Shown in pieces: positions 1-32,012 of a stretch of DNA of 32,012 nucleotides. The notes beneath the pieces were generated by a model. That model did not search any database, was not told where the DNA came from, and saw only the letters and a program-made list of their open reading frames with translations. Position numbers and translations under genes: made by a program. The first letter of the stretch is position 1. Each line of letters starts with the position of its first letter. The DNA comes from a virus: IMG/VR virus record IMGVR_UViG_3300037502_002003, positions 1 through 32,012 of that record; one strand, written 5' to 3'.

Positions 1-152
1 CCTGCCTTGATGAGAATAGTGCATCTTTGATGTCAACCATCGGCCTGACAGGCGTTACCCTGAAACAAGGAACGTTCATCAGCGTTGCCGAACCCGGTTA
101 CATCAGCAGCATCACGCTGACAAGTGGTAGCATCGTAGCATACAACGTATGA
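1..152 (+). CDS. 3' part of small virion-associated protein (complete copy at 31693-31962)
   Basis: This is the C-terminal half of the 89-residue protein that is complete at the right end of the window. The first full codon is at base 3 and the TGA stop is at 150-152. It overlaps the start of the fibre gene (ATGA at 149-152), the coupled layout seen throughout this genome. It is cut by the window edge and is not a separate gene. Confidence 0.9.
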   Translation, partial: CLDENSASLMSTIGLTGVTLKQGTFISVAEPGYISSITLTSGSIVAYNV

Positions 153-202
153 TAAGGCGAGGCATAGGTGTACAGCCATATACAGTTGGCGCAACGCCTT
201 TT
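1..202. repeat. Terminal overlap, left copy (same as 31811-32012)
   Basis: These 202 bases recur at the right end of the window, so the contig closes into a circle of about 31,810 bp. The two copies differ only at bases 128-131 (TAGC here, ATCA in the right copy). The overlap spans the 3' end of one gene and the 5' end of the next, as expected for an assembly that wrapped around. A genuine terminal repeat of linear phage DNA would normally be identical. Confidence 0.95.
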
Positions 203-985
203 ATTGGTTTGCTTGATACTTACACCGACGCAGCAGCAGCCTATAGTGTGCGTAAACTTCGCGCTGCTTACACTGGCAGTGCTATTCGTGTGCGCAGGTC
301 ATCCGATAACACCGAACAAGACATCGGATTTGATGGCAATGGTAATTTAGATGAAAGCGCATTAACAACGTTTGTGGGGGCAAATAATGGATTTGTCACT
401 ACTTGGTATGACCAAAGTGGAAATAGCAGAAATGCAACACAATCAACAGCGGTAAATCAGCCACAAATAATAAATAGCGGTACTGTTATTAAACAAAATA
501 ATAAAGTAGCTATGAATTTTGATGGTAGCAATGATAGTTTGCGAACAATTAATTTCTCACTTGTACAGCCCGAAAATTTATTTTTTGTTCATAAATGGCT
601 TACAATAAACAAAGGCGCATTTGTTTTTCAATATATGATTGATGGTTTTACTGGCGATACAATGGTATATAGAGAAGTTGGTGGGAGAATAAACGTTTTA
701 GCAGATACAACACTTTACAACAATACTCAAGGTGCTAATTTAAATCAAAATTTAAGTTCTGTTTTATTCAGTGGCTCTAATTCAAATTATTATTTAAACA
801 ATGCTTTAATTGCAAGTGGCAACGCTGGTTCATTGAATGGTGGTGGTATATCAATAGGACTGCATCCGGGTCTTGGTAGATATGGCAATTTTTCGTTTCA
901 GGAACTCATTGTTTATCCATCTAATAAAAATAGTAATAGAAGTGGAATAAACAGTAATATAAATACTTATTATTCAATATACTAA
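149..985 (+). CDS. LamG/arabinofuranosidase-B-like fold protein, probable tail fibre or receptor-binding protein
   Basis: The 278-residue protein has a conserved N-terminal half with an 'AAYSVRKLRAAYTGSAIRVR' segment (residues 29-48) followed by 'TTWYDQSGN' (about 84-92). This pattern is familiar from concanavalin-A/LamG domains related to the arabinofuranosidase-B catalytic domain, common on phage and Bacteroidetes surface proteins. The C-terminal half is Asn/Ser/Gly-rich and beta-rich, with no visible catalytic motif. It follows the connector genes on the circle and precedes the lysis genes, a usual fibre position. Base composition drops to strongly AT-rich from about 370 to 980 while the flanks do not, suggesting an exchanged receptor-binding segment. 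Binding function is inferred. The start overlaps the previous stop (ATGA). Confidence 0.7.
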   Translation: MIRRGIGVQPYTVGATPFIGLLDTYTDAAAAYSVRKLRAAYTGSAIRVRRSSDNTEQDIGFDGNGNLDESALTTFVGANNGFVTTWYDQSGNSRNATQSTAVNQPQIINSGTVIKQNNKVAMNFDGSNDSLRTINFSLVQPENLFFVHKWLTINKGAFVFQYMIDGFTGDTMVYREVGGRINVLADTTLYNNTQGANLNQNLSSVLFSGSNSNYYLNNALIASGNAGSLNGGGISIGLHPGLGRYGNFSFQELIVYPSNKNSNRSGINSNINTYYSIY

Positions 986-1215
986 TGTTAGGATATAAAT
1001 ATATAACAGAACAAGAAGCAATCAATGCCCGTGAAGCGTGTGATGCTTTTTATGGAATACCCGTTGCGCCTGATGACATTACACAAAATTGGGTTGAATA
1101 TTCTTTTGCAGAATTTAACACACCGCAATTTTGGTATATTGTTTTTGATGAAAGTTTATTGCCTGTTTTAGGTCAGCCAGTTGAATTTGAAGTAATAACA
1201 CCGCCATATCAATGA
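985..1215 (+). CDS. Small conserved-looking phage protein, unknown function
   Basis: A 76-residue acidic, aromatic-rich protein with no recognised motif. The start shares a base with the previous stop (TAATG at 983-987) and its own stop overlaps the next start (ATGA at 1212-1215), so it is translationally coupled to the fibre gene and the first lysis candidate. A role as fibre-assembly helper is possible from position alone. Like the fibre's second half it is AT-rich, so both may have been acquired together. Confidence 0.65.
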   Translation: MLGYKYITEQEAINAREACDAFYGIPVAPDDITQNWVEYSFAEFNTPQFWYIVFDESLLPVLGQPVEFEVITPPYQ

Positions 1216-1370
1216 AAAACTTGAATGATACAATAGTGGGTAGTTGGTTATTGTGGGTTGCAGGAGCAGCAGCAAAATTGCTGCCCATTATTCAATTCCT
1301 ATCTTTTACGGCAGCGTTGATTTTATCCTGCATAGGCATTTATAAGTTTTTCAGCAATGGCAAAAAGTAA
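1212..1370 (+). CDS. 52-residue membrane protein, holin candidate
   Basis: ATG at 1212 overlaps the preceding stop (ATGA) and the frame runs to TAA at 1368-1370. The product begins MKNLNDTIVGSWLLWV and has one long or two short hydrophobic stretches (about residues 12-46), then a basic tail ending NGKK. It stands at the head of a cluster with a second small membrane protein, an Rz-like protein and a putative endolysin, so a holin or antiholin role is the simplest inference. It overlaps the next small gene by 14 bases in another frame. Confidence 0.6.
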   Translation: MKNLNDTIVGSWLLWVAGAAAKLLPIIQFLSFTAALILSCIGIYKFFSNGKK

Positions 1371-1476
1371 GGAAATATCCAAATGGAAACCGAAAAGCAA
1401 ACGGAAGTTGGGCAGACACACGAAGTCAGCAAACAAACACAAGAGCAGCAAGCCGTACGTAGGACAAGGAAGATGA
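1357..1476 (+). CDS. 39-residue highly basic protein ending KPYVGQGR
   Basis: ATG at 1357 lies inside the end of the 52-residue gene, and the frame closes at TGA 1474-1476, overlapping the next ATG at 1473 (ATGA). Fourteen of 39 residues are Lys or Arg, spread evenly, and the protein ends KPYVGQGR. The precise coupling at both ends argues for translation. The competing frame across 1383-1472 would add 30 low-complexity Gln/Glu/Thr residues to the next gene and looks like a shadow. Function is unknown; nucleic-acid binding or a virion-packaged basic peptide are guesses. Confidence 0.55.
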   Translation: MAKSKEISKWKPKSKRKLGRHTKSANKHKSSKPYVGQGR

Positions 1477-1652
1477 AGTTGAAAAATTATTTCTCACCCA
1501 CCCCCAAGCGTTTCCGTGTTTTAGGAGACAGCATCGCGGCTGCATCTTTGTTTGTTGCCGGGCTAAACCTTGACCATCCCAAATTGATGCTGTTGTGCGG
1601 TGTGTTGGGTGCGATTGGCAAATTCGTTACAAACTTTTTCGCAGAGGAATGA
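1473..1652 (+). CDS. 59-residue two-helix membrane protein, holin candidate
   Basis: The chosen start is ATG 1473, coupled to the stop of the basic 39-residue gene, giving a protein that begins MKLKNYFSPTPKRFRVLGD. Residues about 17-31 and 35-53 are hydrophobic, joined by 'NLDHPK', and the end is acidic (FFAEE). The 'SPTPKRFR...GD' start and 'GKFVTNFF' end are typical, as I recall them, of small holin-like proteins of Bacteroidetes phages. A start at 1383 in the same frame is possible but adds an unlikely hydrophilic tail. The stop overlaps the next ATG at 1649. Confidence 0.65.
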   Translation: MKLKNYFSPTPKRFRVLGDSIAAASLFVAGLNLDHPKLMLLCGVLGAIGKFVTNFFAEE

Positions 1653-2167
1653 GGATTGCATATGGGATTATTGTTATTATTTGCTTTTGCCTGCTTATGC
1701 TTGGCGTTAGGTCTTGTGAGACACCAATCCAAACACGGCAAAATATAGATACCATGCAAGGCAAGGTGGACAAATACAAGGCAGAGATTGACAGCATAAA
1801 AGCCGAGTATTTAAATTTGCTCAATAGCCGTGCGGTTAAGATAAAAACCCTGCGTGAAATCAGGACAAAATATGTCCACGATACGCTGACCGTTGAAACA
1901 CTCATTGGTGACACTTCGGGCATCGCAAATCTGCTATCCGAAAACGCCCTTATGAAAGAGATTGTTTTTGAGGACAGTTTGATAATTGCAAATCAAGGTC
2001 AGGTGGTAATTTACCAAGATAGCGTTATTTCGCATTTAGAGACCATTACAGACGCTCAAAAAGATTTATTGAGTAATTGTGCCAACGAAGTAAAAAAACA
2101 GCGTAAAAAGGCTAATTTTTGGCGAAGCCTTGCCGTGGTATTTGGATTGGTCGCGGTTGCAAAGTAA
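1649..2167 (+). CDS. Rz/spanin-like membrane-anchored coiled-coil protein
   Basis: From ATG 1649 (ATGA overlap with the preceding stop) the product is 172 residues. It has an N-terminal transmembrane helix (about residues 4-20, rich in Ile/Val/Leu), a long heptad-like charged region (about 25-150), and a short C-terminal hydrophobic segment 'SLAVVFGLVAVAK'. One anchor plus a periplasmic coiled coil, beside holin and endolysin candidates, matches an i-spanin or Rz role. An upstream in-frame start at 1595 would put 18 Cys/Arg-containing residues before the helix and destroy the coupling, so it is rejected. Confidence 0.6.
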   Translation: MRIAYGIIVIICFCLLMLGVRSCETPIQTRQNIDTMQGKVDKYKAEIDSIKAEYLNLLNSRAVKIKTLREIRTKYVHDTLTVETLIGDTSGIANLLSENALMKEIVFEDSLIIANQGQVVIYQDSVISHLETITDAQKDLLSNCANEVKKQRKKANFWRSLAVVFGLVAVAK

Positions 2168-2176
2168 ATTCGTGGT

Positions 2177-2386
2177 ATGTTTACCCTTATAAAGCTGCAA
2201 GGAGTGCATGAATTTTACTACTGCCGCGATGCACAATGGCATCCATCTGCTGAACTTAATGCGGTGATTAAGCCGATTATTTACCGCACGGATTCGGATG
2301 CCCGGAAAGCGTGGGAGAGAATCGGAAAACCTGCCATTACTTTTGTGCAGGAAATAAAAACAAGAGATAAGACACTATTACAATGA
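2177..2386 (+). CDS. Small hypothetical protein in the lysis cluster
   Basis: A 69-residue protein beginning MFTLIKLQGVHEFYYC, with no recognised motif or membrane segment. It starts nine bases after the Rz-like gene and its TGA overlaps the endolysin ATG (2383-2386), so it is co-translated with the lysis genes. Function is unknown. Confidence 0.6.
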   Translation: MFTLIKLQGVHEFYYCRDAQWHPSAELNAVIKPIIYRTDSDARKAWERIGKPAITFVQEIKTRDKTLLQ

Positions 2387-3003
2387 AAAATCTGCAAATA
2401 TACCTGAACAGCAAGGGCGCAATGCTTAAAACCGATGGCATAATCGGGCCACAAACATTGACCGTATTGGACAGCTACATAAAAAGCGAAATAAGAAAGC
2501 GTGAATATCGGATGCCCGTTGATGGGTTGGTTTGGTTAAGGACTGACCAGATATTTAGCAACAAATACGATGACTTTGTTGTGTGTTATAAAGCTGGCAG
2601 GATTGTGTATGTTGCGCCTGCATCTACAACCGCAGGAGATTTTTATATTTATAACCCATTCACCGTTGGCGGCATCACTGGCACAGCGGTTGCAGTTCCA
2701 CAACAAGTCACAAATAGTCACAGATTTGTGACATCATCAAACTGGAAAACCTTATGGCTTGGCGCACCTTATTTCATGCAGATTTTGCCGATTACAATTC
2801 ACCGCGATAGCAACAAAGACAGAAACGTGGACAAGATGAATAAGCAAGTTGGTCTTTTTGGTATCAATTTTCACAAGGGTGGTTTAGGCAACTGGGTAAA
2901 TAAGCACAGTGCAGGATGCCAAACGGTACCAGATAAGGATTGGTTTGAAATTATAAAGCGGTTTAACCCCGGTCAGGTGATTGACTTCACCCTCATTGAC
3001 TAA
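2383..3003 (+). CDS. Putative endolysin: peptidoglycan-binding N-terminus plus H/SAGCQ catalytic-like domain
   Basis: The 206-residue protein opens with a short peptidoglycan-binding-like repeat (about residues 2-30, with 'DGIIGPQTLTVLD'). The C-terminal part carries 'ITIHRDSNKD' (138-147), 'FGINFHKGG' (159-167, H164) and 'KHSAGCQTVP' (174-183, H175, S176, C179). A conserved His followed by Ser-x-Gly-Cys recalls the Cys site of L,D-transpeptidase/YkuD-like folds, and such modules occur in phage wall-active enzymes. Cleavage of cell-wall peptide or glycan is inferred from this and from the holin/Rz neighbours. It converges on the minus-strand gene at 2993, overlapping by 11 bases with no visible terminator between. 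Confidence 0.6.
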   Translation: MKNLQIYLNSKGAMLKTDGIIGPQTLTVLDSYIKSEIRKREYRMPVDGLVWLRTDQIFSNKYDDFVVCYKAGRIVYVAPASTTAGDFYIYNPFTVGGITGTAVAVPQQVTNSHRFVTSSNWKTLWLGAPYFMQILPITIHRDSNKDRNVDKMNKQVGLFGINFHKGGLGNWVNKHSAGCQTVPDKDWFEIIKRFNPGQVIDFTLID

Positions 3004-3256
3004 CGGCAGCAATCCTATCCACAAGGGTTGCCATATCTATTTTGCACAAATACACCAATTCACCACACACCACGCAGGTAAGTGGCTTTGATTTAGTGTT
3101 GCGTTCATCCGGCATGATTGCGTCTATCTTATAAAAGCAAACCAAAAACGTGGGGTCATGATAAGGGTCATCATTAACTGAAATTCCCATATCTTCCAAC
3201 ATTTCGGCCTGCTCATTCGCGGCAATGACTTCAAGACACAGCGGAATTTTAAACAT
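2993..3256 (-). CDS. Small hypothetical protein downstream of metallophosphoesterase
   Basis: An 87-residue protein beginning MFKIPLCLEVIAANEQAEML. It has a Cys pair 'CVVC' (about 61-64) that might bind metal but lacks a clear second pair. It overlaps the end of the metallophosphoesterase gene by eight bases and is the last gene of that unit, converging on the endolysin gene. No function can be assigned. Confidence 0.6.
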   Translation of the reverse strand: MFKIPLCLEVIAANEQAEMLEDMGISVNDDPYHDPTFLVCFYKIDAIMPDERNTKSKPLTCVVCGELVYLCKIDMATLVDRIAAVSQ

Positions 3257-4115
3257 AGAACTGCTGGCAAAAGGTGAACTCTGGCGTTACTTCACTGTCC
3301 CTTAAATTGGCGGTTAAGGTCAGCCACATAGAGCCGAGCGGTTTGGGTGGCCTGCCCCTTTCAATATGAAACCCACCGAAACCATCTTCATACTCCTCTT
3401 TATAGGTTGATGTTCTAATTTGGTGTACGTTGCGAGCCTTTATTTTCTTTTGGTGGCTATCGTATACTTCCACCGGGTTGATATGATGGTACAACTCGTG
3501 AACGTGGCCCTGCCAAATGCAATCGTAACCCTCCATTGATGCCATAAATCGTTGGTCTTGGATGACACCCTTTGTAACAGCACCGCCACCGCCAAAGCCG
3601 TGGTAATATCGCAGTGTCCATTTGCGTCTGTGACCGTGTTCGGTGAGATTAAATTTGAAATCTACCACGCCACCATAACCGCCAGCGTAAACATTTGCCC
3701 CGTGTGTGGTGTTGAACAGGTCAACAAAACGCTGTATCGGGTCAGTTTCCAATGCCTTTAGTATTGCTGTTTCGTGGTTGCCATAACCTACCAGCAGAAT
3801 GTTGTCTTTGTACGGAGCAAACCAATCCACCGCATCCTGAATAACCGCATCGATGTAATTCGCTTTGTTGTGTTCAGGTCGGATGTCTTTCTTTGAGCGA
3901 CGTGGGTCGTATTTCCCCTGCATCATGCAAAAAGTGTCACCGTTTAAAATGATTTTGCAACCCCTTTTTACCGCTTCATCCATGTGATTTTTGAGTAATT
4001 CCCTGTCACACTTGGGGTTATCCCAGTGCAAATCCGACATTAAAAGCAGGTTGATTTGTTTGTCGCAGTACACAGCGTGGATGTTCCGGCTGATGCGTTT
4101 GGTTTCTTTGACCAT
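3249..4115 (-). CDS. Calcineurin-like metallophosphoesterase
   Basis: The 288-residue protein has the full metallophosphoesterase signature: 'SDLHWD' (D28, H30), 'LNGDTF' (D60), 'YGNHE' (N113, H114), 'YYHGFGGGG' (H172) and 'WQGHVHE' (H204, H206). These residues bind two metal ions in the family, whose members hydrolyse phosphomonoesters or phosphodiesters. The substrate cannot be read from sequence; nucleotides, nucleic-acid ends or cyclic signals are possible, including an anti-defence role. The gene is separated from the upstream early operon by a terminator at 4285-4312 and has a TACTTTTAT element seven bases before its ATG. It is therefore probably transcribed on its own together with the 87-residue gene downstream. 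Confidence 0.85.
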   Translation of the reverse strand: MVKETKRISRNIHAVYCDKQINLLLMSDLHWDNPKCDRELLKNHMDEAVKRGCKIILNGDTFCMMQGKYDPRRSKKDIRPEHNKANYIDAVIQDAVDWFAPYKDNILLVGYGNHETAILKALETDPIQRFVDLFNTTHGANVYAGGYGGVVDFKFNLTEHGHRRKWTLRYYHGFGGGGAVTKGVIQDQRFMASMEGYDCIWQGHVHELYHHINPVEVYDSHQKKIKARNVHQIRTSTYKEEYEDGFGGFHIERGRPPKPLGSMWLTLTANLRDSEVTPEFTFCQQFYV

Positions 4116-4121
4116 CTATGT

Positions 4122-4130
4122 ATAAAAGTA
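4122..4130 (-). promoter_or_regulatory. TACTTTTAT element before metallophosphoesterase
   Basis: On the minus strand TACTTTTAT lies seven bases upstream of the ATG at 4115. The same nine bases precede plus-strand genes or RNAs at 18409, 19144, 25065 and 28319, with a close variant at 26099. Here it follows a terminator, so some promoter is needed. It resembles the Bacteroidetes -7 box with the final G changed, but lacks a clear -33 TTTG. Confidence 0.5.
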
Positions 4131-4223
4131 GATTTATTTACTATTGTTGCTGATATCAGTCAAAAAATCCACCAAAGCCAATGCCAATGGGGATAAAAAA
4201 AGTATGGTTGCAATCAATTCCAT

Positions 4224-4280
4224 ATACCAAATGGTATTATACCCAATAGGGTGAAATTTAATGGTATTAGACCCGATAGG
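4224..4280. repeat. Palindrome and 18-bp direct repeats, operator-like
   Basis: ATACCA-AA-TGGTAT (4224-4237) is a perfect inverted repeat. The 18-mers at 4233-4250 (ggtattatacccaatagg) and 4263-4280 (ggtattagacccgatagg) match at 16 of 18 positions and are spaced 30 bp apart, about three helical turns. They occupy the gene-free stretch between the early-operon terminator and the metallophosphoesterase promoter candidate. Operator sites for a regulator are a reasonable inference. Confidence 0.45.
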
Positions 4281-4284
4281 TTAT

Positions 4285-4312
4285 AAAAAAGCCTACCCCG
4301 TTTGGGATAGGC
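4285..4312 (-). terminator. Intrinsic terminator of the early leftward operon
   Basis: Read on the minus strand, GCCTATCCC-AAAC-GGGGTAGGC (4312-4291) forms a nine-base-pair stem with one U-G pair and a four-base loop, followed by six Ts (4290-4285). The stop codon of the last early gene (TAG at 4295-4293) is inside the stem. Stem stability plus U-tract make this a convincing Rho-independent terminator. Confidence 0.8.
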
Positions 4313-4490
4313 GTTCCTGTTGGTAAATATAACAATCTCGCACCTTATACCAATGCTCCACACTGGGCAGGTCATCAGGCATATTGGCGTAATCATACGG
4401 CTCAGCTTCGGGCAACTCAGCGGTTTTCCCGAATAATTGACAAATCTGCAACTGCCTTTCAATACTTTTGGGTGTTTCTCTCTTTTTCAT
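4293..4490 (-). CDS. Small hypothetical protein, last gene of early operon
   Basis: A 65-residue protein beginning MKKRETPKSIERQLQICQLF, charged and soluble, with no recognised domain. Its ATG overlaps the upstream stop (ATGA at 4487-4490) and its stop codon lies inside the terminator hairpin, so it ends the operon. The overlapping longer frame at 4214-4462 is AT-rich readthrough of non-coding sequence. Confidence 0.65.
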   Translation of the reverse strand: MKKRETPKSIERQLQICQLFGKTAELPEAEPYDYANMPDDLPSVEHWYKVRDCYIYQQERLSQTG

Positions 4491-4807
4491 TTGTATGGTG
4501 ATGGTATTTTACGTCCGTTAAACCAACCTTGTATGCGGTCTTGTTCTTGTTTGTGCATCAAGTTGACAATCTTCTCTGCCTTGCCCCATTCTGGTTGCAT
4601 AGCTTCCAGCAGGTTGCGGTCAATTAATTCCCTGCGTATGTGGTTGATTGCCATGTATGCGGTTAGGTCGGTGATTTCGTAATGCTCTGCGTGATATGCC
4701 ATCTTCATTACGTAGGCTTTTGCAGCATTGATGTCTCCGGCATCCAGCAATGCCTCAATGGGTAGAGACATTGCGTTGTATTCGTCTTGTAATTCCTGAT
4801 TTATCAT
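4487..4807 (-). CDS. Hypothetical early protein
   Basis: A 106-residue, mostly helical protein beginning MINQELQDEYNAMSLPIEAL, with no recognised motif. It is coupled by ATGA overlaps to the Rad52-type annealing gene upstream and to the 65-residue gene downstream. Constant linkage to the recombination gene suggests a part in DNA metabolism but nothing in the sequence proves it. Confidence 0.65.
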   Translation of the reverse strand: MINQELQDEYNAMSLPIEALLDAGDINAAKAYVMKMAYHAEHYEITDLTAYMAINHIRRELIDRNLLEAMQPEWGKAEKIVNLMHKQEQDRIQGWFNGRKIPSPYK

Positions 4808-5268
4808 GGCTTTAAAATTATTGTGTCACGGTTGCACTTACCATCATTTATCCATGTGACAAGTTTGTCCAGTTTGTCATAAGCCCAATCCGGGATGAAC
4901 TTGCCCTCGCATTCGATGAACACACGGGGATAGTCATATAGACACCGACCAAGACCGAACTGCACAGCTGCCCTTTTCATTGCATCTGATATACCGCCTT
5001 TTTCAGGTTCGATATTTGTCTTGCTTGCGCCATCTTCCCGGTATACTTGGCGGTCATTTATGCTTACTGTTAAGCGGCAAAGGAAGCCATTTGCAATCTC
5101 CCTGAACTCGGATGTCCAGTTGTCTGCGCCAAAAGCAGCATCAAAGCGTGTCATAACACAGCGGTTATTGATGTAAGGCACAACGATTAGTTTGCCAGTG
5201 CTTGTTTGGCTCTGAATTCGCCATTCTACCTCGTTTGGAAGAATGGGTGCGGTTAGGATGTTATTCAT
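4804..5268 (-). CDS. Rad52/Rad22-type single-strand annealing protein
   Basis: The 154-residue protein shows the Rad52 core: 'VEWRIQSQTSTGKLIVVPYI' (about 14-33), 'RFDAAFGADNW' (41-51), and 'GASKTNIEPEKGGISDAMKR' followed by 'AAVQFGLGRCLYDYP' (about 80-114). In the family this fold binds single-stranded DNA and anneals complementary strands, supporting phage recombination and replication repair. The eukaryotic C-terminal part is absent, as usual for phage versions of about 150-200 residues. An SSB-like protein is encoded a few genes upstream (6332-6658), a common pairing. The gene overlaps its upstream neighbour by eight bases. Confidence 0.85.
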   Translation of the reverse strand: MNNILTAPILPNEVEWRIQSQTSTGKLIVVPYINNRCVMTRFDAAFGADNWTSEFREIANGFLCRLTVSINDRQVYREDGASKTNIEPEKGGISDAMKRAAVQFGLGRCLYDYPRVFIECEGKFIPDWAYDKLDKLVTWINDGKCNRDTIILKP

Positions 5269-5497
5269 AGCTAACCCCCTCTTTGTACTGACCTAAATTG
5301 TGCATAGCTTTGGCTTCCTGTAGGAAGTCGATAAGTTCATCCAGCTTTTCAGCAGGGATGGCAACCTTTTCGACCTCGTCAATGTTTGGCCATAGTGACT
5401 TGATGGTGACGTAATCTGTGAATGATGAGTAATAAAACTCAAATTTGACTGACGGCAGTGTGCCGTGGATTGTGGTTTTTTCTAAATCGTGTTTCAT
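5261..5497 (-). CDS. Small hypothetical early protein
   Basis: From ATG at 5497 the product is 78 residues, beginning MKHDLEKTTIHGTLPSVKFE; function unknown. The same frame is open farther upstream, but that part covers a promoter (5520-5550) and reads as AT-rich noise, so the internal Met is preferred. The mRNA from that promoter would have a leader of about 20 bases. An ATA codon stands exactly four bases after the -7 box, where other genes of this phage have ATG. Confidence 0.6.
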   Translation of the reverse strand: MKHDLEKTTIHGTLPSVKFEFYYSSFTDYVTIKSLWPNIDEVEKVAIPAEKLDELIDFLQEAKAMHNLGQYKEGVSYE

Positions 5498-5519
5498 ATT
5501 GATTTTGTTTTGTATGATG

Positions 5520-5550
5520 CAAATATAGTATAGTTTTTTATATCTGCAAA
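5520..5550 (-). promoter_or_regulatory. Bacteroidetes-type promoter
   Basis: On the minus strand TTTG (5550-5547), 19 bases, then TATATTTG (5527-5520). This matches the Bacteroidetes housekeeping consensus TTTG/TAnnTTTG exactly. It directs transcription leftwards into the 78-residue gene and the Rad52-type gene, inside the early operon. Confidence 0.8.
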
Positions 5551-5684
5551 CTTTTTTCAAGATTTTTTTTGGCAATGTTTACAATCAACTCTTTACTGTA
5601 AACCTCGGCATGGTATCCCTTTTTGCGATACCTTGCCAGCACCCGGTCAGCTTCGGCATTCGGCACGATGTCAAAGGACATCAT
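5538..5684 (-). CDS. 48-residue hypothetical protein
   Basis: The start chosen is ATG 5684 (or 5681), one base after the TGA of the upstream gene (TGAGATGATG), giving a protein beginning MMSFDIVPNAEADRVLARYR. A longer reading from 5729 lies entirely inside the upstream gene. It is basic at the C-terminus and has no known motif. Its 3' end overlaps the -33 part of the next promoter. Confidence 0.5.
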   Translation of the reverse strand: MMSFDIVPNAEADRVLARYRKKGYHAEVYSKELIVNIAKKNLEKSLQI

Positions 5685-5685
5685 C

Positions 5686-5919
5686 TCAGCTTTCCAGTAC
5701 ACTATGGTTGTATACAACTCCTCTCGCACGGCTGTTTACAAATTGGTAGGCGACATCAATGATCTGCTGTTCTTTTTTAGATTTATATTTACCCGGTGTG
5801 TTGAGGGCCTTTATAATTGTGGCGTAACTGGCAATCCCATCGCAGTATTGCACTACCGCCATTACATCTCCTTTTTTCTTACAATCCTGAAAATGCTGCC
5901 TTTTCTCTTCGTATGTCAT
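5686..5919 (-). CDS. Hypothetical early protein
   Basis: A 77-residue basic protein beginning MTYEEKRQHFQDCKKKGDVM, function unknown. The start lies 41 bases inside the upstream Nmad1-like gene in a different frame, a long overlap for this genome, so a later start such as the Met at residue 20 is conceivable. It is followed closely by the 48-residue gene. Confidence 0.55.
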   Translation of the reverse strand: MTYEEKRQHFQDCKKKGDVMAVVQYCDGIASYATIIKALNTPGKYKSKKEQQIIDVAYQFVNSRARGVVYNHSVLES

Positions 5920-6166
5920 TTTTAGCTATTTTTAATAAAATTAGATATCCGATTAAATCGTTCAAAGTGTCCTCATCCGTTGCTTCCATTCCTGCACCTC
6001 TGGCAATCCGGCTTAACTTATCGTCGATACGGACAAGCAACTGCTCCTGATTATCTGCCTTGCTGAAAACTCGCACCGGGTTCAGTGCAGAGTTTCCATA
6101 TTTGGCATTTTTGTCAATGAGTAGCTTTTTGATGCTGTCGCAGGTTTGCTCAATCTTCTCTTTCAT
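5879..6166 (-). CDS. Nmad1/DUF1599-like nucleotide-modification-associated protein
   Basis: The 95-residue protein carries 'KYGNSALNPVRVFSK' (about 22-36), 'LLVRIDDKLSRIARG' (43-57) and 'DEDTLNDLIGYLILLKIA' (63-80). This arrangement is typical of the small helical domain called nucleotide modification associated domain 1, common in phages. Its biochemical role is not settled; an acidic helical bundle resembling MazG-type nucleotide-binding proteins is suggested by the 'EDTLNDLIGY' helix. It sits among replication genes. Confidence 0.65.
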   Translation of the reverse strand: MKEKIEQTCDSIKKLLIDKNAKYGNSALNPVRVFSKADNQEQLLVRIDDKLSRIARGAGMEATDEDTLNDLIGYLILLKIAKNDIRREKAAFSGL

Positions 6167-6329
6167 TTTTCAACTGCTCGAAAATAACAGCCATTAATCT
6201 CAAAGCTTCATCAGTTGCTTCATGATATCCCAACTTCCAAACTTCGCTTTCATTACTTTCCTGCACATCTTTATTGGTGTCAATTAAATCAACCATCAAG
6301 GATGCCATAAATTTATCAATCTTTTTCAT
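6150..6329 (-). CDS. 59-residue hypothetical protein
   Basis: The frame from ATG 6329 to TGA 6152-6150 encodes a helical acidic protein beginning MKKIDKFMASLMVDLIDTNK and ending QLKNERED. It fills the otherwise empty space between the SSB-like gene (ending 6332) and the Nmad1-like gene, overlapping the latter's start by 17 bases. Tight packing and normal composition support it. Function unknown. Confidence 0.6.
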   Translation of the reverse strand: MKKIDKFMASLMVDLIDTNKDVQESNESEVWKLGYHEATDEALRLMAVIFEQLKNERED

Positions 6330-6331
6330 AA

Positions 6332-6658
6332 TTAAAAAGGTAAATCATTTTGTTCACGCTCAATTTGGTCAATCATGTCATTTGCAAAATTCTGCATGAT
6401 ACCACCCTTATCGGCCTTAAATAAGTTATCTTTCGGCTTTTGTTGAAAGCTATATGCTTTACCGCTACCTACATAGGTTGGTTTTACACCTGCTAACCTT
6501 GCTTCTTTTGTTTGGCTTAATTGCAGGGTGTGGGTTTCTCCGAATTTACCTTCGGTTTTGCGTTCATTCAGCACCAGTTTCAGGTACTTTTTTCCGTTTT
6601 TGCCCTCTGTAATCAGTTCCTTTGGAACGTCTGAAAGGCAGATGTCAATAATAATCAT
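6332..6658 (-). CDS. Single-stranded DNA-binding protein candidate
   Basis: A 108-residue protein beginning MIIIDICLSDVPKELITEGK with a beta-rich N-terminal half ('GKKYLKLVLNERK', 'ETHTLQLSQTKEARLAG'). It ends in an acidic stretch tipped NDLPF, close to the DDIPF/DDLPF tip with which bacterial and phage SSBs recruit replication partners. Length and layout fit compact SSB-like proteins of Bacteroidetes phages. Its place between primase and annealing genes supports coating of single-stranded DNA during replication. The OB fold itself cannot be proven by eye. Confidence 0.65.
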   Translation of the reverse strand: MIIIDICLSDVPKELITEGKNGKKYLKLVLNERKTEGKFGETHTLQLSQTKEARLAGVKPTYVGSGKAYSFQQKPKDNLFKADKGGIMQNFANDMIDQIEREQNDLPF

Positions 6659-6882
6659 ATAGCTTTAGCTTTATTAAGTTGTTTACGTTTGTAGGTCAGG
6701 ATATCCAGATGCATCACAGCTTCGAAATGGGTGCGGAATAGCATCAAGTTGTCAACGCAATCGGTGTATGTTCCAAATTCAGTAAGGAACTGCGGAGAGC
6801 ATATCCGATATAATCGTATGGCAAAACCACCGTCTGGAAGTTGAACCACGTGGGGCTTAAATGGATTGATTATTTTTTTCAT
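6655..6882 (-). CDS. Small hypothetical early protein
   Basis: From ATG 6882 the product is 75 residues, beginning MKKIINPFKPHVVQLPDGGF and ending in a basic tail (KRKQLNKAKAI). The open frame extends upstream to 6948, but that part is the shadow of the neighbouring gene, and 6882 gives a 26-base overlap with it. The stop overlaps the SSB-like start (ATGA). Function unknown. Confidence 0.55.
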   Translation of the reverse strand: MKKIINPFKPHVVQLPDGGFAIRLYRICSPQFLTEFGTYTDCVDNLMLFRTHFEAVMHLDILTYKRKQLNKAKAI

Positions 6883-7105
6883 ATTTTTGTCGATAATAAT
6901 GACAACCATGTCTAACGCCATCCCATTGATGGTTTTCTGCCACAACAAATGCGTGTACTATTTGCTCCTTTTCCATTTCTATAGCTTCCTTGATTTTTCT
7001 TTCAAAATCATCGAGAGAAATAATAATACCATCTTGTTGGCTGAAAGTGTGTTCTAACAATTCCTGTTTAAGCCACTCTACTGCTGTTAATTCTTTTTGT
7101 TCCAT
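6857..7105 (-). CDS. Small hypothetical protein with apparently leaderless mRNA
   Basis: From ATG 7105 the product is 82 residues, beginning MEQKELTAVEWLKQELLEHT; this type of 'TAVEWL' helix followed by 'IKEAIEMEKEQI' is frequent in small phage proteins of unknown role. The ATG stands exactly four bases downstream of a perfect TATATTTG -7 box, so the transcript should begin at or within a few bases of the start codon. An earlier in-frame ATG at 7120 lies within the -7 element and is rejected. Confidence 0.65.
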   Translation of the reverse strand: MEQKELTAVEWLKQELLEHTFSQQDGIIISLDDFERKIKEAIEMEKEQIVHAFVVAENHQWDGVRHGCHYYRQKYEKNNQSI

Positions 7106-7109
7106 GTTG

Positions 7110-7140
7110 CAAATATACAAAATTAAACTTCATTCACAAA
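7110..7140 (-). promoter_or_regulatory. Bacteroidetes-type promoter, four bases before ATG
   Basis: Minus strand TTTG (7140-7137), 19 bases, TATATTTG (7117-7110), then GTTG-complement spacer (CAAC) and ATG at 7105. Perfect consensus and spacing. It overlaps the end of the DnaA-like gene. Confidence 0.8.
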
Positions 7141-7575
7141 CAACTCAAAGTTATTTTTTATGGTTTCCAGCCGGGCAGCATAGCGTCTATCAGTCGCTGC
7201 ATAGTCATCGACCAATCGGCAGGCGTGAATGATTGTGCTGTGGTCGCGCCCACCGCAAATCTTTCCGATATTGCTCAATGAGATTGCGGTTTTGTTGCGG
7301 ATAAGCCACATAAATATCTGTCGTGGTTCAAGTATCTCACGTTTGCGGGTTGAATGGGAAATGTGTGTCGGCAGATAGTCAGCGTATGCCGAGCGAAGAG
7401 CAAGGTGTGCCGCTTTAATTGCTGCGTGTTCATACGCAATCTCCATCCGGAGCATGCGTTCAAGTTCCTGAATGCGTATTTGCTGATGCCTGATTGTTTC
7501 TTTTAGCTGCGCCACCTCGCTCATGCGGAATGTGCTACGGCTGTTTGTCTTTGGTATTTTGATTTTTGCTCTCAT
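7123..7575 (-). CDS. Stand-alone DnaA domain IV-like DNA-binding protein
   Basis: The 150-residue protein has a coiled-coil-like N-terminal region (about 18-60) and a C-terminal domain matching DnaA domain IV. The segment 'RQIFMWLIRNKTAISLSNIG' (85-104) leads into the signature 'GGRDHST' (108-114) and 'HACRLVDDY' (117-125). In DnaA this helix-turn-helix recognises the box TTATCCACA. No ATPase domain is present, so it cannot act as a full initiator. It may mark a phage origin, recruit host DnaA or compete with it. A consensus DnaA box occurs at 11755 in the phage control region. The gene lies between the cytosine methyltransferase (ATGA coupled) and the small gene at 7105. Confidence 0.8.
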   Translation of the reverse strand: MRAKIKIPKTNSRSTFRMSEVAQLKETIRHQQIRIQELERMLRMEIAYEHAAIKAAHLALRSAYADYLPTHISHSTRKREILEPRQIFMWLIRNKTAISLSNIGKICGGRDHSTIIHACRLVDDYAATDRRYAARLETIKNNFELFVNEV

Positions 7576-8234
7576 AATTCAAGTGTTTGTTGTTTTGGGT
7601 TCAAGTTTCGAATAATGCCCATTGCAATATCAAGTATAGTTTTCCCAGCTTCATAGTCTACAAGATTACGTGCCATTTTATCAATTCTTTGTTCACCTTT
7701 ATATTTTGTAAAATCATATTCATGAAATTTACATAATGATTTAAATTCGTGATTTAATTCATTAGTTCTTATTTTATTTTTATTAGTTCCTATCAATATC
7801 TTTCTTTCATTTAGATTATTTGGTAAATTAAAGTTGCACCAATATAAATGTCTACCTCTTTTTTGTGCCGGTATCAATGGTTCGTAATAAGGTATTACAT
7901 TTTCAACACAATATTTACCATCAAACCAATTTTGTAAAAATAATATTTCTTCATATAGTTTTAAATCTGGATATTCTGCAGATGTAGATTCTCTTCTTGC
8001 AAATCTTGCTCTACTGTGTGTTGGGCAAGGTGGTGAACTCCAAATAAAATCAAACTCTTTGTAATGGTCAAGCAGGTATTGATGTGCGTCTGCAACAATT
8101 ACCGTGTCATTTGGAAATCGTTCTTGGTATAATCTTGCTGCTTCAGGGTCAAGTTCTACGGCTGTAATTTCATGCTCATCTCCCCATTTGTATCTATTGC
8201 CACCAAGACAAGCGTATAGGTTAAGTATTTTCAT
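7572..8234 (-). CDS. C5-cytosine DNA methyltransferase (orphan, Dcm-like)
   Basis: The 220-residue protein begins MKILNLYACLGGNRYKW, a motif I variant, and has 'WSSPPCPTHS' (65-74, catalytic C70) and 'ENVIPYY' (111-117, motif VI). These are the core elements of DNA cytosine-5 methyltransferases, which transfer methyl from SAM to cytosine. It is shorter than typical bacterial enzymes but similar to phage orphan enzymes; no restriction enzyme is nearby. It probably protects phage DNA from host restriction. ATG 8234 lies four bases after a perfect -7 box. Bases about 7,620-8,030 are markedly more AT-rich than both ends, which suggests recombination of the target-recognition part. Confidence 0.85.
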   Translation of the reverse strand: MKILNLYACLGGNRYKWGDEHEITAVELDPEAARLYQERFPNDTVIVADAHQYLLDHYKEFDFIWSSPPCPTHSRARFARRESTSAEYPDLKLYEEILFLQNWFDGKYCVENVIPYYEPLIPAQKRGRHLYWCNFNLPNNLNERKILIGTNKNKIRTNELNHEFKSLCKFHEYDFTKYKGEQRIDKMARNLVDYEAGKTILDIAMGIIRNLNPKQQTLEL

Positions 8235-8238
8235 ATTG

Positions 8239-8269
8239 CAAATATAGTATATTTTTTTATATTATCAAA
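8239..8269 (-). promoter_or_regulatory. Bacteroidetes-type promoter, four bases before methyltransferase ATG
   Basis: Minus strand TTTG (8269-8266), 19 bases, TATATTTG (8246-8239), CAAT, ATG (8234). It occupies the short gap after the primase-helicase gene and is one of the best matches to consensus in the window. Confidence 0.85.
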
Positions 8270-9893
8270 TTTCACGATACAACCCAGTTGGTACATCATA
8301 TTGAAATAGCTGTGTACCAACAGCACCCCAATGGCTGAATTTTACTTTCTGTACATGCACTTCAACGCTGTTGTTTTGAAAGTTCCGATAAACCGTGATG
8401 CCATTGTCGGTCTTGTTGAAAAAGTTTGCACTGCCTGCGATATCGTAAAGTGTGGGAACTTCATAGATACCGCCATCCTTTTTCTGTATTTTGCGTGGGT
8501 GTGCGACAAGAAAACAATGCACATTGTAACGCTCGCAGAAATTGACAATCTTGTCCAGTGACTGACCGATATATTTGGTTTCACTTTCGCTGTACTGGTG
8601 TTCTAATTTGTTCCACGCATCAATGACAAACCAATCAATGTTCCTGCGGTTCTTTAATTCAGCCACCTTTGACAAGATGCTGTCCAGTGTGAAATCCTTT
8701 TCCGGCTTTACAAAGTAGATATTGTTTTCAAGCAGCATCAAGGCTTCGTAAACTTCCTCTTGGTTCATGCGGTTGTGGCCTTGAAATGGTCGCTGTGTTA
8801 TCTTACGCATCAACTTGCTAATGTGCAACTCCACCGGGCGGTTTTCGGGTGAGTAAAACGCACCTTTCCATCCGTGTTTTTGCAGTAACTTGATGAGTAT
8901 GTGGTCGAGAAAGTCCGATTTGCCGTGACCGGGTACGCCAGTGATGGTTGTCAAATATCCCTTATGGAATTTCAGCAGGCTGTCAAATCCAGGCATACCC
9001 GTTCCGCATCCCTCTGGCAATCCGTAGTTGTAAAGATTTTCAATTTCGGGCAGGTAATCGGTAATGCTGAACACCCCGACCATTGGGAACTCAGTTGCGT
9101 TATTGGCAGCATCACGTAGCGCAAATGCACCATTCAGCAACAGATATTCATTTGCATCTTTGCAGTCAGGGAAAACGATGTAATCGCATTTGTCTTTTCC
9201 AAATCGTTCCGCAATCGCATTACGCAAGTCAATGCCCGGTGCATCGTTATCAACCGCAATGTGTATCTTTTCGATGTGGTCAAATGATGGCATGAAGCGG
9301 TCAAAGAATGTGAGATTTGGCTGCGCTCCATTCGGCACACTTATCACGTTTTCAATTCCAGCTTCGATTAAGGACAGAGCATCCATTTCGCCCTCAACAA
9401 TCCACACCTCTTTTGCCGTTGCAAGGCAGTCGATGTTGTATGGGATAAGTTCTGCGCCTTTGTGCATCTTAAAATGCTTTGCTCCATCGCGGTACTTCGT
9501 GTTTTTTAGCTGCCCATTCTCAAAGTAATTAAAACAGATGCAGTTTACTTCCTTGCTGACTTGCGGCATCCATTCCACCTGCTCTGTGATTTGCATCTTG
9601 TTAAGCGTTGCTGCTGTGATGCGCCTGCCCTCAAACCATTTAAGCACCTTGTCCGATAGCGTGGTGTTGTTTTTCCATTCCGGAACTTCATATTTAACCA
9701 CTTCAGGGCGGTCAATGATTGCACCTTTCCAGTTGCAGTGCTGACAATACCATGCTTTCTTATCAAGGTTGACAGATAGGCATTTGTCGGTTTTCTTTTT
9801 CCGAGTGTGGCTGCACTGCGGACAAAGTGTTTGCACTTCGCCTGATGTCTTGCCAGCAGGAATTTCGATATTGTGAAATGAGTAGGTCAGCAT
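8265..9893 (-). CDS. Primase-helicase (Toprim plus RecA-like, T7 gp4/Twinkle type)
   Basis: The 542-residue protein combines a zinc-binding primase N-terminus (C24, C27, C50, C53), a Toprim domain ('VEGEMDALSL' around 167-176 and 'VDNDAPG' 214-220) and a DnaB/RecA-like helicase domain. The helicase shows Walker A 'GVPGHGKS' (319-326), Walker B 'FVIDAW' (422-427) and 'VAHPRK' (463-468). It would unwind DNA at the fork and make RNA primers. Domain order and length fit the bifunctional gp4 family. It overlaps the upstream DUF1376-type gene by seven bases. No DNA polymerase gene is visible, so host polymerase is presumably used. Confidence 0.9.
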   Translation of the reverse strand: MLTYSFHNIEIPAGKTSGEVQTLCPQCSHTRKKKTDKCLSVNLDKKAWYCQHCNWKGAIIDRPEVVKYEVPEWKNNTTLSDKVLKWFEGRRITAATLNKMQITEQVEWMPQVSKEVNCICFNYFENGQLKNTKYRDGAKHFKMHKGAELIPYNIDCLATAKEVWIVEGEMDALSLIEAGIENVISVPNGAQPNLTFFDRFMPSFDHIEKIHIAVDNDAPGIDLRNAIAERFGKDKCDYIVFPDCKDANEYLLLNGAFALRDAANNATEFPMVGVFSITDYLPEIENLYNYGLPEGCGTGMPGFDSLLKFHKGYLTTITGVPGHGKSDFLDHILIKLLQKHGWKGAFYSPENRPVELHISKLMRKITQRPFQGHNRMNQEEVYEALMLLENNIYFVKPEKDFTLDSILSKVAELKNRRNIDWFVIDAWNKLEHQYSESETKYIGQSLDKIVNFCERYNVHCFLVAHPRKIQKKDGGIYEVPTLYDIAGSANFFNKTDNGITVYRNFQNNSVEVHVQKVKFSHWGAVGTQLFQYDVPTGLYREI

Positions 9894-10513
9894 ACAAAGT
9901 TTTTTAAGTGTTTAGGCAGAAGTCCTTTTTTGGGTTGTTTTGCCAACCACTTCCGAGCGGTCAAATATAGATAAACGTAATCTTTATTTTTTGCATAATT
10001 CTGGATATTGTCCAGCGTTTCATCAATCTGTTCTTTTTCCCACCCATCGGCAATCAACTTGTCAAACTCCGCAGTTGTAATTTTCAAATGAGCAAAACTG
10101 CGATAAATCGTTTCTTCTTTTTTTCCTAAATTCTTCTTATTCTTAATACTATTTCTATTTACAATTACATTTTCATTTTCATTTTCCATATGTTTATCAT
10201 ATGAATTAGATATGTTATTCATATCTTTTTTTATTCTGTTCTGTCTTCTACTCTCACTATATGCCTTACGTTTCTCAACTTCCTGCTGTAATCTTGCATT
10301 GTAGTATAAGCCGTTTTCATCTTTTTCAAACTTGCAGAATATATCTTCATCATGTGTTGAACATATCTTTAACATATCACGTTCTGTGAGGTGTCCTTTT
10401 TGGTGTTGGTAGCATAACAGTTTAATATATTTGCCAACCTGCTCATCACTCATCAGGGCAGTTCCTGTTAAGAAATCGGATGAATAAAATAAGAATGCCG
10501 GATCTTTGCTCAT
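9887..10513 (-). CDS. DUF1376/DnaD-like replication protein
   Basis: The 208-residue protein begins MSKDPAFLFYSSDFLTGTAL and continues 'MSDEQVGKYIKLLCYQHQKG', the N-terminal winged-helix-like DUF1376 signature. This is followed by a low-complexity Asn/Lys/Glu linker (about 85-130) and a helical C-terminus. Related phage proteins act as replisome organisers or helicase loaders. The neighbouring primase-helicase gene supports that. Codon use in the linker is AT-rich, typical of such linkers. Confidence 0.75.
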   Translation of the reverse strand: MSKDPAFLFYSSDFLTGTALMSDEQVGKYIKLLCYQHQKGHLTERDMLKICSTHDEDIFCKFEKDENGLYYNARLQQEVEKRKAYSESRRQNRIKKDMNNISNSYDKHMENENENVIVNRNSIKNKKNLGKKEETIYRSFAHLKITTAEFDKLIADGWEKEQIDETLDNIQNYAKNKDYVYLYLTARKWLAKQPKKGLLPKHLKNFVC

Positions 10514-10818
10514 TGCATTTTCCCTTTCATAAATAAACGCTTACATTCTGTGTAGTAAAGCTGATGCAATCCTAATTTGTGCATCTCATACTTGTAAACG
10601 GGCAGATGCTCTTTGATTGTGCATTTTTGCTTTTTAACTTCCAACTGGATGATTTGCTTTTCCAGTTCTTCCAGACACCGATTGCAGATATCGGCCGGGA
10701 TAGGTTTGGGTTTTGTGATATTCATAAATACAAAAGACCCCACACTTTCAAGGTTGAACCCGGCTGGAAGTGAGCCGCCCTTTACTTGTGTGAGGTCTTT
10801 CTGGTTATGCTTTGTCAT
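10510..10818 (-). CDS. Hypothetical early protein
   Basis: A 102-residue protein beginning MTKHNQKDLTQVKGGSLPAG with a Cys pair 'CNRCLEEL' (about 45-52) and a basic coiled-coil-like middle. No known family. It is coupled by ATGA to the DUF1376-type gene and is the first gene after the promoter at 10866-10896. A link to replication initiation is inferred from position only. Confidence 0.6.
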   Translation of the reverse strand: MTKHNQKDLTQVKGGSLPAGFNLESVGSFVFMNITKPKPIPADICNRCLEELEKQIIQLEVKKQKCTIKEHLPVYKYEMHKLGLHQLYYTECKRLFMKGKMQ

Positions 10819-10865
10819 TGTCTTCCTAATTTCGGCACGGGGTTCAGTCGTGTTGTTCCGATACG

Positions 10866-10896
10866 CGAATATACGAATTACTTTTTACTTTACAAA
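10866..10896 (-). promoter_or_regulatory. Bacteroidetes-type promoter with ordinary leader
   Basis: Minus strand TTTG (10896-10893), 19 bases, TATATTCG (10873-10866). One mismatch from TAnnTTTG. The ATG is 47 bases downstream, unlike the other early promoters, so this mRNA has a real 5' leader. It likely drives the replication operon from 10818. Confidence 0.65.
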
Positions 10897-11094
10897 ATTA
10901 TTTTCAACAAATTTCTGTTGTTCCTGCTGTGCATCAGCGTAATCAATCCGGCTTTGAATGGTAAAATACCACTGCCAGCCTTTTTCCCATTCATTAAATT
11001 GGTAAGTACCCTGACGATACGGGTTGATACCATCGTGCAGGTCGGCATCAAATTCGGCTGCGGCCTGATGGCCTTGTTCAAATACTGTGTTCAT
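10885..11094 (-). CDS. RMF/CrpP-like small protein
   Basis: The 69-residue protein fits the pattern of ribosome modulation factor-related proteins: 'GHQAAAEFDADLHDGINPYR' (8-27) followed by 'FNEWEKGWQWYF' (33-44), matching the family layout of a Gly-x-x-Ala start, Asn-Pro-Tyr and a Trp-x-x-Gly-Trp end. True RMF binds 70S ribosomes and favours dimers; the role of phage versions is unknown, and taking over translation is a speculative idea. The start is coupled to the upstream gene (ATGA) and also has its own -7-like TACATTTG four bases before the ATG. Confidence 0.65.
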   Translation of the reverse strand: MNTVFEQGHQAAAEFDADLHDGINPYRQGTYQFNEWEKGWQWYFTIQSRIDYADAQQEQQKFVENNFVK

Positions 11095-11315
11095 GATGCA
11101 AATGTAAATGAATTTATAATTGAAAGACGTTTACCAGATTTACCCCAAAGCTCTGTTCTTATAGGTTCTACAAAAATTACCTTGCCATTTTTTAGGTGAA
11201 CAGCAAAATCATTCGCAGCATAGGTTTTTATAAAATCTATCTCGGCTGTGCGGGTTTTTTCTTTCCAATCCTTACTATCAAGGTAGGAATAAGTTATTGT
11301 TTTATTGTGTTCCAT
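11091..11315 (-). CDS. First early protein, hypothetical
   Basis: From ATG 11315 the product is 74 residues, beginning MEHNKTITYSYLDSKDWKEK; function unknown. The open frame reaches back to 11420, but that part crosses a promoter and non-coding repeat. ATG 11315 lies four bases after TATCTTTG, so it is the natural start of a leaderless transcript. Being the first gene leftwards from the control region, it may be an immediate-early host-takeover protein (inference). Confidence 0.6.
   Translation of the reverse strand: MEHNKTITYSYLDSKDWKEKTRTAEIDFIKTYAANDFAVHLKNGKVIFVEPIRTELWGKSGKRLSIINSFTFAS
11099..11106 (-). promoter_or_regulatory. -7-like box before RMF-like gene
   Basis: Minus strand TACATTTG matches TAnnTTTG and is followed by CATC and the ATG at 11094, the same four-base spacing as at other early genes. 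A TTTG -33 box at 19 bases is absent, so it is a weaker candidate than the others. Confidence 0.45.
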
Positions 11316-11389
11316 ACAGCAAAGATAATATAAATTTTTATACTTGCAAGCATTTACATAAAAATTTTGTAAAGTTTTTTTAATTAGTT
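11313..11389. repeat. 77-bp direct repeat, copy A
   Basis: Identical to 11680-11756 at 74 of 77 positions. It contains a leftward promoter and, upstream of it, an inverted repeat TTTACA/TGTAAA (11353-11358 and 11368-11373) that may be a regulator site. Confidence 0.9.
11320..11350 (-). promoter_or_regulatory. Leftward early promoter A
   Basis: Minus strand CTTG (11350-11347), 19 bases, TATCTTTG (11327-11320), CTGT, ATG (11315). Good -7 box and a TTG-type -33 box. It drives the 74-residue gene and probably the RMF-like gene. Confidence 0.75.
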
Positions 11390-11680
11390 CTTTGAGGGGC
11401 ATGGTATCCATCCCAGCCATATTGTGTCAAACTCGGCTGAAAGTCGCAGGCTCTCTTCTCGCCCAAGGTTTCAAGATATATCCCCCTTATAGGCAGCCGC
11501 TTTTACGGTTACGAGCAGTAATACTTTCTCACAGAGCAAGGTAGACCCAAATTCCCTATCGCTAATTTGCGACACCATTCAATAACGGTGGTTTTCGTTT
11601 GCTTGGTACTATTGGCATCCCGATGTTGTGCGTTTTGTTTTCCATGATTTCGGACTTAGTTTGCCAATCCCTCAAAGAAC
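11387..11680 (-). ncRNA. Candidate structured non-coding RNA closed by a perfect 12-bp stem
   Basis: GTTCTTTGAGGG (11387-11398) and CCCTCAAAGAAC (11669-11680) are perfect inverted repeats enclosing 294 bp with no convincing gene. Promoter B (11687-11717) points into it, and its expected start falls at the outer edge of this stem, so a leftward RNA would have its two ends paired. Directly inside, TGCCAAT (11662-11668) pairs perfectly with ATTGGCA (11611-11617). On the other side a hairpin with ATGG/CCAT (11401-11404, 11408-11411) abuts the closing stem. Further local hairpins are possible, such as GTCGC/GCGAT. This is the layout of a multi-branched RNA. From memory the stretch 11436-11472 (minus strand) recalls HEARO/omega-RNA cores, but I cannot confirm this. 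A small inverted-repeat element is the alternative. Confidence 0.5.
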
Positions 11681-11756
11681 ATGCAGCAAAGATAATATAA
11701 ATTTTTATACCTGCAAGCATTTACACAAAAATTTTGTAAAGTTTTTTTAATTAGTT
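11680..11756. repeat. 77-bp direct repeat, copy B
   Basis: Second copy of the promoter-bearing repeat at 11313-11389, with three mismatches. The inverted repeat TTTACA/TGTAAA recurs at 11720-11725 and 11735-11740. Copy B ends next to the DnaA box at 11755. Confidence 0.9.
11687..11717 (-). promoter_or_regulatory. Leftward promoter B, drives the candidate RNA
   Basis: Same as promoter A: minus strand CTTG (11717-11714), 19 bases, TATCTTTG (11694-11687). Here the ATG four bases on (11682) opens only an eight-codon frame, so the product is more likely RNA than protein. Confidence 0.7.
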
Positions 11757-11763
11757 ATCCACA
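11755..11763 (+). promoter_or_regulatory. Consensus DnaA box
   Basis: TTATCCACA is the exact high-affinity DnaA box. It lies in the only large gene-free region, between the leftward early and rightward late genes, beside AT-rich repeats. Together with the phage's own DnaA domain IV protein it suggests a replication origin. I saw only this one perfect box in non-coding DNA. Confidence 0.6.
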
Positions 11764-11804
11764 ATTAGCAAATCAATCGTAAAAATTCCACAAACTTTGC
11801 AAGG

Positions 11805-12062
11805 TTGAAAAAGCACACGAAGATATATTTTGATTTTTTCGGCTATGACACCACATCGTTTGTCCGTTGTGAGGTGTGTGGTGCTGCGGCAAATGACATT
11901 CACCATATCCAAGCACGTGGCATGGGTGGTAGCAAGACCGCTGACCGCATTGAGAACCTGATGGCTCTGTGCAGGAAACACCACGAAATGTATGGTGACC
12001 GAAAGCAATGGAAAGATTGGTTACAGAAAGTTCACGATTTGAAAATGAATGAAAGAGGGTGA
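11805..12062 (+). CDS. HNH endonuclease
   Basis: The 85-residue protein has a compact HNH fold: 'RCEVCG' (C22, C25), 'DIHHIQARG' (H33, H34), 'NLMALCRKHH' (N51, C56, H59, H60). Small phage HNH proteins act with terminase in DNA packaging in many cos-type phages, and this one begins the rightward transcription unit that contains both terminase genes. A homing or host-targeting role is the alternative. No ATG is available, so TTG at 11805 is the likely start; an in-frame stop occurs at 11766. The stop overlaps the next start (GTGA). Confidence 0.8.
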   Translation: MKKHTKIYFDFFGYDTTSFVRCEVCGAAANDIHHIQARGMGGSKTADRIENLMALCRKHHEMYGDRKQWKDWLQKVHDLKMNERG

Positions 12063-12586
12063 CGAAAAGCCAAATCATAACAGAGATAGCAACGAGCAAA
12101 TGGCTGCCGGATTTTTGCGGAAAAGTAGGCAAGCACGTCGCAAGCGACTTACAACAACACTTATTGCTTTTGTTATGCGAAATGTCGGAAGAGAAAATCA
12201 CCAACCTACACCAGAACGGCACACTGATTTATTACCTTGTCAGGGTGGGTGTGAACGCAGTAAACGGAAATAGATATACAAAGTTTTACCGTGACCATCT
12301 CCGCACCAATGAAACCCTGCCCGATGACTACGATGACACAGCTGAGGATTATGATGAAAGTAATTTCAGGCGGATGCAGGAAGCAAGGGAAGCAATCAAT
12401 TACAAAGAGGTGGCACTGCATTTCAACCGCTCGGATTGGTACGTTGAAAAACTATGGCTGCTCTACAACGAAAACCGCAGCATGGCCAGCATAGCCAAAG
12501 CCACCAAAATAAATTACCGTGAAATTTCCCAAATAATAAACGCACTGAAAGCACAAATAAAAGAAAGATACAATGAACTTGGTTAA
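12059..12586 (+). CDS. Sigma-like / HTH transcription regulator candidate
   Basis: The 175-residue protein begins at GTG 12059, overlapping the HNH stop. After a helical N-terminus and a very acidic centre ('LPDDYDDTAEDYDES', 87-101) it ends in a helix-turn-helix-like segment, 'LWLLYNENRSMASIAKATKI' (132-151) then 'NYREISQIINALKAQI' (152-167). This resembles sigma-70 region 4 (a helix, 'SIAKATKI', recognition helix). Position at the head of the late unit suggests an activator or sigma factor for late promoters; the TACTTTTAT elements are candidate targets. A terminase-related role is possible but TerS is assigned elsewhere. Confidence 0.55.
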   Translation: MTKSQIITEIATSKWLPDFCGKVGKHVASDLQQHLLLLLCEMSEEKITNLHQNGTLIYYLVRVGVNAVNGNRYTKFYRDHLRTNETLPDDYDDTAEDYDESNFRRMQEAREAINYKEVALHFNRSDWYVEKLWLLYNENRSMASIAKATKINYREISQIINALKAQIKERYNELG

Positions 12587-12824
12587 CATCATATCCGTTG
12601 CCGCATTTGCGGTGTTGCTATCCCGGTACTTATTCCCACCCGTTATAAGTTTTATGCTGAAAGTTCACAGACCGCACAGACCAGTTTACAAACCGTGGGA
12701 GTGTGGTTTCTGCCTATCTTGGTGGCTCGGCCTTGCCGTATTCATTCCGCTTGCCGGATGCTGGGGATTGCCGTTTGCTGCCTTGTCTGCTGTGTGTGGC
12801 TCTTTAATTGATAGATACGTATGA
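12573..12824 (+). CDS. Small membrane protein with CxxCLSWW motif (DUF1360-like)
   Basis: An 83-residue protein with hydrophobic segments at about 4-28 and 46-76 separated by a basic loop containing 'PWECGFCLSWWLGL' (41-54). The Cys-x-x-Cys-Leu-Ser-x-Trp pattern in a two-helix protein is like DUF1360 proteins, whose function is unknown. It overlaps the regulator gene by 14 bases. Confidence 0.6.
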   Translation: MNLVNIISVAAFAVLLSRYLFPPVISFMLKVHRPHRPVYKPWECGFCLSWWLGLAVFIPLAGCWGLPFAALSAVCGSLIDRYV

Positions 12825-13024
12825 CACCCGAACAAAAAGAAATTTGCCTACAACTGAAAGAAACCATTGAGCGGATCAACCGCACGGGGACATATCACCT
12901 TGCCGCTGATTATTACGCTAAACTTAACGAGGTACACCGCCAGTTATATGGTCAGCCATTGCCCGGTTGCCGTAGCTGTATGTTTGATGCACTGAAAAGA
13001 TTATACCGAGAAGCCAATGGTTAA
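12821..13024 (+). CDS. Small hypothetical protein
   Basis: A 67-residue charged helical protein beginning MTPEQKEICLQLKETIERIN, with a late 'CRSC' pair (about 50-53). It is coupled by ATGA to the membrane protein gene and overlaps the glycosyltransferase start by eight bases. Function unknown. Confidence 0.6.
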   Translation: MTPEQKEICLQLKETIERINRTGTYHLAADYYAKLNEVHRQLYGQPLPGCRSCMFDALKRLYREANG

Positions 13025-13775
13025 GATTATACATTCAGGAAACGCAGGGGATTTGATTTACTCCTTGCCTGCCATGCGCAAAGCATCCGAACTGAAAGGC
13101 GAAAAGGTGCATTTGTACCTGCATATTAACGTACCTGCAAAATACGGCAGTTTATCTCACCCTATGGGTAACGTGCAGATGAACAGAAAAATGGCTGAAA
13201 TGTTGATACCTTTGCTGATGTCAACCGATTTTATAGGCGAGTGTGAAATCACAGAGGAGGCCCAGCAGGTAGATTATAACTTTGACCTATTCCGCAAATT
13301 CCATAACTACACCGGGCATATATCACAATGGTACTTCCACATTTACCCAGAACTTACCTGTGACCTTTCACAGCCGATTAATTTTGATTTAGCACCCAGC
13401 CCGGAAGCGTTTGATATAGTGCTTAACCGAACCTCACGCTACCACAACCCCACGTTTGACTATACAGCCCTGCGCCAATATCAGGACCGCATCACTTTTG
13501 TAGGCTTGCCCGAAGAGTTCCGAGTTATCAGCGCAAAGCTGCCAAACATAAAACACTACCCAGTTGATGATTTTTATCAATTAGCGCAGGTCATATCCGG
13601 ATGCAACCTATTTATCGGTAACCAATCGATGGCCTTTGCTATAGCCGAGCAAATGAAACACCCAAGAGTTGTGGAGATTTGCCCGACTGCTCACAATGTA
13701 ATCCCGACCGGGCAAAACGGATATGGGGCTTGGACAATCGTTAACCTATTACAAATACTTAAAATACATGGCTAA
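13017..13775 (+). CDS. GT9/heptosyltransferase-like glycosyltransferase
   Basis: The 252-residue protein begins MVKIIHSGNAGDLIYSLPAM, the N-terminal loop of GT-B glycosyltransferases of the heptosyltransferase type. Near the C-terminus it has 'LFIGNQSMAFAIAEQMKHPR', the family 9 nucleotide-sugar-binding region. It is shorter than bacterial heptosyltransferases (usually above 300 residues). It is followed by a SAM methyltransferase and, farther on, a GT4-like enzyme, making a sugar-modification cluster in front of the terminase. Target (DNA base, virion protein or host surface sugar) is not visible. Confidence 0.7.
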   Translation: MVKIIHSGNAGDLIYSLPAMRKASELKGEKVHLYLHINVPAKYGSLSHPMGNVQMNRKMAEMLIPLLMSTDFIGECEITEEAQQVDYNFDLFRKFHNYTGHISQWYFHIYPELTCDLSQPINFDLAPSPEAFDIVLNRTSRYHNPTFDYTALRQYQDRITFVGLPEEFRVISAKLPNIKHYPVDDFYQLAQVISGCNLFIGNQSMAFAIAEQMKHPRVVEICPTAHNVIPTGQNGYGAWTIVNLLQILKIHG

Positions 13776-14382
13776 TAAGAAAAAATCACCCATCACGGGT
13801 TTTGCTTGCGAAAAGGCATTTATCAAAGGCGGTGTGCAATACTACCGCGATGGACTTGGAAATATCTTCTGCAAACCATTAGACCAATCCGAAATGGTTG
13901 GTGGCGGTAATGAAATCCCGCGCAACAACGAAGCAGACAACACCACCCGGTTGCAAAGGGTTAAAGACATTACAGGCAAACCTAACCCCACAATTTTAGA
14001 TTTTGGGTGTGGCAATGGTATGCTGGTATGCTTTGGAAAAGCAAGAGGATATAACGTGCTTGGTTATGACCTATATCGACCCGAAACCCACGATGCCCTC
14101 AATAAAAAATACGATTGCCTACTCTTAATAGAGGTGATTGAGCATTTGTCCGAGCCGTTTGATGAATTGAAACTGATGAAAAACCTGCTCAACCCCGGTG
14201 GAAAGGTTATGATTGAGACATCATTCTCCGATTGGCTGACCGAACACGATGCATACATTGAGCCAAAGGTAGGGCATTGCACTATTTTTAGCCATGCCGG
14301 GTTGGATTTTCTGTTTGAGAAGTTCGGGTTTAAGATAGGCAAACACATAAACGACAACGTGAGAATTTATGCTCTGGGTTAA
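13768..14382 (+). CDS. SAM-dependent class I methyltransferase
   Basis: From ATG 13768 the product is 204 residues. Residues about 1-60 hold a domain with 'SPITGFACEKAFIKGGVQYY'. The methyltransferase fold follows: motif I 'ILDFGCGNG' (76-84), 'YNVLGYDLY' (95-103), and 'LLIEVIEHLSEP' (119-130), the pattern of the Methyltransf_23/UbiE-like group. These act on small molecules or sugars more often than on DNA. The start lies inside the end of the GT9-like gene. An upstream in-frame start at 13723 is within that gene and less likely. Confidence 0.75.
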   Translation: MANKKKSPITGFACEKAFIKGGVQYYRDGLGNIFCKPLDQSEMVGGGNEIPRNNEADNTTRLQRVKDITGKPNPTILDFGCGNGMLVCFGKARGYNVLGYDLYRPETHDALNKKYDCLLLIEVIEHLSEPFDELKLMKNLLNPGGKVMIETSFSDWLTEHDAYIEPKVGHCTIFSHAGLDFLFEKFGFKIGKHINDNVRIYALG

Positions 14383-14794
14383 ACTAACAGAGATTAGGCC
14401 GAATGCAAACAACCCACGCCAAATAAGCGCGGATGATTTTGCGTTGCTGAAACGCTCTTTAATGCAGTTTCCCGAAATGCTCACAGCAAGGCCACTTGTA
14501 TGCTATACATCCGATATGGGTGGGTATGTGATATTGGGTGGCAACCAAAGATACAGAGCATTGTGCGACATAGGGGCAGAGGAAGTGCCTATCGTATTGG
14601 CTGATGACTGGACACCACAACAACGTGATGAGTTCTTGATTAAAGATAATACGCATTACGGCAAATGGGATACCGAGATGTTGGCAAATGAATGGGATGC
14701 GGTTGAACTTGCGGAATGGGGTTTGCACCTGCCTGAACCACCCGAAGAAAAGGAAGAAAAAGACACTTGCCCGACTTGTGGCAAATCAATATAA
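14369..14794 (+). CDS. ParB/Srx-fold protein with C-terminal zinc motif
   Basis: The 141-residue protein has the ParB-like N-terminal core: 'IRPNANNPRQI' (9-19), 'LLKRSLMQFP' (26-35), 'VILGGNQRYRAL' (54-65) and 'FLIKDNTHYGKWD' (89-101). It ends 'DTCPTCGKSI', half of a zinc ribbon. Stand-alone ParB/Srx domains are frequent next to phage terminases and DNA-modification genes; some have nuclease or CTP/ATPase activity. It overlaps the methyltransferase by 14 bases. Plasmid-type partitioning is unlikely because no ParA is present. Confidence 0.75.
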   Translation: MLWVKLTEIRPNANNPRQISADDFALLKRSLMQFPEMLTARPLVCYTSDMGGYVILGGNQRYRALCDIGAEEVPIVLADDWTPQQRDEFLIKDNTHYGKWDTEMLANEWDAVELAEWGLHLPEPPEEKEEKDTCPTCGKSI

Positions 14795-14815
14795 AAACAT
14801 CGGAGATACATCGGT

Positions 14816-15190
14816 ATGGAATTAGAGAAACAACCACATGGCGGAAGCCTGACAAGACCAGCGAAAGGGGAAACAATGAACCCCAATGGCAGACCCAAAA
14901 AGTTTGTCACGTTGCTGAAAGAACACGGCTACAAAGTGAGCGAGGTAAACGACACCGTGCAGGCAATGTTGGCAATGACACTGGATGAACTCAAAGAAGT
15001 TTGGAATGACCCAAAGGCGACCATACTTGAAAAGACCATTGCCAACGCTATGCGGAAGTCATTGGAGAAAGGCAGTTTGTATTCCATTGAAACGCTACTG
15101 AGCAGGGTGTACGGCAAGCCAAAGGAAACGGCAGATGTAAATCAAAATGTAACCGGGGAGATAAAAATATCACTTGATTTAGGAGAATAA
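14816..15190 (+). CDS. Terminase small subunit candidate
   Basis: The 124-residue protein contains 'MNPNGRPKKFVTLLKEHGYK' (21-40), then helices with 'TILEKTIANAMRKSLEKGSL' and 'LLSRVYGKPKE'. The 'NPNGRPKK' segment and the helix 'SIETLLSRVYG' are common in small proteins directly before large terminases of Bacteroidetes phages. It would bind the packaging site and load the large subunit. Two genes separate it from TerL. A later start at 14876 (MNPNGRPKK) is possible. A terminator-like hairpin follows the stop. Confidence 0.6.
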   Translation: MELEKQPHGGSLTRPAKGETMNPNGRPKKFVTLLKEHGYKVSEVNDTVQAMLAMTLDELKEVWNDPKATILEKTIANAMRKSLEKGSLYSIETLLSRVYGKPKETADVNQNVTGEIKISLDLGE

Positions 15191-15227
15191 AAAAACCCGG
15201 CAGCTTTGCGGGGTACTGCCGGGCTGG
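15189..15227. terminator. Hairpin terminator after small terminase
   Basis: CCCGGCAG (15196-15203) and CTGCCGGG (15216-15223) form a perfect eight-base-pair stem with a 12-base loop. On the minus strand it is followed by seven Ts (15195-15189); on the plus strand by CTGG and four Ts (15228-15231). It can work in both directions and looks stronger leftwards. Confidence 0.65.
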
Positions 15228-15249
15228 TTTTGCAACCGATATTCAAGTG

Positions 15250-15257
15250 CAAATATA
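15250..15257 (-). promoter_or_regulatory. Possible leftward -7 box facing the hairpin
   Basis: Minus strand TATATTTG, a perfect -7 box, points at the hairpin 15189-15223. No leftward gene follows, so it would make an RNA of about 55-60 bases ending at the T7 tract. A TTTG box at the right distance is missing, so it may be chance. Confidence 0.3.
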
Positions 15258-15265
15258 AACAAAAA

Positions 15266-15406
15266 ATGAAAAGAAAATACCACGTTCAAAGAAATCGTGA
15301 CAAAAAAATGAGACAATTGCACTTCCATTTGGTGCTGATTAAAAGCGGTTTCATAAATGGGATTTACAAAAACCTAAAACAAGCCATCGAATGGCACGAA
15401 AAATGA
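15266..15406 (+). CDS. 46-residue basic hypothetical protein
   Basis: From ATG 15266 the protein begins MKRKYHVQRNRDKKMRQLHF and ends KQAIEWHEK; it is strongly basic at the N-terminus. The frame is open back to 15206, but that part covers the terminator hairpin. Its TGA overlaps the glycosyltransferase ATG at 15403, so it may lead translation of that gene. Function unknown. Confidence 0.5.
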   Translation: MKRKYHVQRNRDKKMRQLHFHLVLIKSGFINGIYKNLKQAIEWHEK

Positions 15407-16461
15407 AAGTATTAGCATTATGGCAGGGCATGGGTGGGGTGGAATACCACCGCCTTTATGTCCCACTGAAACGCCTGCAAATCGACCATGCTGACCAAAT
15501 CGAGGTGGAAGTATCGCAGGAGTTTGATAAATCAGGACTACCTAATTTAAAGCAATATGACCTTATACTATTCAACCGATGGCTGGGCCGTGACCACTAC
15601 GAGATACTGCACTATTTGGCAAAGCACGGCATCCCGTACATTGTGGACATCGACGACTTCTGGGAGTTGCCGAAGTACCACCCAACTTATAAGTATTTCC
15701 GTGAAAACAAATTGAAGCAGGCCATTGTGGATGCTATCCGATACGCTGACGGGGTGACAACCACCACACCGCAACTGGCTGCTGAATTGCGTAAGTTGAA
15801 CAGGAACGTGGAGATACTGCCCAACGCATTAGACACTACGGATGAACACTGGTTATCCGCACCACAGAAACGTGATGTGTTCACATTCGGCTGGGTTGGT
15901 GGGCTTACCCACAGCAACGACATTATGATAATCAGCGATGCCATTGCCCGGATATGCGATGAATACGGCGACAAAGTGCGCTTTGTGATCTGCGGATGGA
16001 TGCCGAATAATTACGTATGGGATAGCATCTTGTATAAGTTCAATGGCGGTTCTGGTGTGCTTAGACCGCAGGTTGTGGTATCAGCAGCACAAGCACCAAA
16101 CGAATACGGCAATTTTTACCGCTTGTTTGATGTGGCACTTGCACCGCTTGAAGATACCAAGTGGAACAACTGCAAATCAGAACTGAAAATAATCGAAGCG
16201 TCAACCTATAAATTGCCCGTAATAGCATCAAATGTCAACCCATACATTAACCATGCTGAAAACTACGGGGTCCATTTCACGGACAACACACCTGATGCGT
16301 GGTATAAATCAATGAAGCATTTTTTGGATAGCCAAGAAAGCGCAAAGATTTTGGGTGACAATAACTACTACTACTGCAAAGAACACCACGATTTAGATAA
16401 AATCAACCTGAAAAGGCTGGAATTTTACCGATGCACATCCAATATAAGCGACCATTTGTAA
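15403..16461 (+). CDS. GT4-like glycosyltransferase (group 1)
   Basis: From ATG 15403 (ATGA overlap; 15391 is an alternative) the product is 352 residues. It begins MKVLALWQGMGGVEYHRLYV, has 'IVDIDDFWELPKYHP' in the middle of the N-terminal Rossmann domain and 'FTFGWVGGLTHSNDI' at the start of the second. The family region follows as 'DVALAPLEDTKWNNCKSELK' leading to 'IIEASTYKLPVIAS'. That last segment is the nucleotide-sugar site of family 4 enzymes, with the usual Glu-x7-Glu replaced by a Ser-Glu-Leu-Lys-x-x-Glu form. Its 3' end overlaps the terminase by 31 bases. The acceptor is unknown; with the GT9-like enzyme it may glycosylate virion, DNA or host envelope. Confidence 0.8.
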   Translation: MKVLALWQGMGGVEYHRLYVPLKRLQIDHADQIEVEVSQEFDKSGLPNLKQYDLILFNRWLGRDHYEILHYLAKHGIPYIVDIDDFWELPKYHPTYKYFRENKLKQAIVDAIRYADGVTTTTPQLAAELRKLNRNVEILPNALDTTDEHWLSAPQKRDVFTFGWVGGLTHSNDIMIISDAIARICDEYGDKVRFVICGWMPNNYVWDSILYKFNGGSGVLRPQVVVSAAQAPNEYGNFYRLFDVALAPLEDTKWNNCKSELKIIEASTYKLPVIASNVNPYINHAENYGVHFTDNTPDAWYKSMKHFLDSQESAKILGDNNYYYCKEHHDLDKINLKRLEFYRCTSNISDHL

Positions 16462-17618
16462 CGGATTACCAACGCAGGATATTAGACAGCCCTGCGAGGT
16501 ACACGATTACCGCAGCCGCCACGAAAGTGGGCAAGACGGCATCGCATATTATTTGGCTGTTTGAGCAGGCATTGACACTCAAAGAAAACCAATCGGTGTG
16601 GTGGGTTGCCCCGGTGTATCAGCAGGCGGAGATTGCGTTCAATCGTATGCGTACACAGGTAACAAACAAGGCGTTTTTCAAGGTCAATGAGAGCAAACTG
16701 CGACTGACTACACCAACGGGTGGCATTATTCAATTCAAGTCAGCAGAAAAGCCCGACAACCTTTATGGTGATGACGTCTATGCAGCCGTATTTGATGAGT
16801 TCACACGGGCAAGGGAAGAGGCGTGGTTTGCCCTGCGTTCAACCCTGACCAAAACAGAGGGCAAGTGCAAGCTGATTGGGAACGTAAAGGGTAAAAAGAA
16901 TTGGGGATATAAACTATCCGAACGGGCAAGGATGGGAGAACCGAACTATGAGTTTCACAAAATCACCGCCTATGATGGTGTCAATGCTGGCATACTAAAA
17001 TTAGAGGAAGTTGAGCAGGCGAAACGTGACCTGCCACAACATATATTTTCCGAATTGTACCTTGCCGAGCCAACAGAGGATGGCAGCAACCCATTTGGAT
17101 TGAGCCATATTTCGCAGTGTATTGAGCAGATTAGCAATCGACCTGCGGAGTGGTATGGCATTGACCTTGCAAAATACAGCGACTGGACAGTCATAATCGG
17201 ATTGGATGCCGAATACAAGGTGTGCCACTTTGACCGCTTTCAAATGGATTGGGCGCAGACCGAACAGCGAATAATCCGCACCATTGGAAGCACACCTGCG
17301 GCATTGGATAGCACCGGGGTTGGTGATCCGATTGTTGAGAAGATACAGCGCATCTGCCCACGTGCAATAGGTGTGAAATTCACATCGGTAAGCAAGCAGC
17401 AAATGATGGAACAACTGACCGCAGACGTACACGCTGGCACGATTAAATTTCCAGATGGTGTAATTGCGGATGAAATGCGTAACTTTGAATTCGAACACAC
17501 GCAAACGGGGATGCGGTATTCAGCACCATCAGGACTACACGATGACGCCGTTTGTGCATTAGCACTTGCACGGCATTGCAGTATAAAAAATAAAAAAGGA
17601 GTATTCGTAATCATATGA
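16431..17618 (+). CDS. Terminase large subunit
   Basis: The 395-residue protein has an ATPase domain with Walker A 'AATKVGKT' (29-36) and Walker B 'AAVFDEF' (118-124), and an RNase H-like nuclease domain with 'GIDLAKYSDWT' (D245), 'ALDSTGVGDP' (D293) and 'GLHDDAVCALALA' (D371, D372). It would cut concatemers and pump DNA into the prohead through the portal. It is compact compared with the 450-600 residues common elsewhere. It starts inside the glycosyltransferase gene and its stop overlaps the next ATG (ATGA at 17615-17618). Portal and capsid genes are over 9 kb downstream. Confidence 0.92.
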   Translation: MHIQYKRPFVTDYQRRILDSPARYTITAAATKVGKTASHIIWLFEQALTLKENQSVWWVAPVYQQAEIAFNRMRTQVTNKAFFKVNESKLRLTTPTGGIIQFKSAEKPDNLYGDDVYAAVFDEFTRAREEAWFALRSTLTKTEGKCKLIGNVKGKKNWGYKLSERARMGEPNYEFHKITAYDGVNAGILKLEEVEQAKRDLPQHIFSELYLAEPTEDGSNPFGLSHISQCIEQISNRPAEWYGIDLAKYSDWTVIIGLDAEYKVCHFDRFQMDWAQTEQRIIRTIGSTPAALDSTGVGDPIVEKIQRICPRAIGVKFTSVSKQQMMEQLTADVHAGTIKFPDGVIADEMRNFEFEHTQTGMRYSAPSGLHDDAVCALALARHCSIKNKKGVFVII

Positions 17619-18202
17619 AATTACCAAAATCATGGCAGGACATCAGCATCGGCACGTTTCAAAAACTGCACAAGCTGACCGAGCCAACATTTGAAAACCA
17701 AATTGCAACGCTTGGCATCCTCACCGACAAAAGTGTGGATGAAATAGAAGAGTTGCCAATCAAAGAAATTACCTCTGCCATCAATTCATTGGCGTGGATG
17801 TCTCAACTACCAACCGCAAAGGATTTCAAAAAGTTTAGGGATAGGCTGACCACCTATAAATTTGTGGCAAGCCAACACGAACTGGCAGCACATCAGTTCA
17901 TTGCCGTGCAGGACTTGTTTGGTCAGCAAGATAATTGGGTGGGAAACCTGCATAAAATCATGGCTGCCCTTGCTGTTAAATACAAATGGTTTCGCAAATC
18001 CGAAATTAAACCCACCGAATTCGATGCCGTTGCTGACTTATTCCGTGAACGTATGAGCATAGCCAATGCCTACGGATACGCGCTTTTTTTTTCGGCTTAC
18101 TTGCCGGCATCACTCGAAATTACCCAAGTATTTTTAGAGCGGGAAGTGGAGAAGTTGAGGAAGATAGCAGGCGAAAAGACCGCCCGGCAATCGCGTGGCT
18201 GA
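17615..18202 (+). CDS. Tail assembly chaperone-like protein (zero-frame product)
   Basis: A 195-residue protein beginning MKLPKSWQDISIGTFQKLHK, mostly helical, with no enzyme motif. It stands upstream of the tail and tape-measure genes and contains nine Ts at 18084-18092, where codons 157-159 form the canonical slippery heptamer T TTT TTT. The -1 frame is open from there to 18408. This is the arrangement of G/GT-type chaperones, which coat the tape measure before tail assembly. The zero-frame end 'VFLEREVEKLRKIAGEK' is a charged helix. Assignment rests on the frameshift design and the position. Confidence 0.6.
   Translation: MKLPKSWQDISIGTFQKLHKLTEPTFENQIATLGILTDKSVDEIEELPIKEITSAINSLAWMSQLPTAKDFKKFRDRLTTYKFVASQHELAAHQFIAVQDLFGQQDNWVGNLHKIMAALAVKYKWFRKSEIKPTEFDAVADLFRERMSIANAYGYALFFSAYLPASLEITQVFLEREVEKLRKIAGEKTARQSRG
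18085..18091 (+). promoter_or_regulatory. T TTT TTT slippery site for -1 frameshift
   Basis: The zero frame reads CTT TTT TTT TCG, so both tRNAs can re-pair after slipping back one base. The tract is nine Ts, long enough that an indel error in the assembly must be excluded, but both downstream frames remain open and protein-like. Confidence 0.6.
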
Positions 18203-18408
18203 AAACAATAGACGGCATGGCAAACGGTGACCGCACAAAGTGGGATTTCTTTTTGCAGATGGGATTGGTGGAGTTCCTGAACGCAGTCAGTTTCCACAAT
18301 GAAAAAAAACGGGCGCAAACCGAAAGGCTGAATGCAGCAGCGCAAGGGGCAAAATCTGCCAAAGATAGTAGCGTTTATCAGATTGCTTTATTGCAAGAAC
18401 TGATTTGA
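18091..18408 (+). CDS. -1 frame extension of tail assembly chaperone (G-T-like fusion)
   Basis: After slippage at 18085-18091 the -1 frame runs 105 codons to TGA 18406-18408, giving a fusion of about 264 residues (159 from the zero frame). The overlap part is Arg/Glu-rich as expected where two frames are read. Beyond it the protein looks normal: 'AIAWLKTIDGMANGDRTKWD' then 'FFLQMGLVEFLNAVSFHNEK'. The coherent sequence begins before the only ATG (18217), which argues against an independent gene and for entry by frameshift. The frame is closed upstream by TGA at 18046. Confidence 0.55.
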   Translation, partial: FGLLAGITRNYPSIFRAGSGEVEEDSRRKDRPAIAWLKTIDGMANGDRTKWDFFLQMGLVEFLNAVSFHNEKKRAQTERLNAAAQGAKSAKDSSVYQIALLQELI

Positions 18409-18417
18409 TACTTTTAT
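18409..18417 (+). promoter_or_regulatory. TACTTTTAT element before tRNA-like RNA
   Basis: TACTTTTAT starts one base after the frameshift-product stop. No start codon for a gene follows at the usual distance; instead the tRNA-like RNA begins 18 bases later. This speaks for a transcription signal rather than a ribosome-binding one. Confidence 0.45.
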
Positions 18418-18435
18418 ATATGAGGCTACGGCCTT

Positions 18436-18549
18436 GCCGGGTTAGTGTATATAGGGTAACATCACCATGCGCGCTAACGGGTTGCTTTGAGCGGCAATAG
18501 ATAAGCAATTCAAAGATGGTGGACGGGGGTTCGATGCCCCCACCCGGTG
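18436..18549 (+). ncRNA. tRNA-like RNA with an enlarged anticodon arm
   Basis: GCCGGGT (18436-18442) pairs with ACCCGGT (18542-18548) as a seven-bp acceptor stem, followed by TA as positions 8-9. GTGT/ACAT (18445-18448, 18459-18462) makes a four-bp D-stem with one G-U and a GG-containing loop. TGGAC is a normal five-base variable loop. GGGGG-TTCGATG-CCCCC (18525-18541) is a five-bp T-arm with seven-base loop, directly joined to the acceptor strand. The anticodon stem CCAT/ATGG (18465-18468, 18516-18519) encloses 47 bases instead of about nine, with an inner perfect TTGCTT/AAGCAA (18482-18487, 18503-18508). It may be an interrupted tRNA, a mimic or a regulatory RNA. It ends three bases before the next ATG. 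Confidence 0.5.
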
Positions 18550-18551
18550 CG

Positions 18552-19142
18552 ATGAATATAAGCAAGGCAGATTTAGCCGAACTGGATGCGTTGTTGCCAA
18601 AGATTGGCATAGATGAAGCCACTGCAAATATGGGTGGCACGGTGCTGGGTGATGCAATGGTATTTGTTGCACAGGTAATTATTGACAAACTGAAAGAAAG
18701 TGCAAGGCAAAAAGACCTGAAAGCGACAAACAACCTTATCCAAAGCATATCCGCTGATTATCCAAGCATTACGCCACAAGGCATAGAAATTGAGATTTCG
18801 ATGGCTGATTATTGGGAGCGTGTTGAAGATGGACAGAAACCCGGAACGTGGCCACATATGCCGTCACTCATCCAATGGGTTGGTGCAAAGGCATCGGTTA
18901 AACGCATAGCCTTGGAGCGCAAGGGGAAAAACCAAACAGTTCAAAAGGCAATTGAAAGTTTTGCATCAGTTGTAGCCAAAAAAATCCACAGCAAGGGAAC
19001 AATAAAAAGGTTTGGATATAAAGGCTCTGGATTTATTGCCGATGTATTGACACAGCAAAACGTGGATACCATCGCGCAAAAACTATCCGATTTGACCGGG
19101 TTGCGCCTGACCGCCTATGTCACTACCGAGGTAACGCAATAA
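18552..19142 (+). CDS. HK97 gp10-like neck/tail completion candidate
   Basis: From ATG 18552 the product is 196 residues, beginning MNISKADLAELDALLPKIGI. The middle has 'ISMADYWERVEDGQKPGTWP' and 'IQWVGAKASVKR', followed by 'VVAKKIHSKGTIKRFGYKGS' near the end. The 'YWxxVExGxKPG...I..W' layout is typical of HK97 gp10-like and related tail-completion proteins, which sit at the head-tail joint. The frame extends to 18516, but that part is the T-arm of the tRNA-like RNA. A TACTTTTAT element follows its stop for the next gene. Confidence 0.6.
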   Translation: MNISKADLAELDALLPKIGIDEATANMGGTVLGDAMVFVAQVIIDKLKESARQKDLKATNNLIQSISADYPSITPQGIEIEISMADYWERVEDGQKPGTWPHMPSLIQWVGAKASVKRIALERKGKNQTVQKAIESFASVVAKKIHSKGTIKRFGYKGSGFIADVLTQQNVDTIAQKLSDLTGLRLTAYVTTEVTQ

Positions 19143-19143
19143 G

Positions 19144-19152
19144 TACTTTTAT
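19144..19152 (+). promoter_or_regulatory. TACTTTTAT element before tail gene
   Basis: TACTTTTAT lies five bases upstream of the ATG at 19158, immediately after the stop of the gp10-like gene. Same element as at 4122 (minus), 18409, 25065 and 28319. No -33 TTTG is seen. Confidence 0.45.
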
Positions 19153-19157
19153 AGTTG

Positions 19158-20354
19158 ATGGCAATCACAATTAACACTGAGCCGAATGACATCGCGCCCG
19201 TGTATTCCGATATCAGCTATGTGGTAACTTCCACCAATTACGCACAGAGCAATTTCAAGTTTGTCGCGGTGGTAAAAAATGCAGCTGGCACAATCATTGC
19301 AAAACTGAAAGCGCCTATTTTTCACGGCACTACCGATAAAGGCGTTTTCAACATCAGCAGGATTTTGCAAAACTATGTGACTTATGACTTTACCCAAAAT
19401 CTCGGAACCCTGACCAAATGCTTGAACAGCTACATCGGTTACAGCGTGGAATTTGGCGAGGAATACGGTGGCACCGAATACCTTAACCTGACCAGCGACA
19501 CTGGTAAGTATGCGTGGAATGGATTGTTTGACATATACGGTAGCGAAACGGCAGCCACTTATAAAATAGCAATACCAAGCAGTACGCCCAAATTTCTTAC
19601 CCGTGTACGTACACGCAGGGTGACAACCTCACAATACGATTACCTGCACTTTTTGTTGTTGGGATTTGATGCCACGCCTAAGATAATTGCCTACAATGCC
19701 GCTGGCACAGCCATTGCCACAAGCCAAATCAAACTGCCTTGGACAGCAAGCACATCGGATTTGTCGCAATTTATGGTTCGTTTCGGTTGTGGCCCAGTGC
19801 AACTCAATGCGCTGACCGCAGGTGAATTGGATAGCGGAACGGCTGGCAATGTTATCCCGACCAACGCGGCATATTACACCATCCAAATACAGAACTCAAT
19901 CGGCAACGCTGGAAGTGAACTTTACCGTTTTGATATCGTTGAGGAGTGCAGCAAATATCTGCCACAATATCTCAACTTTTTAAACCCATTGGGTGGCTTT
20001 GAAAGTGTGCGTTGTAGCATGGCATCCAAAGACAAATACAACATCAGCAGAAAGCAATTCAAACGGAACAATTATACGCTGTCGGGCAATACGTATGCAT
20101 ACGATACCAGCAAACACGGCATCACCAACTATGCGGTTGAGAAAACCAAAGAGGTGACGCTAAATACAAATTGGCTGACTGAAACTGAATTTGAATGGTT
20201 GCAGGATTTGATTGCCAGTCCGGTTGTCTTTTTGGGCAACATTCCCGTGAACATCGTTGAAACTTCCTACGAGGTATTTGATTATGTGGACGGCCCGAAT
20301 AACTTGAAAATAACTGTCCAGTACACTGAACCTGAAAGGCTGCAAAACGCATGA
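19158..20354 (+). CDS. Tail/baseplate structural protein
   Basis: A 398-residue beta-rich protein beginning MAITINTEPNDIAPVYSDIS; a TTG directly before the ATG is a less likely start. 'KYLPQYLNFLNPLGGFESVR' (in the last third) and 'NWLTETEFEWLQDLIASPVV' near the end are of a kind I associate with tail-tip proteins of Bacteroidetes phages. It is coupled by ATGA to the 912-residue baseplate candidate and precedes the tape measure, so a distal-tail or baseplate role is likely. No enzyme motif is visible. Confidence 0.6.
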   Translation: MAITINTEPNDIAPVYSDISYVVTSTNYAQSNFKFVAVVKNAAGTIIAKLKAPIFHGTTDKGVFNISRILQNYVTYDFTQNLGTLTKCLNSYIGYSVEFGEEYGGTEYLNLTSDTGKYAWNGLFDIYGSETAATYKIAIPSSTPKFLTRVRTRRVTTSQYDYLHFLLLGFDATPKIIAYNAAGTAIATSQIKLPWTASTSDLSQFMVRFGCGPVQLNALTAGELDSGTAGNVIPTNAAYYTIQIQNSIGNAGSELYRFDIVEECSKYLPQYLNFLNPLGGFESVRCSMASKDKYNISRKQFKRNNYTLSGNTYAYDTSKHGITNYAVEKTKEVTLNTNWLTETEFEWLQDLIASPVVFLGNIPVNIVETSYEVFDYVDGPNNLKITVQYTEPERLQNA

Positions 20355-23089
20355 ACAACGTAAGGCTTGTATGCGGTGGTGTCAGCGTTGACCTGCCCAG
20401 TGATTTTGGAATCCTGATAAATAAATCCATTGCCGATATTCGGGAGCCTGAAAGCCGCTCATCGGATTGGTCAAAGACATTTACTCTGCCGGGCACAAAG
20501 GCAAATAACAAGCTGTTCACGCACTTGTTTGATTTGAACCTATCCATCCGCAACACATCGGCTACCAATTTCAATCCGGATTTCAACCCGAACCTGAAAG
20601 CAGATGCAATTCTGCAAGTGGATGAGGTCACCCAGATACAAGGTTTTATCAGGCTGCTGGGTATCAAGGTCAATGACTTTAATCAAATTGAGTACGAGTG
20701 CAGTATGCACGGGGAGTTGGCTGACCTATTCGCAAAGGTTGCCGATGCTAAACTTGCTGATTTGGACTTTACTGCTTATAATCACATCATAAGTGACACC
20801 AATATCTTCAATTCGTGGGACACTTCGATAATAAAGAACAGTAGCGGTTTTGTAAATTTCAGCGGTGGTGCGCCAATTGGTGAGGGTTACGTTTACGGCT
20901 GGATAGATAATGGGCAATATGCCAATTATAAAACGCTGTACACCGATAATATGACCCCTTATTTGTATGCTAAAACGGTTGTAGATGCAATCTTCAGCGG
21001 TACAGGTTACTCATATTCATCAGGCAGTTTTTTTAACACAGCGCAGTTTAAACGATTGGTGGTTCCTTGCCCTACAAAATCACCTATATTGTCCGATGCT
21101 CAGGTTTTAGAAAGACAATTTGAGGCGCATTCATCAGGTGCGACCTCATATAATTATGGTCAAAAAATAAATTTCACCAATGAAATAAGCGACCCGAGCA
21201 ATCAATATAATACAACTACAAGCACATTTACAAATGCTTATAGTGGACAAAAATATGATTTCTTTTTTTATTGTAACGCAACACAAACGGGGTTAACCGT
21301 AGGTGATGACTACATGGATGCTTTTGATTTATACATTAATGGTGCATATGCAAAAACAGCAGAGGTGTATTATCGGCCAACATCCAGCACACAAAACATT
21401 GATTTCACTTTTAAATTTTCCGATATCAAAATAAATGAAAACGATACCGTTGAAATATACTATAAAGGAAATTACGTTTATGCAGTAGGGTATTATGGCG
21501 GGCCATCAGGTTCAATACAGATAAATTCTGGAAGTAAATTCTTTAATGGTTTGGTTGAAAGTTCATATGGCTATGGCGATACAATGGACTTCACCGGGTT
21601 TTTCACAGGTGTTGAAACTAAACAGCGTGAATTTATGCGGTGGATTTTTACAATGTTTAATCTTTACGTTGAAGCCACTGAAATTGACAAACAACTTGTC
21701 ATCCTGCCACGCGAAGATTTTTACACCACAACCGTGCGCGATTGGACAAAAAAACGTGACCTCTTGCAACCGCTTGAAATTACACCGATGGGAGAGTTAG
21801 ATGCAGGTAGATATTTATTTACCTACAAAGATGGTGAGGATGAGGGTAACAAATACTACAAAGAGGATTACAGCCGTATATATGGTGACCGCCAAATCTT
21901 GGTGCAAAATGACTTTGTAAAGGATGAGAAAAAAATTGAGATAGGTTTTGTGCCGACAATCATTGTGAAACCCGAAGCGGAAACAGACAAGTATCTGCCA
22001 GAGATTGCAACAAATGACGGCAAGACCAAATCCGGTGATTTACGCATATTGCAATATAAGGCCAAAACCTGCCAATCTTATTTGGTTCGCAACGGCTCGT
22101 TTTCACTTTCACCATCAGGCGGAGCAGTAAAAACAAAATATCCATATATGGGGCATTTGGATGACCCGTTGACCAGCAGCACGGATATAAACTTCGGGAT
22201 GCCCCGTTTTATCGGATTGCCACCCGGCACACCTGTTACAAACAACAACCTATTTAATGCCTATTGGTCGAAGTATCTTCAGGAAATCACCGACAAGGAT
22301 AGCAAGATAGTAAAGGGTGCATTTTACCTGACCCCTGCCGATATGGAAAAGTTGTCTTTCCGTGACCTTTACTTTTTCGACGGCAATTATTTCAGGCTAA
22401 ATAAAATAGAGGACTACGACCCCGTTAATCCATCGGTCAATATCTGTGAGTTTTTATTCCTTAAATCGGGCGTAACTTTCAGTGCAACCACTGGAAGCGT
22501 TGGCGGTGGTGGAACGCAAAGCGGTGGTGGACAAACTGAATACGACCCAGAGGGCGGTGGAACTTCAAACAAAGTAATCAACCAACGTGGGTTTAATATT
22601 GGTCAGTTTAACCAAGCTGGTGATGGCGTAATCGTAGGTGACGCGGTAAGCAACTACGGCAGGGCGAACGCAGCCTTTGCCACAAGTGGCACAACTTTCC
22701 TGCCGGATAGTGAGCGAAGCATTGTAATCGGTGAGGGTGTACAGAATGTTGGTAGTGATGAGGTATGGCTACAAGGCCACCTGATGACGCAAAACAACTT
22801 TAGCACCAACCGCATTGTAAACGTGGTGGACAACTATACACCCAGCCTATACGATGATATATTGATTTGCACACTCACCACAAATTCGGTCATATCACTT
22901 CCACAAGCATCAACAGCAGCAAATAAGGCATACTATATTTTTAAGAACACATCGGCACACTCACTGACTATTGACGCATATGGTGATGAGTTAATCGATG
23001 ACAGCGCAACCTATGCGCTCGCAACACATCACGAATGCGTACAGATTGTATGCGATGGGTCAAACTGGTACGTAATAAGCAAAAAATAA
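20351..23089 (+). CDS. Large baseplate/tail-tip protein
   Basis: A 912-residue protein beginning MNNVRLVCGGVSVDLPSDFG. The N-terminal 130 residues ('SSDWSKTFTLPGTKANNKLF', 'IQGFIRLLGIKVNDF') resemble tail-tip proteins of Bacteroidetes phages. A Gly-rich linker at about residues 720-740 is followed by a small fibre-like C-terminal module ('INQRGFNIGQFNQAGDG', 'SIVIGEGVQNVG', 'ISLPQAST') ending in a beta-rich tip. Bases about 20,780-21,560 are more AT-rich than the flanks, as in variable receptor-facing parts. It likely forms the baseplate hub or a side fibre. Confidence 0.6.
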   Translation: MNNVRLVCGGVSVDLPSDFGILINKSIADIREPESRSSDWSKTFTLPGTKANNKLFTHLFDLNLSIRNTSATNFNPDFNPNLKADAILQVDEVTQIQGFIRLLGIKVNDFNQIEYECSMHGELADLFAKVADAKLADLDFTAYNHIISDTNIFNSWDTSIIKNSSGFVNFSGGAPIGEGYVYGWIDNGQYANYKTLYTDNMTPYLYAKTVVDAIFSGTGYSYSSGSFFNTAQFKRLVVPCPTKSPILSDAQVLERQFEAHSSGATSYNYGQKINFTNEISDPSNQYNTTTSTFTNAYSGQKYDFFFYCNATQTGLTVGDDYMDAFDLYINGAYAKTAEVYYRPTSSTQNIDFTFKFSDIKINENDTVEIYYKGNYVYAVGYYGGPSGSIQINSGSKFFNGLVESSYGYGDTMDFTGFFTGVETKQREFMRWIFTMFNLYVEATEIDKQLVILPREDFYTTTVRDWTKKRDLLQPLEITPMGELDAGRYLFTYKDGEDEGNKYYKEDYSRIYGDRQILVQNDFVKDEKKIEIGFVPTIIVKPEAETDKYLPEIATNDGKTKSGDLRILQYKAKTCQSYLVRNGSFSLSPSGGAVKTKYPYMGHLDDPLTSSTDINFGMPRFIGLPPGTPVTNNNLFNAYWSKYLQEITDKDSKIVKGAFYLTPADMEKLSFRDLYFFDGNYFRLNKIEDYDPVNPSVNICEFLFLKSGVTFSATTGSVGGGGTQSGGGQTEYDPEGGGTSNKVINQRGFNIGQFNQAGDGVIVGDAVSNYGRANAAFATSGTTFLPDSERSIVIGEGVQNVGSDEVWLQGHLMTQNNFSTNRIVNVVDNYTPSLYDDILICTLTTNSVISLPQASTAANKAYYIFKNTSAHSLTIDAYGDELIDDSATYALATHHECVQIVCDGSNWYVISKK

Positions 23090-23090
23090 A

Positions 23091-25061
23091 ATGGCACAAA
23101 CCACAGTAGCAATAAATTTAGAAGCCAAAACCAAAGGCACGGAAAGCGTAAAGTCGCTCAAAGCACAAATCAAGGAAGCTACCAACGAAGCAATTGCAAT
23201 TGCAGCACAATTTGGTGAATTTTCTGATGAAGCATTAACAGCAGCAAAAAGAGTTGCACAGCTGAAAGACCAAATGCAGGACTTTCAGCAGCGTTTACAA
23301 GCATTAAATCCTGATAAATTTGAGGCAATTGGTAAAATAATTGGCGGACTCGCAAACGGAATACAAGCAGCACAAGGTGCAATGGCTTTGTTTGGCAGTG
23401 AAAGTGAAGATGTGCAAAAGGCATTATTGCGCGTTCAGGGCGCAATGGCTTTAGCGCAAGGTATAAACGGTTTAATTGAAGCAAGAAAGCAATTAAGAGA
23501 TTTTGGCAGGGATGCAGTTGAAACATTTAAAAAAATGACAACCGCTTCAAAAGTTTTTTTGGTTTCAGGAATAGGTTTACTTATTACCGCTATTTCAAAT
23601 GCAATTATTTATTGGGATGATTTAAAAGTTGCAATTGGTTTAGCAAACAAACAAATGGAATTTTCGGAAGAACAGATGATAAATATTTCCGAAAGTGCGG
23701 CCAAACAAACAACCGAAGTTAATTTATTGACAAGGGCAGTTACAGACCAAAACAAAACTGAAGCAGAAAGAAGAAAAGCACTCGACCAATTAAAGGAAAA
23801 ATATCCGACATATTTTGCCAATCTTACAACTGATATTAATGATACAACAAAACTTCTTGAACAAAAAGAAAAGTTAATCGATACCTTAATACGCGAAGCG
23901 CGTGTAAGGGCAGCACAAGAAGAAATTGAAAAGATAGCTGCTGAAAACATAGCTGAACGAACCAGACTCAATAAACAGTTAGCAGAAACGCAAGGACAAA
24001 TAAATACTTCTCTTGAAAAAGAATTTGCAAACATTCCAAAAGATATTGATGCAAAAAAATTGAGGTTGGCTAATGAAGAAGAATTTGATGCAGCACTAAA
24101 AAATAATTCAAAAAGTTTAGAGGAGAGCAATAAACGTTTTGCACAAAGAGTACAACTTCAAAATAAAGTTGCAGAAATACAGCAAAAAATCAATGATTTA
24201 AATGCCAAAGAAAATGAAAAAGCAAAAGTTTATATTGGTGTAATTGATGAAGAAACTGCTGCAATTGAAAGAAATGGCGGAGCCAGTGAGGTTAAGGCTA
24301 TTAAAGTTGAAAAAGCTGATAAAAAAGAAGAAGAGGTTAAAAAGAAAGCACTGACAAGGGAGCAGCTTTTCAACAAATTAATCAATGAAAGCGCAAAACA
24401 AAGAGAGGCAAACGATAAAACTATTGAAGAAGAGAACAAAAAAAGATTAGAGCAAAAGCAAAGAGTAGAAACAGCAATGCGTGAATATCGCATTGAAAGG
24501 GCTTTTGAAGAAGTTGAAATAAATAAAAAACTTGCTGCTGAACAAATTGAACTTGAAAAACAAAAAGCAGAGGCTATAAAACAAGCACAGCAACAAAGCA
24601 TTCAATTGACTGCTCAAGGATTTGCAAGTATTGCGGAACTTGCTGATGCGTTTGCGGGCAAGTCCGAAGAGCAACAGCGTAAAGCGTTTGAAATAAAAAA
24701 ACAAGCCTCAATTGCTCAAGCTATTGTTGAGACAATAGGCGCTGCACAATCTGCCTATGCATCACAGATAGCTATTACTACACCAGATGCACCAATTCGC
24801 GCAGCAATTGCTGCTGGTCTTGCATTGGCTGCTGGTATTGCCCGTGTACGCAAAATAGAACAAACTCCGTTTGAAGCTAAAGGAGTTGATACCGCAGGCG
24901 GTGGCGCAACACCACCAGCACCAACATTCACACCCATTACGGGCGGTACTCTTCCTGATGAACAGCAATTTGGTGGAATGGGCAGGGTGTACGTGCTTGA
25001 GGGTGACATTACCAAAACTCAAACCCGTGTCCGCAGATTAAGAAATACCAGTGTTGTGTAA
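23091..25061 (+). CDS. Tape measure protein
   Basis: A 656-residue protein dominated by long charged helices (repeated Lys/Glu/Gln/Ala heptads, about 190-490), with hydrophobic segments near 155-175 ('KVFLVSGIGLLITAISNAII') and an Ala-rich one near 560-580. It ends in a Gly/Pro-rich tail and 'RRLRNTSVV'. These are tape-measure traits: the protein sets tail length and is ejected with the DNA. At the usual 0.15 nm per residue, tail length would be near 100 nm. It follows the tail chaperone and tail genes. The coding strand is notably A-rich, partly from Lys/Glu content. Confidence 0.8.
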   Translation: MAQTTVAINLEAKTKGTESVKSLKAQIKEATNEAIAIAAQFGEFSDEALTAAKRVAQLKDQMQDFQQRLQALNPDKFEAIGKIIGGLANGIQAAQGAMALFGSESEDVQKALLRVQGAMALAQGINGLIEARKQLRDFGRDAVETFKKMTTASKVFLVSGIGLLITAISNAIIYWDDLKVAIGLANKQMEFSEEQMINISESAAKQTTEVNLLTRAVTDQNKTEAERRKALDQLKEKYPTYFANLTTDINDTTKLLEQKEKLIDTLIREARVRAAQEEIEKIAAENIAERTRLNKQLAETQGQINTSLEKEFANIPKDIDAKKLRLANEEEFDAALKNNSKSLEESNKRFAQRVQLQNKVAEIQQKINDLNAKENEKAKVYIGVIDEETAAIERNGGASEVKAIKVEKADKKEEEVKKKALTREQLFNKLINESAKQREANDKTIEEENKKRLEQKQRVETAMREYRIERAFEEVEINKKLAAEQIELEKQKAEAIKQAQQQSIQLTAQGFASIAELADAFAGKSEEQQRKAFEIKKQASIAQAIVETIGAAQSAYASQIAITTPDAPIRAAIAAGLALAAGIARVRKIEQTPFEAKGVDTAGGGATPPAPTFTPITGGTLPDEQQFGGMGRVYVLEGDITKTQTRVRRLRNTSVV

Positions 25062-25064
25062 ATC

Positions 25065-25073
25065 TACTTTTAT
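25065..25073 (+). promoter_or_regulatory. TACTTTTAT element before head module
   Basis: TACTTTTAT follows the tape-measure stop by three bases and precedes the protease ATG at 25078 by four (another ATG, 25072, overlaps it). It would separate expression of the head genes from the tail genes. Confidence 0.45.
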
Positions 25074-25077
25074 GAGT

Positions 25078-26085
25078 ATGGAATTGCCAGTTTACAAAAT
25101 TGTAGTTAACGAAGACGATGACACCGGGGTAGACGTAGTTTCTTTTGTGGAACGCCCTGCCATACAGAAAGACTTCATGCTGTTTAGTCAACAGTTCGTG
25201 GAACCGGGTGCAAAGGAAAGTGAAGAGGAGTTCATCGGGCGTTGCATTCCATACATGGTAGGCGAGGGCATGGAGCAAGACCAAGCCGCAGCCGTGTGTT
25301 ATTCTAAATGGGAAAGCCGTCAGGAATTTGAAAGCTATGACGATTACCCAGAGGCAGCCAAAGAAAATGCAAAAGTTGCCCTGCGTTGGGCTGAGGAAAA
25401 CGGATGGGGTGACTGCGGCGAGGCAACGGGAAAAATTCGTGCAAACCAACTTGCATCAGGTGCTGCCATAAGCCGTGAAACGATTGCACGGATGGCGTCA
25501 TTTGAACGCCACCGCCAAAATTCACAAAAAGAACTTGGAGATGGATGCGGTAGATTGATGTGGTTAGCATGGGGTGGTGATGAGGGTATTGCATGGGCGC
25601 AAAGAAAACTTCAGCAAATCGATATGAAACAAGCGTACAGCGTGCAGGATGAGGAGAAACGTATTGTCACCGGGCCAGCCATGTTGTCCGATTTTCCAAT
25701 ATACAGATACGATGACGTGCGTGGTGAGTATTATGTGACCTTTGATGCACCCACCATTTGGACTATTGCAAAGAAATTTGTACGCAAGAACTTCTATAAG
25801 GCGGTAAATACCGACCATGAAACCCCAGTTGACAGCGGTGTGCATATGATTGAAAGCTATTTCATTGACCGTGATCGTGGTGTGATGCCACCAAAAGGAT
25901 ATGAAGATGCAAAAGATGGCAGCTGGTTTCTTACCTACCTTGTGGACAATGACGAATTGTGGGCAAAGGTTAAGGCTGGCGAGTGGAAAGGGTTTTCAGT
26001 TGAGGGCTTTTTCGATATGGAACAGCAAGATGAGGTTGTTACCCTTATGCGTGAAATAGCCACGATGCTGAAAAATTTTGCATAG
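25078..26085 (+). CDS. XkdF-like prohead protease with inserted domain
   Basis: From ATG 25078 the product is 335 residues (25072 adds Met-Ser). It begins MELPVYKIVVNEDDDTGVDV. Residues about 50-75 hold 'EFIGRCIPYMVGEG', and 90-180 a domain with 'YPEAAKENAKVALRWAEENG' and 'GCGRLMWLAWGGDEGIAWAQ' often inserted in phage head proteins. The C-terminal domain matches XkdF: 'IVTGPAMLSDFPIYRYD', 'AVNTDHETPVDSG' (H247) and 'EWKGFSVEGFF' (S307), likely His and Ser of a herpesvirus-type assembly protease. It would cleave scaffold and capsid during maturation. Scaffold and major capsid genes follow directly. Confidence 0.75.
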   Translation: MELPVYKIVVNEDDDTGVDVVSFVERPAIQKDFMLFSQQFVEPGAKESEEEFIGRCIPYMVGEGMEQDQAAAVCYSKWESRQEFESYDDYPEAAKENAKVALRWAEENGWGDCGEATGKIRANQLASGAAISRETIARMASFERHRQNSQKELGDGCGRLMWLAWGGDEGIAWAQRKLQQIDMKQAYSVQDEEKRIVTGPAMLSDFPIYRYDDVRGEYYVTFDAPTIWTIAKKFVRKNFYKAVNTDHETPVDSGVHMIESYFIDRDRGVMPPKGYEDAKDGSWFLTYLVDNDELWAKVKAGEWKGFSVEGFFDMEQQDEVVTLMREIATMLKNFA

Positions 26086-26098
26086 GTTTTTGGTCTTG

Positions 26099-26107
26099 TA
26101 CCTTTTA
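26099..26107 (+). promoter_or_regulatory. TACCTTTTA, variant of the TACTTTTAT element
   Basis: TACCTTTTA has one extra C compared with the element found elsewhere and stands four bases before the scaffold ATG. Counted as a weak member of the group. Confidence 0.3.
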
Positions 26108-26111
26108 GGAT

Positions 26112-26684
26112 ATGGATTTCAAAACAGAACTTTCAGAAATGAAGAGCGGACTTGCGGCTTTTATGGCCGAAGTTAAGCAGCGTTTTAGCGAAGTTCCTGC
26201 TGAACCCGTTGAAGCCGCGTTTGGTGAGTTGACTTTGGTTGACGGCACAATCGTAGTATTTGACGGTGAAGAATTGAATGCTGGCAGTATGCTGTCAGTA
26301 AAAACCGAAGAGGGTATCGTACCTGCTCCCGATGGGGTTCACGAAACTACCGACGGACTGCTTGTAACTACCAAAGACGGAGTTGTTGAACTTATCGAAG
26401 AGAAAGCAATGCCCGTTGAGGAAGTTGAGGTTGAAAATCAATTCGCAAGCTTGGAACAATTTGACGCTCTGCGTGCCGCCAATGAGGAACTGGCTGCTAA
26501 AATAGCCACCCTCGAAAACGCCCTTATCAATGTGTTGGGCAAAGTAGAAGAAACTTTCAGCGTGTTTGAAAAGTTTGCATCTGCTACACCTGAGCCAGCT
26601 AAAAAACCCTTTGGTTCAGTAAACAAAAAAAATGAAGAAATTTTTAAGGGTTTTGTTTCAGCATTAAACAAAATTAAAAACTAA
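26112..26684 (+). CDS. Scaffold protein candidate
   Basis: A 190-residue, very acidic protein beginning MDFKTELSEMKSGLAAFMAE. The centre has short beta repeats ('LVDGTIVVFDGEEL', 'TTDGLLVTTKDGVV'), followed by a coiled coil ('LEQFDALRAANEELAAKIAT') and a basic helix at the end ('FKGFVSALNKIKN'). Acidic, coiled-coil proteins with a basic C-terminal helix between the protease and major capsid genes are usually scaffolds, the basic helix binding the capsid protein. Assignment comes from this layout. Confidence 0.65.
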   Translation: MDFKTELSEMKSGLAAFMAEVKQRFSEVPAEPVEAAFGELTLVDGTIVVFDGEELNAGSMLSVKTEEGIVPAPDGVHETTDGLLVTTKDGVVELIEEKAMPVEEVEVENQFASLEQFDALRAANEELAAKIATLENALINVLGKVEETFSVFEKFASATPEPAKKPFGSVNKKNEEIFKGFVSALNKIKN

Positions 26685-26689
26685 TAATC

Positions 26690-27640
26690 ATGGCATTTGA
26701 CGTAACTGGTTTAAGTAACTACACCAAAGAGGAGAGCCTTACGCTCCTGACCAAAGCTATGTTCACAGGCAAGACAGCTTCTCTGCTGAATGCCGCCGGA
26801 CAAGTTCTCCCTAACATTAAAAGCTCCGAAATTCTGCCTCTGCTGTATTCGGATGTTTATTTTCAAGCCGACAGCTGTTCTTATCAGTCAAGCGGAAACA
26901 CCACCCTTTCTAAGCGTACTTTGACCGTAGGTAAAGTAAAGGTTCAAGAGACCCTTTGCCCTAAAGACCTCGAAACCAAATACACGCAGAAAGCTTTGAA
27001 CGCTGGCGAAGCCATCGACATGGGTGTTTTCACCGAGCAGATTGGTAACGAAAAAGCTGCTAAGATTGCCGAAGCTATCGAAACTGCTATTTGGCAGGGT
27101 GACACCACTGGTGGCGTTGGAAACAACGCTTACTGGGATGGTTTCCTTACCCAGCTTGATGACCTCGGATTTGGTGGCGCAGGCGACCCCATCAAGGGTA
27201 ACGTAGGTGATGCATACACTTCAATCACTGCTTCAAACATCGACGATATTATCGGTACTATTTACAGCGTAATTCCTGCCGAACTGTTGGGCAAGCCTGA
27301 CCTGTTCATCGGTATGGGTGTTGACACTTTCCGCAAATACCGTCAGTGGCTGGTAGGTGCTAACCTTTACCACTACCCTGCTAACGAAGTAGCTGAAATG
27401 GAAATCATCGACCCTGTAACTGGTATCAAAATCTACGGTCTGCACGGCATGAACGGTACTAACAAAATTGTTGCTGGTCTGTGGAGCAATTTCTTCTTGG
27501 GTACAGATTTATTCGATGAGGAAAGCGATTACAGCTTCATTTTCAATCCATTTGAGAGGCGCGTACAATTCCACGCTGCCTTTAAATACGGAGTTGCTCT
27601 GGCCTACCCAGAACAAGTTTGCTACTTTAAACTTCCATAA
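26690..27640 (+). CDS. Major capsid protein
   Basis: A 316-residue protein beginning MAFDVTGLSNYTKEESLTLL, right after the scaffold candidate. It contains 'ETLCPKDLETKYTQKALNAG', 'EAIETAIWQGDTT' and the C-terminal 'FDEESDYSFIFNPFERRVQF', then 'HAAFKYGVALAYPEQVCYFK', typical of HK97-fold capsid proteins of Bacteroidetes phages. GC-rich, even codon use compared with its neighbours fits high expression. It is followed by a strong terminator. It builds the icosahedral shell; the missing long N-terminal delta region fits a separate scaffold gene. Confidence 0.85.
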   Translation: MAFDVTGLSNYTKEESLTLLTKAMFTGKTASLLNAAGQVLPNIKSSEILPLLYSDVYFQADSCSYQSSGNTTLSKRTLTVGKVKVQETLCPKDLETKYTQKALNAGEAIDMGVFTEQIGNEKAAKIAEAIETAIWQGDTTGGVGNNAYWDGFLTQLDDLGFGGAGDPIKGNVGDAYTSITASNIDDIIGTIYSVIPAELLGKPDLFIGMGVDTFRKYRQWLVGANLYHYPANEVAEMEIIDPVTGIKIYGLHGMNGTNKIVAGLWSNFFLGTDLFDEESDYSFIFNPFERRVQFHAAFKYGVALAYPEQVCYFKLP

Positions 27641-27683
27641 TAACTAACCATTAAGTAAGTTACAAAGAAGTAAGTTTAACCCG

Positions 27684-27714
27684 GGGGGTGGGGATACAAC
27701 CTCACCCCCTTTTT
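27684..27714 (+). terminator. Terminator after major capsid gene
   Basis: GGGGGTGGGG (27684-27693) pairs with CCTCACCCCC (27700-27709) over ten base pairs with one G-U, loop ATACAA, followed by TTTTT. A strong Rho-independent terminator that may partly reduce transcription of later genes. No TACTTTTAT follows, so some readthrough is expected. Confidence 0.85.
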
Positions 27715-27731
27715 AATTAAAAAATAAAAAA

Positions 27732-28250
27732 ATGGCCTGTATACTCACCACCGGCTTCCAGCTTGACTGTAAGACAGCAAGTGCCGGAATTAAGACAATT
27801 TGGCTCGTTGAATTTGATGCCAAATCTACATTAACAAAATCAAGCGGAGAAGTTTCCGCCCACACCTTGTCAGGTGGCAAATCTTATTTCAAGTACGAAC
27901 TTGAAAAAGAAACTGCCTCTATGACTTGGCGTACTATCCCCTCAACTGAGAACGGCACTGTATTTTACGAAGCCGACTTGGTTGCCCGTCTGCACAAAGT
28001 TACCACCGCACAGCGTAACGAAATTAAGCTGCTGGCACAAAACAGAATGTTGGCCATTGCCCTTGATGCAAGCGGTGACTACTGGTTGTTGGGTGCTGAC
28101 TACGGTGTTCAACTTCAGCAGTCCGAAACCAACTTTGGTCAGGCGTTTGGTGATTTCAAAGGTCACGTTTTAAATTTCTTGCACAAAGAAACCGACCTGC
28201 CTTTGAAAGTTCAATCTTCTGTTGTAACTTCGCTGGGTCTTGGTTCGTAA
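27732..28250 (+). CDS. Major tail tube protein candidate
   Basis: A 172-residue protein beginning MACILTTGFQLDCKTASAGI, with alternating beta-strand-like segments ('YFKYELEKETASMTWRTIPS', 'ALDASGDYWLLGADYGV'). The 'GFxLDCKxxxxGIKxIWLVEF' opening is familiar to me from abundant virion proteins of Bacteroidetes phages, often annotated as tail tube. High-expression codon use and its own terminator (28275-28299) fit a major structural protein. It lies between capsid and portal genes, away from the tail module. Confidence 0.6.
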   Translation: MACILTTGFQLDCKTASAGIKTIWLVEFDAKSTLTKSSGEVSAHTLSGGKSYFKYELEKETASMTWRTIPSTENGTVFYEADLVARLHKVTTAQRNEIKLLAQNRMLAIALDASGDYWLLGADYGVQLQQSETNFGQAFGDFKGHVLNFLHKETDLPLKVQSSVVTSLGLGS

Positions 28251-28274
28251 TGATTTGAGTGTTTCATGCAAAGG

Positions 28275-28299
28275 GGGCTGCCATTTGGTAGCCCTTTTT
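28275..28299 (+). terminator. Terminator after major tail candidate
   Basis: GGGCTGCC (28275-28282), loop ATTT, GGTAGCCC (28287-28294) form eight base pairs with one G-U, followed by TTTTT. A good intrinsic terminator. The next gene is preceded by a TACTTTTAT element 20 bases later. Confidence 0.85.
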
Positions 28300-28318
28300 G
28301 TTTAACATCAAAACTACC

Positions 28319-28327
28319 TACTTTTAT
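28319..28327 (+). promoter_or_regulatory. TACTTTTAT element restarting transcription after a terminator
   Basis: TACTTTTAT sits between the terminator (28275-28299) and the ATG at 28335. It is the only conserved signal in the gap, so it is the best evidence that this element is a promoter. Confidence 0.55.
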
Positions 28328-28334
28328 GGGTAGG

Positions 28335-28712
28335 ATGTTATACATCACAAAAGGCGGCACACCTGAATTGATAATCACGGGCAAAGAGAAAGTGACTATT
28401 TCTCCCGTGTATTATCTATTGGTGTTTGAAAGTGAAATGTCGCAGGAACGCAAGGCATTTATCGTGGCAGATAGCAGCACATCACCAAACAGATATCAGT
28501 TATTTTCATTTGTAGAGGGCAGCAGCACTGCCAAAACCCTTGCCGTAGGTACGCATTATTGGTCATTATACGCACAGACAAGCCCGACCAATACAAACTA
28601 TCTGCTGGCAAATGAGGAAATCGACAGAGGGCTTGCATACGTTTCTACCAGTCACACACCATTTAACGATCACGAGGTCAATACAACGATTAAACAGCAC
28701 AACGTAGGATGA
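28335..28712 (+). CDS. Small structural-region protein, unknown
   Basis: From ATG 28335 the product is 125 residues, beginning MLYITKGGTPELIITGKEKV; ATG 28326 would add Met-Gly-Arg. The protein is beta-rich with 'VYYLLVFESEMSQERKAFIV' and 'AVGTHYWSLYAQTSP'. It resembles small virion or neck proteins in general character, but I do not recognise a family. The frame is open back to 28266, yet that crosses the terminator. It is coupled by ATGA to the portal gene. Confidence 0.55.
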   Translation: MLYITKGGTPELIITGKEKVTISPVYYLLVFESEMSQERKAFIVADSSTSPNRYQLFSFVEGSSTAKTLAVGTHYWSLYAQTSPTNTNYLLANEEIDRGLAYVSTSHTPFNDHEVNTTIKQHNVG

Positions 28713-30628
28713 GTTTTGAACTATTACGCATAAATTTTGCCGAAAGCAAGTTGCCTGTATTCAAAGAGAATAAGAATAAGGGCATAATGTATTACGGGGA
28801 AGCCAACGATTTCCCACAGCACTTATTGGAATTTTACAACCGCTCACCAAAACACGGTGCTATTGTACGCCAAAAGGCGCGATTTGTGGCAGGTGAAGAG
28901 ACCGTTGTAGAGGGCAACCCCAACGCGGTTAAAATAATAGACTACGTGAACCCTTATGAGGGTGTGCAAGAATTTAAAAACAAGTTGGCTCTGGATTATG
29001 AGTTGTTCAATGGCTTTGCATACGAGGTTCATTACAACAAATTGGGGCAGTTGGCTGCACTTTACCACGTTGATTTCAGCAAAGTTCGGACATTAGACCA
29101 CGAACTCTATATGTACGCAGAGGATTGGAAAAAGGCGAAGCATGAGGACATGAAGCATTACCGCCCATTCAATCCCAAAAAGGCGCAGCCGATGGAAGTG
29201 CAGTTGTTTTACTTCCGTGAATATGCACCGGGTCTGGGTGTTTATCCGCTGCCACCTTACCAGCATTGTTTGCAATATATTGAGATTGATGTAGAAATCG
29301 CAAACTTTCACAACAATAATATACGCAACGGGTTCAGCAACGGCACACTTGTTCAGTTATTTAAAGGTCAACCCTCTCAGGAAATAGCCTACGAATTTGA
29401 GCGTAAGTTTAAGGCCAAAACAACTGGAACGGACAACGCTGGTGGTGTGCTTATTCAGTTCAACGAAATGAACGAAAAGGAAGCCACCATCAACCATCTG
29501 CAACCGAGTGAAATGGACAAGCAGTTTTTGCAACTCAATGAAACGGTGCAAGATGAGATATTTGTAGGTCACAACTTCCCCAAAATTCTGCTCGGCTATG
29601 CCACAGAGGGTGCGCTCGGTCAGCGCAATGAAATGATACAAGCCTATGAGTTGTTGCATAAAAGTTACATCAACCGCAGGCAGAGTAAAATTGAAACGTG
29701 CCTTGAAAATACGCTTGAAGTAGTTTATCCCGGCATTCAAATCAGCACTAAAGACAGCGAATTTTTAGCAATTGATTACGTGGCTTTGTATGGTGCAGGA
29801 ATTGCCACCGTTGATGAAGCACGCGAGCAGTTGGGATTGGGCGAAACTGAACAGAAAGTGATTGACGCTGCACAGAAAACGATTGACAACATCAACAGCT
29901 TGTCGCCATTGGTAGCAAATAATGTACTTGCCAACATGACCGTCAATGAAAAACGTGCATTGGCAGGATTGCCACCTATTGAGGGCGGTGATGCACTGGC
30001 ATCTACACCAAGCACTGCACCTGAACCGACCACGTTTACAGCGGTAAAAATGAAATGTGAGTGCGAAATGTGGAAAGACAGCGACATCGAGGTGTTTTCC
30101 AAGTTCGGTGTAAGTGCTGACGAGTTTGAAGATGTGCCGATGCTATTTGCACTGGACACAAAAGAGAAAAAAGTACTTGCAGTAGTAACGGCTGACGAAA
30201 AAGCCACCGTGAAAAACATTGCTGATGCGGTAAAATTGGACGAGCCAGAAGTAATTGAGATACTAAAAAAACTGCAAAGCGACGGCAAGTTGAATTGGAC
30301 AAACAACGCAATCAAAATCACAGATATCGGTAGGGCAGACATCCAAGACGAGGGATTGCCGAAAATAGAGGTGCGTTACAAGTACGATTTAAGCCCTGAT
30401 GCACCACCTTTGATGCCCGGTGGAAAGAGCCGTGAGTTCTGCATAAAAATGATGGAAACAAACAAGCTCTACACAAGGCAGGAAATAGACCAAATTTCAG
30501 CAATTGTAAAATACAACGCATGGCTTCGCAGAGGTGGATGGTACACGGTTCCAAATAGTGAACCACCATTGCACATTCCGCATTGCAGACATGAGTGGGT
30601 TCAAAGAGTAGTAAGGAGAAGATCATAA
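28709..30628 (+). CDS. Portal protein with winged-helix-like and MuF-like C-terminal parts
   Basis: The 639-residue protein begins MSFELLRINFAESKLPVFKE. Residues 1 to about 420 look like an HK97/SPP1-type portal: 'YYGEANDFPQHLLEFYNRSP', 'ARFVAGEE', 'HNFPKILLGYATEGALGQRN'. Residues about 490-560 form a winged-helix-like segment ('EKATVKNIADAVKLDEPEVI', 'LKKLQSDGKLNW'). The last 80 contain 'GKSREFCIKMMETNKLYTRQ' and 'LRRGGWYTVPNSEPPLHIPH' with CRHEW, matching the C-terminus of MuF/gp7-like minor head proteins. So two head proteins seem fused. The portal dodecamer forms the DNA entry vertex and docks the terminase. Confidence 0.8.
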   Translation: MSFELLRINFAESKLPVFKENKNKGIMYYGEANDFPQHLLEFYNRSPKHGAIVRQKARFVAGEETVVEGNPNAVKIIDYVNPYEGVQEFKNKLALDYELFNGFAYEVHYNKLGQLAALYHVDFSKVRTLDHELYMYAEDWKKAKHEDMKHYRPFNPKKAQPMEVQLFYFREYAPGLGVYPLPPYQHCLQYIEIDVEIANFHNNNIRNGFSNGTLVQLFKGQPSQEIAYEFERKFKAKTTGTDNAGGVLIQFNEMNEKEATINHLQPSEMDKQFLQLNETVQDEIFVGHNFPKILLGYATEGALGQRNEMIQAYELLHKSYINRRQSKIETCLENTLEVVYPGIQISTKDSEFLAIDYVALYGAGIATVDEAREQLGLGETEQKVIDAAQKTIDNINSLSPLVANNVLANMTVNEKRALAGLPPIEGGDALASTPSTAPEPTTFTAVKMKCECEMWKDSDIEVFSKFGVSADEFEDVPMLFALDTKEKKVLAVVTADEKATVKNIADAVKLDEPEVIEILKKLQSDGKLNWTNNAIKITDIGRADIQDEGLPKIEVRYKYDLSPDAPPLMPGGKSREFCIKMMETNKLYTRQEIDQISAIVKYNAWLRRGGWYTVPNSEPPLHIPHCRHEWVQRVVRRRS

Positions 30629-31179
30629 TGGCAACATTTGCATTTTTTATAAGCGAGCAGGATGTTAAGAAAAACACTCCAATCGATGAAAACGTAGACA
30701 GCAAGCTGCTACAAACAGCCATGCGTACCGCACAGGACATCTACATCCGTGATATTTTGGGCAGCACGTTGTATGACAAGCTGTGTGATGACATCAACGG
30801 GGCTGGATTGGGTGGTGATTACCTGACTTTGGTCAACAAATATATTGCTCCTTGCCTATATCACTATGTGGTTACAGATAGTATGCTACCAATGACATTC
30901 AAAATGATGAATAAATCGGTTGCAACACGTGGTGCAGAGAACGCAAATGCCATTGATGTTGACCAATTACGCATGATTGAGCAGAGATATCAGCAGAAAG
31001 CCGAGTATTATGGTGAGCGTTTGCGGTTATATCTGTGTGAAAACATGGAACTTTTCCCTGAATATAAGACCCCGGCAAGCGGATTGGATGTGATAAACCC
31101 CCAAGACCAAGCCATTTTTGGTGGTTTTATGCTGGGCGAAGACGAAGAATACAAATTCCTACGCGGATTTTTCAGATGA
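30628..31179 (+). CDS. Head-tail connector/adaptor candidate
   Basis: From ATG 30628 (sharing a base with the portal stop, TAATG) the product is 183 residues, beginning MATFAFFISEQDVKKNTPID. It is helical: 'SKLLQTAMRTAQDIYIRDIL', 'LTLVNKYIAPCLYHYVVTDS'. The helical bundle, size and place right after the portal match gp6/gp15-like adaptor proteins; Bacteroidetes phage homologues are often called DUF6712, as far as I recall. It would bind the portal ring. A longer reading from 30595 overlaps the portal and is rejected. Confidence 0.6.
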   Translation: MATFAFFISEQDVKKNTPIDENVDSKLLQTAMRTAQDIYIRDILGSTLYDKLCDDINGAGLGGDYLTLVNKYIAPCLYHYVVTDSMLPMTFKMMNKSVATRGAENANAIDVDQLRMIEQRYQQKAEYYGERLRLYLCENMELFPEYKTPASGLDVINPQDQAIFGGFMLGEDEEYKFLRGFFR

Positions 31180-31304
31180 ATAAAGTCAGAATAAAGAACG
31201 AAAACAAATTAAAGCATTATTTAAGTGGTCACGATAAACCAACTACTGGCAGCACTGACAAAAGCAGGGCAAAATCACAAGCAGATAAAGGCAACAATCG
31301 TTAA
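31176..31304 (+). CDS. Possible 42-residue coupled small protein
   Basis: ATG 31176 overlaps the adaptor stop (ATGA) and the frame continues to TAA 31302-31304, beginning MNKVRIKNENKLKHYLSGHD. It fills the 45-base gap before the next gene and then overlaps it by 80 bases. The first half may be real or may only carry ribosomes to the GTG at 31225; the second half is low complexity. Low confidence. Confidence 0.3.
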   Translation: MNKVRIKNENKLKHYLSGHDKPTTGSTDKSRAKSQADKGNNR

Positions 31305-31689
31305 TGTTGAGCCAAACATCAACACCAGCGGTGAGCAGCTTTATCCGTTAATGCGGATTTTTCCTGATGGCTCACAAGTTACCGTTGATAAGGTGATTTA
31401 TCGTTTTGCCGTTGCTATTGCCGACCGCCACCGTGAGGACTTCACCGATGCTGTGGAGCGCATATCCGATATGCACACCGTTATGCTGGATATTTACTCA
31501 ATGCTGCGTTATGTATATCGTGGCAACATTGCCGGAACGTGGGTAATAGCTGATAGCATAACCCCTTTTTATGATGCACAGACAGACATCGTGAGCGGTG
31601 TTGCCTGTGTAATTGAATTTCATTGCAGCAATCTGCGTGATTATTGCGATACCCCTAATAACAATTTAACATTTCCAACAATAGAATAA
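31225..31689 (+). CDS. Tail terminator/completion-like protein
   Basis: A 154-residue protein starting at GTG 31225; an in-frame TAA lies immediately upstream, so the start cannot be earlier. 'YPLMRIFPDGSQVTVDKVIY' leads into 'RFAVAIADRHREDFTDAVER', followed by 'DIYSMLRYVYRGNIAG' and 'SGVACVIEFHCSN'. Proteins of this length and beta-alpha pattern after the adaptor gene act as tail terminators or head-tail joining proteins in siphoviruses. Assignment is by position and general character. Confidence 0.55.
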   Translation: MVTINQLLAALTKAGQNHKQIKATIVNVEPNINTSGEQLYPLMRIFPDGSQVTVDKVIYRFAVAIADRHREDFTDAVERISDMHTVMLDIYSMLRYVYRGNIAGTWVIADSITPFYDAQTDIVSGVACVIEFHCSNLRDYCDTPNNNLTFPTIE

Positions 31690-31692
31690 AAA

Positions 31693-31962
31693 ATGAGTAC
31701 AGCATTAGAATTTATGAGCGGCTTTACGGGCTGCAAAGTTATCAGCAACACATCGGCAAATACTGGCCGCTTTCAAGGTTTTGTAGTCAACGCAGATGCG
31801 GTTGTTTCTGCCTGCCTTGATGAGAATAGTGCATCTTTGATGTCAACCATCGGCCTGACAGGCGTTACCCTGAAACAAGGAACGTTCATCAGCGTTGCCG
31901 AACCCGGTTACATCAGCAGCATCACGCTGACAAGTGGATCAATCGTAGCATACAACGTATGA
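31693..31962 (+). CDS. Small beta-rich virion-associated protein
   Basis: An 89-residue protein beginning MSTALEFMSGFTGCKVISNT, rich in Ser/Thr/Gly/Val and strand-like, ending 'LTSGSIVAYNV'. It lies just before the fibre gene (ATGA overlap at 31959) and may be a fibre-attachment or decoration protein; no family is recognised. Its 3' part is also at 1-152, where codons for Gly-Ser near the end are written GGT AGC instead of GGA TCA without changing the protein. Confidence 0.6.
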   Translation: MSTALEFMSGFTGCKVISNTSANTGRFQGFVVNADAVVSACLDENSASLMSTIGLTGVTLKQGTFISVAEPGYISSITLTSGSIVAYNV

Positions 31963-32012
31963 TAAGGCGAGGCATAGGTGTACAGCCATATACAGTTGGC
32001 GCAACGCCTTTT
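31811..32012. repeat. Terminal overlap, right copy (same as 1-202)
   Basis: Matches bases 1-202 at 198 of 202 positions; the four differences are contiguous (31938-31941). Shows that the genome was assembled as a circle, consistent with circular permutation or cohesive ends rather than true terminal repeats. Confidence 0.95.
31959..32012 (+). CDS. 5' fragment of the LamG-like fibre gene (complete at 149-985)
   Basis: The first 18 codons of the fibre gene, cut by the window edge. It starts within the ATGA overlap with the preceding gene and is identical to 149-202. Confidence 0.9.
   Translation, partial: MIRRGIGVQPYTVGATPF

Follow-up and report, generated by a model that had tools for sequence, protein, structure and literature searches.

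The window (the whole stretch of viral DNA analyzed here, 32,012 nucleotides long) contains, within a putative lysis cassette, a 39-codon frame that is a real gene under strong purifying selection. As judged from sequence comparisons, its product groups with numerous small proteins of aquatic phages, a family marked by a fixed C-terminus. It is possible, although far from assured, that many aquatic phages have in common a largely overlooked late protein, whose fixed tail would engage either one host partner shared across bacterial phyla, such as the ribosome, or one common to unrelated phages, such as the packaged DNA or the packaging motor. If so, the peptide would represent a common step of aquatic phage infection, so far undescribed. 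Pelagiphages and cyanophages are among the commonest marine viruses, and the family offers a peptide that is short, simple to make, and open to activity tests.

The cassette and its 39-codon gene

A preliminary description of this DNA had placed three chained genes of 52, 39, and 59 codons in a lysis region, and their coordinates all hold (Table 1). The first gene (1212-1370) opens by ATGA over the stop of 985-1215, the second (1357-1476) overlaps the first by 14 bases, and the third (1473-1652) again opens by ATGA, whereas a longest-frame call would give 1383-1652 (89 aa). The 39-residue protein, described as more than one third Lys/Arg and ending in KPYVGQGR, indeed has 14/39 such residues (36%) and this ending.

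Table 1. Features of the cassette and its surroundings in the window
Feature	Coordinates	Strand	Remarks
Acidic 76-aa protein	985..1215	+	Directly 5' of cassette, ATGA-coupled to it; no family match
52-aa membrane protein, holin/antiholin candidate	1212..1370	+	Hydrophobic stretches; conserved 5' of peptide in relatives
Basic 39-aa microprotein	1357..1476	+	Net +13; C-terminus KPYVGQGR; pN/pS 0.19; related to Y-x-G-Q-G-[R/K] family
Spurious N-terminal extension of 59-aa frame	1383..1472	+	pN/pS 1.82; stops in L017/L086
59-aa membrane protein, holin candidate	1473..1652	+	True start 1473; pN/pS 0.10
172-aa protein, N-terminal membrane stretch and likely coiled coil	1649..2167	+	Spanin-like by layout only
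69-aa protein between spanin-like gene and endolysin	2177..2386	+	
Predicted endolysin, 206 aa	2383..3003	+	Peptidoglycan-binding-like N-terminus and L,D-transpeptidase-like domain

Selection was assessed with 47 sequences (29 distinct, encoding 20 distinct proteins), comprising the window and fetched loci of its clade. All 39 codons are kept in these sequences, 5' of the same 59-62-aa protein, and variation in the frame falls mainly on third codon positions, which are variable in 34 of the 39 codons, compared with 10 first and 11 second positions. Among the 29 distinct sequences, pN/pS of the 39-codon frame is 0.19 over 1381-1470 and 0.22 over the whole frame, while the same bases (1381-1470) read in the 1383 frame give 1.82, and those in the third frame 1.40; the value for the 59-aa frame is 0.10. 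It could be argued that the 39-codon frame is accidental and that the real product is the 89-aa protein read from 1383, in a frame that is open with a start codon in 28/29 distinct sequences. However, the codon at 1383 (ATG in 23/29 and GTG in 6/29 distinct sequences) splits as expected if the start is incidental to AARTGG, the coding sequence for a conserved Lys-Trp. In addition, one relative (L017/L086) is interrupted by stops in the 1383 frame but has an intact 39-codon frame, and in another, L010, the 59-aa protein opens with GTG at 1473. An 89-aa gene, already contradicted by the selection test, is therefore exceedingly improbable. Since the 39-codon gene is real and the 1383 frame shows no purifying selection, the next membrane protein starts at 1473, and the earlier warning that the longest frame would conceal a real gene and mis-start its neighbor was justified. 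A relative that had lost the 39-codon frame and kept the 1383 start was not seen, whereas the reverse is found in L017/L086.

Values of pN/pS were also obtained for six further groups with enough sequences, G3 being left out for an extra residue in its tail. In five of the six, the family frame gives 0.07-0.32, as against 0.98-4.1 in the other frames. The value of 0.95 in the sixth (the HAKRPNK group, 5 sequences) does not by itself support coding, and overlap with the next gene may be the cause.

The flanking frames 1212-1370 and 1473-1652 have hydrophobic 19-residue windows (1.4-2.2), as in membrane-spanning segments. Neither has a holin family match in Pfam, NCBIfam, or PHROGs; the same searches, run on eight cassette proteins, gave no family match for the 985-1215 product and nothing useful for the basic peptide. 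Short proteins resembling the 985-1215 product also lie 5' of the cassette in other groups, and the 1649-2167 product matches an Rz-like spanin family at E 0.12 at best. The enzyme at 2383-3003 has residues H164, S176, G178, and C179 invariant across 25 sequences. Its family matches are weak, but its structural model, of middling quality (mean pLDDT 71), has as its best PDB match an L,D-transpeptidase (4lpq, E 7.3e-4, TM 0.32), and nearly all of the first 50 structure matches are L,D-transpeptidases. These predictions suggest that a cell-wall role is likely. The predicted combination of an L,D-transpeptidase-like fold with invariant H...SxGC residues and a peptidoglycan-binding-like N-terminus would be an unusual type among phage endolysins. 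The lysis setting assumed at the outset is thus supported by the predicted cell-wall enzyme and by the membrane stretches in both flanking frames, although the proteins of these frames are holin candidates that match no holin family.

Relatives of the 2383-3003 enzyme were fetched from 46 loci. Of these, 21 have a basic frame of 39 codons that ends as in the window, and a 59-62-aa protein always follows. Five of the other 25 begin too near the enzyme to judge (L008, L024, L028, L029, L042); in the remaining 20, the enzyme is no more than 60% identical, and there is no family match for the peptide. The membrane-basic-membrane triplet is absent in the 17 listed loci of this remaining set, and the peptide was found elsewhere in 0/12 searched records with a diverged endolysin, which may be fragments.

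Extent of the family and its place in databases

Profile A2 matched 288/314 sources at E ≤0.01, with one match each. These loci are not independent because the same contig was sometimes reached via two routes and phage stretches were re-fetched; better figures are 202 distinct peptides and 105 representatives. The proteins encoded at the 288 loci are mostly 38-54 residues long, and nearly all end in Y-x-G-Q-G-[R/K]. The 202 distinct members (34-58 aa as trimmed) have a net charge of +11 to +18 and a median of 33% K/R, and exactly one residue follows GQG in 172/202. The window peptide, with 39 aa, net +13, and a PYVGQGR end, has all of these features. The motif was partly a search pattern for L047-L166 and L186-L305, but it is also present in loci reached by the endolysin or by tblastn. 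Viral contigs were searched with two degenerate DNA patterns (KHKxxKPYxGQG and NKx4KKYxGQG, at least 120 matches each), so N-K, K, Y, and G-Q-G are invariant in A6 partly by construction.

Viral contigs contain members, as do phages that infect Pelagibacter, Synechococcus/Prochlorococcus, Methylophilales, and Roseobacter. By tblastn, related peptides are found in Pelagibacter phages, cyanophages, HTVC008M, HTVC025P, Melnitz, and CRP-9, and a cyanophage-type query (phrog_516 type) matched 454 GenBank phage records at E ≤10. The preliminary description had proposed a search for the C-terminal motif in other Bacteroidetes phages; the motif is present in pelagiphages, cyanophages, and phages of methylotrophs and roseobacters. 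A profile built solely from window-type sequences recovers members in Pelagibacter phages (per-genome E 4.5e-8 to 3.3e-4), CRP-9 (2.4e-4), and HTVC026P (0.003); it misses 10/19 records. Seven of the 19 GenBank members score 17.8-30.9 bits, whereas none of 9,500 composition shuffles exceeds 15.6. Cyanophage members, however, score 5.6-9.3 bits with the window-type profile, which is within the shuffle range, and consequently the tie between the window and the cyanophages rests on intermediates. Both phrog_17967 and phrog_516 match members of KKTS-type groups. Prokaryotic genome contigs gave 0 matches to one strict peptide pattern and no endolysin relative. Two plasmid matches at E 9, both inside an unrelated gene, were dismissed, as was Pfam DUF3934, whose weak matches (4/24 members, best E 0.046) are at chance level. 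A match of a Corynebacterium control genome to phrog_17967 at E ≤1 was likewise taken as chance.

PHROGs holds two related clusters without an assigned function. The first, phrog_17967 (41 positions), shares with the family its length, basic body, and Y-x-G-Q-G-[R/K] C-terminus, and matches 17/24 family members at E ≤1 (best 4.2e-10). The window protein itself has no match to phrog_17967 or phrog_516 at E ≤1, although its close relatives match phrog_17967 at E 0.01-0.03; for want of a direct match, it is termed here a related branch rather than a phrog_17967 member. Relative to that cluster, the window group is a diverged branch, linked via Pelagibacter-phage members. The second cluster, phrog_516 (48 positions, cyanophage-type), has the layout and ending of the family and matches 7/24 members, but it is longer than the window branch, carries an insert (QGxGxHTKYAxSS), and is linked via intermediates only. 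Neither Pfam nor NCBIfam has a family corresponding to the peptide. Literature searches on small or basic phage proteins, cyanophage virion proteomes, lysis peptides, and Bacteroidetes-phage lysis cassettes found no description of it in the literature available, and neither the motif strings nor the PHROG names led to a paper.

The family frame is unannotated in 9/19 GenBank phage stretches examined (HTVC021P, HTVC121P, HTVC304P, Eistla, S35-C6, Baldr, P-HM1, Syn1, and S-H9-2; loci L168, at 5977-6105, L169, L170, L172, and L174-L178). In the other ten (S-CAM8, S-TIM5, HTVC008M, HTVC025P, CRP-9, Melnitz, HTVC111P, HTVC115P, HTVC026P, and S30-C28), its annotation is limited to a number or the label hypothetical. 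In eight of the nine, an overlapping out-of-frame CDS is annotated in place of the family gene; consequently, neighboring CDSs in GenBank may have wrong starts, an example being those 5' of DNA maturase B in Pelagibacter phages. When the longest frame is called, small coupled genes are missed and the genes beside them are given false starts, and a conserved gene that is omitted from several published genomes, or swapped for an out-of-frame neighbor, is a gap in the basic parts list.

Gene neighborhood and possible function

In window-like groups, small membrane proteins and a cell-wall enzyme flank the peptide or are found on one side of it. Among the 105 representatives, a GH24, L,D-transpeptidase-like, or M15 enzyme is no more than three genes from the peptide in 22 of the 23 loci that hold one, and the same three models matched 0/724 distant genes; these three endolysin groups were, however, chosen from a list sorted by nearness, i.e., after it had been seen which were close. 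The GH24 and M15 labels of two of the groups are our presumption from the appearance of the sequences, the former with a Pfam match for one member in its favor. When 130 near and 130 far genes were scanned against PHROGs without such selection, endolysin labels appeared on both sides, and the difference points in the same direction but more weakly (7 near for the top endolysin family; no more than 2 far per family, among the first 25 families listed). Directly adjoining the peptide, there is a slight excess of small genes that encode a membrane stretch (35/142 at distance 1 vs 39/247 at distance 9-20). Terminase genes are near in 8 of the 105 representatives and far in 0, and gp25-like baseplate genes are near in 7 and far in 0, both categories having been picked after the list was seen. 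In Pelagivirus phages, the peptide gene is immediately 5' of the terminase genes, and in HTVC025P and S30-C28, it lies between the scaffold and capsid genes. Its neighbors are often late genes, among them those for endolysins, holin-like proteins, terminase, and baseplate. What the settings share is a late position and not just lysis, and the original tie of the peptide to a lysis cassette was too narrow, given that elsewhere relatives adjoin terminase, scaffold/capsid, or baseplate genes.

An AlphaFold2 model of the peptide (80 sequences) contains neither helix nor strand (mean pLDDT 73, pTM 0.18). The window peptide has 18% hydrophobic residues and no 11-residue window of positive mean hydrophobicity, and trypsin would leave a single fragment longer than 4 residues. 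Codons at the conserved C-terminal end vary; thus, the constraint acts on the protein. The charge suggests nucleic acid as a partner, and a fixed C-terminus with varying codons suggests a specific contact. We tentatively propose that the peptide is a disordered late nucleic-acid-binding accessory protein, whose likeliest target would be the phage genome, either while it is packaged or within the virion. It would be made late, by coupled translation in a lysis/packaging operon, and would on its own stay unfolded and bind nucleic acid, its Lys/Arg-rich body neutralizing phosphate and its conserved Y-x-G-Q-G-[R/K] end making the specific contact. Action on the phage's own DNA, as an internal or packaging-accessory protein, would account for the place of the gene among the late genes of unrelated phage types. 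Real coding, a basic, soluble peptide with no hydrophobic stretch or predicted structure, a fixed C-terminus, and late-gene neighbors (terminase, gp25-like baseplate, and three endolysin types) are all consistent with this proposal, and the late position in many groups would favor the phage genome over an early takeover role. However, some members lie in non-structural regions (close to DnaD genes in HTVC111P and HTVC026P, 3' of ribonucleotide reductase in CRP-9, and adjoining phoH in Melnitz), and the S-TIM5 record has a virion-protein note on some other genes but none on the family gene. Furthermore, such a fixed C-terminus would be needless for a protein that simply neutralizes DNA. DNA as the target is the least certain step, with RNA or the ribosome as the main alternative and a lysis regulator as the third.

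In the main alternative, the peptide would act late in infection by binding structured RNA or the host ribosome and would redirect or block translation. Phage λ N and similar proteins are disordered, basic RNA-binding proteins; like the peptide, they are basic and unfolded when alone, although their size and gene position differ. There is also an analogy to the basic unfolded tails of ribosomal proteins, and a fixed C-terminus would fit a pocket conserved across bacterial phyla. The window group and phages that infect Pelagibacter, Roseobacter, Methylophilales, and Cyanobacteria have one C-terminal motif in common, with specific residues conserved beyond charge and no secondary structure predicted. 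Yet PDB searches with two profiles and two single sequences returned no chain at E ≤10, ribosomal proteins included, and many groups have late-gene rather than early-takeover neighbors. On balance, a ribosome or RNA target is rather unlikely.

It is less likely again that the peptide is a lysis protein, whether a soluble one that regulates the two membrane proteins on either side or a cationic one that opens the outer membrane in the manner of disruptin. Its position in the window, flanked by the two membrane proteins and near the cell-wall enzyme, and its nearness to endolysin-type genes in 22/23 loci would fit such a role, but the post hoc choice of enzyme groups, the endolysin labels found both near and far in the unselected scan, and the many relatives that do not adjoin lysis genes argue against it. 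Disruptin, a lysis peptide of phage phiKT, is described (PMC12819732) as an amphipathic helix with an antimicrobial effect. Like the window peptide, it is a small phage peptide of antimicrobial-peptide character in a lysis setting. Compared with this amphipathic cationic helix, however, the low hydrophobicity of the window peptide, its lack of a hydrophobic stretch, and the absence of a helix from its model speak against a disruptin-like agent, and a membrane-lysing peptide is unlikely.

Finally, the peptide could serve in host takeover or anti-defense, with a host protein as its target, and the late region would be no more than the place where its gene is carried. Its position differs between phages, as it does for accessory genes, and its absence from 12/12 records with a diverged endolysin (possibly fragments) means that it may be dispensable; nevertheless, its strong conservation and long retention across phage types would be unusual for an arms-race peptide, and this explanation is the least probable of the functional ones.

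Other observations

In L074 and L131, a second conserved basic protein (NPSGGLNxAGRxYYxR..., 90 aa) is encoded ~280-550 bases 3' of the peptide motif, and in the same group, further small lysine-rich genes lie directly 3' of the peptide. Elsewhere in the window, a 288-aa protein is encoded on the minus strand at 3249-4115, and similar proteins lie 3' of the portal region in L081, L085, L102, and L120; from its motif (SDLHWDN...GNHE), we take it to resemble a calcineurin-like phosphoesterase. Within 13017-16461, a glycosyltransferase-1 type gene (15391-16461, PF13692), possibly involved in surface-sugar modification, is found just 5' of the terminase large subunit; the closest matches of the window terminase are distant. 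The portal protein (28709-30628) has a C-terminal winged-helix match (HTH_24, E 7.4e-5), which is odd for a portal.
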